Shown here: positions 1 through 41,399 of the stretch, piece after piece
How the letters are laid out: the number at the start of each line of letters is the position of its first letter
How positions within the stretch are numbered: the first letter of the stretch is position 1
Notes under the pieces: generated by a model
What the model saw: the letters and a program-made list of their open reading frames with translations, nothing else
Databases searched by the model: none
Told to the model about the DNA's origin: nothing
Translations under genes and position numbers: made by a program
DNA from: Clostridia bacterium
GTDB lineage: Bacteria; Bacillota; Clostridia; Oscillospirales; CAG-272
Assembly: GCA_017411605.1 (NCBI GenBank)
Contig: JAFQPR010000097.1
Location: 1 to 41,399, forward strand
Length of the DNA stretch: 41,399 bases
Direction of reading: 5' to 3'

Positions 1-145
1 CATTTTCTATCTCCGTTTTCTCCCTCTCGACGTACGTTTGTACGCCTTCGGGTCGAAGAACGAAGATTTTCGCTCCAAATTCACCTATCCCCTTAACGCG
101 CGAAAGGCTAGCTCAAGTTTTTGAACTTGAGCTAGCCTCTTTTTA
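1..145 (+). repeat. Dispersed repeat copy 1 with terminal hairpin
   Basis: This stretch is clearly similar to 33922-34066. Shared blocks include CATTTTCTAT, CTCGACGTA, TACGCCT, ATTTTCGCTC, CCCCTTA and a final hairpin. A small nested hairpin (CGTAC-GTTT-GTACG, around 31-43) sits in the middle, and the matching place in copy 2 also pairs. The repeat may extend left of the window. It could be a repeated 3' UTR and terminator cassette, a small RNA gene, or a non-autonomous element. The sequence does not decide between these. Confidence 0.6.
105..145 (+). terminator. Rho-independent terminator
   Basis: Perfect 15-bp arms (105-119 and 124-138) with a 4-nt loop are followed by CTCTTTTT. The T-run is on the plus strand, so it ends a transcript entering from the left edge of the window. 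It lies just beyond the stop of the minus-strand acyltransferase and may weakly stop that transcript too. Confidence 0.85.
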
Positions 146-178
146 TAGGTTACGCCTGAATGACGCAGCCGCAATTTA

Positions 179-1486
179 TTAATTTGCTTGAGCTTTTGCT
201 TCAACCCGTTTAGCTCGATTTTTCTCTTTTAAAATCTTATAGATTTCTTCAACCGCAAGCTTAACCTTTCCTACAACTTCTTTTCGCTCTTTAGGAAATG
301 CAAAATAGAGAACTTTATCATCGCCCAAACCGATAACGTCATCTATTTGATACCAATATGGTGTAGCCTCGCAGGTGTACATTGATTTTGAGCTTTGGTG
401 ATAGTCTATCTTTCCATCGCATCCTGTGAGGTGGAAACCGTCTTCCATAGTGTGAGAAAGTTTACCGGAGCCAACCTTGTAGAGCGCCTTCGTATCAACC
501 ATCATCATAATATCGCAAGGAACTTCAAAGCCGTATTTACCGTCAAGAATCTCGCTTTGCACGCATTCGCGCTCCCACTTATACCAATCGGGAACGTGAT
601 CGAAGTAGGTTTCTCCTTCGGTTGACTTGAGGTAACCGAGCTCGGTAAGCTCCCATGTTTTTCCGCACGCGCCGCAAGATAGATGAATGCCTTTGCTCTT
701 CATTTTTCCTTCATTTTTACAGTGAGGACATTTATAAAGAATTGAGTGGAGTCCGTCAGCGCGGAAGGGCTCATCTATAACTATGTTGTTCTCCTTTTGC
801 CAGCGAAAGTCATCATATGAAAATTCGCGGTCAACCACTTCTTGGATTTCTTCGACGCTCATCTCTTTTATTTCTTCGGGGGAGAGAACGTAGCGAAGCT
901 CGGCGTGAATTGATACGTTACGGCTTTTAAGATAACTGTACGCCGGATTATGAAGGTAAACTCCGGTTGTTTTCAGCATACAGAAAGGAACGCCCAGCAT
1001 TTTGATAAATTTAGCTAATGTCGATGGAATAGTTACGCAAGTTCCGTCCAAGGTATAAACCGCTTCAGGATACATAAGCACAGAGCTTTTGTTTTCTTCA
1101 ATGCAATACTTTATATCGCGGATCAGCTGAAGATCAGCTATATATTTTCTCGTTGAAAAGCAACCTATTGCTCTCATCAGCCACTCAAGTCCCATAAAGG
1201 TTTCATATGCGGCGACTGTATTAAATTTTCTCGGGTAGAGCATAGAGTATGCTATTTCGAAATCGGTAAAGCCCGAGTGATTCATAAGGATAAGCGCAGG
1301 CTCGTTTTTACCAAGCTTCTCCATTCCTGTTTCGCTATGTGTGAAAGTAGTGGAACGAAGAGCGACTTTAGATATAACTTTAGTGAGTGTCTGCCAAAAA
1401 ATATTAGTTTTCTTGGGTTTGTGATGCTTTGGCTGCTTTATGGTCATTACTTCTTCATAACTTTTAACCAGGGTTTTAATTTTCAT
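179..1486 (-). CDS. PlsC-like acyltransferase with C-terminal zinc ribbon
   Basis: This is a 435-residue protein of the lysophosphatidic acid acyltransferase (PlsC) superfamily, which transfers acyl chains to glycerophospholipids at the inner membrane face. The acceptor-site motif HX4D is seen as H70-SGFT-D75. The second block is YPEA (139-142) in place of the usual FPEG. After the acyltransferase domain there is a four-cysteine zinc ribbon, C253-PH-C256 and C271-GA-C274, and about 150 further residues. Typical PlsC proteins have about 240 residues, so the C-terminal half is an addition. No clear transmembrane segment is visible. The start has AAAGG about 9 nt upstream and a promoter at 1529-1557. 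It appears monocistronic. Membership of the superfamily is fairly sure; the exact acyl acceptor is not known. Confidence 0.75.
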   Translation of the reverse strand: MKIKTLVKSYEEVMTIKQPKHHKPKKTNIFWQTLTKVISKVALRSTTFTHSETGMEKLGKNEPALILMNHSGFTDFEIAYSMLYPRKFNTVAAYETFMGLEWLMRAIGCFSTRKYIADLQLIRDIKYCIEENKSSVLMYPEAVYTLDGTCVTIPSTLAKFIKMLGVPFCMLKTTGVYLHNPAYSYLKSRNVSIHAELRYVLSPEEIKEMSVEEIQEVVDREFSYDDFRWQKENNIVIDEPFRADGLHSILYKCPHCKNEGKMKSKGIHLSCGACGKTWELTELGYLKSTEGETYFDHVPDWYKWERECVQSEILDGKYGFEVPCDIMMMVDTKALYKVGSGKLSHTMEDGFHLTGCDGKIDYHQSSKSMYTCEATPYWYQIDDVIGLGDDKVLYFAFPKERKEVVGKVKLAVEEIYKILKEKNRAKRVEAKAQAN

Positions 1487-1528
1487 AGGTCTTTACCTTT
1501 CTTAATATAAAACGCAGTCGATAAGCCT

Positions 1529-1557
1529 ATTTTACCATTTTCTTATTGTTATTGCAA
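1529..1557 (-). promoter_or_regulatory. Promoter of the acyltransferase gene
   Basis: On the minus strand TTGCAA (1552-1557) and TAAAAT (1529-1534) are separated by exactly 17 bp, about 40 bp upstream of the start codon. This fits a sigma-A-type promoter. Confidence 0.55.
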
Positions 1558-1604
1558 CAGTTTTTTAATAAATATTTAACATTTATTAAATAATTTCGCA
1601 AATA

Positions 1605-1766
1605 TTATTCGCACGCAAGATTTTCTTTTATAGCATTCAAGCAATTTTTGAAGCTTGTTCCGTCATCTCCGTGCATTCCATATTTTGAAATCGTTATATC
1701 ATTATAACAACTTTTTAAAAAAATCAATATTTCTGTTATCGAAAAATTTTGAAATAAATCTGTTCC
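1605..1766 (-). pseudogene. Possible remnant or very small ORF
   Basis: One minus-strand frame reads as ordinary protein without low-complexity sequence, with a mid-part ISKYGMHGDDGTSFKN and a TAA stop at 1605-1607. It has no good start codon. The only ATG leaves 23 residues, and an earlier TTG lacks a clear ribosome binding site. It could be the tail of a decayed gene or a chance open frame. No family is recognised. Confidence 0.22.
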
Positions 1767-1770
1767 GTAT

Positions 1771-1813
1771 AATAAAAGAAAAAAGCACTCTGCTGTTTAG
1801 GCAGAGTGCTTTA
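1771..1813 (-). terminator. Terminator of the rpsF-ssb-rpsR operon
   Basis: Perfect 12-bp arms AAAGCACTCTGC (1782-1793) and its complement (1801-1812) enclose a 7-nt loop. On the minus strand the stem is followed by TTTCTTTTATT. It lies about 105 bp after the rpsR stop. Confidence 0.9.
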
Positions 1814-1917
1814 ATGCTTTTAAATTGTTTTTTCGTTGCTAAAGACAATATTTATTAGGTCGAAAGCTTTTGTCGTTTTCTTTTAAAATGATATTGTCTT
1901 ATAACAAACGTATCTTA

Positions 1918-2169
1918 TTAGTTGGATACGTAGGGAAGAAGTGCCATCTGGCGAGCTCTCTTGATAGCTGTGGTAAGCTGTCTCTGATGAAGAGCGCAAG
2001 TGCCGGAAACACGTCTGGGGAGGATCTTAGCGCGCTCGGAAATGAATTTTCTGAGCTTTGCGATATCCTTGTAATCGATCTCGTTTACTTTGTCCTGGCA
2101 GAAGATGCAAACCTTCTTTCTTCTGTGCATAGGGCGGAACGAGGGACGCTGTGTATCGTTTCTATCCAT
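1918..2169 (-). CDS. rpsR: 30S ribosomal protein S18
   Basis: This 83-residue protein is S18, which pairs with S6 on the platform of the small ribosomal subunit. The family core [15 protein letters not shown] is followed by the basic RNA-binding part ending [11 protein letters not shown]. The length is normal for bacterial S18. It is the last gene of rpsF-ssb-rpsR and is separated from ssb by 89 bp that can fold into competing hairpins. A strong terminator follows. There is no real doubt about the identity. Confidence 0.97.
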
Positions 2170-2191
2170 TAGAATAGTCCATAACCTTTCC

Positions 2192-2240
2192 GACTCACGA
2201 TTTCAATATTGCCCGCCGCGCAGTGAGTCTTGCGTGCGGG
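2192..2240 (-). promoter_or_regulatory. Competing hairpins between ssb and rpsR
   Basis: GACTCAC (2192-2198) pairs with GTGAGTC (2223-2229). CCCGC (2212-2216) can instead pair with GCGGG (2236-2240). The two stems cannot form together because their spans interlock. This may adjust rpsR expression relative to ssb. Pairing is seen in the sequence; function is inferred. Confidence 0.3.
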
Positions 2241-2258
2241 AGGACGGAATAGAATCTC

Positions 2259-2714
2259 TTAGAAGGGGAGATCTCCGTCGCTGGGAAGTTCTTCGAAATT
2301 AGCACTGCCTGTGCTGTAAGTGGGGGCGCCGTATGCATCGGGAGTATAACCCTGTGCACCAGCTGCGGGAGCAGCTGCGCCCTGTGCTGCAGAAGTAACG
2401 AACGAAACCTCGTCTGCAACTACCTCTGTTGCATATCTCTTCTGACCCTGATTATCTGTCCAGGTTCTTGTCTGAAGCTGACCGCAAACAAGGATGGGAT
2501 TACCCTTCTTGAAATAACGGCTGACAAATTCAGCACTCTGACGCCATGTAACGATGTTAATGAAGTCAACGTTCTGCTGACCCTGCTCGGGCTTTGCAAA
2601 ACGGCGGTTAACCGCGATAGAGAAGCTACATACAGAGATGCCTGCAGCCGTCTGCTTGAGCTCGGGATCCGCAGTCATGTTACCGATAAGGATAACCTTA
2701 TTGAAACTTGCCAT
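2259..2714 (-). CDS. ssb: Single-stranded DNA-binding protein
   Basis: SSB coats single-stranded DNA in replication and repair and recruits partner proteins. The N-terminal 110 residues form the OB fold, beginning MASFNKVILIGNMTADPEL with the typical NRRF block. A Gly/Ala/Tyr-rich linker leads to the acidic tip DGDLPF, the partner-binding C-terminal peptide. The total of 151 residues is normal. GGAGG lies 8 nt before the ATG. It is the middle gene of the rpsF operon, an arrangement widely conserved in Bacillota. Confidence 0.97.
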   Translation of the reverse strand: MASFNKVILIGNMTADPELKQTAAGISVCSFSIAVNRRFAKPEQGQQNVDFINIVTWRQSAEFVSRYFKKGNPILVCGQLQTRTWTDNQGQKRYATEVVADEVSFVTSAAQGAAAPAAGAQGYTPDAYGAPTYSTGSANFEELPSDGDLPF

Positions 2715-2745
2715 TTGTTGTGCCTCCGTTTGAATTTAAAATTAA

Positions 2746-3120
2746 TTAAGCCTCAGTTGTTTCGGTTACTTCTTCAGCAACCTCTTCAACGGAAACTTCC
2801 TCGGCAACAGTTGCCGATTCAGCCTTAACTTCCTTAGCGGTAGTCATGTAACGGATAACACCTTCGGTGATACCGAATACACGAGTAAGCTCGCGGGGGA
2901 AGTCAGGTTCGCTCTTGAAATTAACGAGAACGTAATATCCTTCAGTGATGTAGTTGATAGGATATGCAAGTCTGCGCTTGCCCCACTCGTTAACAGTAAC
3001 ATCGGAAGCATTCTCGCCGATGAGAGTAACGAACTTGTCCTTAAGAGCAACGTAAGCATCTTCTGCAAGGTTGCCGGAAAGAACAAAGAGGGTCTCGTAA
3101 GAACAAATCTTCTTTTCCAT
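2746..3120 (-). CDS. rpsF: 30S ribosomal protein S6
   Basis: S6 binds S18 and 16S rRNA on the 30S platform. The core (residues 1-95) has the family features YETLFVL, WGKRRLAYPI and YYVLVNFKS. The protein is 124 residues long because of an acidic Glu/Val/Ala/Thr-rich tail of about 28 residues; such tails vary among S6 proteins. A TAAGGAGG ribosome binding site precedes the ATG. It is the first gene of rpsF-ssb-rpsR and is driven by a near-consensus promoter at 3206-3234, with two leader hairpins between. Confidence 0.96.
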   Translation of the reverse strand: MEKKICSYETLFVLSGNLAEDAYVALKDKFVTLIGENASDVTVNEWGKRRLAYPINYITEGYYVLVNFKSEPDFPRELTRVFGITEGVIRYMTTAKEVKAESATVAEEVSVEEVAEEVTETTEA

Positions 3121-3148
3121 TTGAAATTTACCTCCTTATGGTCATTAG

Positions 3149-3193
3149 GCAATTCAAGTCCGAATTGCAAGGAGTCGAATCGCGTTTGATTCG
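3149..3193 (-). promoter_or_regulatory. rpsF leader hairpins, possible S6:S18 site
   Basis: The rpsF leader folds into two short stems. CGAATC/GATTCG spans 3176-3193, and GCAATTC/GAATTGC spans 3149-3168 with loop GGACTT, just before the ribosome binding site. Bacterial rpsF leaders often carry an S6:S18 autoregulatory motif at this place. The stems are visible, but the match to that motif was not verified. Confidence 0.35.
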
Positions 3194-3205
3194 CACCAGT
3201 AAAGT

Positions 3206-3234
3206 ATTTTAACACAATTGTTACAAAATGTCAA
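3206..3234 (-). promoter_or_regulatory. Promoter of rpsF-ssb-rpsR
   Basis: A perfect minus-35 TTGACA (3229-3234) and minus-10 TAAAAT (3206-3211) are separated by 17 bp on the minus strand. The leader is about 80 nt. Confidence 0.85.
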
Positions 3235-3363
3235 GTATTTTTTAAAAATATCTTTCTATCTTTCTACCTTTTGTAGGATTTATTGCATATTTTCTTATTT
3301 TCTTATTTGCTTCCGAAAACGGATTTTACATTGGCAACTTACCGTATCTTCATATTTTCTTAT

Positions 3364-3415
3364 AAAAACAACCTTACGCACCGTTATCAAAATTGTTTGG
3401 GCGTAAGGTTGTTTT
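3364..3415 (-). terminator. Terminator after microprotein 1
   Basis: Perfect 15-bp arms (AAAACAACCTTACGC and complement) flank a 21-nt loop. On the minus strand the stem runs into GTTTTTAT. It closes the GH95-microprotein unit about 28 bp after the microprotein stop. Confidence 0.85.
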
Positions 3416-3442
3416 CGTTTGCGCCGGAATTTACCCGAGTAA

Positions 3443-3574
3443 TTAACTCAAGTCAAGATCCCAGATGCCGTCCACCTCATCCTTCGGCGTAGTTTCGGTT
3501 CCGGGTGAAGTTGTGATAATATCTTTGCTGTCAAGCTTTTTTATCTCGATTTCGGGTGCAAAATATTTTTTCAC
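3443..3574 (-). CDS. GH95-linked microprotein 1
   Basis: This is a 43-residue peptide starting at a GTG, with GAGGAGG placed about 7 nt upstream, 16 bases after the stop of the 2298-residue GH95 gene. It begins MKKYFAPEIEIKKLDS, has the core KDIITTSPGTETTPK and ends DGIWDLDLS. A second copy lies in the same place behind the other GH95 gene (15860-15994), identical over the 15-residue core and over DGIWDLD. This conservation, the ribosome binding site and the terminator directly after make it a real gene. It has no signal peptide, membrane helix or cysteine, and the C-terminal half is acidic. The function is unknown. An accessory peptide or a RiPP-like precursor are possible ideas, but no RiPP-modifying enzyme is evident nearby. 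Confidence 0.82.
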   Translation of the reverse strand: MKKYFAPEIEIKKLDSKDIITTSPGTETTPKDEVDGIWDLDLS

Positions 3575-3590
3575 TTTTCTATCCTCCTCA

Positions 3591-6500
3591 TTAAAAAGCA
3601 AGAGAATCGTAATAGTCGAATATTGCATCGAACGCGCCTATATCAAAGAGTCTTTCGAATATGATATTTCCAATAACTGCGTATCCGATAGCATTCGGAT
3701 GGCACCTGTCCGCTATAAGAAGTGTTGAAACCGAGCCCTCGATTATATTTGCCTGTACAGATACAATATCTTCCTCGGAATAGCCCGCAAATCTGTAAGA
3801 GTCCTCTTTGGAATTGAGCTCGTTGCCCATATTGATATAACGATCACCCCAACGTTCAGTAAGGGCTTCAGTTATCGCCTTTCTCGATTCGGTAGTTCCC
3901 GAGGTTGAAGAAATGATAAGGAAATATTCGGGATTACCGCATGCTGTGAGAATCTCCACCTGCTGCTTTATCAGCTCGTCAAAATTGGTATATCCGCCGT
4001 TCTCACCCATAAAGATAATGCAGGTCCTGCCATCGTAAACGTATGAGGATGACGTAATAACGCGCGCTCCGGAAACGAAGTCTAACGTATCGGTATCGCC
4101 GTCTGTTCTGGTAAATGTATATTCCAGCAGACTGTAATCGCAGGTCATAACGTTTGTTCCCGATGGAGCATCAGCTTTAAGCGCCATCGAAATGGAGCCT
4201 GAAACGCTTATCTCTTCACCGAAAGAATTTTTGCCTACGATAGTTATGGGGTTTAACGTGCTTGCATTACCCTGGCGTAAAATACCGAGTCTGCCCACCA
4301 ATGAGGACTGAGCCAGAGGAATTACTACAGGGAAATCCGAAATACTGACCGCACCGTCAAGATAGAGGTAGTAGGTCTCGGTATCCGCCCTCGATGCGAT
4401 AGTTGCAGAGGTTTCGCCTCCAACACCGCAGTTTGCAACGTTGATACCGCCGTATATTTTCTGAGATATAAGATTTTTGAGCGTATTTACGTAGTTCGTT
4501 CCGCTTGCAGCTCCGCCGAGTGCCACGAGATCTATACCGTACTCGTTTGCAGCTGTGATATTACTTCCGCCCGATCCTGCTGTGATAGAATCACCCCAGC
4601 ATACGATATTCGAAAGCTTTTGGCTTACGACCTCTTTGTTCACGTTTTGAGGTATCGCTTTATAAACTACGTTAATATTCTCGTTTTCGTCAGCTGTGCC
4701 TTTTATATAAAGGTCGCGCGTATAGTAACCGGATACCGCGGGGGAGGGAACGGAAAATTCCGTTCCCACGGCTAGTCTCATAGACTTTGAGTTTGCGAGA
4801 GACTTTCCACTCTCATCGGTAAAGTTTACAGTAACGACAACGCTGTTTTTGAAATCTCTCGCACTCTGGCAGTATTTCCAGAAGCGTTCTACGAGACTTG
4901 TAAGCTTTTCGTTATTCTGAGCTTTTGCCCAATTATGATACGATGCAATATGATAGCTTCCGGCATACTCGCCGTTTATCTTATAAGTGATAGTTTCGCA
5001 CATTGCGTATGCGTAAATGTCAAGAACGATATAAGTCTTATCACCGTCGGTTATAACTTCGGCGTTTAATCTTCTTCCGCCTATAAAGAATTCATAAGCC
5101 TCGGCAGGCGCGCTTCCGTCAATGCAGAATTTGAGTGCGGGCGTTGAAGTAAGCGCGAACGTTACGGAAGAAAGTCCCATAGAAGGTGCTTCTGTGCTGC
5201 CTTCTGCAGTATAAGGTGCCGTTTCATCGTATCTTTCGCCTATAATTGCATTGATCTTTTCGATAGTGCCGTCCGTATCGCTATCGAAATAATTGTAAGC
5301 AGCTCTTATGTATGAGAGAACGTCGCGGAGTATCTGCTTTTCAACTTCGGTTCCGGAAGCAAAAATGGAATTTGCATATTTTGTAACGGAGAAGCTGAAT
5401 CTGCCCGTTGCGGTAGAATCTCCAAAGGGTATTTTAACCGCAAGAGAAACGGTTCTTGCCGCACTCTTCGCATCAAGAGTTACCTGCATACGGTAAAAGT
5501 CTTTACCGCCGATCGTTACTATTTGAGATTCAAGCAGAGATAGATCGGTATAGCTCGTTCCGTCAAGCGTAAATTCAAGAGTATCGTCTTTTGGAACGTA
5601 GATATTCATTACGATGCTTGAATCAAGCGTGATACTTATCTTAGGAACGTAACCCGAGGAATTTAATGCATCCTTTTTGGCAGTTTCATAGTAAGCGTTC
5701 ATTTCTTCTGTGTAAGCAATAGCCTTTTCTTCCGTAAGCTTAAGATCGGTAAGATAATCGCGGAAGTCTGCCATCTTGGCGTTATGATCGTCACTTGAAA
5801 TATTGAGCTCTGAAAGTTTTTCGTAAGCGGTTATCATTTCGGAGCGATCTGCGGGAGCGGTAGTCATAGCGTATCCCGTGCATCTGATCTCTGTGAGTGT
5901 AACGTATTGATTGGAGAGAGCGGTAGCGGAAAATCTTATCTTTTCTGCTGCAACACCGCTGAGATTTATTTCTATCCACTCGTCTTCAACGCCAGTACCG
6001 CCGTTTGAAACCTTAAAAGCAGCCAGCTCGTCATTTGTAGCTATCGTCTTGAACGTTCTCCACGCGCCGTCAAAGTATACTTCAAACTTCCAATTTTCAC
6101 CGGTGTTAATGTATGCTTTATTGAAAGCGTAAAGCTTAAGATTGTTGAGTAGATAAACACCGTCAAATTCAAGCGTTGCCTCAAACGCACCGCTCTTTTT
6201 TGAGGAATATCTGCCTACGCTTGAAGTTTTGGATATAACACCGTCTGTGAGCTTATCGTAATTATACGTTGTGTCGTTTGCTACGGGCTGAGATCCGATG
6301 AATTCAAAGCCTTCAAGTATATTATCGCTATAAACCGCAAAGGTTTCTGCGCTTGTAGCGGAGCATTTTATCTCTGTAAGAGTAACGTAATTGCCGGTGG
6401 TTGCTTTTGCGGAAATTCTGAGCTTTTCTGCGGCAGCCTTGCCAAGATCAACCTCATACCATTCGCTATCGGCAGCGCTTCCGCCGTTAGAAACGAGAGA

Positions 6501-9500
6501 TTCTCCGAGTTCAGCGTTAGTCACAGTCTTGACCGTTGTCCACTTTCCGTCAAGATATACCTCAAATACCCAGTTGTCGCCCGCATTTGAGAGAAGGTTG
6601 CTGAATGTGTAGATCTTGAAAGTATCAAGTAGATAAACCTTGTCAAATTCTATAGTAGCGGCAAATTTTCCGTTCTTTTGCGATGAATATCTGCCAACCT
6701 TCCAATCGGTTGATATAATACCGTCAATAAGCTTATCGTAGGTGAAAATGTCACCTTGTGTATCATGAACAAAGGATGGCTCAGAGCCTGTAATAGCCTG
6801 TCCGGTAAGTACGTTGCTAACACTTTCTTCAACAACAGATCCATAGCACTCGGCTTCATAGAACGTTACGGTATCACCGGGGAGAGGATCACTGTGGAAC
6901 CTTAGCTTGCTTCCGCTGATTCCGCCAAGCTCGAATACGAGCCAGGTACCGGATTTTGTTGAGTCGTTTACTTTGATATATTTTGCTTGAAGCTCTTCGT
7001 TGGTAAGATTTGCATAAACGGGAATCCATTCACCGTTCGAATAGACTTCAATCGTAAAGTTTGTACCGGCTTGAGCTTTAGTTTTATTGTAAAGGTAGAA
7101 TCTGAGCTCGGTGAGCATATAATCGCGCTCAAGATCTATAGTAGCCTCTGCATACTGAGTTACCGCGGGGTTAGGCTCGGTATCGGTTGCAGCTGCGGTT
7201 TTTTTTGTAGAGAATCGTCCGTTTTTGGAATTCGACGTATCGATTATACCGTCTGTCAGCTTTGAATATTCATATCCCGTGGTAGGAGTTGCTTTTTTAT
7301 CGGTAGATTCAACGAATATCTTATCCTTGAAAACGTTTTCGTTAACGATTGCCGAAGAGGATGTGATATACGTTACCTCGATCAGCTCTGATTCCTCAGC
7401 TTGATAGTAGGAAATAACCGATACGGCATAGGATTTTCCGTCGCTGTAATCAGCTGCTGTGAGAACGGGAGCCATACTCTCGGAAATAAGAGTGTATCCG
7501 TCGCCGTTTGTGTTCTTTTCGTAGAGTCTGTATTTTGCGGTATTTCCGTTTGCTTTTATAACAACCTGGAGCTCGTCGGATTCAAGAACGTAACCGCGTA
7601 TTTTATCGATTGAAGCCGCAGTATCTATGGGATTGGAATAGCAAAGCGTTCTTTTGCTTTCCGTATCGCCCTTAACCGCAGTAACAACGAATGTCATTCT
7701 TGCGTTTGCATCCTCGTTTGCTGGAGTGTAGGTAATTGAGGTGGATTCTGTGTTTGCAATAAGACTGTAGGTGGCAGAATTCTCAATTGCAACGGATACG
7801 TTATAGCTATCAGCACCTTCAACAGGTGACCAAACAAGATTGAAATCTCCGAATTCCTCGGCTCTCGAATAATTAAGAACTTGGGGAGCATCAATTTTTT
7901 CAGCAGGTGTAAAACCGGAAATAATATAAGTTTCTCCTGCTTCTGTTGCAAATCTTATAGCATTGTTTTCGTCTACCGTATAGGCTACGCGAGCTCCGTT
8001 AGAAGCTTTAACTACGGTTGCTTTGTCAATAGAGTAATAAAGAATTGCCGCTTCGTTACCTGTTTTTGAGAGTACGTTGAGCGTTTTTGCGGTTCCGTTT
8101 TCCCAGATTGTACTAACCTCAAAGCCGCCCTCTGCGCAAAGCCCTGTATAAGAGCCCTCGGACCAATTGGCGGGAAGTGCCGCTAAAGGCTCGATATATC
8201 CGCTGTTGCTCTGCAGAAGCATTTCTGCCATACCTGCGGTAACACCGAGGCTTGCGTCGATCTGATATACGCCCCATAGCCTTGTGAAAAGGTTAGGGAA
8301 GGTAACTCTTGAAAGAAGCTCATCAACTCTTTCTCTTGCTTGATCACCGTCTTTAGCTCTCGCATAAAGACCTGCCTTGTGAGCATATACCCATCCGCCG
8401 GTGGTGTTTTCTCCGCGGCCGTCAAGGGTAACAAGCGCCGCATCGATCCATGCGGGAGTGTTGGAATTTATAATATTTCCGGGATAAAGTCCCACGAGCT
8501 GAGAGATATGTCTGTGGCTGGGATCATCACCGACAGAACCGTAATAATCCTCCTCGCGGAATTCCTTTATCTGTCCCGAAAGACCAACGTGAATGGGATC
8601 GTATTTATCGATCTGCTCCATAACCGTTTTGAGCACGGAATATTCCTCGGTGGAAAGAAGAGCCTCGTCTGTAAGGTCTATTCCTGCCTCCTCGGCAAGA
8701 AGCAATGTGTGATAATTGTTAAGGTAAGCAAACGTCTGAGCGTATGTTGTACCGACCGTATAGTACCATACGCCGTTAACGTGTACCTCGGGGGAATCCG
8801 AATAAGAAACGAGATAATTTCCGTCTTCATCGATTTCAACGCATTTTGTGATATATCTTGCCGCAGAGAGAAGCTTGGGAAGAACGATCTCTTTGAGGAT
8901 AGTTTCATCCTGAGTGTACTGATAATATTCCCAGTAGAGCTGTGTTGTAAATCCGAGGTTGCCCGCAGATCTGTCACTCGATATCGAATAAGCGTAATTT
9001 CCCGTACCTATTACCCATCCGTTGCCGCCATCTGCATCAAGCATATCGGGATTGTATTTTGAAACGTTGCTCGTAGCGTTTGCTTCCGCCTTTTGCATAA
9101 AAGCTTCATTGAATGCAACGTATGCCTCAAATGTTTCTGTAAGATTCGTCGAGAATGCGGGCCAGTAGTTCATCTGAACGTTGATATTGTGCCAATAACC
9201 CGAGCCCCATTCGGGAGAATTATACGTATTCCATACACCCTGAAGGTTTGCGGGAAGAGCTCCTGCGCGTGAAGACGCGATAAGCTGATATCTTCCGTAT
9301 TGGAAGAGCAGCGTCTCAAGATAAGTGCTTTTATAACCAGATTTGTAGCTCTCAAGAAGCTCATCTGTGGTTACCGCAAAATCCGCCTCATTGCATCCGA
9401 GATCAAGAGTTACTCTTCCGAAAAGCTCGGAATGATCCGCTACGTGTGCTTCTTTAAGAACGTCGTAAGCCTCGTTAAAGGATTTTCCTGCGATTTTGGC

Positions 9501-10487
9501 ATCTATCGCGTTCATATACGTTTCAACCTTGACTCTCGTATCTTGAAGATCGGTATTAAATGTAGGTTTATTTTTGTCGCTAGTTGTGAATACCTCGCTT
9601 GAAAGCTCATAATCGGTACCGAGAGTTACTACGATATACGCGCTGTTTGCTCCGTTAACGGCTATAGTTCCGTCTGTATCGGTTATAGAAGTTCCGTCGG
9701 TATCATTATATGTATGCTGAGTTGTGGAAGCGGTAACTGTTCCGCCATCGGTATAGACTTTATAAATTCCAAGAAAATCAACGTCATAATATTCAAGCTT
9801 ACCTGCAAGCTCGATATAACCGATACCGTCCTTGACCTCGGAGGTTACAGTACCGCTCTTTCCGTATCCGTCACCTTCAACCACCATATACGATTGCTCG
9901 TAAGGGATAGTGGGACGAAGTGTAAATGAAAGCGCGCCCGCAGTATCGGCATCAAGCTTGATAACTAATGCTTTGTCGGGATAAGACGTGAAGTGTTCTC
10001 TTGAATATTTTACTCCGCCATATGTATATTCAACACCGGAAATCGCGGTGTTCATATCAAGATAACGGATATAGTCCGATACGTCGGTGTGTCCAAAGTC
10101 GATGAATGTTTCGGAGAAGTTATTAAGTCCTCCGTAAGAATCGTCATATCCTTCGGGCTTAGCTCTTTTGTTTGCAAGCGTTTTTTCGGTTATCTGAATC
10201 CTTTCCGTTACGGTTCTGCCAAAAACGTTAGCGCCGAAATATCCGTTTCCTATAGGAAGCGACCATTGCTGCCAGCCCTCGTCATAACCGGTAACGGGGG
10301 CGTGAGGAGAATGCTCGTTGATTTTCGGTGCCTCTTCGTCGTACCAAAGACGAAGAGGAATTTCGCTTTCACTGATAAGCACGCTATTTTCGTCATCAGC
10401 TGCTGCCGCTCGAGCGGGGAACATCCACGCAAAGCTTCCAAAGAGTAAAGCCAAGGCGCAAAAGAAACTAATAGCTCTTTTTTTCAT
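3591..10487 (-). CDS. Secreted GH95 fucosidase-like protein with discoidin and SGNH domains
   Basis: This 2298-residue exoenzyme probably removes alpha-L-fucose (or a related alpha-sugar) from host or plant glycans. A signal peptide covers residues 1 to about 28 (hydrophobic core, ARA-A cut). The GH95 module spans about 40-860, with N434-I-N436 matching the catalytic Asn pair of family GH95, SPE with E567 as likely general acid, and H658-R-H660. Then come fibronectin III-like domains (about 866-1040), three discoidin/CBM32-like domains (about 1050-1546), a helical linker, a module shared with the other GH95 protein (about 1612-1885), a MucBP-like strand domain, and an SGNH hydrolase (about 1960-2298) with GDSIT, GVGGE, GEN and DRCH-P blocks. 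No LPXTG, SLH or dockerin is seen. AAGGAG precedes the ATG. It faces an AraC gene. GH95 enzymes alone have about 750-800 residues. Family assignment is firm; the substrate is inferred. Confidence 0.9.
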   Translation of the reverse strand: MKKRAISFFCALALLFGSFAWMFPARAAAADDENSVLISESEIPLRLWYDEEAPKINEHSPHAPVTGYDEGWQQWSLPIGNGYFGANVFGRTVTERIQITEKTLANKRAKPEGYDDSYGGLNNFSETFIDFGHTDVSDYIRYLDMNTAISGVEYTYGGVKYSREHFTSYPDKALVIKLDADTAGALSFTLRPTIPYEQSYMVVEGDGYGKSGTVTSEVKDGIGYIELAGKLEYYDVDFLGIYKVYTDGGTVTASTTQHTYNDTDGTSITDTDGTIAVNGANSAYIVVTLGTDYELSSEVFTTSDKNKPTFNTDLQDTRVKVETYMNAIDAKIAGKSFNEAYDVLKEAHVADHSELFGRVTLDLGCNEADFAVTTDELLESYKSGYKSTYLETLLFQYGRYQLIASSRAGALPANLQGVWNTYNSPEWGSGYWHNINVQMNYWPAFSTNLTETFEAYVAFNEAFMQKAEANATSNVSKYNPDMLDADGGNGWVIGTGNYAYSISSDRSAGNLGFTTQLYWEYYQYTQDETILKEIVLPKLLSAARYITKCVEIDEDGNYLVSYSDSPEVHVNGVWYYTVGTTYAQTFAYLNNYHTLLLAEEAGIDLTDEALLSTEEYSVLKTVMEQIDKYDPIHVGLSGQIKEFREEDYYGSVGDDPSHRHISQLVGLYPGNIINSNTPAWIDAALVTLDGRGENTTGGWVYAHKAGLYARAKDGDQARERVDELLSRVTFPNLFTRLWGVYQIDASLGVTAGMAEMLLQSNSGYIEPLAALPANWSEGSYTGLCAEGGFEVSTIWENGTAKTLNVLSKTGNEAAILYYSIDKATVVKASNGARVAYTVDENNAIRFATEAGETYIISGFTPAEKIDAPQVLNYSRAEEFGDFNLVWSPVEGADSYNVSVAIENSATYSLIANTESTSITYTPANEDANARMTFVVTAVKGDTESKRTLCYSNPIDTAASIDKIRGYVLESDELQVVIKANGNTAKYRLYEKNTNGDGYTLISESMAPVLTAADYSDGKSYAVSVISYYQAEESELIEVTYITSSSAIVNENVFKDKIFVESTDKKATPTTGYEYSKLTDGIIDTSNSKNGRFSTKKTAAATDTEPNPAVTQYAEATIDLERDYMLTELRFYLYNKTKAQAGTNFTIEVYSNGEWIPVYANLTNEELQAKYIKVNDSTKSGTWLVFELGGISGSKLRFHSDPLPGDTVTFYEAECYGSVVEESVSNVLTGQAITGSEPSFVHDTQGDIFTYDKLIDGIISTDWKVGRYSSQKNGKFAATIEFDKVYLLDTFKIYTFSNLLSNAGDNWVFEVYLDGKWTTVKTVTNAELGESLVSNGGSAADSEWYEVDLGKAAAEKLRISAKATTGNYVTLTEIKCSATSAETFAVYSDNILEGFEFIGSQPVANDTTYNYDKLTDGVISKTSSVGRYSSKKSGAFEATLEFDGVYLLNNLKLYAFNKAYINTGENWKFEVYFDGAWRTFKTIATNDELAAFKVSNGGTGVEDEWIEINLSGVAAEKIRFSATALSNQYVTLTEIRCTGYAMTTAPADRSEMITAYEKLSELNISSDDHNAKMADFRDYLTDLKLTEEKAIAYTEEMNAYYETAKKDALNSSGYVPKISITLDSSIVMNIYVPKDDTLEFTLDGTSYTDLSLLESQIVTIGGKDFYRMQVTLDAKSAARTVSLAVKIPFGDSTATGRFSFSVTKYANSIFASGTEVEKQILRDVLSYIRAAYNYFDSDTDGTIEKINAIIGERYDETAPYTAEGSTEAPSMGLSSVTFALTSTPALKFCIDGSAPAEAYEFFIGGRRLNAEVITDGDKTYIVLDIYAYAMCETITYKINGEYAGSYHIASYHNWAKAQNNEKLTSLVERFWKYCQSARDFKNSVVVTVNFTDESGKSLANSKSMRLAVGTEFSVPSPAVSGYYTRDLYIKGTADENENINVVYKAIPQNVNKEVVSQKLSNIVCWGDSITAGSGGSNITAANEYGIDLVALGGAASGTNYVNTLKNLISQKIYGGINVANCGVGGETSATIASRADTETYYLYLDGAVSISDFPVVIPLAQSSLVGRLGILRQGNASTLNPITIVGKNSFGEEISVSGSISMALKADAPSGTNVMTCDYSLLEYTFTRTDGDTDTLDFVSGARVITSSSYVYDGRTCIIFMGENGGYTNFDELIKQQVEILTACGNPEYFLIISSTSGTTESRKAITEALTERWGDRYINMGNELNSKEDSYRFAGYSEEDIVSVQANIIEGSVSTLLIADRCHPNAIGYAVIGNIIFERLFDIGAFDAIFDYYDSLAF

Positions 10488-10591
10488 TTTAATTTCTCCT
10501 TTTTAGGTAAAATTATTGTTTGTTTTTCTTCTTAAAGCACTTTTGGGACAACTTTAATTTGTACAAATTGAATAATAATTTTCAATTACAT

Positions 10592-10649
10592 CTTGATTTT
10601 ATCATAAAAATATGTTAATATCAATGTATAAAATACCTTAAAAATTGTA
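10592..10649. promoter_or_regulatory. 58-bp duplicated divergent control region, copy 1
   Basis: This intergenic block matches 14817-14874 at 55 of 58 positions, without gaps. On the minus strand it holds TTGATA (10619-10624) and TAAAAT (10596-10601) spaced by 17 bp, a good promoter for the GH95 gene. The arms TTGATTTTA and TAATATCAA form a 9-bp inverted repeat with one mismatch, overlapping both elements and suitable as a regulator site. A TATAAAAT near 10627 could serve the plus-strand AraC gene. Binding by the AraC proteins is inferred. Confidence 0.75.
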
Positions 10650-10670
10650 AAAAACAGTCAAGAGATTAAT

Positions 10671-11585
10671 ATGAATAAGTTACAAAAAAACAATACATAC
10701 TATTATACCGACCGCAGGACGTTTAAAAATCCATTTGACAACGTACATTATTTTATAAAACGAAACTACGAAATCGGGATGCATAAGCAGGACTTTTTTG
10801 AGATAAATATAGTAATCCGCGGCAAAGGAATCCATTATATTAGCGATAATAAAATTGATGCCGAAGTTGGTGACGTGTTTATTATACCGCCTGAGGTAGA
10901 GCACGGCTACGTAGGCGGTGAGGGCTTTGACGTTTATCATATTGTTGTCAGCAACGGTTTTATGCAGAAAAACATTGCGGAGCTTCAATCAATAAACGGT
11001 TTTTCAACTCTGTTCAAGGTTGAACCGATAATACGTGCCAAAGTGAATAACCCACTTCATCTTAAGCTTAAAAAATCGCAGCTTAAAGCACTGGAAGAAA
11101 TTTTGACGGAGCGAAAAAACAAAAGACCAATCTATACGCCCGAGGAATGGATGCTTAATTCCGCATCCTTTTTAATAATAGTGACGAGATTATGCGAAGC
11201 ATACGTTGAAAATTTTAATATCTTAGCAGATAACTTCTCGGTAAAAGATTCTTATTTTATGCGTGCTTTAGCTCTTATTCACGAGAAATTCAATGAAAAG
11301 CTCTCTGTTGCCGATCTTGCAGCCGAGGCGCATCTTTCCGAAAGTACGTTTGTCAGAAAATTTATATATGTTTGTAAACAAACGCCGTTTGAGTATATTG
11401 TTGACAGACGAATCGAAGCCGCTGAAAATATGCTTTTAAATTCCACGGCTTCGCTTGTAGAAATAGCCGAAAAAGTTGGTTTTTACGATTCGGCGCATCT
11501 ATGCCGTACGTTCAAAAAGAAAAAGGGTGTAACACCTAAGGAGTACCGTAAATTGAAAGCGGAAAGCTTCCGGTATTCAACATAA
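10671..11585 (+). CDS. AraC-family transcriptional regulator 1
   Basis: This 304-residue activator has an N-terminal cupin-like sensor (about 20-150; HKQDFFEINIVIRGKG and GDVFIIPPEVEHGY are typical cupin strands). The C-terminal AraC/XylS DNA-binding domain has two helix-turn-helix units (about 195-298; LSVADLAAEAHLSESTFVRKF and the IAEKVGFYDSAHLCRTFKK signature). It is transcribed away from the GH95 gene across a 183-bp region and is closely similar to the regulator at 14896, which faces the glycyl radical enzyme behind nearly the same promoter block. The ligand is probably a sugar or breakdown product and cannot be read from the sequence. A terminator follows. Confidence 0.93.
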   Translation: MNKLQKNNTYYYTDRRTFKNPFDNVHYFIKRNYEIGMHKQDFFEINIVIRGKGIHYISDNKIDAEVGDVFIIPPEVEHGYVGGEGFDVYHIVVSNGFMQKNIAELQSINGFSTLFKVEPIIRAKVNNPLHLKLKKSQLKALEEILTERKNKRPIYTPEEWMLNSASFLIIVTRLCEAYVENFNILADNFSVKDSYFMRALALIHEKFNEKLSVADLAAEAHLSESTFVRKFIYVCKQTPFEYIVDRRIEAAENMLLNSTASLVEIAEKVGFYDSAHLCRTFKKKKGVTPKEYRKLKAESFRYST

Positions 11586-11593
11586 TAATAAAA

Positions 11594-11640
11594 AGCCTTG
11601 CATACTCGGGATTTCTTTTGTATGCAAGGCTGATTTTTTA
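11594..11640 (+). terminator. Terminator between AraC 1 and GRE activase
   Basis: Perfect 12-bp arms AGCCTTGCATAC (11594-11605) and complement (11620-11631) are followed by GATTTTTT on the plus strand. The opposite strand has a short A/T flank only, so it mainly stops the AraC 1 transcript. Confidence 0.85.
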
Positions 11641-11679
11641 GGTTATATCAATATCACTTTCGGGAAAAGGAACTTAAAA

Positions 11680-12591
11680 CTAAGATTTAATAACTTGTTT
11701 AGAGGTGTACGAGCCTATTGTTTTAACCCAAGCGGCAACCGTTTCTTTTTCGGGGAACGAGAGTGTGCCGAGAGGATAGTCAATACCGAGTCCGTCGCAT
11801 TTTGAGCGTCCGAGCGGATGATAAGGCTCAACGTCAACGCGCGATATGCAATCGAGCCTATCTGCAAGAGCGCCAATCGCACGGAAGTGATCGTCCCTGT
11901 CGTTGTACCCGGGGATTATCGGGCATCTTAAAACGACCTTTGCCCCTGCAGCGTTGAGCTTCTCAAGATTTGCAAGAATAAGCTCGTTTGAAACGCCCGT
12001 ATACTCTTTATGCTTTTCCGGATTTGTTTCCTTATAATCAAATAAAAATAAGTCAACGTAGGGAAGTATGCGTTCTATCTTGTCCCACTTTGCAAAACCC
12101 GAGGTTTCAATAGCCGTGTTAAGTTTTGCATCCTTTGCGGCGCGCAGAAGCTCATAGGTGAAATCGGGTGAAAACAGCGGCTCGCCGCCCGAAACGGTCA
12201 TACCGCCGCCCGAGTTTTCATAGAAGCTTTTATCTCTTATAACAGTTTCGAGAACCTCCTCCGCGGTCATTTCCTTTCCGCACATAGATATAGCTCCAAC
12301 GCATTCTGCCTCGCATTTTCCGCAGAATATGCAATTTTCTCGTTTAACAATGTGTTTATTGCCTTCGTTGAAGGTATGTGCGCCCTGCGGGCAGATCGAA
12401 ACGCAACTGCCGCATCCGATACACTTGCTTTCGGTGAGCATAATCTCGGGATGCCTTTCCTTTGATTCCGGATTATGGCACCAAAGGCAGTTCAGGGGAC
12501 ACCCCTTAATAAATACCGTTGTTCTGATGCCGGGACCGTCGTGAACGGAAAACCGTTGTATATCAAAAACTATTGCTTTTTTATCGCTCAT
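11680..12591 (-). CDS. Glycyl radical enzyme activase (radical SAM)
   Basis: This 303-residue radical SAM protein abstracts a hydrogen from the partner enzyme's glycine to form its radical. The SAM cluster motif is C31-PLN-C35-LW-C38. Two extra 4Fe-4S ferredoxin clusters follow, C57/C60/C63/C67 and C87/C90/C93/C97. This insert is typical of activases for dehydratase or decarboxylase radical enzymes and is absent from the short PflA. SGGEP, the SAM-contact motif, lies in the middle. It starts 5 bp after the stop of the radical enzyme, so both are one operon. No terminator of its own is seen, apart from the plus-strand hairpin at 11594. Confidence 0.94.
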   Translation of the reverse strand: MSDKKAIVFDIQRFSVHDGPGIRTTVFIKGCPLNCLWCHNPESKERHPEIMLTESKCIGCGSCVSICPQGAHTFNEGNKHIVKRENCIFCGKCEAECVGAISMCGKEMTAEEVLETVIRDKSFYENSGGGMTVSGGEPLFSPDFTYELLRAAKDAKLNTAIETSGFAKWDKIERILPYVDLFLFDYKETNPEKHKEYTGVSNELILANLEKLNAAGAKVVLRCPIIPGYNDRDDHFRAIGALADRLDCISRVDVEPYHPLGRSKCDGLGIDYPLGTLSFPEKETVAAWVKTIGSYTSKQVIKS

Positions 12592-12596
12592 TTTTC

Positions 12597-14756
12597 TTAC
12601 CCTTTATGTCTGATTCTTGCTATCACCTCGTCCTGAAGTGATGGCTCAAGACGTGTGAATCTTGCGGAATAACCGCCGACCCTTACCATAAGATGTTCAT
12701 ATTTCTCGGGATGTGTTTTCGCATCAATAAGATCTTCGAGTGGTGTTGTATTGCCTTGGAATATCTGACCGCCATTCTCCATAAAGGAGAGGAGCACGGC
12801 GCGCACGATCTCTTCGTTTGCTATCGAGCTATCGAAGTCCCACATAGTTGATGCCCCGCCCGATAATTTTTCGAACGGGATTTTAGCGCAGGAATTTACA
12901 GCGGCGGTAATACCGCACTTCATAGAAGATGATGCAGGGGTAACTCCTTGAGCAACAGTGCTGTGCGCGGGTCTGCCATCTGCTGTTGCTCCGAGAATTC
13001 TTGCGGCGCTCGGAGCCCATACAAAGGTAAGGATAACGGGTTTTCCCGTTCCGCCCCATCTTGTTCTGTACGAGAGGTACATATCCGCGAAATCGTTCAT
13101 AACTCGGTTTGCCAGATCGTCAGCCTCTTCGTTGTCCATACCGAATTTAGGTATCTCTTTAAGCTTTGCCTGCAGCTTTTCATAACCCTCGAAATTAGCT
13201 TTTAGTGCAGAGATCAACTCATCTGCCGTGCATATTTTTTTATCAAAAACTGCGTATTTTATAGCATAAAGTCCGTCAGCGACGTTTGGAAGCGCAAGAT
13301 GATTGCCGCCGTAATCGTGGTATTTAGCGCCGCCTGCGTGCATATTTCTTCCGCGGGCAAGGCAATCGTCTATCATGCTTGAAATAAGATAAGAAGGTCT
13401 GTTTTTCTCTGCGTGCTCGCTGAATACGTCCTGTTCCTTGAGATATATCGTAGTCAGTCGCTTTGCTTCGGCAATAAAATCATTGTAAAAGCTTTCGAAA
13501 TCTGAGTAAGCGGCAAGACTCTTATCCGCAAGAAAGGCATTGACTCTATTTCCCGTGGTAAGACAGATGCCGCCTGTTATCATAAGCTCAAGCATTTTAG
13601 CGGTATTTTGCCAGCCTATGAATAGGAAGTCGGATGTCATACCCTGGATACCAACCTCCATGCAACCGCCGCAAGCGTATTCAACCGCATCTCTGTACGG
13701 ATGACCTTGCTTGACGAGTGAGCCGATAACAGCAGGATCGTAAAGTATCTGCGCTCTGTTATTTCCCGATATCATAAATCTTGCCGAAAGGTCAAGAAGC
13801 TCCTTCGGTGGATTTTCGGGGAGTCTTACGTAGATTGAGGGGTGTAAAATATTGAGATCCATAATTGACTCTATCATTATGTAGGTCAGGGGATTGACTG
13901 CAGATGAGCCGTTAGGATAAGTACCGCCGACAACTACAGCTTCAACCCATCGCTCAGCGCGGTAAAGTCTCTCATCAATTCTGAGAAACAGCTCGTCAAT
14001 GATCTCCTTCGCTTCTTCGAGAGTGCATCTTCCTGCCTTTATATCTCTTTCAAGATACGGCCATAAGTAGTAGTCGAGTCGGCCGGGACCATTGCCGCCG
14101 AAGGGATTTTCGCGCATAACCACGATGTGCTGCATAAAGAACGCCTGCACGGCTTCTCTGAAGGTTTCGGCAGGATAACGCGGAACCTTTTTCATTCTTT
14201 CCGCAAGCTCGGTGTTGCCAAGCTTTTCGTATACTTCAATATGCTTATCGTTATAAGCCTGAAGTGCGTCAAGCATAATGATTACGCCCTGATAAAAGTC
14301 TTTTGCCTCATCATCTTTTGCATATGCTAACGCATCCGAGAATTTCTTCTTAAAGCCCTCTGTACCGTGGGTGAGTATTTTATCGAAGAACCAGGTTATA
14401 TGTCCCTTAGCTGTTCCGCCGATAAGCTGATATTTCCAAAGCTCCTCAGCTTCGGGATAGAGCTTTAAAAACTCTGCCTTAGCATCTGTATCGCAATTAA
14501 GCTCAGGGCACCATCTCTCGGGCTGCGCCTCATGATTGTAATATATTCTTCCACCGAGTCTGTCGCCCTCATACGCGAAAACGTCCATATTTTGGGTAGC
14601 GAACGCCATAGCTCTCGCGAGCTTCTCGGCGTGCGGAAGAGAAGAAAACTGCTCGAGAGCGGATGTGTGATAATCAAGTGAAAAGTGCGTAGGCTTTCCC
14701 TCTATGCCCCTTGTCTTGCAAAGCTCTTGCAGCTCCTTTATTCTATCGGTAATCAT
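12597..14756 (-). CDS. Glycyl radical enzyme, dehydratase/lyase type
   Basis: This 719-residue oxygen-sensitive enzyme uses a protein radical. The radical loop is RVGGYSARF near the C-terminus (Gly695). The thiyl cysteine is in GGCMEVG (Cys365), followed two residues later by Glu367. The C-x-E pattern marks the eliminase branch (glycerol, propanediol, choline and hydroxyproline enzymes) rather than pyruvate formate-lyase, which has Cys-Cys. GHITWFFDKIL resembles the GH..P block of that branch, with the Pro changed. At 719 residues it is shorter than the usual 780-850. The substrate is unknown. Fucose breakdown yields 1,2-propanediol, so a diol dehydratase is possible given the neighbouring fucosidases, but no microcompartment or fuc genes are seen. 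It shares its promoter block with the GH95 gene at 10487. Confidence 0.9.
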   Translation of the reverse strand: MITDRIKELQELCKTRGIEGKPTHFSLDYHTSALEQFSSLPHAEKLARAMAFATQNMDVFAYEGDRLGGRIYYNHEAQPERWCPELNCDTDAKAEFLKLYPEAEELWKYQLIGGTAKGHITWFFDKILTHGTEGFKKKFSDALAYAKDDEAKDFYQGVIIMLDALQAYNDKHIEVYEKLGNTELAERMKKVPRYPAETFREAVQAFFMQHIVVMRENPFGGNGPGRLDYYLWPYLERDIKAGRCTLEEAKEIIDELFLRIDERLYRAERWVEAVVVGGTYPNGSSAVNPLTYIMIESIMDLNILHPSIYVRLPENPPKELLDLSARFMISGNNRAQILYDPAVIGSLVKQGHPYRDAVEYACGGCMEVGIQGMTSDFLFIGWQNTAKMLELMITGGICLTTGNRVNAFLADKSLAAYSDFESFYNDFIAEAKRLTTIYLKEQDVFSEHAEKNRPSYLISSMIDDCLARGRNMHAGGAKYHDYGGNHLALPNVADGLYAIKYAVFDKKICTADELISALKANFEGYEKLQAKLKEIPKFGMDNEEADDLANRVMNDFADMYLSYRTRWGGTGKPVILTFVWAPSAARILGATADGRPAHSTVAQGVTPASSSMKCGITAAVNSCAKIPFEKLSGGASTMWDFDSSIANEEIVRAVLLSFMENGGQIFQGNTTPLEDLIDAKTHPEKYEHLMVRVGGYSARFTRLEPSLQDEVIARIRHKG

Positions 14757-14816
14757 TATATTTCTCCTTTGTGTGGAATTCTTTTGGCAAAAATAACCTA
14801 AAAATTTTATCTACAA

Positions 14817-14874
14817 CTTGATTTTATCATAAATATATGTTATTATCAATGTATAAAATACTTTAAAAATTGTA
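14817..14874. promoter_or_regulatory. 58-bp duplicated divergent control region, copy 2
   Basis: This is the counterpart of 10592-10649. The minus-strand promoter TTGATA (14844-14849), 17-bp spacer and TAAAAT (14821-14826) is kept and points to the glycyl radical enzyme. The block lies between that gene and AraC 2. The sequence outside the 58 bp is not alike, which implies selection on, or recent copying of, this piece only. Confidence 0.75.
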
Positions 14875-14895
14875 TAATCGACTCAAAAGGTGCAT

Positions 14896-15789
14896 ATGAA
14901 TAGATTAAAAAAGGACGCCAAGTATTATTTTACAAATGAATTGACCTTCAAAACCCCTTTGGATAACGTGCATTATTTTGTAATGAGAAATTACGAGATA
15001 GGAATGCATAAGCAGGACTTTTTTGAAATAAACATAATCGTACGCGGGAACGGTGTTCATTATATTGAGGGCAATCTCGTTGATGCGAGCGTTGGTGATG
15101 TTTTTATAGTTCCGCCGGATGTTGAGCATGGATATACGGGTGGAGAAGGGTTTGATGTTTTTCATATCCTTCTAAATAATAGATTTATGCAGAAAAACCT
15201 TGCCGATCTGCAGATGATAAACGGTTTTTCTATGCTCTTTAACGTCGAGCCGATAATGAGGGCGAGAACGAATAAACCTCTTCATTTAAAATTGAATAGG
15301 GTACAGTTTAAAAGCATCGAAAGCTTGCTTATGGAAAGAATTGATCAGAAAAATTATTTGTCGGCTGAGGATTCAATGCTCAGTATGGGCACTGTATATA
15401 TCATAATAACAAAGCTTTGCGGTATTTACGTTGAGAATAATTCGCTTGAAAAGAAGGATGCCGAGGTTAAGGACACGGCTTTTATGCGTTCGCTTGCTTT
15501 GATACATGAAAGATACAGAGAAAAGCTTACGCTCGAGGAGCTTGCGAGAGAAGCAAGACTTTCAAAAAGCACGTACGTTAGAAAATTTATTTACATTTGT
15601 AAAACGACTCCCGCGGAATATATTACGAGAAAACGCATTGAGGTTGCGGAGAATTTGCTGAAAACCTCAAACTCATCTTTGCTCGAAATAGCGGAAGCTG
15701 TTGGCTTTTACGACGCAGCTCATTTCTCACGTACGTTTAAAAAGTTAAAAGGTATATCACCGTATGAATATAGAAAGAAAAATGTGTAA
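14896..15789 (+). CDS. AraC-family transcriptional regulator 2
   Basis: This 297-residue cupin plus AraC/XylS helix-turn-helix regulator is closely related to AraC 1. The first residues align (MNRLKKDAKYYFTNELTFK against MNKLQKNNTYYYTDRRTFK), which supports the ATG at 14896 over an in-frame GTG 6 nt earlier; AAAAGG lies 5 nt upstream of the ATG. Sensor strands HKQDFFEINIIVRGNG and GDVFIVPPDVEHGY are nearly identical to AraC 1, so both may sense the same or similar ligands. The DNA-binding part ends VGFYDAAHFSRTFKKLKG. It presumably activates the divergent radical enzyme operon, and cross-talk with the GH95 promoter is plausible. Confidence 0.93.
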   Translation: MNRLKKDAKYYFTNELTFKTPLDNVHYFVMRNYEIGMHKQDFFEINIIVRGNGVHYIEGNLVDASVGDVFIVPPDVEHGYTGGEGFDVFHILLNNRFMQKNLADLQMINGFSMLFNVEPIMRARTNKPLHLKLNRVQFKSIESLLMERIDQKNYLSAEDSMLSMGTVYIIITKLCGIYVENNSLEKKDAEVKDTAFMRSLALIHERYREKLTLEELAREARLSKSTYVRKFIYICKTTPAEYITRKRIEVAENLLKTSNSSLLEIAEAVGFYDAAHFSRTFKKLKGISPYEYRKKNV

Positions 15790-15802
15790 TATAAAAAAGC
15801 AG

Positions 15803-15843
15803 GACAAAAACCGAAGCAGAAAATATCCGCTTCGGTTTTTGTC
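15803..15843. terminator. Bidirectional terminator
   Basis: Perfect 15-bp arms GACAAAAACCGAAGC and complement flank an 11-nt loop. The arms provide GGTTTTTG on both strands. It ends AraC 2 (plus) and the GH95 2/microprotein 2 unit (minus), which converge here. Confidence 0.85.
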
Positions 15844-15859
15844 GTTATTAGTTGTTTGA

Positions 15860-15994
15860 TCAGTTTGAAATGTCAAGATCCCAGATGCCGTCGTTATCTT
15901 CCTTCGGTGTAGTCTCGGTACCGGGCGATGTCGTAATGATATCCTTTGCGCCGATCTCAATTATTTCAAGCGCGGGATTCGTATATTCTTTCAT
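15860..15994 (-). CDS. GH95-linked microprotein 2
   Basis: This 44-residue peptide starts at ATG with AAGGAGG about 8 nt upstream, 13 bases after the stop of GH95 2. It begins MKEYTNPALEIIEIGA, contains the core KDIITTSPGTETTPK and ends DGIWDLDISN. The core and DGIWDLD are identical to microprotein 1, while the N-terminal part differs at about half of its positions. Selection therefore acts on the middle and the end. There is no signal peptide, helix long enough to span a membrane, or cysteine. Its place as last gene before a terminator is the same as in the other unit. The function is unknown. Confidence 0.85.
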   Translation of the reverse strand: MKEYTNPALEIIEIGAKDIITTSPGTETTPKEDNDGIWDLDISN

Positions 15995-16007
15995 TATTTT
16001 GACCTCC

Positions 16008-19000
16008 TTATTCCGGAACTACCGAATTTTTGTAATCTCTAGCGCTTTGGCAGTATTTCCAGAAGCGTGCTACGAGATTTGTAAGGTTATCGTTATTCTG
16101 AGTCTTAGACCATTCGTAGTATGCATTGATATGGAAGCTGCCGGCCTCCGTGCCGTCCACCGTGTAAGCAACGGTTTCGCAGAGTGCGTAAGCATATACG
16201 TCTATATCAATGTATTTGCCATCCTCAGACGTTTCCGTCTTAACACGAGTACCGTCTATAAAGAACTCGTACTTACTTGCATCCGCACCGTCTGCAAGAT
16301 AGAATCTCATCGCGGGAGTTCCGTCAAGCACGAAGGTTGCGCTTTTAAGTCCGTTCGTTTCAGCAGTAGCACTTCCATCTATTGTAGGTGCGTTGTTTTC
16401 ATCGTAAGTGTCACCGAGAATTGCATTGATCTTTGCTATAGCTTCCGCATCGTTAGTCTTGAAGTAAGCGTATGCCGATCTTACGTAAGAGAGAACGTCT
16501 TTAACGAGAATCTTTTCTGTTTCAGCGCCGCCGGAAAGCACCTTTTCGGCATATTTGATAACGCTGAACGTGAATGTTCCCGTAGCGGTCTTTTCTCCGA
16601 CGGTTAAGTTCACCTTGAGTGTTATTTCTCTTGCGGCTTCTTTAGCGGAAAGCGGAATAGAAACAAGATAATAGTTCTCGCCCTCAAGCGTTACTGTTTT
16701 TACATTGTATTCGCTCTGCGCTTTACCATCAAGTATAAAACCGTTAAGGTATGTCTTTTGAGGCACGTATACGTTGAGAATAAGATCTCTATCAAGAGTG
16801 AGGCTCATTTTTGGTACGAAGTTAATGTCTGCAATTTCTTTAGGCATTAATCTATAAATAACCTCATCTCCAATTTCGTAAATTTTAACAAATACCGCAT
16901 AACCATTAACTAATGCAAATTTATCGGTAGGTGCAGAAAGTTCTTTTTTAATGATTAAACAGCTATAATTTCCTTCGTTTTCTTTGCTGTAAATTACGCT
17001 ATCATTTCCGTCATTGAATACGTTTAATTTAAGTATCGAAGTATCAAAGGTATAGAATTTAAACGTACCGCCAACTATTTCTGCATTTACGTTTACTACA
17101 TTGGATGGGTCATAGAAATTAAATATTTTTTGAGTTTTACCCGCCGGTGCATTGCTTGCAAAATCGAAATCACAGTTATTAAATATGAAGTTAACTGTAC
17201 CGCCTCCGTTTTGCCTATTGTTATGAATAATCCTGAATAGAGGCTCTGTCGAATTTGAATTTGTTGCATATCCGAGAGTTACGTTATCCACCGTAACGTT
17301 AAATACCTTTTTTGATACAGCTATGTTGTTGACGTAAACAAAGCTGAATACCGAGTGAGTATTTGTAAGAAGCTTCCCGTTCTTTATTATAAGATTGGTA
17401 GTTTCTACGAGCGCTCCGCTTGTAAGATTTGATACAAGGTGGAATAGGTTGGCTGAGTTCGTAATAGTATGACTTCCGAGATCAACAACAATCGTTCCGG
17501 CGGCATCTGTAAAAGTATCGTTTGGCGCAGCGGTATTCGCATAATCACGTCTCAATAGGATATTTACCGTCTTGCCGTTTACACCGTTGCCCGCAACTTC
17601 ATTTATTGCCGCTTGCGAAGCTTCCTTCCAAGTAGCATAAGCTCCAACGAACGTGCGGTCTTCTTTGAATACTGCAAACGGATAGTCGAGCACGGACGCG
17701 GTAGATTTTCCGATTGTTCCGTATTCAGTTTCAAGGCTTATGAGCTCGTAGTAATCTTTCGTGCCATCGGTTGAAACTTTACAGAAGTATCTGATACCGT
17801 TTTCGGTCTCATATTCGTATGATACAATAGCCGCACCGGAATTCATTTCAAGAGTCGTATATTTCTCGTTGCTGTCGGGAAGATATTTTACTGTATCATT
17901 TCCGTTATTTAATACGTACAATTTGATACTAGAGGTATCAAGAGTATTGAACTTGAATGTTCCGGCGTATATTTCTGCATTTACGTTAACTAAATTCTTT
18001 GCATCGTACAAGTTGAATATTGAAAGTACTTTACCGGAAGGTGCGTTAGTAACAAAATCAAAATCGCAGTTGAAGAATTTGAAGTTAACAGTTTCGCCGC
18101 CGTTTTCTCTGGTTTCGTTAACAGTTCTGAACAAAGGAACATTTGTATTAGTGCCCGATGCATAACCTATATCAACGTTATCAACAGAAACGTTAAATAT
18201 TTTAGCTGAAACCGCTGTGTTATTAACGTATAGAAAACTAAATAATGCGTGAGTTTTTGCGAGAAGAGTTCCGTTTTTAATAACAATATTAGTTTCGTTT
18301 ACGAGAGCTCCGCTTGTAAGATTTGATACGAGGTGGAATAGGTTGGATGAGTTCGTAATAATATGACTTCCGATGTCAATAACTATGCTTCCGCCCGCAT
18401 CTGTGATAGTATCGGGAGCTCCTTCTGTATTTTCGTAATCTCTTCTTAAGAGAATATTTACGGTCTGACCTTTTGCACCGTTGCCTTTTATCTGATTTGC
18501 TGCCGCTGAAGCAGCATCTTTCCAGGTTGTATATGCTCCGATAAACGTTCCGTCTTTAAATATCGCAAATGGATAGTCGAGAGCAGATGCGTATTTTGCT
18601 TCGATATTTCCGTATGCTGTAATCAGCGTCTCGGAACCTTTTATTGATGATATCATAAATAATTCGGATTCCTCGTCCTGATAGTATGAAACCGCAGATA
18701 CTGCATAATCTTTCAAAGCATCGAAATTCGCTATAAAGAAATTGGGAGTTTGAGATTCCGAAACTAAAATGTATCCTGCACTCGAAGAATTCTTTTCATA
18801 AAGTCTGTATTTTGCGGTATTCGCATTTGCTTCAACCGTGATTTGAAGCTCCCCCGATTCAAGAATCTCGGCTTCAACCCCTAAAACAGTTGCTGATGTA
18901 TCTTGTGGATTGTAATAAGCAAGAGTTCTGTCACTTTCCGTACCGTCGTTGCTTATAGCAGTAACAGCAAATGTCATTCTTGAATTTGCAAGATTTTCTT

Positions 19001-21770
19001 CTGGAGCATAGGTAAGGGAAGTATCGGTTATATTGTTTATAAGGTCGTATGTGGGAGCGTTTTCAACAGCAACGTATATGTTGTAGCTAACGGCATCCGC
19101 TATAGGCGACCAAGCAAAATTAAAATCGCCGAGTTTTTCTTCTCTTGAATAGTTAAGCGCGTCAGGTGCGTCGAGTTTATTAATCGGTGTAAAACCTGAT
19201 ATTATATAAGTTTCTGAAGCTTCTGTATCAAACGTAATAAGATTTTTGCCGGAAACAGTATAGTGAACGCTATTTCCGTCAGAACTTCTAACAACATTTG
19301 CGTTTGTTATTGTAGGATAATAAACACTAACGGGTTCTCCGCCGTTAGATTTGATATTGAACGTCTTTGCAACTCCGTTTTCCCATACTGCCGAAACCTC
19401 AAAGTTTCCTCTTGCCATAAGTCCCGTGTAAGAGCCTGTTGACCATTCATCGGGAATTGCCGCCAATGGCTCAATATATCCCTCGTGGCTCTGAAGAAGC
19501 ATTTCTGCCATACCTGCGGTAATGCCGAAGCTTGCATCAATCTGGAATATGTCCCAAAGCTTTGTGAAGAGGTTAGGGAATGCGCAGTCGGTGATGAGAC
19601 CCTTCACCATTTCATGTGCCCTATCGCCGCACTTTGTTCTTGCATAAAGTCCGGATTTGTGAGCATATACCCATCCTCCTGTGCTATTTCCGCCTTGGCG
19701 ATTTTCAAGAGTTACCTTTGCCGCATCGAGCCAAGCAGGAGTGGTGGAGTTTATAATATTACCGGGATAAAGACCGACGAGCTGAGATACGTGTCTGTGA
19801 TTAGGATCATCACCTACAGAACCATAATAGTCTTCCTCGCGAAATTCCTTTATCTGTCCCGAAAGACCTACGTGGATAGGATCGTATTTGTCGATCTGCT
19901 CCATAACGGTCTTTAGGATAGAGTATTCCTCGGAGGAAAGAAGCGAAGAATCGGCAAGATTGATTCCAAGCGCCTTTGCAGCCTCAAGTGCGTTGTAATT
20001 GTTGAGGTAAGCGAACGTCTGAGCGTAGGTAGTACCCTTGGTATAATACCAAACACCGTTAACGTGAACTTCGGGCGAATCGCAGTAAGAAACAAGATAA
20101 TTTCCGTCTTCGTCAAGCTCCACGCATTTCGTTATGTATCTTGCAGCATTAACGAGAACATCGTAAACGTGCCGAAGTATTGCGGGATTCTTAGTAAACT
20201 GATAATAATCCCAAAACAACTGAGTTGTAAAGCCAAGATTACCCGCGGAACGGTCACCGTTAATATTGTACTGATGCTGTCCGGTTCCAATAACCCAACC
20301 GTTACCTCCGTCAAGTCCAAGTTTATCCGAGTGATTTTCCTTTATATATTTCGTTGCATACGTTTCCGCCTCAGCCATGTATGCGTTGTTATAATCAACG
20401 TAAGCTTCAAACGTTTCTGAAAGATTTGTTGAGAATGCGGGCCAGTAGTTCATCTGCACGTTTATATTGTGCCAATATCCCGAGCCCCAAGGTGCTGTAT
20501 TGTAAGTATTCCATACGCCCTGAAGGTTTGCAGGAAGAGTACCGGTTCTTGATGAAGCAATAAGTAAATATCTTCCGTATTGGAAAAGAAGAGTCTCAAG
20601 ATAATTACCGTAGCCGTTGGACTTATAATTTTCTACAAGGACGTCGGTAGGTAAATTGAAATCGCTCTCACTGCAATTAAGGTCTGCACTTACCCTTCCG
20701 AAAAGCCCGTAATGATCATCAACGTGAGCTTTTTTGAGGAGATTATAAGCCTCTTCGTATGAATTATCGGTAAACTTAGTGTCAATTGCATGTATTTCGC
20801 CTTCAACCTTATCTCTGGTAAAGTTAAGACCTGTTGACATCGTGGGCCTTTTATCCAATGTACCTTTGAAAGTTTCTGTTTTCAACTGATAATCTGTTCC
20901 AAGTGTTACAACAATATAAGCCTTTGTAGCATTGTTAACTACGATCGTTCCATCAATATCACTATGCTCTTTTCCGGTAATATCGGCGTAGTTGTTTTCA
21001 ACCGTCGAAGCTTCAACTTTGCCGTCGGTATAAACCTTGTAAATGCCGAGAAAATCTATATCGTAATATCCCATCTTACCGGCGAGCTCGATGTATCCTA
21101 CGCCATCTTCCGTGACAGATGATGTTACAGTACCGGTCTTGGATTTTCCGTCTGTTTCGCTATACATATAATCCTGCTCGTATGGAATGGTAGGACGGAG
21201 TGTAAAGGAGAGTGCGCCATCCGTATCCGCATCAAGCTTTATAACGAGCGCCTTGTCGGGATAAGATATAAAATATTCTCTTGTGTATTTTACACCGTTA
21301 TACGTGTAATCGACACCGGAAACAGCAGTTTTCAGATCAAGATAACGTATGTAATCGGTAACCGCACCGGTTGTATGATTGAAATCTATGAACGTTTCGG
21401 AAAAGTTATTAAGTCCACCGCTGTTGGGACTGTATGAAAAAGGATTAGAAAGAGTTTTTTCCGTAATCTGAATTCTTTCGGTTTCGGTTCTGCCAAAAAC
21501 GTTAGCGCCGAAGTATGCGTTGCCTATTGGAAGCGACCATCTTTCCCATGCTTCGTCTGCTCCGCCGTTGGAATGGGCGTAATGCGAATGCTCGGTGCTT
21601 GTTATAGGTGCAGGTTCATCATACCAGAGTTTCAACGGTAGCTCACTCTCTTCAATGAAAATGTTGCTTTTGTTCGCAGCTGCCGCGAAGCTGATAAACT
21701 GAAACAGTATCGACATACATCCAAACAAAATCGCAAACGTGCAAAATAGACTGACAATTGTTTTTTTCAT
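16008..21770 (-). CDS. Secreted GH95 fucosidase-like protein with tandem beta-helix repeats
   Basis: This 1920-residue paralogue of the GH95 protein at 10487 is likewise probably an alpha-L-fucosidase. The chosen ATG has AGAAAGGAAAC upstream and begins a clear signal peptide (MKKTIVSLFCTFAILFG...), whereas 21 in-frame codons before it look non-coding. The GH95 module (about 30-865) keeps N435-I-N437 and E567. Fibronectin III-like domains follow (about 870-1045). Then come two tandem 297-298 residue repeats (about 1053-1646) with beta-helix-like strands (IVIDIGSHIITNSSNLFHLVSN pattern). The last 275 residues are the module shared with GH95 1, ending at a matching FWKYCQSARDYKNSV. It lacks the discoidin and SGNH parts. 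No cell-wall anchor is seen. A microprotein gene follows at once. AraC 3 faces it. Confidence 0.88.
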   Translation of the reverse strand: MKKTIVSLFCTFAILFGCMSILFQFISFAAAANKSNIFIEESELPLKLWYDEPAPITSTEHSHYAHSNGGADEAWERWSLPIGNAYFGANVFGRTETERIQITEKTLSNPFSYSPNSGGLNNFSETFIDFNHTTGAVTDYIRYLDLKTAVSGVDYTYNGVKYTREYFISYPDKALVIKLDADTDGALSFTLRPTIPYEQDYMYSETDGKSKTGTVTSSVTEDGVGYIELAGKMGYYDIDFLGIYKVYTDGKVEASTVENNYADITGKEHSDIDGTIVVNNATKAYIVVTLGTDYQLKTETFKGTLDKRPTMSTGLNFTRDKVEGEIHAIDTKFTDNSYEEAYNLLKKAHVDDHYGLFGRVSADLNCSESDFNLPTDVLVENYKSNGYGNYLETLLFQYGRYLLIASSRTGTLPANLQGVWNTYNTAPWGSGYWHNINVQMNYWPAFSTNLSETFEAYVDYNNAYMAEAETYATKYIKENHSDKLGLDGGNGWVIGTGQHQYNINGDRSAGNLGFTTQLFWDYYQFTKNPAILRHVYDVLVNAARYITKCVELDEDGNYLVSYCDSPEVHVNGVWYYTKGTTYAQTFAYLNNYNALEAAKALGINLADSSLLSSEEYSILKTVMEQIDKYDPIHVGLSGQIKEFREEDYYGSVGDDPNHRHVSQLVGLYPGNIINSTTPAWLDAAKVTLENRQGGNSTGGWVYAHKSGLYARTKCGDRAHEMVKGLITDCAFPNLFTKLWDIFQIDASFGITAGMAEMLLQSHEGYIEPLAAIPDEWSTGSYTGLMARGNFEVSAVWENGVAKTFNIKSNGGEPVSVYYPTITNANVVRSSDGNSVHYTVSGKNLITFDTEASETYIISGFTPINKLDAPDALNYSREEKLGDFNFAWSPIADAVSYNIYVAVENAPTYDLINNITDTSLTYAPEENLANSRMTFAVTAISNDGTESDRTLAYYNPQDTSATVLGVEAEILESGELQITVEANANTAKYRLYEKNSSSAGYILVSESQTPNFFIANFDALKDYAVSAVSYYQDEESELFMISSIKGSETLITAYGNIEAKYASALDYPFAIFKDGTFIGAYTTWKDAASAAANQIKGNGAKGQTVNILLRRDYENTEGAPDTITDAGGSIVIDIGSHIITNSSNLFHLVSNLTSGALVNETNIVIKNGTLLAKTHALFSFLYVNNTAVSAKIFNVSVDNVDIGYASGTNTNVPLFRTVNETRENGGETVNFKFFNCDFDFVTNAPSGKVLSIFNLYDAKNLVNVNAEIYAGTFKFNTLDTSSIKLYVLNNGNDTVKYLPDSNEKYTTLEMNSGAAIVSYEYETENGIRYFCKVSTDGTKDYYELISLETEYGTIGKSTASVLDYPFAVFKEDRTFVGAYATWKEASQAAINEVAGNGVNGKTVNILLRRDYANTAAPNDTFTDAAGTIVVDLGSHTITNSANLFHLVSNLTSGALVETTNLIIKNGKLLTNTHSVFSFVYVNNIAVSKKVFNVTVDNVTLGYATNSNSTEPLFRIIHNNRQNGGGTVNFIFNNCDFDFASNAPAGKTQKIFNFYDPSNVVNVNAEIVGGTFKFYTFDTSILKLNVFNDGNDSVIYSKENEGNYSCLIIKKELSAPTDKFALVNGYAVFVKIYEIGDEVIYRLMPKEIADINFVPKMSLTLDRDLILNVYVPQKTYLNGFILDGKAQSEYNVKTVTLEGENYYLVSIPLSAKEAAREITLKVNLTVGEKTATGTFTFSVIKYAEKVLSGGAETEKILVKDVLSYVRSAYAYFKTNDAEAIAKINAILGDTYDENNAPTIDGSATAETNGLKSATFVLDGTPAMRFYLADGADASKYEFFIDGTRVKTETSEDGKYIDIDVYAYALCETVAYTVDGTEAGSFHINAYYEWSKTQNNDNLTNLVARFWKYCQSARDYKNSVVPE
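16833..18614 (-). repeat. Tandem 0.89-kb coding repeat inside GH95 2
   Basis: Unit A runs from 18614 to 17724 and unit B from 17723 to about 16833. The period is 891 bp at the start and 894 bp after a one-codon insertion in unit B. Near 18303-18370 and 17409-17476 the DNA is almost identical over about 65 bp. Other parts have drifted, so this is an in-frame duplication with locally preserved or converted segments. Confidence 0.85.
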
Positions 21771-21826
21771 AACTTGTTTCCTTTCTGCGTTTTTAGCCTT
21801 TTTGTCGTAATCGTACAAAAATGTTG

Positions 21827-21858
21827 TTGACATATTGTAAAAAGTTTGGTAAACTTAC
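21827..21858 (+). promoter_or_regulatory. AraC 3 promoter with overlapping inverted repeat
   Basis: TTGACA (21827-21832) and TAAACT (21850-21855) are spaced by 17 bp. An inverted repeat around AAGTTT-GGT-AAACTT (within 21837-21858) covers the minus-10 region. This fits autorepression or other control of AraC 3. The pairing is seen; the regulation is inferred. Confidence 0.5.
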
Positions 21859-21871
21859 AATAGTCAATATA

Positions 21872-21903
21872 ATTATAACTTCTTTTCATCCAATATTGAA
21901 TGA
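21872..21903 (-). promoter_or_regulatory. GH95 2 promoter with overlapping near-palindrome
   Basis: On the minus strand TTCAAT (21895-21900) and a perfect TATAAT (21872-21877) are 17 bp apart. The weak minus-35 is covered by an 18-bp near-palindrome centred on CAATATTG (21886-21903, 16 of 18 symmetric). A weak minus-35 with an overlapping site is the usual layout for an activator-dependent promoter, so this is a candidate AraC 3 site. Confidence 0.45.
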
Positions 21904-21949
21904 TGAAAAACAAAAAAACATTGTTCAAAAACAAATTTAAGGAGTAAAT

Positions 21950-22693
21950 ATGATTAAATACTGTAGGTTAAGCGTCGCGGGTATTGAATTGGCTCCATAC
22001 AATTGGCAAAATAACGTAGACAATTATATTTACCGCATATTGTATGTACACTCCGGAGGTGGCGGATACTTACTCGGGGAAGAAAAAATTCCTTTTAAGA
22101 CCGGTTTTCTGTATTTAATTCCTTCGTATGCAAATATAGCGACGTATTCATCTTATGAAAGTGATCAGATGCGACTTAACCATACTTATGTGAATTTTGA
22201 ACTTATTCCGCCGATAATTTCCAATAATGTGATTGAAATAAATCCAAATGAAAATTCGAATCTGCGTTGCGCCGTTGACGTTTTAAATTCTTTGTGTGCG
22301 CGATGCCATCGCAGGAAGTTTGGTTTAAACGAGGAAGAACTGAAATATTTAGAAAATACCGTGATCTTTTTGATTGAAACGATGGTGAAAAGCTCGAATG
22401 CCTACATAGTCAACGATGAGACGATAATTTCTGCGTTGCAAATTATGCATAACGAGCTTCCGAAAAAAATAAGTGTAGCCGAGATTGCTAAACGTTGCTT
22501 TTTAACTCCGGAAGGTTTTTCTCAAAAATTCATCAAATTTTTAGGAGAACCTCCGTATTCTTATTTAAAAAAACTGAAAGTGAGAACTGCTTTACAATTA
22601 CGAGATTCTGGAATGAAACTTGATGAAATTGCCGCTGCTTGCGGATATTCCGATGCTAGCTCGTTATTGCACGCGATCAAGAGTGTAAAATAG
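21950..22693 (+). CDS. AraC-family transcriptional regulator 3
   Basis: This 247-residue regulator has a different, shorter sensor from AraC 1 and 2 (IYRILYVHSGGGGYLLGEEKIPFKTGFLYLIP is a cupin-like pattern). The AraC helix-turn-helix domain lies in the last 100 residues (ISVAEIAKRCFLTPEGFSQKF, then LDEIAAACGYSDASSLLHAIK). The end is a little short compared with the usual second helix-turn-helix plus basic tail. TAAGGAG precedes the ATG by 6 nt. It is divergent from GH95 2 across about 180 bp and probably controls it. It belongs to another AraC subgroup, so GH95 2 may answer to another signal than GH95 1. Confidence 0.88.
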   Translation: MIKYCRLSVAGIELAPYNWQNNVDNYIYRILYVHSGGGGYLLGEEKIPFKTGFLYLIPSYANIATYSSYESDQMRLNHTYVNFELIPPIISNNVIEINPNENSNLRCAVDVLNSLCARCHRRKFGLNEEELKYLENTVIFLIETMVKSSNAYIVNDETIISALQIMHNELPKKISVAEIAKRCFLTPEGFSQKFIKFLGEPPYSYLKKLKVRTALQLRDSGMKLDEIAAACGYSDASSLLHAIKSVK

Positions 22694-22790
22694 AGCTGTC
22701 GCGAACTTTATATTTAGTTACTATAACAAATTATGAGCAAGAGTAGAAAAGAAAATATACTTTTTAACGCATCGGCTTTTATTGATATGG

Positions 22791-22819
22791 TTGACAAAAA
22801 AGTAAGGTTATTGTATAAT
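22791..22819 (+). promoter_or_regulatory. Promoter of ispE
   Basis: Consensus TTGACA (22791-22796), 17-bp spacer and TATAAT (22814-22819). The expected transcript start near 22826 leaves only the ATG at 22846 with a usable leader, which helps fix the ispE start. Confidence 0.9.
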
Positions 22820-22845
22820 AACAAAAAATGGCATCCGGAGGGAAT

Positions 22846-23727
22846 ATGACCGCTGTAAAAGAGAAAGCATACGCAAAAATAAATCTGTATCTTGATGTGC
22901 TCGGTATAAGAGAAGATGGGTTTCATAGCATAAAAACCGTTATGCATTCTGTGTCTTTATACGATGACGTGACGGTAACTGTTTCTTTCGCAAAAGAACT
23001 TTCGATAAAGCTTGATATCGAAGGAAACCGTTTTCTTCCCGCGGACTCCAAAAATCTTGTATACCGCGCGGCAATGATTTTTGCACAGCGCCTTGGCATA
23101 CACGATGAAATATCAATAAAGCTTAAAAAGAGGATTCCCGTAGCGGCAGGTCTGGCTGGCGGATCATCCGATGCCGCTGCAACACTTAGGGCACTCAATA
23201 AGCTTTATAAAAGACCTTTTACAACTAAAGCATTGCTAAAAATGGGAGAGGAGCTTGGCTCGGACGTGCCGTACTGTATCCTTGGAAAAACCGCGCTTTG
23301 TGAGGGCAGAGGAGAGAAGATGACCTCGCTTAATACGGATATAAAATTGAATTTCATTATAGCGAATGCAAAGGAGCACGTTTCAACTCCCGAGGCTTAC
23401 CGAGCTCTCGATGAAAAGTATTCTAATTTTGACGGAAGTGTTGCGAACGATGGAGAAAACGTATTTCCTGCATTGCTTGAAATGCTGAAAACGGGGATAT
23501 TCAACAAAACTGCATTTTTCAATATATTTGAAGAGCCCGTGCTCTCTGGTTGCGAGCGTTCTTCAAAGCTGAAGGAAAGACTGATCGAGCTTGGCGCGGA
23601 GTGCGTTATGATGAGCGGAAGCGGTCCCTCGCTGTTCGCAGTGTTCAAAGATAAAGAAGCGTCCGAAACTGCAAGAAGAGCTCTTATCGACGAGGACTTT
23701 TATGCTTGGTGCGCAGAAAGTGTTTGA
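22846..23727 (+). CDS. ispE: 4-diphosphocytidyl-2-C-methyl-D-erythritol kinase
   Basis: This 293-residue GHMP kinase phosphorylates the 2-hydroxyl of CDP-methylerythritol in the MEP route to isoprenoids, in the cytosol. The family start AYAKINLYLDVLG...DGFH is at residues 8-25. The ATP loop PVAAGLAGGSSDAAA lies near residue 95, and the third GHMP motif MMSGSGPSLFAVF is near the C-terminus. The ATG at 22846 follows GGAGGG; an upstream in-frame ATG at 22828 would lie at the transcript start. The gene has its own promoter and a terminator at 23773, so it is a single-gene unit. Confidence 0.96.
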   Translation: MTAVKEKAYAKINLYLDVLGIREDGFHSIKTVMHSVSLYDDVTVTVSFAKELSIKLDIEGNRFLPADSKNLVYRAAMIFAQRLGIHDEISIKLKKRIPVAAGLAGGSSDAAATLRALNKLYKRPFTTKALLKMGEELGSDVPYCILGKTALCEGRGEKMTSLNTDIKLNFIIANAKEHVSTPEAYRALDEKYSNFDGSVANDGENVFPALLEMLKTGIFNKTAFFNIFEEPVLSGCERSSKLKERLIELGAECVMMSGSGPSLFAVFKDKEASETARRALIDEDFYAWCAESV

Positions 23728-23772
23728 TATATTGCTTTTAAGCTCTAACGTAGTATTATGTTTTAAAAAACT

Positions 23773-23820
23773 AAAGACCGAGTTTGAACGGATAATCCGC
23801 AAATCTCGGTCTTTATTATT
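23773..23820 (+). terminator. Terminator of ispE
   Basis: Arms AAAGACCGAG (23773-23782) and complement (23805-23814) enclose a loop that itself holds CGGAT-A-ATCCG. The tail is ATTATT after CTTT, a modest T-run. Confidence 0.75.
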
Positions 23821-23857
23821 GGTTATTGTTATTTATAAATAAAAAAGCTCAAATTAA

Positions 23858-23886
23858 TTGACAATTAACGAAAATTATGATATAAT
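23858..23886 (+). promoter_or_regulatory. Promoter of the TerB-N operon
   Basis: Perfect TTGACA (23858-23863), 17 bp and perfect TATAAT (23881-23886). Such a consensus promoter suggests steady expression rather than strict induction. The leader is about 75 nt and holds no obvious attenuator. Confidence 0.9.
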
Positions 23887-23968
23887 TTATGATTACAGGG
23901 TTTTTGATGATTTAGTCTATTAAAAATCAATTTTTAAAACCGATGCAATCTGTGAAAGGAGGTAAAAT

Positions 23969-25645
23969 ATGGCAGATGCAAGAGATAATATTGATGATTT
24001 TTGGGATATATCAAAGCTTATTCCCAAGAAAAAAAGTAATATCCCGAGCTTTTCAACGCATACGCCTGTCAGCGATGTTGTTGTAGAAAGCAAAACGGAA
24101 GAGGAAAGCGGCGCGATATCCGCAGAGGAAAGAAAGCTTGATTTTTCCTCTTATAAACCCTCTGATGCTGCAGATGGCAAATCTAAAGAAGAGCATAGCT
24201 ACGTACCGCGCTCATCAAGACTTATCCGCAAGGTTACGATAAAGCCCTCGCACGATAGATTTGATTTTTACGATACGTTTAGAAAAGCCGCGCTCATTTA
24301 TTTTGATTATAAATGCCAGAAATGTGAGTTTACCCCCTTTTATTCATATAAACCGCAGTATTCGCAGATGACACCCGATCAGAAAAAGTATTATTTCTAT
24401 TGGCGTGATGAACTCAGACGGAAGAGGTTTTTAAAAACCGACTATTCGTACGTATATCTTTATGCTTATGAAATACTTAATCTTCCCGAGAAAATAGGCA
24501 AAGAAGAGGGGCTCGCTCTTCTTATCGAGGTCTGGCGCGCATACAGAGCCGAGCTGCCGCGCCTTGATGCCAATTTCTCTGTGTGGGTGCAGGATTACTG
24601 TCTTGTATACGAGCTTGAATGTCCTTTTGATGAAATTAAGGATTTTTTGTTCGACGTTATAAACGTATCGTCGTTCAAGGAGTTTTATCTTTCTGATATC
24701 AGAACAGGCGGAAACGAAGCCTCCGCTATGCTTGCTTATCTTTCGGATTACGATTGGCGTAAGGGAAAATACGCGGGCGGAGATAATGCGGAAATGTATA
24801 GAATGCACGTGGAAGGCGCGATGCAGCAGGTCTTCGCTCATCTTTTCAGCGATGAAATAGTTGAGAAGGGCGACGTTAATAAAATCACGAGAACCGCATT
24901 TCCGGGCTCTCTTTGTACGCATACCGTAAAATGCATTCTCGAGATAGAGTATTCATCCGTTTCGAGCTCGCCCGAGCTCAGACGCAGTATTACTGCGGCG
25001 CTGAAATATACGGAAAATAAGCTTCGCGCGATTCTCGGAATCAAGAGCAGACTCGCAATAAAGGATCTGCCCGATCTCTTAAGGAAGATTATCGACAGAT
25101 ACTTTGAATACGAATTTGCTAAGCTGAAGCGCGAGCGCGAGCGTGCGAATATGCCCGAATACGAGAAGCTTTACGACGCTCCCGAGTCTAGCGTGAGCTT
25201 TGAGGATGCTATCGAGATCGAGAAGGCATCGTGGCGTATGACCGCAAGACTTGTCGAGGGGACGGAGGAGCAGCTTGAAGCATTAGCCGAGGATACGGCA
25301 ACGAATAAATGCGAGGCGGCGGAAACGGAAAAAGCAAAAAAAACGAAGGAAGATGCGGATATATCCGTTGCCGCTTCCGATGAAACGGCAAATTACGATA
25401 CTTACGGCTTGAGTTTTGAGGACATCGCATTCTTACGCGCCGTTGCATCGTTTGAAAACGATAGAATTTCGGCTATAGCAAAGGAGCAGAGAAGAATGCC
25501 CGAAGCAATTGCCGAGAAAATAAATGAAGCCTTTGCCGATAACTTCGGGGATGTAATTCTCGAGGAATCGGACGAGGGTATGTTTGTGGTGATAGAGGAT
25601 TACACCGAGGAGATTATTGAATGGCTTTCGAAAATACCGAAGTAA
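23969..25645 (+). CDS. TerB-N / TerB-C domain protein
   Basis: This 558-residue protein begins with a polar, probably flexible part (1-95). The TerB-N domain follows (about 100-300), recognised by KYYFYWRDELRRKRF and SYVYLYAYEILNLPEKIG, the segment that marks the family. The C-terminal TerB-C domain lies at about 415-556 (IAKEQRRMPEAIAEKINEAF..FGDVIL, then a VVIEDYTEEIIEWL end), after a charged Ala/Glu/Lys linker. The central TerB domain itself is not recognisable. Such proteins occur in Ter-linked stress systems and beside DNA-processing ATPases and helicases. The exact role is unknown; a scaffold or sensor for the next two genes is inferred. AAAGGAGG precedes the ATG. Its end overlaps the next gene by 25 bp. 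Confidence 0.82.
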   Translation: MADARDNIDDFWDISKLIPKKKSNIPSFSTHTPVSDVVVESKTEEESGAISAEERKLDFSSYKPSDAADGKSKEEHSYVPRSSRLIRKVTIKPSHDRFDFYDTFRKAALIYFDYKCQKCEFTPFYSYKPQYSQMTPDQKKYYFYWRDELRRKRFLKTDYSYVYLYAYEILNLPEKIGKEEGLALLIEVWRAYRAELPRLDANFSVWVQDYCLVYELECPFDEIKDFLFDVINVSSFKEFYLSDIRTGGNEASAMLAYLSDYDWRKGKYAGGDNAEMYRMHVEGAMQQVFAHLFSDEIVEKGDVNKITRTAFPGSLCTHTVKCILEIEYSSVSSSPELRRSITAALKYTENKLRAILGIKSRLAIKDLPDLLRKIIDRYFEYEFAKLKRERERANMPEYEKLYDAPESSVSFEDAIEIEKASWRMTARLVEGTEEQLEALAEDTATNKCEAAETEKAKKTKEDADISVAASDETANYDTYGLSFEDIAFLRAVASFENDRISAIAKEQRRMPEAIAEKINEAFADNFGDVILEESDEGMFVVIEDYTEEIIEWLSKIPK

Positions 25646-27003
25646 AAATACCGAGAAGAATATTAAATACACTTATTACGTCGCTTTCCGCGGGCGTTGT
25701 ACCGAGAATAGGGGCGCCTTATATTGCTATAGGAAGAGAAGAGGAGCTTGGCTCGCTTCTGGATAACCTCGACGACGTTGCAGACGGCGGGGCGGCGTGC
25801 AGATTCCTTATCGGACGCTATGGAAGCGGTAAAAGCTTTTTAATTCAGCTTATACGCGGAAGAGCGCTCGAGCGCGGATTTATTTGTGCCGATGCAGACC
25901 TTTCTCCCGAAAGAAGGCTTTCGGGCGGTAACGGCGCGGGACTCGCAACGTATAAAGAGCTTATGATAAATATGGCAAGCAAGGCGTCACCCGACGGCGG
26001 TGCGCTTCCCACGATACTTTCCCGTCATTACGCAAAGCTTCAATACGAGCTTGCGGAAGAAGGAATACTCCCCGATTCCGAGCTCTTTGAGCTAAAGCTC
26101 AAAAATAAAGTAATGACAATGCTTTCCGAGCTTGAATGCGACGTCGGCGGATTTGATTTTGCGAGAATACTCGGAGAGTATTATACCGCAATGATACGCG
26201 ACGATTCAGAGAAAAAGAGCGCTTGCCTCAGATGGCTGAGAGGCGAGTTTTCAAACAAGACCGAAGCGAATGCAGCGCTCGGATTCAGAGTCGGATGCGT
26301 TATAGATGACGATAATTGGTACGGCTTTATCAAGCTTTTCGCTTCGCTTTCGGTAAAGCTCGGTTATCTCGGATTTATCGTATTTATAGATGAATGCGTA
26401 AACCTTTATAAAATTCCTAACAGAATATCAAGAGAAGCAAATTATGAGAAGCTTCTCGCAATCTTCAACGATACTCTTCAGGGCAAAGCGAAGAATCTCG
26501 GCGTTATCTTTGGCGGAACGCCTCAATTCCTTGAGGATACGAGAAGAGGTCTTTTCAGCTACGATGCTTTAAAGAGCAGACTTCAGGATTCCAAATATGC
26601 CGCAGCTCACGGCTATCAGAATCTCTCATCTCCTGTAATAAGACTTCGCACGCTTTCGGGAGCTGAGCTTTTGGCGCTTGTGAAAAGACTTACTAATCTT
26701 TATGCGATGAGAGATGGCACGGAGCCACTCGTTACGGATAGCGAAATAGAACAGTTTGTAAATATGGCGCGCTCACGGGCGGGAGCTGATGAAATGCTTA
26801 CTCCGAGAGAAATAATCAGAGATTATCTTTCGTTCCTTAACGTCCTTCACGATAATAAGGATGCAAAATTCTCTGAGCTTTTGAAAAACGCCAGGTTTAT
26901 CGCTTCGGATGGCGGTGATGATTCGGACGATGGCTCGGGCGACGAGCCGCCTTCAGCACCGACGGGTGGTGGAACGGTAAGTTTGTTTGATATCGATATA
27001 TAA
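25621..27003 (+). CDS. P-loop ATPase of the BrxC/BrxD type (DUF2791)
   Basis: This 460-residue AAA-like ATPase has Walker A GRYGSGKS at 65-72 and Walker B IVFIDE ending at 258. The pattern GREEEL..LL before Walker A, VFIDECVNLYKI after Walker B, and the FGGTPQFLEDTRRGLFSYDAL segment are those of the BREX BrxC/BrxD ATP-binding family. BrxD-type proteins work with an Lhr-like helicase (BrxHI) in type 2 BREX/Pgl, and the same pair follows here. The C-terminus is an Asp/Gly-rich tail. It starts inside the TerB-N gene with GGAG 9 nt upstream, so translation is coupled. Family is confident; a defence role is inferred from context. Confidence 0.85.
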   Translation: MAFENTEVKIPRRILNTLITSLSAGVVPRIGAPYIAIGREEELGSLLDNLDDVADGGAACRFLIGRYGSGKSFLIQLIRGRALERGFICADADLSPERRLSGGNGAGLATYKELMINMASKASPDGGALPTILSRHYAKLQYELAEEGILPDSELFELKLKNKVMTMLSELECDVGGFDFARILGEYYTAMIRDDSEKKSACLRWLRGEFSNKTEANAALGFRVGCVIDDDNWYGFIKLFASLSVKLGYLGFIVFIDECVNLYKIPNRISREANYEKLLAIFNDTLQGKAKNLGVIFGGTPQFLEDTRRGLFSYDALKSRLQDSKYAAAHGYQNLSSPVIRLRTLSGAELLALVKRLTNLYAMRDGTEPLVTDSEIEQFVNMARSRAGADEMLTPREIIRDYLSFLNVLHDNKDAKFSELLKNARFIASDGGDDSDDGSGDEPPSAPTGGGTVSLFDIDI

Positions 27004-27036
27004 AACTAGGCAGAAATCACAAAAGGAGGGGTCGAA

Positions 27037-29265
27037 ATGTCAGAAGCGGATAGAATTTTCTCGCTTTTTCCTGATTTTATCAAGGAATATATATACGGTC
27101 ACGGCTGGAGCGAGCTTAGAGAAATACAGATAGCCGCAGCTCGTGTTATACTTGAGAGCGAAGATAATCTGTTGCTTTCATCGTCAACTGCGTCGGGAAA
27201 GACCGAGGCTGCATTCTTTCCTATAATTGCAGATATAGTTAACGATCCCGATGCGCCGTCGTCCGTTTCCGTATTATATATAGCACCTCTCAAATCCCTT
27301 ATAAACGACCAGTTTTACAGACTTGAGGAGCTGCTTGATATGTCCGGGATCACCGTTACGCATTGGCACGGTGACGTCAGTCAGTCGCACAAATCAAAGC
27401 TGCTTAAGAATCCGGAGGGCATTTTGCAGATAACTCCCGAATCCCTCGAATCTATGCTTATGAACAGAGCTAACGATATACCGAGGCTTTTCGGCTCGCT
27501 CAAATACGTTGTTATTGACGAGATCCACGCCATGCTTGGAGAGGATAGAGGTAACCAGGTCATCTGTCAGCTTTCAAGAATAGCAAGACTTATAGGCTAT
27601 TCACCGAGAAGAATAGGTCTTAGCGCGACTATCGGTGATATCGAGCTCGCGGCAAAGTGGCTCGGCGCTGGCAGCGGAAGAAATACGGTAGCGCCCGTAC
27701 CGCCTAAGACAAAGCTTCGTTGGCGGCTTGGCGCTGAACACTATTATATTCAAAACCCAAACGAAAATCAGACTCCGGGGCTTGACACCGCTCCTCAAGA
27801 GGATAGAGGCGGCAGAGCTGTACTCGACCCCGGTTATGAGTTTCTTTATGATGCAACAAGAGGTAAAAAAGCTCTTGTATTCTCAAATTCGCGCGAAGAA
27901 ACCGAGTATGTGACCGCAACGCTCCGTCAGATAGCTAAGGCTCGCGGAGAAGAGGATATCTTCCTTATTCATCACGGAAACCTATCCGCATCCTTAAGAG
28001 AGGACGCTGAAGCAAAGATGAAGGACGAAAGCGTTACTAAGGCTGTAACCTGCGCTACGGTTACGATGGAGCTCGGAATCGATATAGGCAGACTTGAGAG
28101 AGTGTGTCAGGTAGGCTCGCCTACAACCGTTTCGGGATTTCTTCAAAGACTCGGCCGCTCGGGCAGACGTGGAACGCCACCCGAAATGATAATGCTATAC
28201 AGAGAAGAAACGCCACTGCCCAACGCACCTCTCCCGGAGATAATTCCTTGGGATCTGCTTCGCGGCATCGGTATCGTTGAGCTATATTCCTCGGAGCGCT
28301 TTATAGAGCCCCCGAGGTTCAAACAAATGCCGCTTAGCCTCGCGTTCCATCAGACTCTCAGCATACTAGCCTCGGGAGGTGAGCTATCCGCAAAGGAGCT
28401 TGCCTCAAGGATATTATCCTTGCCGCCTCTTTCAACTATAGAAAAAGAGGATTACCGTATTCTTCTCGTATCAATGATAAACGATGACTATCTTGAGTTT
28501 ACCGAGGAGAAAAAGATAATCATCGGTCTTAAGGGTGAAAGAATTATCAACAGCTTTAAATTCTACGCCGTTTTCAAGGATAGCGAGGATTTTACCGTAC
28601 GTTGCGACAGTGAGGAGATAGGTACTATTACAACTCCGCCTCCCGTTGGCGATAGATTTGCGCTTGCGGGAAGAGTCTGGGAGGTAAAGGAGATCGACGT
28701 TCCGAGAAAGCTTATATTCGTTAAGCGAGTAGACGGCAAAATGGAGGTCTCCTGGCCCGGTGACAGCGGGGAGATACACACGAAGCTTTTGCTTGCAATG
28801 CGGGATATCCTATTTAACAATAAGGAGTACGCTTTCCTTGGCGATAACGCTAAGGTAAGGCTTGAAAACGCGCGCAGAGTTGCAGATAATGCCAAAATGA
28901 ACGATAATATGGTGGTATACCTCGGTGGTCAGAGCTACTGCCTTTTCCCATGGCTTGGAACGCGCTCGTTCAGAACTCTTCGCAGATTCCTTCAGAAGTA
29001 TGCGGGAGAGCTTGGAATCTTCGATATACAGAGCGAGGGCTGCTATTATATAAAGTTCAAGGCTAAGGATGATGCGGGTAAAAATCTTCTGTTCGGCATA
29101 CGTTCGATAATCGAGCGCGAGGGCATTGATACGCAAGCTCTTGTACGCGACGGAGAATGCCCGATATTTGATAAGTATGACGAGTATATTCCACCTGAGC
29201 TTCTTCGTATAGCTTATGCGAAGGACAGGCTTCTTGCGGATGAGATACTCGAAAGATTTGAGTAA
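27037..29265 (+). CDS. Lhr-like DEAD/DEAH superfamily 2 helicase
   Basis: This 742-residue ATP-dependent nucleic acid helicase carries motif I SSTASGKT (49-56), PLKSLINDQ (Ia), motif II DEIH (161-164), motif III SAT (196-198) and motif VI QRLGRSGRRG. The order and spacing match Lhr/BrxHI-type helicases. The C-terminal half, after about residue 400, has winged-helix and beta segments as in Lhr but is shorter than full Lhr proteins. It follows the BrxD-like ATPase by 33 bp with AAAGGAGGGG before the ATG. With the two genes upstream it forms a compact three-gene unit. Confidence 0.88.
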   Translation: MSEADRIFSLFPDFIKEYIYGHGWSELREIQIAAARVILESEDNLLLSSSTASGKTEAAFFPIIADIVNDPDAPSSVSVLYIAPLKSLINDQFYRLEELLDMSGITVTHWHGDVSQSHKSKLLKNPEGILQITPESLESMLMNRANDIPRLFGSLKYVVIDEIHAMLGEDRGNQVICQLSRIARLIGYSPRRIGLSATIGDIELAAKWLGAGSGRNTVAPVPPKTKLRWRLGAEHYYIQNPNENQTPGLDTAPQEDRGGRAVLDPGYEFLYDATRGKKALVFSNSREETEYVTATLRQIAKARGEEDIFLIHHGNLSASLREDAEAKMKDESVTKAVTCATVTMELGIDIGRLERVCQVGSPTTVSGFLQRLGRSGRRGTPPEMIMLYREETPLPNAPLPEIIPWDLLRGIGIVELYSSERFIEPPRFKQMPLSLAFHQTLSILASGGELSAKELASRILSLPPLSTIEKEDYRILLVSMINDDYLEFTEEKKIIIGLKGERIINSFKFYAVFKDSEDFTVRCDSEEIGTITTPPPVGDRFALAGRVWEVKEIDVPRKLIFVKRVDGKMEVSWPGDSGEIHTKLLLAMRDILFNNKEYAFLGDNAKVRLENARRVADNAKMNDNMVVYLGGQSYCLFPWLGTRSFRTLRRFLQKYAGELGIFDIQSEGCYYIKFKAKDDAGKNLLFGIRSIIEREGIDTQALVRDGECPIFDKYDEYIPPELLRIAYAKDRLLADEILERFE

Positions 29266-29294
29266 GGAGGGTGCGGATAATCGCACGGATTTAT

Positions 29295-30077
29295 ATGATA
29301 TACGATTTGCTTGCGCCCTTTTACGATAAGTTCAACGGCGATGTTGACTACTCCGCTTGGGCTGATTTTATAGAAAAAATTATTGAAAAAAACTACGGTA
29401 TGGGAAAGCCCGAGCTTGTGCTCGACCTTGGATGCGGTACGGGAAGTATGACTCTTGAGCTTGCAAAAAGAGGATACGATATGACGGGAATAGATTATTC
29501 CTGTGAGATGCTTGATATCGCAAGAAACAGAGCATACTCCGAGGGGTTCGGCGATAAAATACTATGGCTTATGCAAGATATGCGTGAATTCGAGCTCTAC
29601 GGCACGGTTGACGCTGTGGTCTGCTGCCTTGACGGTATAAATCACTTAACAGGGCAAAAAGATCTTGACAGAACGCTTGATCTTGTGCATAATTATCTTA
29701 TACCGAACGGCTTGTTTATTTTCGATATAAACGGAAAATATAAATTTGAAAATATCTACGCGGATGAAAGCTACGTTATGGAAAATGACGGCGCTGTGTG
29801 CATATGGCAGAATTATTACAATGCGAGAACAAAGCTCTGCGATTTCTACATTACGCTATTCTGCGAAGATGATGACGGCAGATACGAGAGATACGACGAG
29901 GTCCAACGAGAAAGAATGTATACTCTGAGATCGATAAAAAGCGCGCTCTCTCGCAATTCACTTGAATTTATCGGAGCATACTCGGATTTTGATTTTAATG
30001 AAGCAAGTGACGGCAACGAAAGAATTTACATAGTCGCAAGATGTAAAAAGGAAGGGGATTTATATGGCGAACAATAA
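29295..30077 (+). CDS. Class I SAM-dependent methyltransferase
   Basis: This 260-residue protein has the Rossmann motif I VLDLGCGTGSMTLELA near residue 42, an acidic strand-2 end TGIDYS, and DAVVCCLDGINHL as motif IV. It begins YDLLAPFYDKFNGDVDYSAWADFI, the normal start for this small-molecule methyltransferase group. The start is uncertain. AAGGAGG at 29264-29270 touches a GTG (29271) and is 24 nt from the ATG (29295), which has only GGA at 5 nt. The ATG is chosen from family shape. It overlaps hslO by 14 bp and lies 29 bp after the helicase, so it is in the same operon. The substrate is unknown. Confidence 0.82.
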   Translation: MIYDLLAPFYDKFNGDVDYSAWADFIEKIIEKNYGMGKPELVLDLGCGTGSMTLELAKRGYDMTGIDYSCEMLDIARNRAYSEGFGDKILWLMQDMREFELYGTVDAVVCCLDGINHLTGQKDLDRTLDLVHNYLIPNGLFIFDINGKYKFENIYADESYVMENDGAVCIWQNYYNARTKLCDFYITLFCEDDDGRYERYDEVQRERMYTLRSIKSALSRNSLEFIGAYSDFDFNEASDGNERIYIVARCKKEGDLYGEQ

Positions 30078-30951
30078 AGCATTGATAACAAGAGGAATGA
30101 CTCGTGACGGCTCAGCAAGAGTCCTTGTCATAAATTCAACGGCTCTTGTAAACGGAATGATAGAGGTGCATAAAACAGCTCCGACTGCAACTGCAGCGCT
30201 CGGTAGACTCGTAACTGCCGCTTCGATGATAGGAACTATGCTTCCCGAGGACGGCGATACCTTGACCATGGGCTTTAATTCCTCGGGTGAGATCTCTAAA
30301 ATGCTCGCCGTTGCGGATTACTATGGCAATGTCAAAAGCTATATAGACAATCCAAACGCAGATCCCAAGAGAAAGCTTAATGGCAAGCTTGACGTTGGCG
30401 GCGCACTCGGAGCGGGAACCTTTTATATGATAAGAGATATCGGAGGTAAAGAACCTCAGTGCGGAACTATCGAGATCGTATCGGGCGAGGTTGCCGAGGA
30501 TATCGCAACGTATTTCGCAAAGAGCGAGCAGATACCTACGGTGCTCTCGCTGGGTGTCCTCGTTGATACCGATTTCTCCTGCCGCGCTGCAGGAGGTGTT
30601 CTGATTCAGCTTTTGCCTTTCCCCGATGATAAGACCGTGGATCTGATAGAAAGAAACGCGGCTGATATTTCAAACGTATCGAAGCTCTTTGATGCAGGGC
30701 TTTCCAATGAAGAGATAATTGATATCGCTATGCGTGATATACCCTTCGATAAATTCGACACAATTGAGGTTGAATATAAGTGCGATTGCTCACGGGAGCG
30801 TATGAAAAAGAAGATCAAGGGACTTGGTGAAAGCGAGATAAAAACAATGTTTGACGAGCAGGAAAAAGAGGGCAAGGCGCGTGTGCTTACAGCCGTTTGC
30901 CACTTCTGCAACTCAAATTATGACTTCACCGAAAAGGATCTTCTTGGCTAA
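30064..30951 (+). CDS. hslO: Redox-regulated chaperone Hsp33
   Basis: This 295-residue holdase is switched on by oxidation and protects unfolded proteins in the cytosol. The C-terminal zinc switch is complete: C240-D-C242 and C279-HF-C282. The N-terminal substrate-binding part starts with the family pattern (ITRGMTRDGSARVLVINST). AAAAAGGAAGGGG precedes the ATG, which lies within the end of the methyltransferase gene (14-bp overlap). Placement behind the TerB-N cassette may be stress-related or simply operon convenience. Confidence 0.95.
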   Translation: MANNKALITRGMTRDGSARVLVINSTALVNGMIEVHKTAPTATAALGRLVTAASMIGTMLPEDGDTLTMGFNSSGEISKMLAVADYYGNVKSYIDNPNADPKRKLNGKLDVGGALGAGTFYMIRDIGGKEPQCGTIEIVSGEVAEDIATYFAKSEQIPTVLSLGVLVDTDFSCRAAGGVLIQLLPFPDDKTVDLIERNAADISNVSKLFDAGLSNEEIIDIAMRDIPFDKFDTIEVEYKCDCSRERMKKKIKGLGESEIKTMFDEQEKEGKARVLTAVCHFCNSNYDFTEKDLLG

Positions 30952-30998
30952 TCTGCTTTAAATTAAATATTGAATATGAAGAAAACGGAGGTTTTGAT

Positions 30999-32231
30999 AT
31001 GCTTAAAGGAAATGCTGTGGTTGGGCAGTCGGGAGGACCTACATCTGCCATAAATGCAACGCTCTCGGGTGTTATCAGAGGTTGCGCAGATGCAAACAAA
31101 TGCGGTGTTATAAACACACTTTACGGAATGAAAAACGGTATCGAAGGCTTGCTTTCCGAAAGACTTGTCGATCTTTGCTCTCACTTTTTTGACGAGGAGT
31201 GGCTAAAAACTCTCGAAACTACCCCTGCGGCGGCTCTGGGCTCATGCAGGAAGAAGCTGAAGAGTTATAATGACGATGCGCAAACCTATGAAAAATTGCT
31301 CTCAATATTCAAAAAATTCGATATCCGTTATTTCTTCTACATAGGCGGTAACGATTCAATGGATACCGTACTTAAGCTCTCTGATTATGCAAAAAATAAT
31401 AATTACGAGCTTATTGTTGTAGGCGTTCCGAAAACTATCGATAACGACCTTATGGCAACGGACCATACCCCCGGATTCGGCTCTGCGGCAAAATTTGTTG
31501 CAACTACCGTAAGCGAGATTTTCCGTGACGTAAACGTTTATACAGTCAAAGCCGTCACTATAGTTGAGATAATGGGAAGAGATGCTGGCTGGCTCACGGC
31601 TTCGTCTGCTCTCGCGAGCCTTGCGGGCGCAGGTCCCGACCTTATATACCTTCCCGAGCGTTCGTTTGATACCGAAGAGTTCATAGAGGACGTAAAGGCT
31701 GCGATGGAGAAGAATCCCGCAGTTCTCGTTTGCGCCTCCGAGGGAATAAGATTTGCTGACGGAGAATACGTTGGAAGCGGCGGTCAGTCGGGTGCGGTAG
31801 ACGCGTTTGGTCACAAATATCTTTCGGGTACGGGAAAGGTGCTTGAAAATATCGTAAAGGAAAGACTGGGATGCAAGGTTCGCTCAATTGAGCTCAGCCT
31901 TCCTCAGCGTTGTGCCGCTCACATTTCCTCAAAGACGGATATAGATGAGTCTGTCGGAGTAGGAAAAAGCGCCGTTTCTCTTGCGCTTTCGGGAAAAACG
32001 GGCGTTATGGCAACTATCGAAAGATGTGACGGTAAAGAATATTCTGTATCATTCGGTGTGGCAGATATAAGAACTATCGCGAACGAAATAAAAACCGTTC
32101 CCGAACGCTATATCAATGCGCGCGGCAACGGCGTAACGGAAGAATGTATGGAATATCTTAAACCTCTTATTGTAGGCGAAAACGATGTAAAGTACGAAAA
32201 CGGACTGCCTCTTCACGTGATAATTAAATAA
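30999..32231 (+). CDS. 6-phosphofructokinase, predicted PPi-dependent
   Basis: This 410-residue enzyme phosphorylates fructose 6-phosphate at C1 in glycolysis. The start VVGQSGGPTSAINATLSGVI, the catalytic TIDND (D148) and MGRDAGWLTA are PFK hallmarks. Two positions decide the phosphoryl donor. GGND has Asp119 where ATP enzymes have Gly (GGDG), and PKTIDND has Lys145 where ATP enzymes have Gly (PGTIDND). Both choices mark PPi-dependent PFK, a reversible form common in anaerobes. It follows hslO by 47 bp with CGGAGG before the ATG, so it may be read with the operon. Confidence 0.92.
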   Translation: MLKGNAVVGQSGGPTSAINATLSGVIRGCADANKCGVINTLYGMKNGIEGLLSERLVDLCSHFFDEEWLKTLETTPAAALGSCRKKLKSYNDDAQTYEKLLSIFKKFDIRYFFYIGGNDSMDTVLKLSDYAKNNNYELIVVGVPKTIDNDLMATDHTPGFGSAAKFVATTVSEIFRDVNVYTVKAVTIVEIMGRDAGWLTASSALASLAGAGPDLIYLPERSFDTEEFIEDVKAAMEKNPAVLVCASEGIRFADGEYVGSGGQSGAVDAFGHKYLSGTGKVLENIVKERLGCKVRSIELSLPQRCAAHISSKTDIDESVGVGKSAVSLALSGKTGVMATIERCDGKEYSVSFGVADIRTIANEIKTVPERYINARGNGVTEECMEYLKPLIVGENDVKYENGLPLHVIIK

Positions 32232-32313
32232 AAGCCAACTTGGCTTAAGGCAATGATATAATCCCCTTATTGCAGATTGCGTTTTTCGAATGTCTGCTTG
32301 AAGGGGATTATAT
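32232..32313 (+). other. Palindrome and long stem-loop after pfk
   Basis: AAGCCAA-C-TTGGCTT (32232-32246) lies right at the pfk stop. Then 13-bp arms (32256-32268 and 32301-32313, around TATAATCCCCTT) enclose a loop with a second stem GCAGA/TCTGC, separated by a symmetric 3-nt bulge. No T-run follows, so it is a poor terminator. It may protect the mRNA 3' end or be a small mobile remnant. Confidence 0.45.
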
Positions 32314-32371
32314 AATACGCAAGCCTAATGCAAATTTATGCAAATTTATTTATAATATTTTTTACAGATAC

Positions 32372-32400
32372 TTGATTTTTGTCGTAATATGTGCTAAAAT
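32372..32400 (+). promoter_or_regulatory. Promoter of the metK riboswitch transcript
   Basis: TTGATT (32372-32377), 17 bp and TAAAAT (32395-32400) lie 22 bp before the riboswitch. Confidence 0.75.
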
Positions 32401-32421
32401 ATATTCGCTAAATTTAATAAC

Positions 32422-32550
32422 CTTATCAAGAGTGGCGGAGGGACTGGCCCAATGAAGCCCGGCAACCTGTGTAAAATAAGGTGCCAATTCCTGTTAGATG
32501 AGTGTTTTGTAATCTCGGGAATGGCTTCTGCTCTCCGAGGTTTTTCTTTT
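32422..32550 (+). promoter_or_regulatory. SAM-I (S-box) riboswitch with terminator
   Basis: The aptamer spans 32422-32502. It has CTTATCAAGAG, GGAGGGACTGGCCC, ATGAAGCCCGGCAACC, GGTGCCAATTCC and the closing GATGAG, the conserved S-box order. The expression platform is a terminator with stem CTCGG/CCGAG (32514-32539) and GTTTTTCTTTT. High SAM is expected to stabilise the aptamer and stop transcription before metK. Confidence 0.96.
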
Positions 32551-32580
32551 GATACGGATGTTCACGAAAGGATATTTAAA

Positions 32581-33771
32581 ATGTCAGAAATTAAAAAAAT
32601 GCTTTTCACTTCGGAATCTGTTACCGAAGGTCACCCCGATAAGATATGTGATAAAATATCGGATGCTATACTTGACGAGATTCTCCGTCAGGACCCTATG
32701 AGCCGAGTTGCGTGCGAAACGTTTGCAACTACGGGTATTGTAAACGTTATGGGTGAGATCACCACTAATGCAACTATTGATATTCAGAAGATAGTACGTG
32801 AAACTGTTTCGGAAATCGGTTACACGAGAGCAAAATACGGCTTTGACGCAAGCACTTGCGCGGTACTCAGCTCTATTCATGCTCAGAGCCCTGATATTGC
32901 TATGGGTGTTGATAAATGTATCGAAGCTAAGGACGGTGAGATGACCGATGAGCTTGATACGGGAGCAGGCGACCAGGGACTTATGTTTGGCTATGCCTGC
33001 GACGAAACTCCCGAGCTTATGCCTCTTCCTATCTCTCTTTCTCATAAGCTCGCAAAGAAGCTTACAGAGGTTAGAAAGAACGGAACTCTCTCGTATCTTC
33101 GTCCCGACGGTAAAACTCAGGTAACCGTTGAGTATGTTGACGGTAAGCCTACGAGAGTTGATACAATCGTTGTTTCCTCTCAGCACAGTGAGGAGATCTC
33201 TCACGATAAGATCAGGAAGGATATTATTGACAAGGTTATCCTTCCCGTAGTTCCTACCGAGCTTCTTGACGGTAAGGTTAATATTTTCGTTAATCCCACG
33301 GGTAGATTCGTTATCGGCGGTCCTGCGGGGGATACAGGTCTTACGGGAAGAAAGATCATAGTTGATACATACGGAGGATATTCCCGCCACGGCGGCGGAG
33401 CTTTCTCGGGTAAAGACCCGACTAAGGTTGACAGAAGTGCATCTTATGCAGCAAGATACGTTGCTAAGAATATCGTAAAAGCAGGTCTTGCTACAAAGTG
33501 TGAGGTTCAGATAGCTTATGCTATCGGTGTTGCGAAGCCCGTTTCCGTAATGATAGATACCTTCGGTACTGCCGTTTGCTCCGAAGCAAAGATCTCCGAG
33601 GCTGTTTCTTCGCTCGTTGATCTCCGTCCCGCTGCGATTATTAATAAGTTCGATTTAAGACGTCCGATATACAAGGATCTCGCAGCGTACGGTCATATGG
33701 GAAGAGAAGAGCTTGGCGTTAAATGGGAAGAGTGCGATATAGCCGATGAGCTTCGCAAGCTTTGCCTTTGA
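32581..33771 (+). CDS. metK: S-adenosylmethionine synthetase
   Basis: This 396-residue enzyme makes SAM from methionine and ATP. It begins [26 protein letters not shown], has the [12 protein letters not shown] signature and [16 protein letters not shown] near residue 265. A longer frame opens at 32452, but that part is the riboswitch. The ATG at 32581 has AAAGGAT upstream and gives the normal family length. Control by the SAM riboswitch closes a feedback loop on its own product. It also supplies SAM for the methyltransferase and the radical activase in this window. Confidence 0.98.
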
Positions 33772-33921
33772 TCGGAATAATACTGTAATTTGGGGCTGGC
33801 GCATTTAGGCGCAACCGAAAATGACAAAAAAACGACATAAAGAAGCTCTAAAATCAACAAATGAGCTAAGAATATGTGTTATAAGGTTGAAATTATACGA
33901 ATTTCTCCATCAAATTAAAGT

Positions 33922-34066
33922 CATTTTCTATTTGCGTTTCCCTCCCTCGACGTATTTATATACGCCTCACGGGTGGGAGAACGCAAATTTTCGCTCTAAA
34001 TCCCCCTAGCCCCTTAGCGCATTCGAGGGTAGCTAAAGTTTTGCACAACTTGAGCTACCCTCTTTT
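33922..34066 (+). repeat. Dispersed repeat copy 2 with terminal hairpin
   Basis: This copy pairs with 1-145. TTGCGTT (33932 on) can pair with AACGCAA, enclosing CTCCC/GGGAG and an inner CGTAT/ATACG stem. The inner stem of copy 1 has a different sequence but still pairs, which hints that structure rather than sequence is kept. It could be a 3' UTR element, a small RNA or a repeat family. Confidence 0.6.
34025..34066 (+). terminator. Terminator downstream of metK
   Basis: The 16-bp arms (34025-34040 and 34047-34062) have one mismatch and a 6-nt loop, followed by TTTT. It lies 250 bp after metK and just before the next gene. Confidence 0.8.
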
Positions 34067-34097
34067 AAAAACAAAAATGAGTTTTGGAGGTGATAAT

Positions 34098-36323
34098 TTG
34101 GCAAGCCGTGAAGAAATGAATGCGGATGAAGTCGTTCGCGGTACAATTGATAACGTGGTTTACTATAACGATGCCAACGATTATTCTGTTCTTGAAATAG
34201 AAACCGAAAATAATCTGATTATCACCGCCGTCGGAACTATGCCCATTCCCTTCGAAGGGGAGCGGGTCGTTCTGAGGGGAAAATGGGGTTACCATAAGGA
34301 ATTCGGAAGGCAATTCGTTATAGAAAGCTTTGAAAAAACGCTCCCCGAGGAAACCGAAGGAATTTTGCAGTATCTTTCATCAAGAATGATAAAAGGTGTC
34401 GGTCCCGCTACTGCGAGAAAAATAGTTGAAAGATTCGGTGAGGATACGTTTGAGGTAATAGAAACGCATCCGGAATGGCTTGCGGATATTCCGGGCATAA
34501 CAATGAAAAAAGCCGCGCAGATTTCCGAATCCTTTATGGAGCAGAACGGATTGCGAGACGTAGTGATGTTCTGCAAGGACTATATGTCTGTCACCGAAGC
34601 AACGAAGGTATATAAGAAGCTCGGCGCGGGCGCGGTAGGTCTTATAACGAAAAATCCGTATATCCTCTGCGAGGGGGAATACAGTATATCGTTTACCCAA
34701 GCTGACGATATTGCAATGTCCCTTGGATTTGCGAGGGATAACAGCTTCAGAGTCAAAGCGGGTATAACTTATATTCTGAATTATAATTCAATTGTAAACG
34801 GACACACTTGTCTTCCTAAAGGTAAGCTGATTCCGGCATCTGTCGAAGCGCTGGGAATAGACGAAGAAACCCTTACGAAGAAGCTTGAACGTTTTATAAA
34901 GCTCGGTGAGTTCGCGCAGTACAACTCGGACGGCGCGGAGCTTATTATGACATCGGATATCGCCGATACTGAGGATTATATAGCGAAAAGGCTACTAAGC
35001 ATAGATAGATCTGCTCCGAGGTTTTCGGGATCGGATATCGCATCTCTTTTGGAAAGCGTTGAAGCGAGAAACGGTATAATATACGAGCGATTGCAAAAGC
35101 AAGCGATATATGAAGCGCTTTGCGGCGGAGTAATGATAATAACGGGCGGTCCGGGTACGGGTAAGACCACGATAGTTAAGGCATTGCTTTCGATATTCTC
35201 AAGCCAAAGACTAAAGGTAGTGCTTTGCGCGCCTACGGGCAGAGCGGCAAAAAGAATGAGTGAAGCGACGAGTGAGGAAGCCAAGACCATTCACCGTATG
35301 CTTGAAATGGAGCGCGGAACCGATCTCAACGTCAGGTTTGGCAGAAATGCGGGCAATCCCATCGATGAAGACGTTTGTATAGTAGACGAAGCCTCTATGA
35401 TAGATATAACGCTTATGCAGGCATTGGTAAGAGCGCTCAGAAGAGGATCTCGGCTTATTCTTATAGGTGATTCGAATCAGCTTCCAAGCGTAGGCGCAGG
35501 TAACGTGCTTGATGATCTTATCTCAAGCGGAGTAATCAGAACTGTTGCTCTTACAGAAATATTCCGTCAGTCAAAAGAAAGTCTTATTATTACAAACGCT
35601 CATAAAATAAATAACGGTGAGCGTCCTAATCTCGCATCGGTCAGCGGTGACTTTTTCTTCGTCAGGAGAGATTTTGAGAGGGATATCCCAAAAACGATAT
35701 CCTCACTCATAACGGAAAGGCTGCCCGCAACCTACGGACGGAGCATAAAATCGCAGATACAGGTTATAACGCCCTCAAAAAAAGGCTCAGGCGGCGTTGA
35801 AGCTCTTAATGCTGAGCTCCAGTCGGTTATAAACCCTCCGATGCGAAATAAGCGTGAAAAAACGGCTCACGGTACTCTATTCAGAGAAGGCGACAAGGTA
35901 ATGCAGACCGCTAACAATTATGAAATAGAGTGGAAAAAGGGTTCGACAGACGGTATAGGTATTTTCAACGGAGATATCGGAGTGATAGAATCGATTGATC
36001 CTAACGAGTCGCGCATGAGAATACGTTTTGATGACCGATTAGCAAATTATGATTTTGAGCTTCTCGATGAGCTTGAGCTTGCATATGCTATAACGGTTCA
36101 TAAGAGCCAGGGAAGCGAATACCCCGTCGTGATAGTTCCAATGTATTCTTGTCCGCCGATGCTTATGACGAGGAATCTGCTATATACTGCGGTTACCAGA
36201 GCAAAGAAAATGGTCGTTATGGTGGGAAGAGCAGAGGTAGTTATGAAAATGGTGGAAAATAACAGCGAGATACTCAGATATACCACTTTAAAGGAACGTC
36301 TGATGGATTATGGCAATAATTGA
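34098..36323 (+). CDS. recD2: RecD2-like ATP-dependent DNA helicase
   Basis: This 741-residue 5'-3' superfamily 1B helicase is of the RecD2 type, which works without RecBC. It has an N-terminal OB-like part, then helix-hairpin-helix repeats (RMIKGVGPATARKIVERFG and WLADIPGITMKKAAQI, about 100-150). Walker A GGPGTGKTT is near residue 350, followed by VDEAS (motif II), GDSNQLPSVGAGNVL (III) and ITVHKSQGSEYPVVI (the SH3/motif V-VI end). The TTG at 34098 is chosen because GGAGG sits 7 nt upstream. The longer frame from 34041 begins inside a terminator hairpin. It is a housekeeping repair gene rather than part of the cassette upstream. Confidence 0.92.
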   Translation: MASREEMNADEVVRGTIDNVVYYNDANDYSVLEIETENNLIITAVGTMPIPFEGERVVLRGKWGYHKEFGRQFVIESFEKTLPEETEGILQYLSSRMIKGVGPATARKIVERFGEDTFEVIETHPEWLADIPGITMKKAAQISESFMEQNGLRDVVMFCKDYMSVTEATKVYKKLGAGAVGLITKNPYILCEGEYSISFTQADDIAMSLGFARDNSFRVKAGITYILNYNSIVNGHTCLPKGKLIPASVEALGIDEETLTKKLERFIKLGEFAQYNSDGAELIMTSDIADTEDYIAKRLLSIDRSAPRFSGSDIASLLESVEARNGIIYERLQKQAIYEALCGGVMIITGGPGTGKTTIVKALLSIFSSQRLKVVLCAPTGRAAKRMSEATSEEAKTIHRMLEMERGTDLNVRFGRNAGNPIDEDVCIVDEASMIDITLMQALVRALRRGSRLILIGDSNQLPSVGAGNVLDDLISSGVIRTVALTEIFRQSKESLIITNAHKINNGERPNLASVSGDFFFVRRDFERDIPKTISSLITERLPATYGRSIKSQIQVITPSKKGSGGVEALNAELQSVINPPMRNKREKTAHGTLFREGDKVMQTANNYEIEWKKGSTDGIGIFNGDIGVIESIDPNESRMRIRFDDRLANYDFELLDELELAYAITVHKSQGSEYPVVIVPMYSCPPMLMTRNLLYTAVTRAKKMVVMVGRAEVVMKMVENNSEILRYTTLKERLMDYGNN

Positions 36324-36379
36324 TTTTTAGACTGTATTACGACAAATTTCAATATTTTTATAAATCTTTTCAATTATGC

Positions 36380-36408
36380 TTGAAATTTGCGTTTAAATAA
36401 TGTATAAT
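36380..36408 (+). promoter_or_regulatory. Promoter of the MreB-like gene
   Basis: TTGAAA (36380-36385), 17 bp and a perfect TATAAT (36403-36408) lie about 40 bp before the ATG. Confidence 0.85.
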
Positions 36409-36448
36409 ATATAAGCCAAATGATTTTTACTTTACAGAAAGGAGCGAT

Positions 36449-37471
36449 ATGGTCACTAAAATAGGACTTGATCTTGGCTATGCCAATATCACTGTCAGCG
36501 ACGCTTCGTTTGAAGTTGACAGAGAGCCGTCAATAGCTATAATAGATAAAAGTACCAGACGCATCGTTTCTGTAGGTAAAGATGCGTTGCTACCCGAGAA
36601 TGCATCTCTGGGTGTTCTGGTACGCCCATTCAAAAACGGTTTGCTTTATTCTGCTGATTTTACCAAGCAGATAATCAAGTCGGCAATGAGCGTTATCAAT
36701 ACTTCCGAGGATATACGTTGCATTGTCGGTGTTCCGTCTGAATTCAATCCCAAGCAGGAAAGTGAGCTTGCCTCAATGGTTCTTGATGCGGGAGTGAAAG
36801 AGTGCTTCTTTGTAAAAAGAGGAGTTGCCGCTCTTATCGGAGCAGGATATGCTCCCACAATAAGCGCCATTTCGGTAAACATCGGTGCGGCAAAAACTGA
36901 GATAGCGATCCTTTATCAAGGTGAGATCATTCATTTGGAAACTGCGGACATCGGCGGTGAGGCGTTTGACGAAGCTGTTCAGAGATACATACTTGAGCAG
37001 GGAGAGCTTAATATATCTCTTGTTGACGCTAAAGCGATAAAGGAAGGCATCGGCGCTGTATGGGATGGCAGAAATGCAGATCCTATTACGATTACCGGAA
37101 CGCTTGCTTTAACGGGCAACAAAATAAAAATGTCGGTATGCTCCGAGGATATTCTCGGTGTATTCGAAAAACCGTTGTTTACACTGCTTAATGCAGTTGC
37201 AAATGCGGTGAAGGGAATTCCGATAGATTACGTAGAGGAGATATTTGCCAACGGTATTGTTCTCAGTGGCGGCGGCGCTCAGCTCTACGGTCTTGATAAG
37301 ATGATATCAAAGGTTCTTGGTGTTAGCGTTACTGTAGCGAATAATCCCGCTGATTGCGTTGTAAGAGGTCTCTCGCTTATAAATACCTTCTTACCGATCA
37401 AAATGCGTAACAACGGAAAAAATATCACAGCTCAGCTTGCAAAGCATTACAGATCCAATAATAAGAAATAA
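36449..37471 (+). CDS. Divergent MreB-like actin-fold protein
   Basis: This 340-residue protein has the MreB/Mbl fold order: GLDLGYANITV (phosphate 1, 6-16), REPSIAIIDK, VRPFKNGLL, VGVPSEF, and the adenosine motif IVLSGGGAQLYGLDKMI near the end. Key ATPase positions are changed. Phosphate 2 is VNIGAAKTEIA (143-153) where MreB has DIGGGTTE. The conserved EEPMAAAIG segment is VKRGVAALIG (122-131), without the glutamates. Nucleotide hydrolysis is therefore doubtful. It may be a filament regulator or a non-hydrolysing scaffold. It lies near ftsZ, on the opposite strand, and is followed by a tiny membrane protein. GAAAGGAG precedes the ATG. Confidence 0.8.
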   Translation: MVTKIGLDLGYANITVSDASFEVDREPSIAIIDKSTRRIVSVGKDALLPENASLGVLVRPFKNGLLYSADFTKQIIKSAMSVINTSEDIRCIVGVPSEFNPKQESELASMVLDAGVKECFFVKRGVAALIGAGYAPTISAISVNIGAAKTEIAILYQGEIIHLETADIGGEAFDEAVQRYILEQGELNISLVDAKAIKEGIGAVWDGRNADPITITGTLALTGNKIKMSVCSEDILGVFEKPLFTLLNAVANAVKGIPIDYVEEIFANGIVLSGGGAQLYGLDKMISKVLGVSVTVANNPADCVVRGLSLINTFLPIKMRNNGKNITAQLAKHYRSNNKK

Positions 37472-37485
37472 CAGAGGAGATTGAA

Positions 37486-37605
37486 ATGAAAAAGGAAAAG
37501 AAAGTTGAAAAAAAATCAATTCCGCTTTACGCAAGAATAATTGCCGCAGTAATGGCAGGCTTCCTTGTTGCGGGCACTGTTTTCGGATTGCTCCTTAGTC
37601 TTTGA
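37486..37605 (+). CDS. 39-residue single-pass membrane peptide
   Basis: A lysine-rich start MKKEKKVEKKSIPLYAR is followed by one hydrophobic helix (about 18-38, IIAAVMAGFLVAGTVFGLLLSL). AGAGGAG lies 6 nt before the ATG, 14 bp after the MreB-like stop, and a terminator follows, so it is the second gene of the operon. The layout of basic N-terminus and one C-terminal helix resembles small Bacillota membrane proteins such as the DUF4044 group, but this was not tested. It may anchor or regulate the actin-like partner. Confidence 0.75.
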   Translation: MKKEKKVEKKSIPLYARIIAAVMAGFLVAGTVFGLLLSL

Positions 37606-37618
37606 TAAATACATAGAA

Positions 37619-37675
37619 ATAAAAGCCCAATGAGTACGCAGTAAATGCTGTCTGCCTCATAGGGCTTTTATTTTT
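37619..37675 (+). terminator. Terminator of the MreB-like operon
   Basis: AAAAGCCCAATGAG and CTCATAGGGCTTTT pair with one internal bulge. TATTTTTG follows on the plus strand, 16 bp after the membrane peptide stop. Confidence 0.85.
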
Positions 37676-38028
37676 GCTTAAGAGAGCCTTAAAGATAAAA
37701 ACGGGCAAATATCGCTCTTTTTATTAAAGTGGCACACTAAAGCGATTTTTACGCGTCTTGGCGGTGGATAAACTCGAGAGTGCGCGGAATCTTATATTTT
37801 TTCGGAACGAGATTATGATGGAGTTTTTTGACAGAGCTTTCATCTTTGGGGAAGGGGATAGTCGTAACGCGGCAAACGAAAAATGATTTATATAAATCGT
37901 GCTTTGCTGTATGACGCCCGATGAGGCGTAAAAAAGGAAAATCAAAATACAAAAAATACCCCCAAACACATAATTACACTTTTCCGTTTTAACACAAATT
38001 CGCCGTGGAATGTTGTTGAAAGAAAAAG

Positions 38029-38207
38029 TTATCCACAAAAGTTTACTTTTGCAATCCACACAAAATCTACATTATTCCGTGATTTTAGGGGTAAAAGACC
38101 TGTTTTAAAGGTGAAAAATACAAAATTGCAAGCAAAGAATAGTTTCCACAATGTGGATATCGTTAAAAATACATTAAAAATATATTGCTTTTTGAAAATG
38201 TGGAAAA
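38029..38207. promoter_or_regulatory. Cluster of DnaA-box-like sites
   Basis: There is a perfect TTATCCACA at 38029-38037. Near matches are CAATCCACA (38052-38060), GTTTCCACA (38142-38150), ATATCCACA on the minus strand (38152-38160) and TTTTCCACA on the minus strand (38199-38207). The third and fourth face each other as TCCACA-T-TGTGGA. An AT-only-like stretch (38161-38190) separates the last two. Another one-mismatch box lies at 37763-37771. Such clustering is typical of DnaA-bound origins or DnaA-titrating sites. dnaA and dnaN are not in the window. Confidence 0.5.
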
Positions 38208-38280
38208 CTCTTGTAAGATGCAATCAGAGAAGCTTAAATAAAAAGAGTATACGATACAGAAAAAGAAAACTTACGTAAGA

Positions 38281-38375
38281 AAAAATAACAGATTCCAAAA
38301 ATGAAATTTGCGATAAAAGCTTTCGGGTTACAGAAGCTTTCTTGCTAAACTTCAAGGATGGAATCTGTTATTTTT
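38281..38375 (-). terminator. Long double stem downstream of ftsZ
   Basis: Perfect 17-bp arms (38281-38297 and 38359-38375) lie 61 nt apart. The loop carries a second 7-bp stem AAAGCTT/AAGCTTT (38316-38322, 38334-38340). On the minus strand the outer stem ends in TTATTTTTTC, 6 bp after the ftsZ stop. It probably ends the ftsZ transcript, but its size is more than a plain terminator needs. Confidence 0.65.
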
Positions 38376-38381
38376 TATTTA

Positions 38382-39686
38382 TTAGTTTTTCTTCTTCATT
38401 CTCTTAATGCAAGTGAAGAGCTGATCGTATTCCTGATAAGAATCCGCAGCGCTCGAGGCGGGTGCGGTTTCGGGTGCCGGAGTCGGAGCGGGAGCGGCTA
38501 CGGGCGTGGGAACGACCTCTTCGTATTCCGAATTAGTTTCGGTAATTGCGAAAGGATCGGGAGCAGCTACCGTCTTCGGCATAGTGGTATATTCTGGCTC
38601 ATATGTAGGAGTATGAACGGGGGGAACAACTGTTCTTGCAACGGGCGCGGGGATCTCAAATGCTGCTGCCGCGGCGCTCGCTTTTTCCTCTGAGTTCTTC
38701 TCATCCTTGCTCGCGATGGTTTCGTTTGAGTTATTGAATCCGGTCGCAATTATTGTTATGCGGATCTCATTATTCATACTCTCATCGAAGGATGTACCCC
38801 AAATGATATTTGCATCGGGATGCGCTTCTTCCTGAACCATTGTTGCGGCAAGATCAATCTCGCTGAGCTGAATATCGGTGGATGCGGTGATGCTGATAAG
38901 CACGCCGGTAGCACCTGTGATGCTTGTCGAAAGAAGGGAAGAATTGATAGCCATAGTAGCTGCAAGTCTTGCCTTATCCTCACCCTTTGCATAACCAACG
39001 CCCATATGAGCTGCGCCTGCATTTTTCATAATTGTAGTAACGTCGGCAAAGTCGAGGTTAACAAATCCGGGGAAGTTGATAACGTCGGATACAGACTGAA
39101 CGCCCTTACGGAGAACGTCATCTGCAATTTCAAAAGCGGCATCCGCTCTGAGGTTTTCTTCACCCTCAAGCTGCTTAAGTCTTTCGTTGGGGATAACGAT
39201 AAGAGAGTCTACGGACTTAGCGAGCTCTTCGATACCTGCCTGAGCCTGAGCCATTCTTCTTTTACCCTCGAAGTCGAAGGGGGTGGTAACGATACCAACC
39301 GTAAGAATACCCATTTCGCGCGAGAGCTTAGCAACTACGGGAGCAGCACCTGTTCCTGTTCCGCCACCCATACCTGCGGTTATAAAGAGCATGTCCGCTC
39401 CTGAAATAAGCTCCTTTATCTCCTCTTTGGATTCCTCTGCGCTCTGCTTACCTACCGCGGGGTTAGCACCTGCGCCCTTACCGCCCGTAGTTGTTTTGCC
39501 GATAACGAGCTTCTTTGCGGCGCAAGATTCAATAAGAGCCTGACGGTCTGTATTAATAGCGATAAATTCAACGCCTCTGATATTGGTTTCTATCATGCGT
39601 TTAACGGCGTTGTTTCCGCCGCCTCCAACGCCTACTACCTTTATTTTAACATTGCTTTCATAGCTTGTATCAAAATCAAATTCCAT
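38382..39686 (-). CDS. ftsZ: Cell division protein FtsZ
   Basis: This 434-residue tubulin-like GTPase builds the division ring. It has [17 protein letters not shown] at 17-33, the tubulin signature [20 protein letters not shown], and the synergy helix region up to about 320. A Pro/Ala/Thr/Glu-rich linker follows (about 330-415). The C-terminus is [15 protein letters not shown]. The usual conserved end peptide (DIPxFLR-like) is hard to recognise, which may mean altered contact with partners such as FtsA or SepF. AAGGAG precedes the ATG. It has its own promoter at 39741 and lies 144 bp after murG. Confidence 0.97.
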
Positions 39687-39740
39687 TGTGAAGCACTCCT
39701 TATTTTAGTCAATTATATTCAAAGTTAAAGTTACATAAAT

Positions 39741-39769
39741 ATTTTATATTTTTTTATATATAATTGCAA
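39741..39769 (-). promoter_or_regulatory. Promoter of ftsZ
   Basis: On the minus strand TTGCAA (39764-39769) and TAAAAT (39741-39746) are spaced by 17 bp, within a very AT-rich gap. ftsZ may thus be transcribed apart from murG. Confidence 0.65.
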
Positions 39770-39830
39770 TACTTTTTTTAAAAAAAACAGAATGTTCACA
39801 AAAAGTTAACAAATAATTCCTGTTAAAATA

Positions 39831-40928
39831 TCATCGTGATATGATTTTTTCGGTGATAAGTCTTACTATTTTTGTTTTTGGGTCTTCGGCTTGCAATTCT
39901 TTCGATTTCTCTCTCGGGATTTGATGCGTATATTTACCGTTAATAATTGAGTTTACTGCATTTTTAAGATTTTCACAATTCAGCCCACTTTCTTCGAGAA
40001 GCAATCCTGCGCCGATACTCTTATAATACTGAGCATTTTTAAGCTGATGATTTCCCGTGACGTTCGGAGATGGTATCATTATCATAGGTGTTCCTGTTTT
40101 TTGTATTTCCGCAAGCGTCATAGCTCCGCATCGTGTTATGACGATATCCGCTGAAGAAAGATATGTTGGCATATCGTATATAAACGGAAGAATCTGTATT
40201 TTATCGCCGAGCTTGAATATATCGGGTTCATTTTCTTTGAGAGTATTATAATATCGTTTTCCCGTGATGTGAATAAGACGGAGCCTTGGCGCATCTTTTG
40301 CGTAAGATTTTATGAACTCAACAATAACATCATTAAGCATTCCCGCGCCGATGCTTCCGCCTACCGAAAGGATAACTCTTTCACTTAAGAGAATACCGAG
40401 CTTTAACCTCGCTTCTTCTTTAGATAAGGCGCCAAAACGGTCGGACACGGGATTACCGGTATAAACGGAATTATTATATTTTGTAGCTATATCCGATCCG
40501 AGAAAAAGAAAATCGCATTTTCCCGAGAGAAGTTTTGCGGTTAAGCCGAGCGCGGCGTTTGATTCGTGAATTGCGGTTACCGTATTAAGTTTTTTTGCTG
40601 CGCAAATAACAGGTGCGCTAACATATCCGCCGGTACCGATTACTGCATCGGGCTTAAAATCTTTAATTATTGAATATGCCTCTCGCTTTGCTTTGAAGAA
40701 GCGTATTACGGTTTTGAAATTTTTAAGCGAAAGACTTCTCGAAAAGCCTTGTATATCAATTTCATATAGACGGTGCTTTTTATCTGTGATGAGCTTGTTT
40801 TCATTTCCGTTTTTTCTGCTAACAAATGCTACCTCACAGTTTTTATTTTTTTTTACAAATTCTTCGGCAATGGCCAAGGCAGGGGTGATATGACCGCCCG
40901 TACCGCCTCCGCAAAAAAGAATTCTCAT
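39831..40928 (-). CDS. murG: UDP-GlcNAc:lipid I GlcNAc transferase MurG
   Basis: This 365-residue peripheral membrane GT28 enzyme converts lipid I to lipid II in peptidoglycan synthesis. The N-terminal G-loop GGGTGGHITPALAIAEEF (8-25) and the second loop GGSIGAGMLND are clear. The donor site is ITRCGAMTLAEIQKTGTPMI with SPNVTGNHQLKNA. GAAAGGAAATTAT precedes the ATG. It lies 33 bp after the ftsW stop, in the same operon. No ftsQ/divIB or murB lies between murG and ftsZ. Confidence 0.96.
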   Translation of the reverse strand: MRILFCGGGTGGHITPALAIAEEFVKKNKNCEVAFVSRKNGNENKLITDKKHRLYEIDIQGFSRSLSLKNFKTVIRFFKAKREAYSIIKDFKPDAVIGTGGYVSAPVICAAKKLNTVTAIHESNAALGLTAKLLSGKCDFLFLGSDIATKYNNSVYTGNPVSDRFGALSKEEARLKLGILLSERVILSVGGSIGAGMLNDVIVEFIKSYAKDAPRLRLIHITGKRYYNTLKENEPDIFKLGDKIQILPFIYDMPTYLSSADIVITRCGAMTLAEIQKTGTPMIMIPSPNVTGNHQLKNAQYYKSIGAGLLLEESGLNCENLKNAVNSIINGKYTHQIPREKSKELQAEDPKTKIVRLITEKIISR

Positions 40929-40961
40929 ATAATTTCCTTTCGGTGATTTAATAGTTATGGG

Positions 40962-41399
40962 TTATTTAACGATTTTTGCATTACGTGAAAACGATAAAAT
41001 CATTCCTATTTCAAAAAACAGCATAAGAAGTGACGAGCCGCCATAACTGAAGAAAGGTAAAGATATTCCCGTATTAGGTATTGTATTTGTAACAACGGCA
41101 ACGTTCAGAAGTGTCTGGACGGCAATTTTTGTGCAAACGCCGAATATAACCAATCTTTCAAAGACGCTTGATACCGAGAGCGAGAGCTTATAGCCTCTTG
41201 CTACCAGCATAGCGAAAAGAAATAGTGTAAATGCAGCTCCTATGAATCCGAGTTCCTCGCACAGTATTGCAAAAATCATATCGTTTGCAGGCTCGGATAC
41301 GTATGAGTGCTTTAACTCTCCCATAAAGAGCCCCTTGCCGAAAATACCGCCCGAGCCTATTGCCATCAGCCCTTGCAGGGTTTGCCAGCCGCCCGTCAG
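40962..41399 (-). CDS. ftsW: SEDS glycosyltransferase FtsW, C-terminal part
   Basis: The open frame continues to the window edge without a start; about 145 C-terminal residues are present. GGWQTLQGLMAIGSGGIFGKG, EELGFIGAAFTLFLF and NTGISLPFFSYGGSSLL are hallmark blocks of the FtsW/RodA/SpoVE family, the membrane peptidoglycan polymerases. At least three transmembrane segments are visible. Its position before murG and ftsZ favours FtsW (or SpoVE) over RodA. The N-terminal part lies beyond position 41399. Confidence 0.92.
   Translation of the reverse strand: MTGGWQTLQGLMAIGSGGIFGKGLFMGELKHSYVSEPANDMIFAILCEELGFIGAAFTLFLFAMLVARGYKLSLSVSSVFERLVIFGVCTKIAVQTLLNVAVVTNTIPNTGISLPFFSYGGSSLLMLFFEIGMILSFSRNAKIVK

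Follow-up and report, generated by a model that had tools for sequence, protein, structure and literature searches.

The DNA analysed here, hereafter the window, is a stretch of 41,399 nucleotides that makes up contig C95 of a Clostridia bacterium genome (2.80 Mb, 82% complete). In the labels used below, G000 is the genome of the window, other G numbers are compared genomes, C numbers are contigs and L numbers are fetched loci. Two genes for large secreted GH95 proteins lie in the window, and each is followed on its own strand by a microgene below usual gene-calling length. The relevant features are given here one per line, with LPP standing for linear polyphosphorylated peptide.

3443..3574, minus strand: microgene 1, probable LppA-like precursor of LPP type (43 aa, GTG start; VKKYFAPEIEIKKLDSKDIITTSPGTETTPKDEVDGIWDLDLS), judged from sequence, genome copies and pN/pS
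3509..3574, minus strand: predicted leader of microgene 1 (residues 1-22), with the RRE-binding motif Y4xxP7 and D18-I-I-T-T, drawn from alignments; motif from PMC13381572, cleavage point putative
3506..3508, minus strand: Ser23 codon of microgene 1, proposed phospho-acceptor
3446..3505, minus strand: core and tail of microgene 1, PGTETTPKDEVDGIWDLDLS
3582..3589, minus strand: ribosome binding site of microgene 1, GAGGAGGA
3364..3416, minus strand: probable terminator of microgene 1, a hairpin with a long loop and a U-run after it (the 121-nt stretch folds at z -4.5)
3591..10487, minus strand: secreted GH95 protein of 2298 aa, with Pfam matches to GH95 and F5/8 type C, MucBP at the cut-off and a GDSL-like part below it
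15860..15994, minus strand: microgene 2, probable LppA-like precursor of LPP type (44 aa, ATG start; MKEYTNPALEIIEIGAKDIITTSPGTETTPKEDNDGIWDLDISN), judged as for microgene 1
15926..15928, minus strand: Ser23 codon of microgene 2, proposed phospho-acceptor
16002..16009, minus strand: ribosome binding site of microgene 2, AAGGAGGT, overlapping the GH95 stop codon
15803..15843, minus strand: intrinsic terminator behind microgene 2, an 18-pair stem and a U-run, from a terminator scan
16008..21833, minus strand: secreted GH95 protein of 1941 aa (Pfam)

The original prediction had described two short genes of 43 and 44 residues, one behind each GH95 gene, with spacings of 13-16 bp, ribosome binding sites of their own and a terminator beyond each. 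Both genes are real and lie where they had been placed, on the minus strand, which the prediction had not stated. The distance from GH95 stop to microgene start measures 16 bp for microgene 1 and 13 bp for microgene 2, and a purine-rich ribosome binding site precedes each. Transcription would end at the hairpins listed above; behind microgene 1 a scan for short-loop terminators found none downstream, so that the assignment there is to a probable long-loop hairpin. A C-terminal stretch of the form L..LV.RFWKYCQSARDYKxSV is common in large secreted microgene partners (window 16008-16130, minus strand, and many partners elsewhere in G000), and Pfam gives it no name in the partners scanned.

How far does the pair extend? 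Searching G000 with the microprotein at E<=10 gave 32 matches, and 24 of these reach E<=8.9e-13. The 24 strong copies are spread over numerous contigs, in most cases immediately after a large ORF, and all of them hold the core GTETTPK...DGIWD.D. The pair that had been proposed behind the GH95 genes is thus genuine, but the family reaches far beyond two copies. Averaged over the 276 pairs of these 24 copies, the 18 core codons give pS 0.712 and pN 0.038 (ratio 0.054), versus pS 0.598 and pN 0.330 (ratio 0.55) for the 15 N-terminal codons; the wobble positions of the core vary freely and its amino acids are constant. This conservation is protein-level purifying selection rather than recent copying, which bears out the earlier view that the core is selected and that the N-terminal part diverges more. 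The core of the window pair alone gives pS 0.29 and pN 0.11, and for this reason the selection claim rests on the 24 copies and not on these two. A dN/dS near 1, named in advance as evidence against a selected family, is far from the value obtained, which refers to copies within G000 and not to copies from related genomes.

Approximately 8-10 of the G000 copies have a near-identical 57-nt spacer in the gap between large gene and microgene, with MQNSKCRMQNEKNE in frame (L004, L006, L007, L012-L014, L016 and L017; the identity figures also count the out-of-register copies L018 and L019). The pattern resembles the copying of a cassette from the 3' end of a gene, and some G000 copies did spread in this way at the DNA level. 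At L030 (G000 C44:24918-24968) a tail-only orphan, PKEDNDGIWDFDLG, lies near a full copy at C44:25086. Readthrough or frameshifting onto the large protein was considered and rejected, as the frame relation varies among copies.

A 16-row profile found relatives of the microgenes in 18 genomes, G000 counted, of a set of 40 chosen as relatives. A 53-row profile (A2), run on 295 genomes from 148 genera of the order, found them in 70 genomes and 45 genera. The same 53-row profile found microgenes in five of 398 genomes in a phylum-wide draw, two of the five being G000 and another genome of the order. The order seems to consist of uncultured gut Clostridia, judging from the named relatives of the kinase described below, most of which are MAGs from the ruminant gut that bear the labels Clostridia, Oscillospiraceae or Lachnospiraceae. 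The general form of the microprotein is Y-x-x-P-[E]-h-E-h-h-x-h-x-x-x-D-[IV]-[IV]-T-[TA]-S followed by a variable tail, often acidic and frequently with a late Trp. One leader that carries Y4 and P7 reads MKEYTNPALEIIEIGAKDIITT. Y4 is nearly invariant (at least 90% of the 53 alignment rows) and YxxP is present in both window copies; the proline is replaced by A or another residue in part of the family. The serine that follows the leader occurs in 53 of 53 rows. A pattern [DE]hhxxS was found by script in 157 of 163 unique microproteins from the fetched loci, or 158 with L063 read by eye, a count biased upwards because the search profile already holds the serine; it is absent from the expected place in five (L185, L186, L235 and two in L267).

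The microprotein itself matches no Pfam or NCBIfam family at E<=10 and so is unnamed in those databases. The original prediction had also seen no known motif in it, and this did not hold, as the N-terminal YxxP is the leader motif of RiPP precursors of the lasso and LPP types (PMC13381572). Within a genome the tail is nearly fixed in G000 and in G005 (nine G005 copies read), and it varies by operon in G014 and G275. At L105 (G012 C26) a second microgene-like ORF has the identical first 35 residues and another tail, and adjoins a duplicated segment on the opposite strand. On G248 C29 the coordinates of microgene and PqqD match are mirrored at both contig ends, which suggests an inverted duplication or an assembly artefact.

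The neighbours of the microgenes are predominantly large secreted-like proteins. By a crude hydrophobic-stretch rule (not SignalP), 99 of 127 microgenes with context have a secreted-like ORF of at least 150 aa within 250 bp on the same strand; nine have an open-ended neighbour only and 19 have neither. Counted by neighbour, 114 adjacent ORFs are secreted, 39 are not and 11 are open, versus 255 secreted among 745 closed-start ORFs across the loci. The recurrence of the family beside other secreted proteins, the absence of which would have spoken against it, was observed. Pfam scans of six G000 partners identified GH95 in two, an alpha-L-fucosidase match in one, Big_5 in one, a SASA-esterase with a metallophosphoesterase in another and DUF4886, LRR_5 and a metallophosphoesterase in the last; eight operon proteins from G014 and G005, partners among them, had no Pfam match over cut-off. 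Many operons of G014 and G275 consist of a large lipoprotein, often a protein of ~420 aa, the microgene and a secreted protein. The ~420-aa protein (L096:1514-2782, with similar ORFs in G014 and G275) sits between lipoprotein and microgene, has no evident signal sequence and in several cases carries an LPDIES-type motif; the one tested had no Pfam or PDB sequence match, and with that result the idea that it modifies the tail was dropped.

In many of these G014 and G275 operons the lipoprotein carries at its C-terminus the tail of the microgene from that operon, as in the pairs GGGYHAGAWS/GGGYHGGAWS, TGNWIDPNG/AGGWIDPQ and SDIDNSAWS/SDVDHSAWT (lipoprotein/microgene); no such match was found in the same genomes at L084, L085, L095, L173, L175-L178 and L182. 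Shuffling partners within a genome reached the observed similarity in 0 of 20,000 trials for G014 (16 pairs, leaving out L082 and two L088 microgenes, which have no usable large partner) and in 273 of 20,000 for G275 (14 pairs, including one spurious microgene hit, L180). Compared with neighbours from other genomes, 14 of 126 microproteins share tails at p<=0.01 where ~1.3 are expected, in G014 (8), G275 (3), G013, G109 and G276; their best partners are secreted-like in 13 cases and open-ended in one (L088). For this comparison a pattern set the start of the tail, which leaves a few leader residues in some rows, and open-ended ORFs were counted as secreted-like. The SLH partner protein in G109 ends exactly like its microgene, EGDNGTGWG. 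Tail sharing at p<=0.05 was found for 0 of 26 microproteins in G000. The codons of shared tails agree in part, and local gene conversion may thus contribute to the sharing. In G168 a secreted, SLH-looking ORF (L183:4472-5509, plus strand) extends in one frame, with no stop, through an entire microgene domain and has an internal ribosome binding site, which could be a natural fusion or a lost stop codon.

What acts on these peptides? Compared with the PDB, the 53-row profile gave two weak hits only. The second, to the leader of the lasso peptide TfuA in complex with an RRE (6jx3), is not significant at E 1.2, and it was this hit that led to a search for PqqD-like RREs. A match was present in 58 of the 73 genomes searched, 57 over cut-off, and some lie in ORFs of ~460 aa rather than stand-alone; three of the 73 (G068, G112 and G168) have microgenes and the kinase described next and no PqqD match. 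In two genomes outside the order, G694 (L184) and G662 (L188), a microgene lies directly before a cassette of genes for an HprK-like kinase, a PqqD RRE, a SipW/S24-like peptidase, an ABC transporter and an NTP_transf_5 protein. Of the other G694 microgenes, that at L185 is accompanied by kinase, RRE, peptidase and NTP_transf_5 protein, and the third, at L186, has only the kinase behind it, with no RRE or peptidase seen. Cassette genes adjoin a microgene or lie one gene away in G016, G024, G064, G032, G046, G093, G137, G156 and G244, and an ABC exporter adjoins the cassette in G694, G032, G093 and G244; no G000 gene could be assigned to this function.

The kinase profile (A3) was positive in 95 of the 295 genomes, the same draw as in the microgene search. 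The kinase is present in 65 of 70 microgene-positive genomes (the exceptions being G092, G128, G248, G255 and G274) versus 30 of 225 in which no microgene was seen (p 1.4e-35), and by genus in 44 of 45 microgene-positive versus 14 of 103 (p 4e-24); since related genomes are not independent, these p-values overstate the association. Removal of eight weak kinase matches leaves 63 of 70 versus 24 of 225, and a hand count within the window's own family gives 13 of 13 microgene-positive genomes versus 6 of 17. The modelled G014 kinase (pLDDT 94.5) matches PEPCK and HprK/P, with best E values of 1.9e-6 and 3.4e-6. In G000 the corresponding genes lie on three contigs, apart from the window.

C26:6300-6998: HprK-like kinase (E 1e-77 to profile A3)
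L230:8904-9182 (C80:14999): RRE, PF05402 (PqqD) over cut-off
L230:9184-9660: SipW-like peptidase directly behind the RRE, PF00717 at 25.9 bits (cut-off 23.3)
C70:17704-18405: nucleotidyltransferase, NTP_transf_5, from a family search

The peptidase calls are weak matches, PF00717 being over cut-off for G000 only and sigpep_I_arch below cut-off, and all of 20 sequences keep the motifs G.SM.P, HR and GD (the H at >=90%), in line with the Ser/His/Asp expected from LppS. An NTP_transf_5 protein occurs in 14 of 16 genomes including G000, and is absent in G013 and G293. The G000 kinase adjoins a Wzz/P-loop polysaccharide protein, the NTP_transf_5 gene lies beside cytidylyltransferase, LicD and glycosyltransferase genes, and Wzz genes are also near the kinase or cassette in G016, G244 and G090. 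This placement agrees with the association of LPP gene clusters with capsule published for Bacilli (PMC13381572).

That gene set is the one known from LPPs, which were described as LppA-K-B-S-D-N systems by Popov et al. (Nat Commun, May 2026; PMC13381572). In that work LppB is the protein that binds the YxxP leader, LppK adds phosphate to core Ser3 repeatedly but not to the S3A, S3T or S3Y variants, and LppS removes the leader; leader binding, core-serine phosphorylation and leader cleavage were demonstrated for a Bacillota homologue. The two systems are alike in a YxxP leader, a conserved serine soon after it and a variable core, in a discrete RRE, an HprK-like kinase, a SipW-like leader peptidase and an NTP_transf_5 protein, in a candidate MsbA-like exporter (here an ABC exporter in some relatives), in that lasso B2 was not found over cut-off (here in 16 genomes), and in machinery near capsule or exopolysaccharide genes. 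Asn39 and Asp77, nearly invariant in 20 RREs, correspond in the alignment to N51 and D88 of chain 9x8z_B, which are the leader-contact residues N33 and D70 of LppB at a constant offset of 18 that also fits C39, Y60 and F74 in the numbering of PMC13381572. The differences are that the leader ends in FETxxS in LPPs and in D[IV][IV]T[TA]S here, that the serine follows the tyrosine by 18 residues there and 19 here, and that the core is nearly fixed in G000 whereas in some other genomes the tail is common with neighbouring surface proteins. Moreover, the search for published LPP precursors, one to three per cluster, went no farther than 5 kb from the cluster. Precursors near a cluster occur here in G694, G662, G016, G032, G046 and others, whereas the machinery for the window copies is on contigs C26, C80 and C70 and the 24 strong G000 copies are dispersed, mostly behind exoenzyme genes.

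Could the same leader belong to lasso-peptide precursors, with a core cyclised by an asparagine-synthetase-like enzyme after B2 cleavage? The YxxP leader would fit, the TfuA leader is the only RiPP hit of the profile in the PDB, and PqqD has matches to lasso B1 models that stay below cut-off. By itself the G000 RRE reaches E 0.029 against LppB (9x8z), and the profile of 20 RREs (A4) scores lasso B1 best at 9.6e-11, ahead of PbaB1 (9x90) at 3.5e-7 and LppB at 7.9e-7; because B1 chains outscore LppB, the RRE alone does not settle whether the system is of LPP or lasso type. What tells against lasso peptides is that B2 (PF13471) is over cut-off in 0 of 16 genomes, with one weak match in G293, that no cyclase was noticed by eye among the cassette-locus genes listed, and that, on inspection, the copies differ in the distance between the start of the core and an acidic ring residue, so that we regard this alternative as very improbable. 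Lasso peptides of the paeninodin and pseudomycoidin type (PMC13381572 and PMC7533575) likewise combine an RRE, an HprK-like kinase, a nucleotidyltransferase and a [Y/W]xxP leader; the present system differs from them by the same B2 and cyclase findings and by Tyr rather than Trp in the motif. SynChlorMet and HPr-rel-A cassettes (TIGR04248/04249 and TIGR04352/04353) also pair a PqqD-like protein with an HprK-like kinase, but every match to them falls under the curated cut-offs. A double-glycine export leader, a sortase signal, a graspetide and a ComX-like peptide were set aside on inspection, the pattern being unfit or not conserved in relatives.

A dedicated accessory or chaperone that serves the neighbouring secreted enzyme unmodified, in the cytosol or at the translocon, would account for the secreted-like neighbours and for those operons in which the neighbour ends in the same tail. 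However, it leaves the kinase co-occurrence and the cassette linkage unexplained, one conserved core would have to suit GH95, GH29, esterase and phosphoesterase partners alike, and the microgene alternates between positions behind and in front of its partner; we consider it scarcely more probable than the lasso alternative, and the chaperone role once suggested for the microproteins is not supported. The notion that recombination has placed copies of a DNA cassette behind genes as a neutral repeat, which would make no product of its own, draws on the shared 57-nt spacer and the orphan fragment at L030, but is virtually dismissed by the contrast between pS and pN in the core and by the conservation of Y, D and S across genera. 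A secreted pheromone read by a cognate regulator, of the ComX or Rgg kind, is compatible with maturation as an LPP and competes only with the proposed role. The short Trp-bearing tail, the one common product of many G000 operons and the AraC-like regulators often nearby (from inspection of their C-terminal ends) speak for it; however, on inspection, no regulator regularly accompanies the microgene as opposed to the enzyme operon, and the match of G014 and G275 tails to the operon's own lipoprotein better suits local partner recognition, which makes a pheromone improbable, if less so than an unmodified accessory.

Taken together, the LPP gene set, the G000 parts lying apart and the agreement in polysaccharide loci make the window microgenes best read as LppA-like precursors of an LPP-type RiPP system whose machinery acts in trans, a reading from comparative sequence evidence to which we assign a probability of about 0.87. 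Each microgene would be translated behind its exoenzyme from its own ribosome binding site, and the leader YxxP[E]hEhhxhxxxD[IV][IV]T would be bound by the discrete PqqD-like RRE as an added beta-strand. The HprK-like kinase would then phosphorylate the near-invariant Ser23 just after the leader, which the nucleotidyltransferase may further modify. The SipW-like serine peptidase would cut the leader off at a presumed bond, and a putative ABC exporter would release the tail. Binding, phosphorylation, cleavage and export of these particular peptides are proposed by analogy with the LPP homologue. The trans machinery of G000 would thereby have 24 or more scattered precursors to process, whose core is nearly fixed, and as many precursors share one core, the induction of any exoenzyme operon would feed the same peptide pool.

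What might the product do? We favor a surface function tied to the display of exopolysaccharide or exoenzymes over a toxin or bacteriocin, given the operon-specific tail matching, the SLH and lipoprotein partners and the machinery in polysaccharide loci. The matured peptides could possibly be a common signal or a storage form, and the role of peptide signal or secreted-enzyme accessory suggested by the original prediction is possible for the matured peptide. A more specific and tentative idea, to which we lend limited credence, is that they are structural parts of the cell surface, where the Trp tail, a short motif that in some genomes also ends the neighbouring lipoprotein or SLH protein, docks on the same surface partner as that protein. 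If so, each exoenzyme operon would supply a phosphorylated, perhaps glycan-linked peptide, the exoenzymes would possibly be coupled to the polymer, capsule or teichoic, that is encoded on either side of the machinery, and a RiPP would act as a surface tether in many operon-specific versions.

A literature search of open-licence papers found no earlier report of dispersed LPP precursors, and nothing relevant was listed on small proteins, or precursors of RiPPs, that accompany glycoside hydrolases; for the motif letters the only paper listed was an unrelated one on mosquitoes. What would be new relative to known LPPs is that the precursors are dispersed, matured in trans and mostly beside secreted-like proteins, a pattern that precursor hunting centred on the cluster would miss. 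The LPP report leaves the role of the peptides open, and the precursors described here show which genes they are encoded with, namely those for large secreted glycan-active proteins and other exoproteins. The shared tails and the machinery in polysaccharide loci make the role of LPPs testable as a question of the cell surface.
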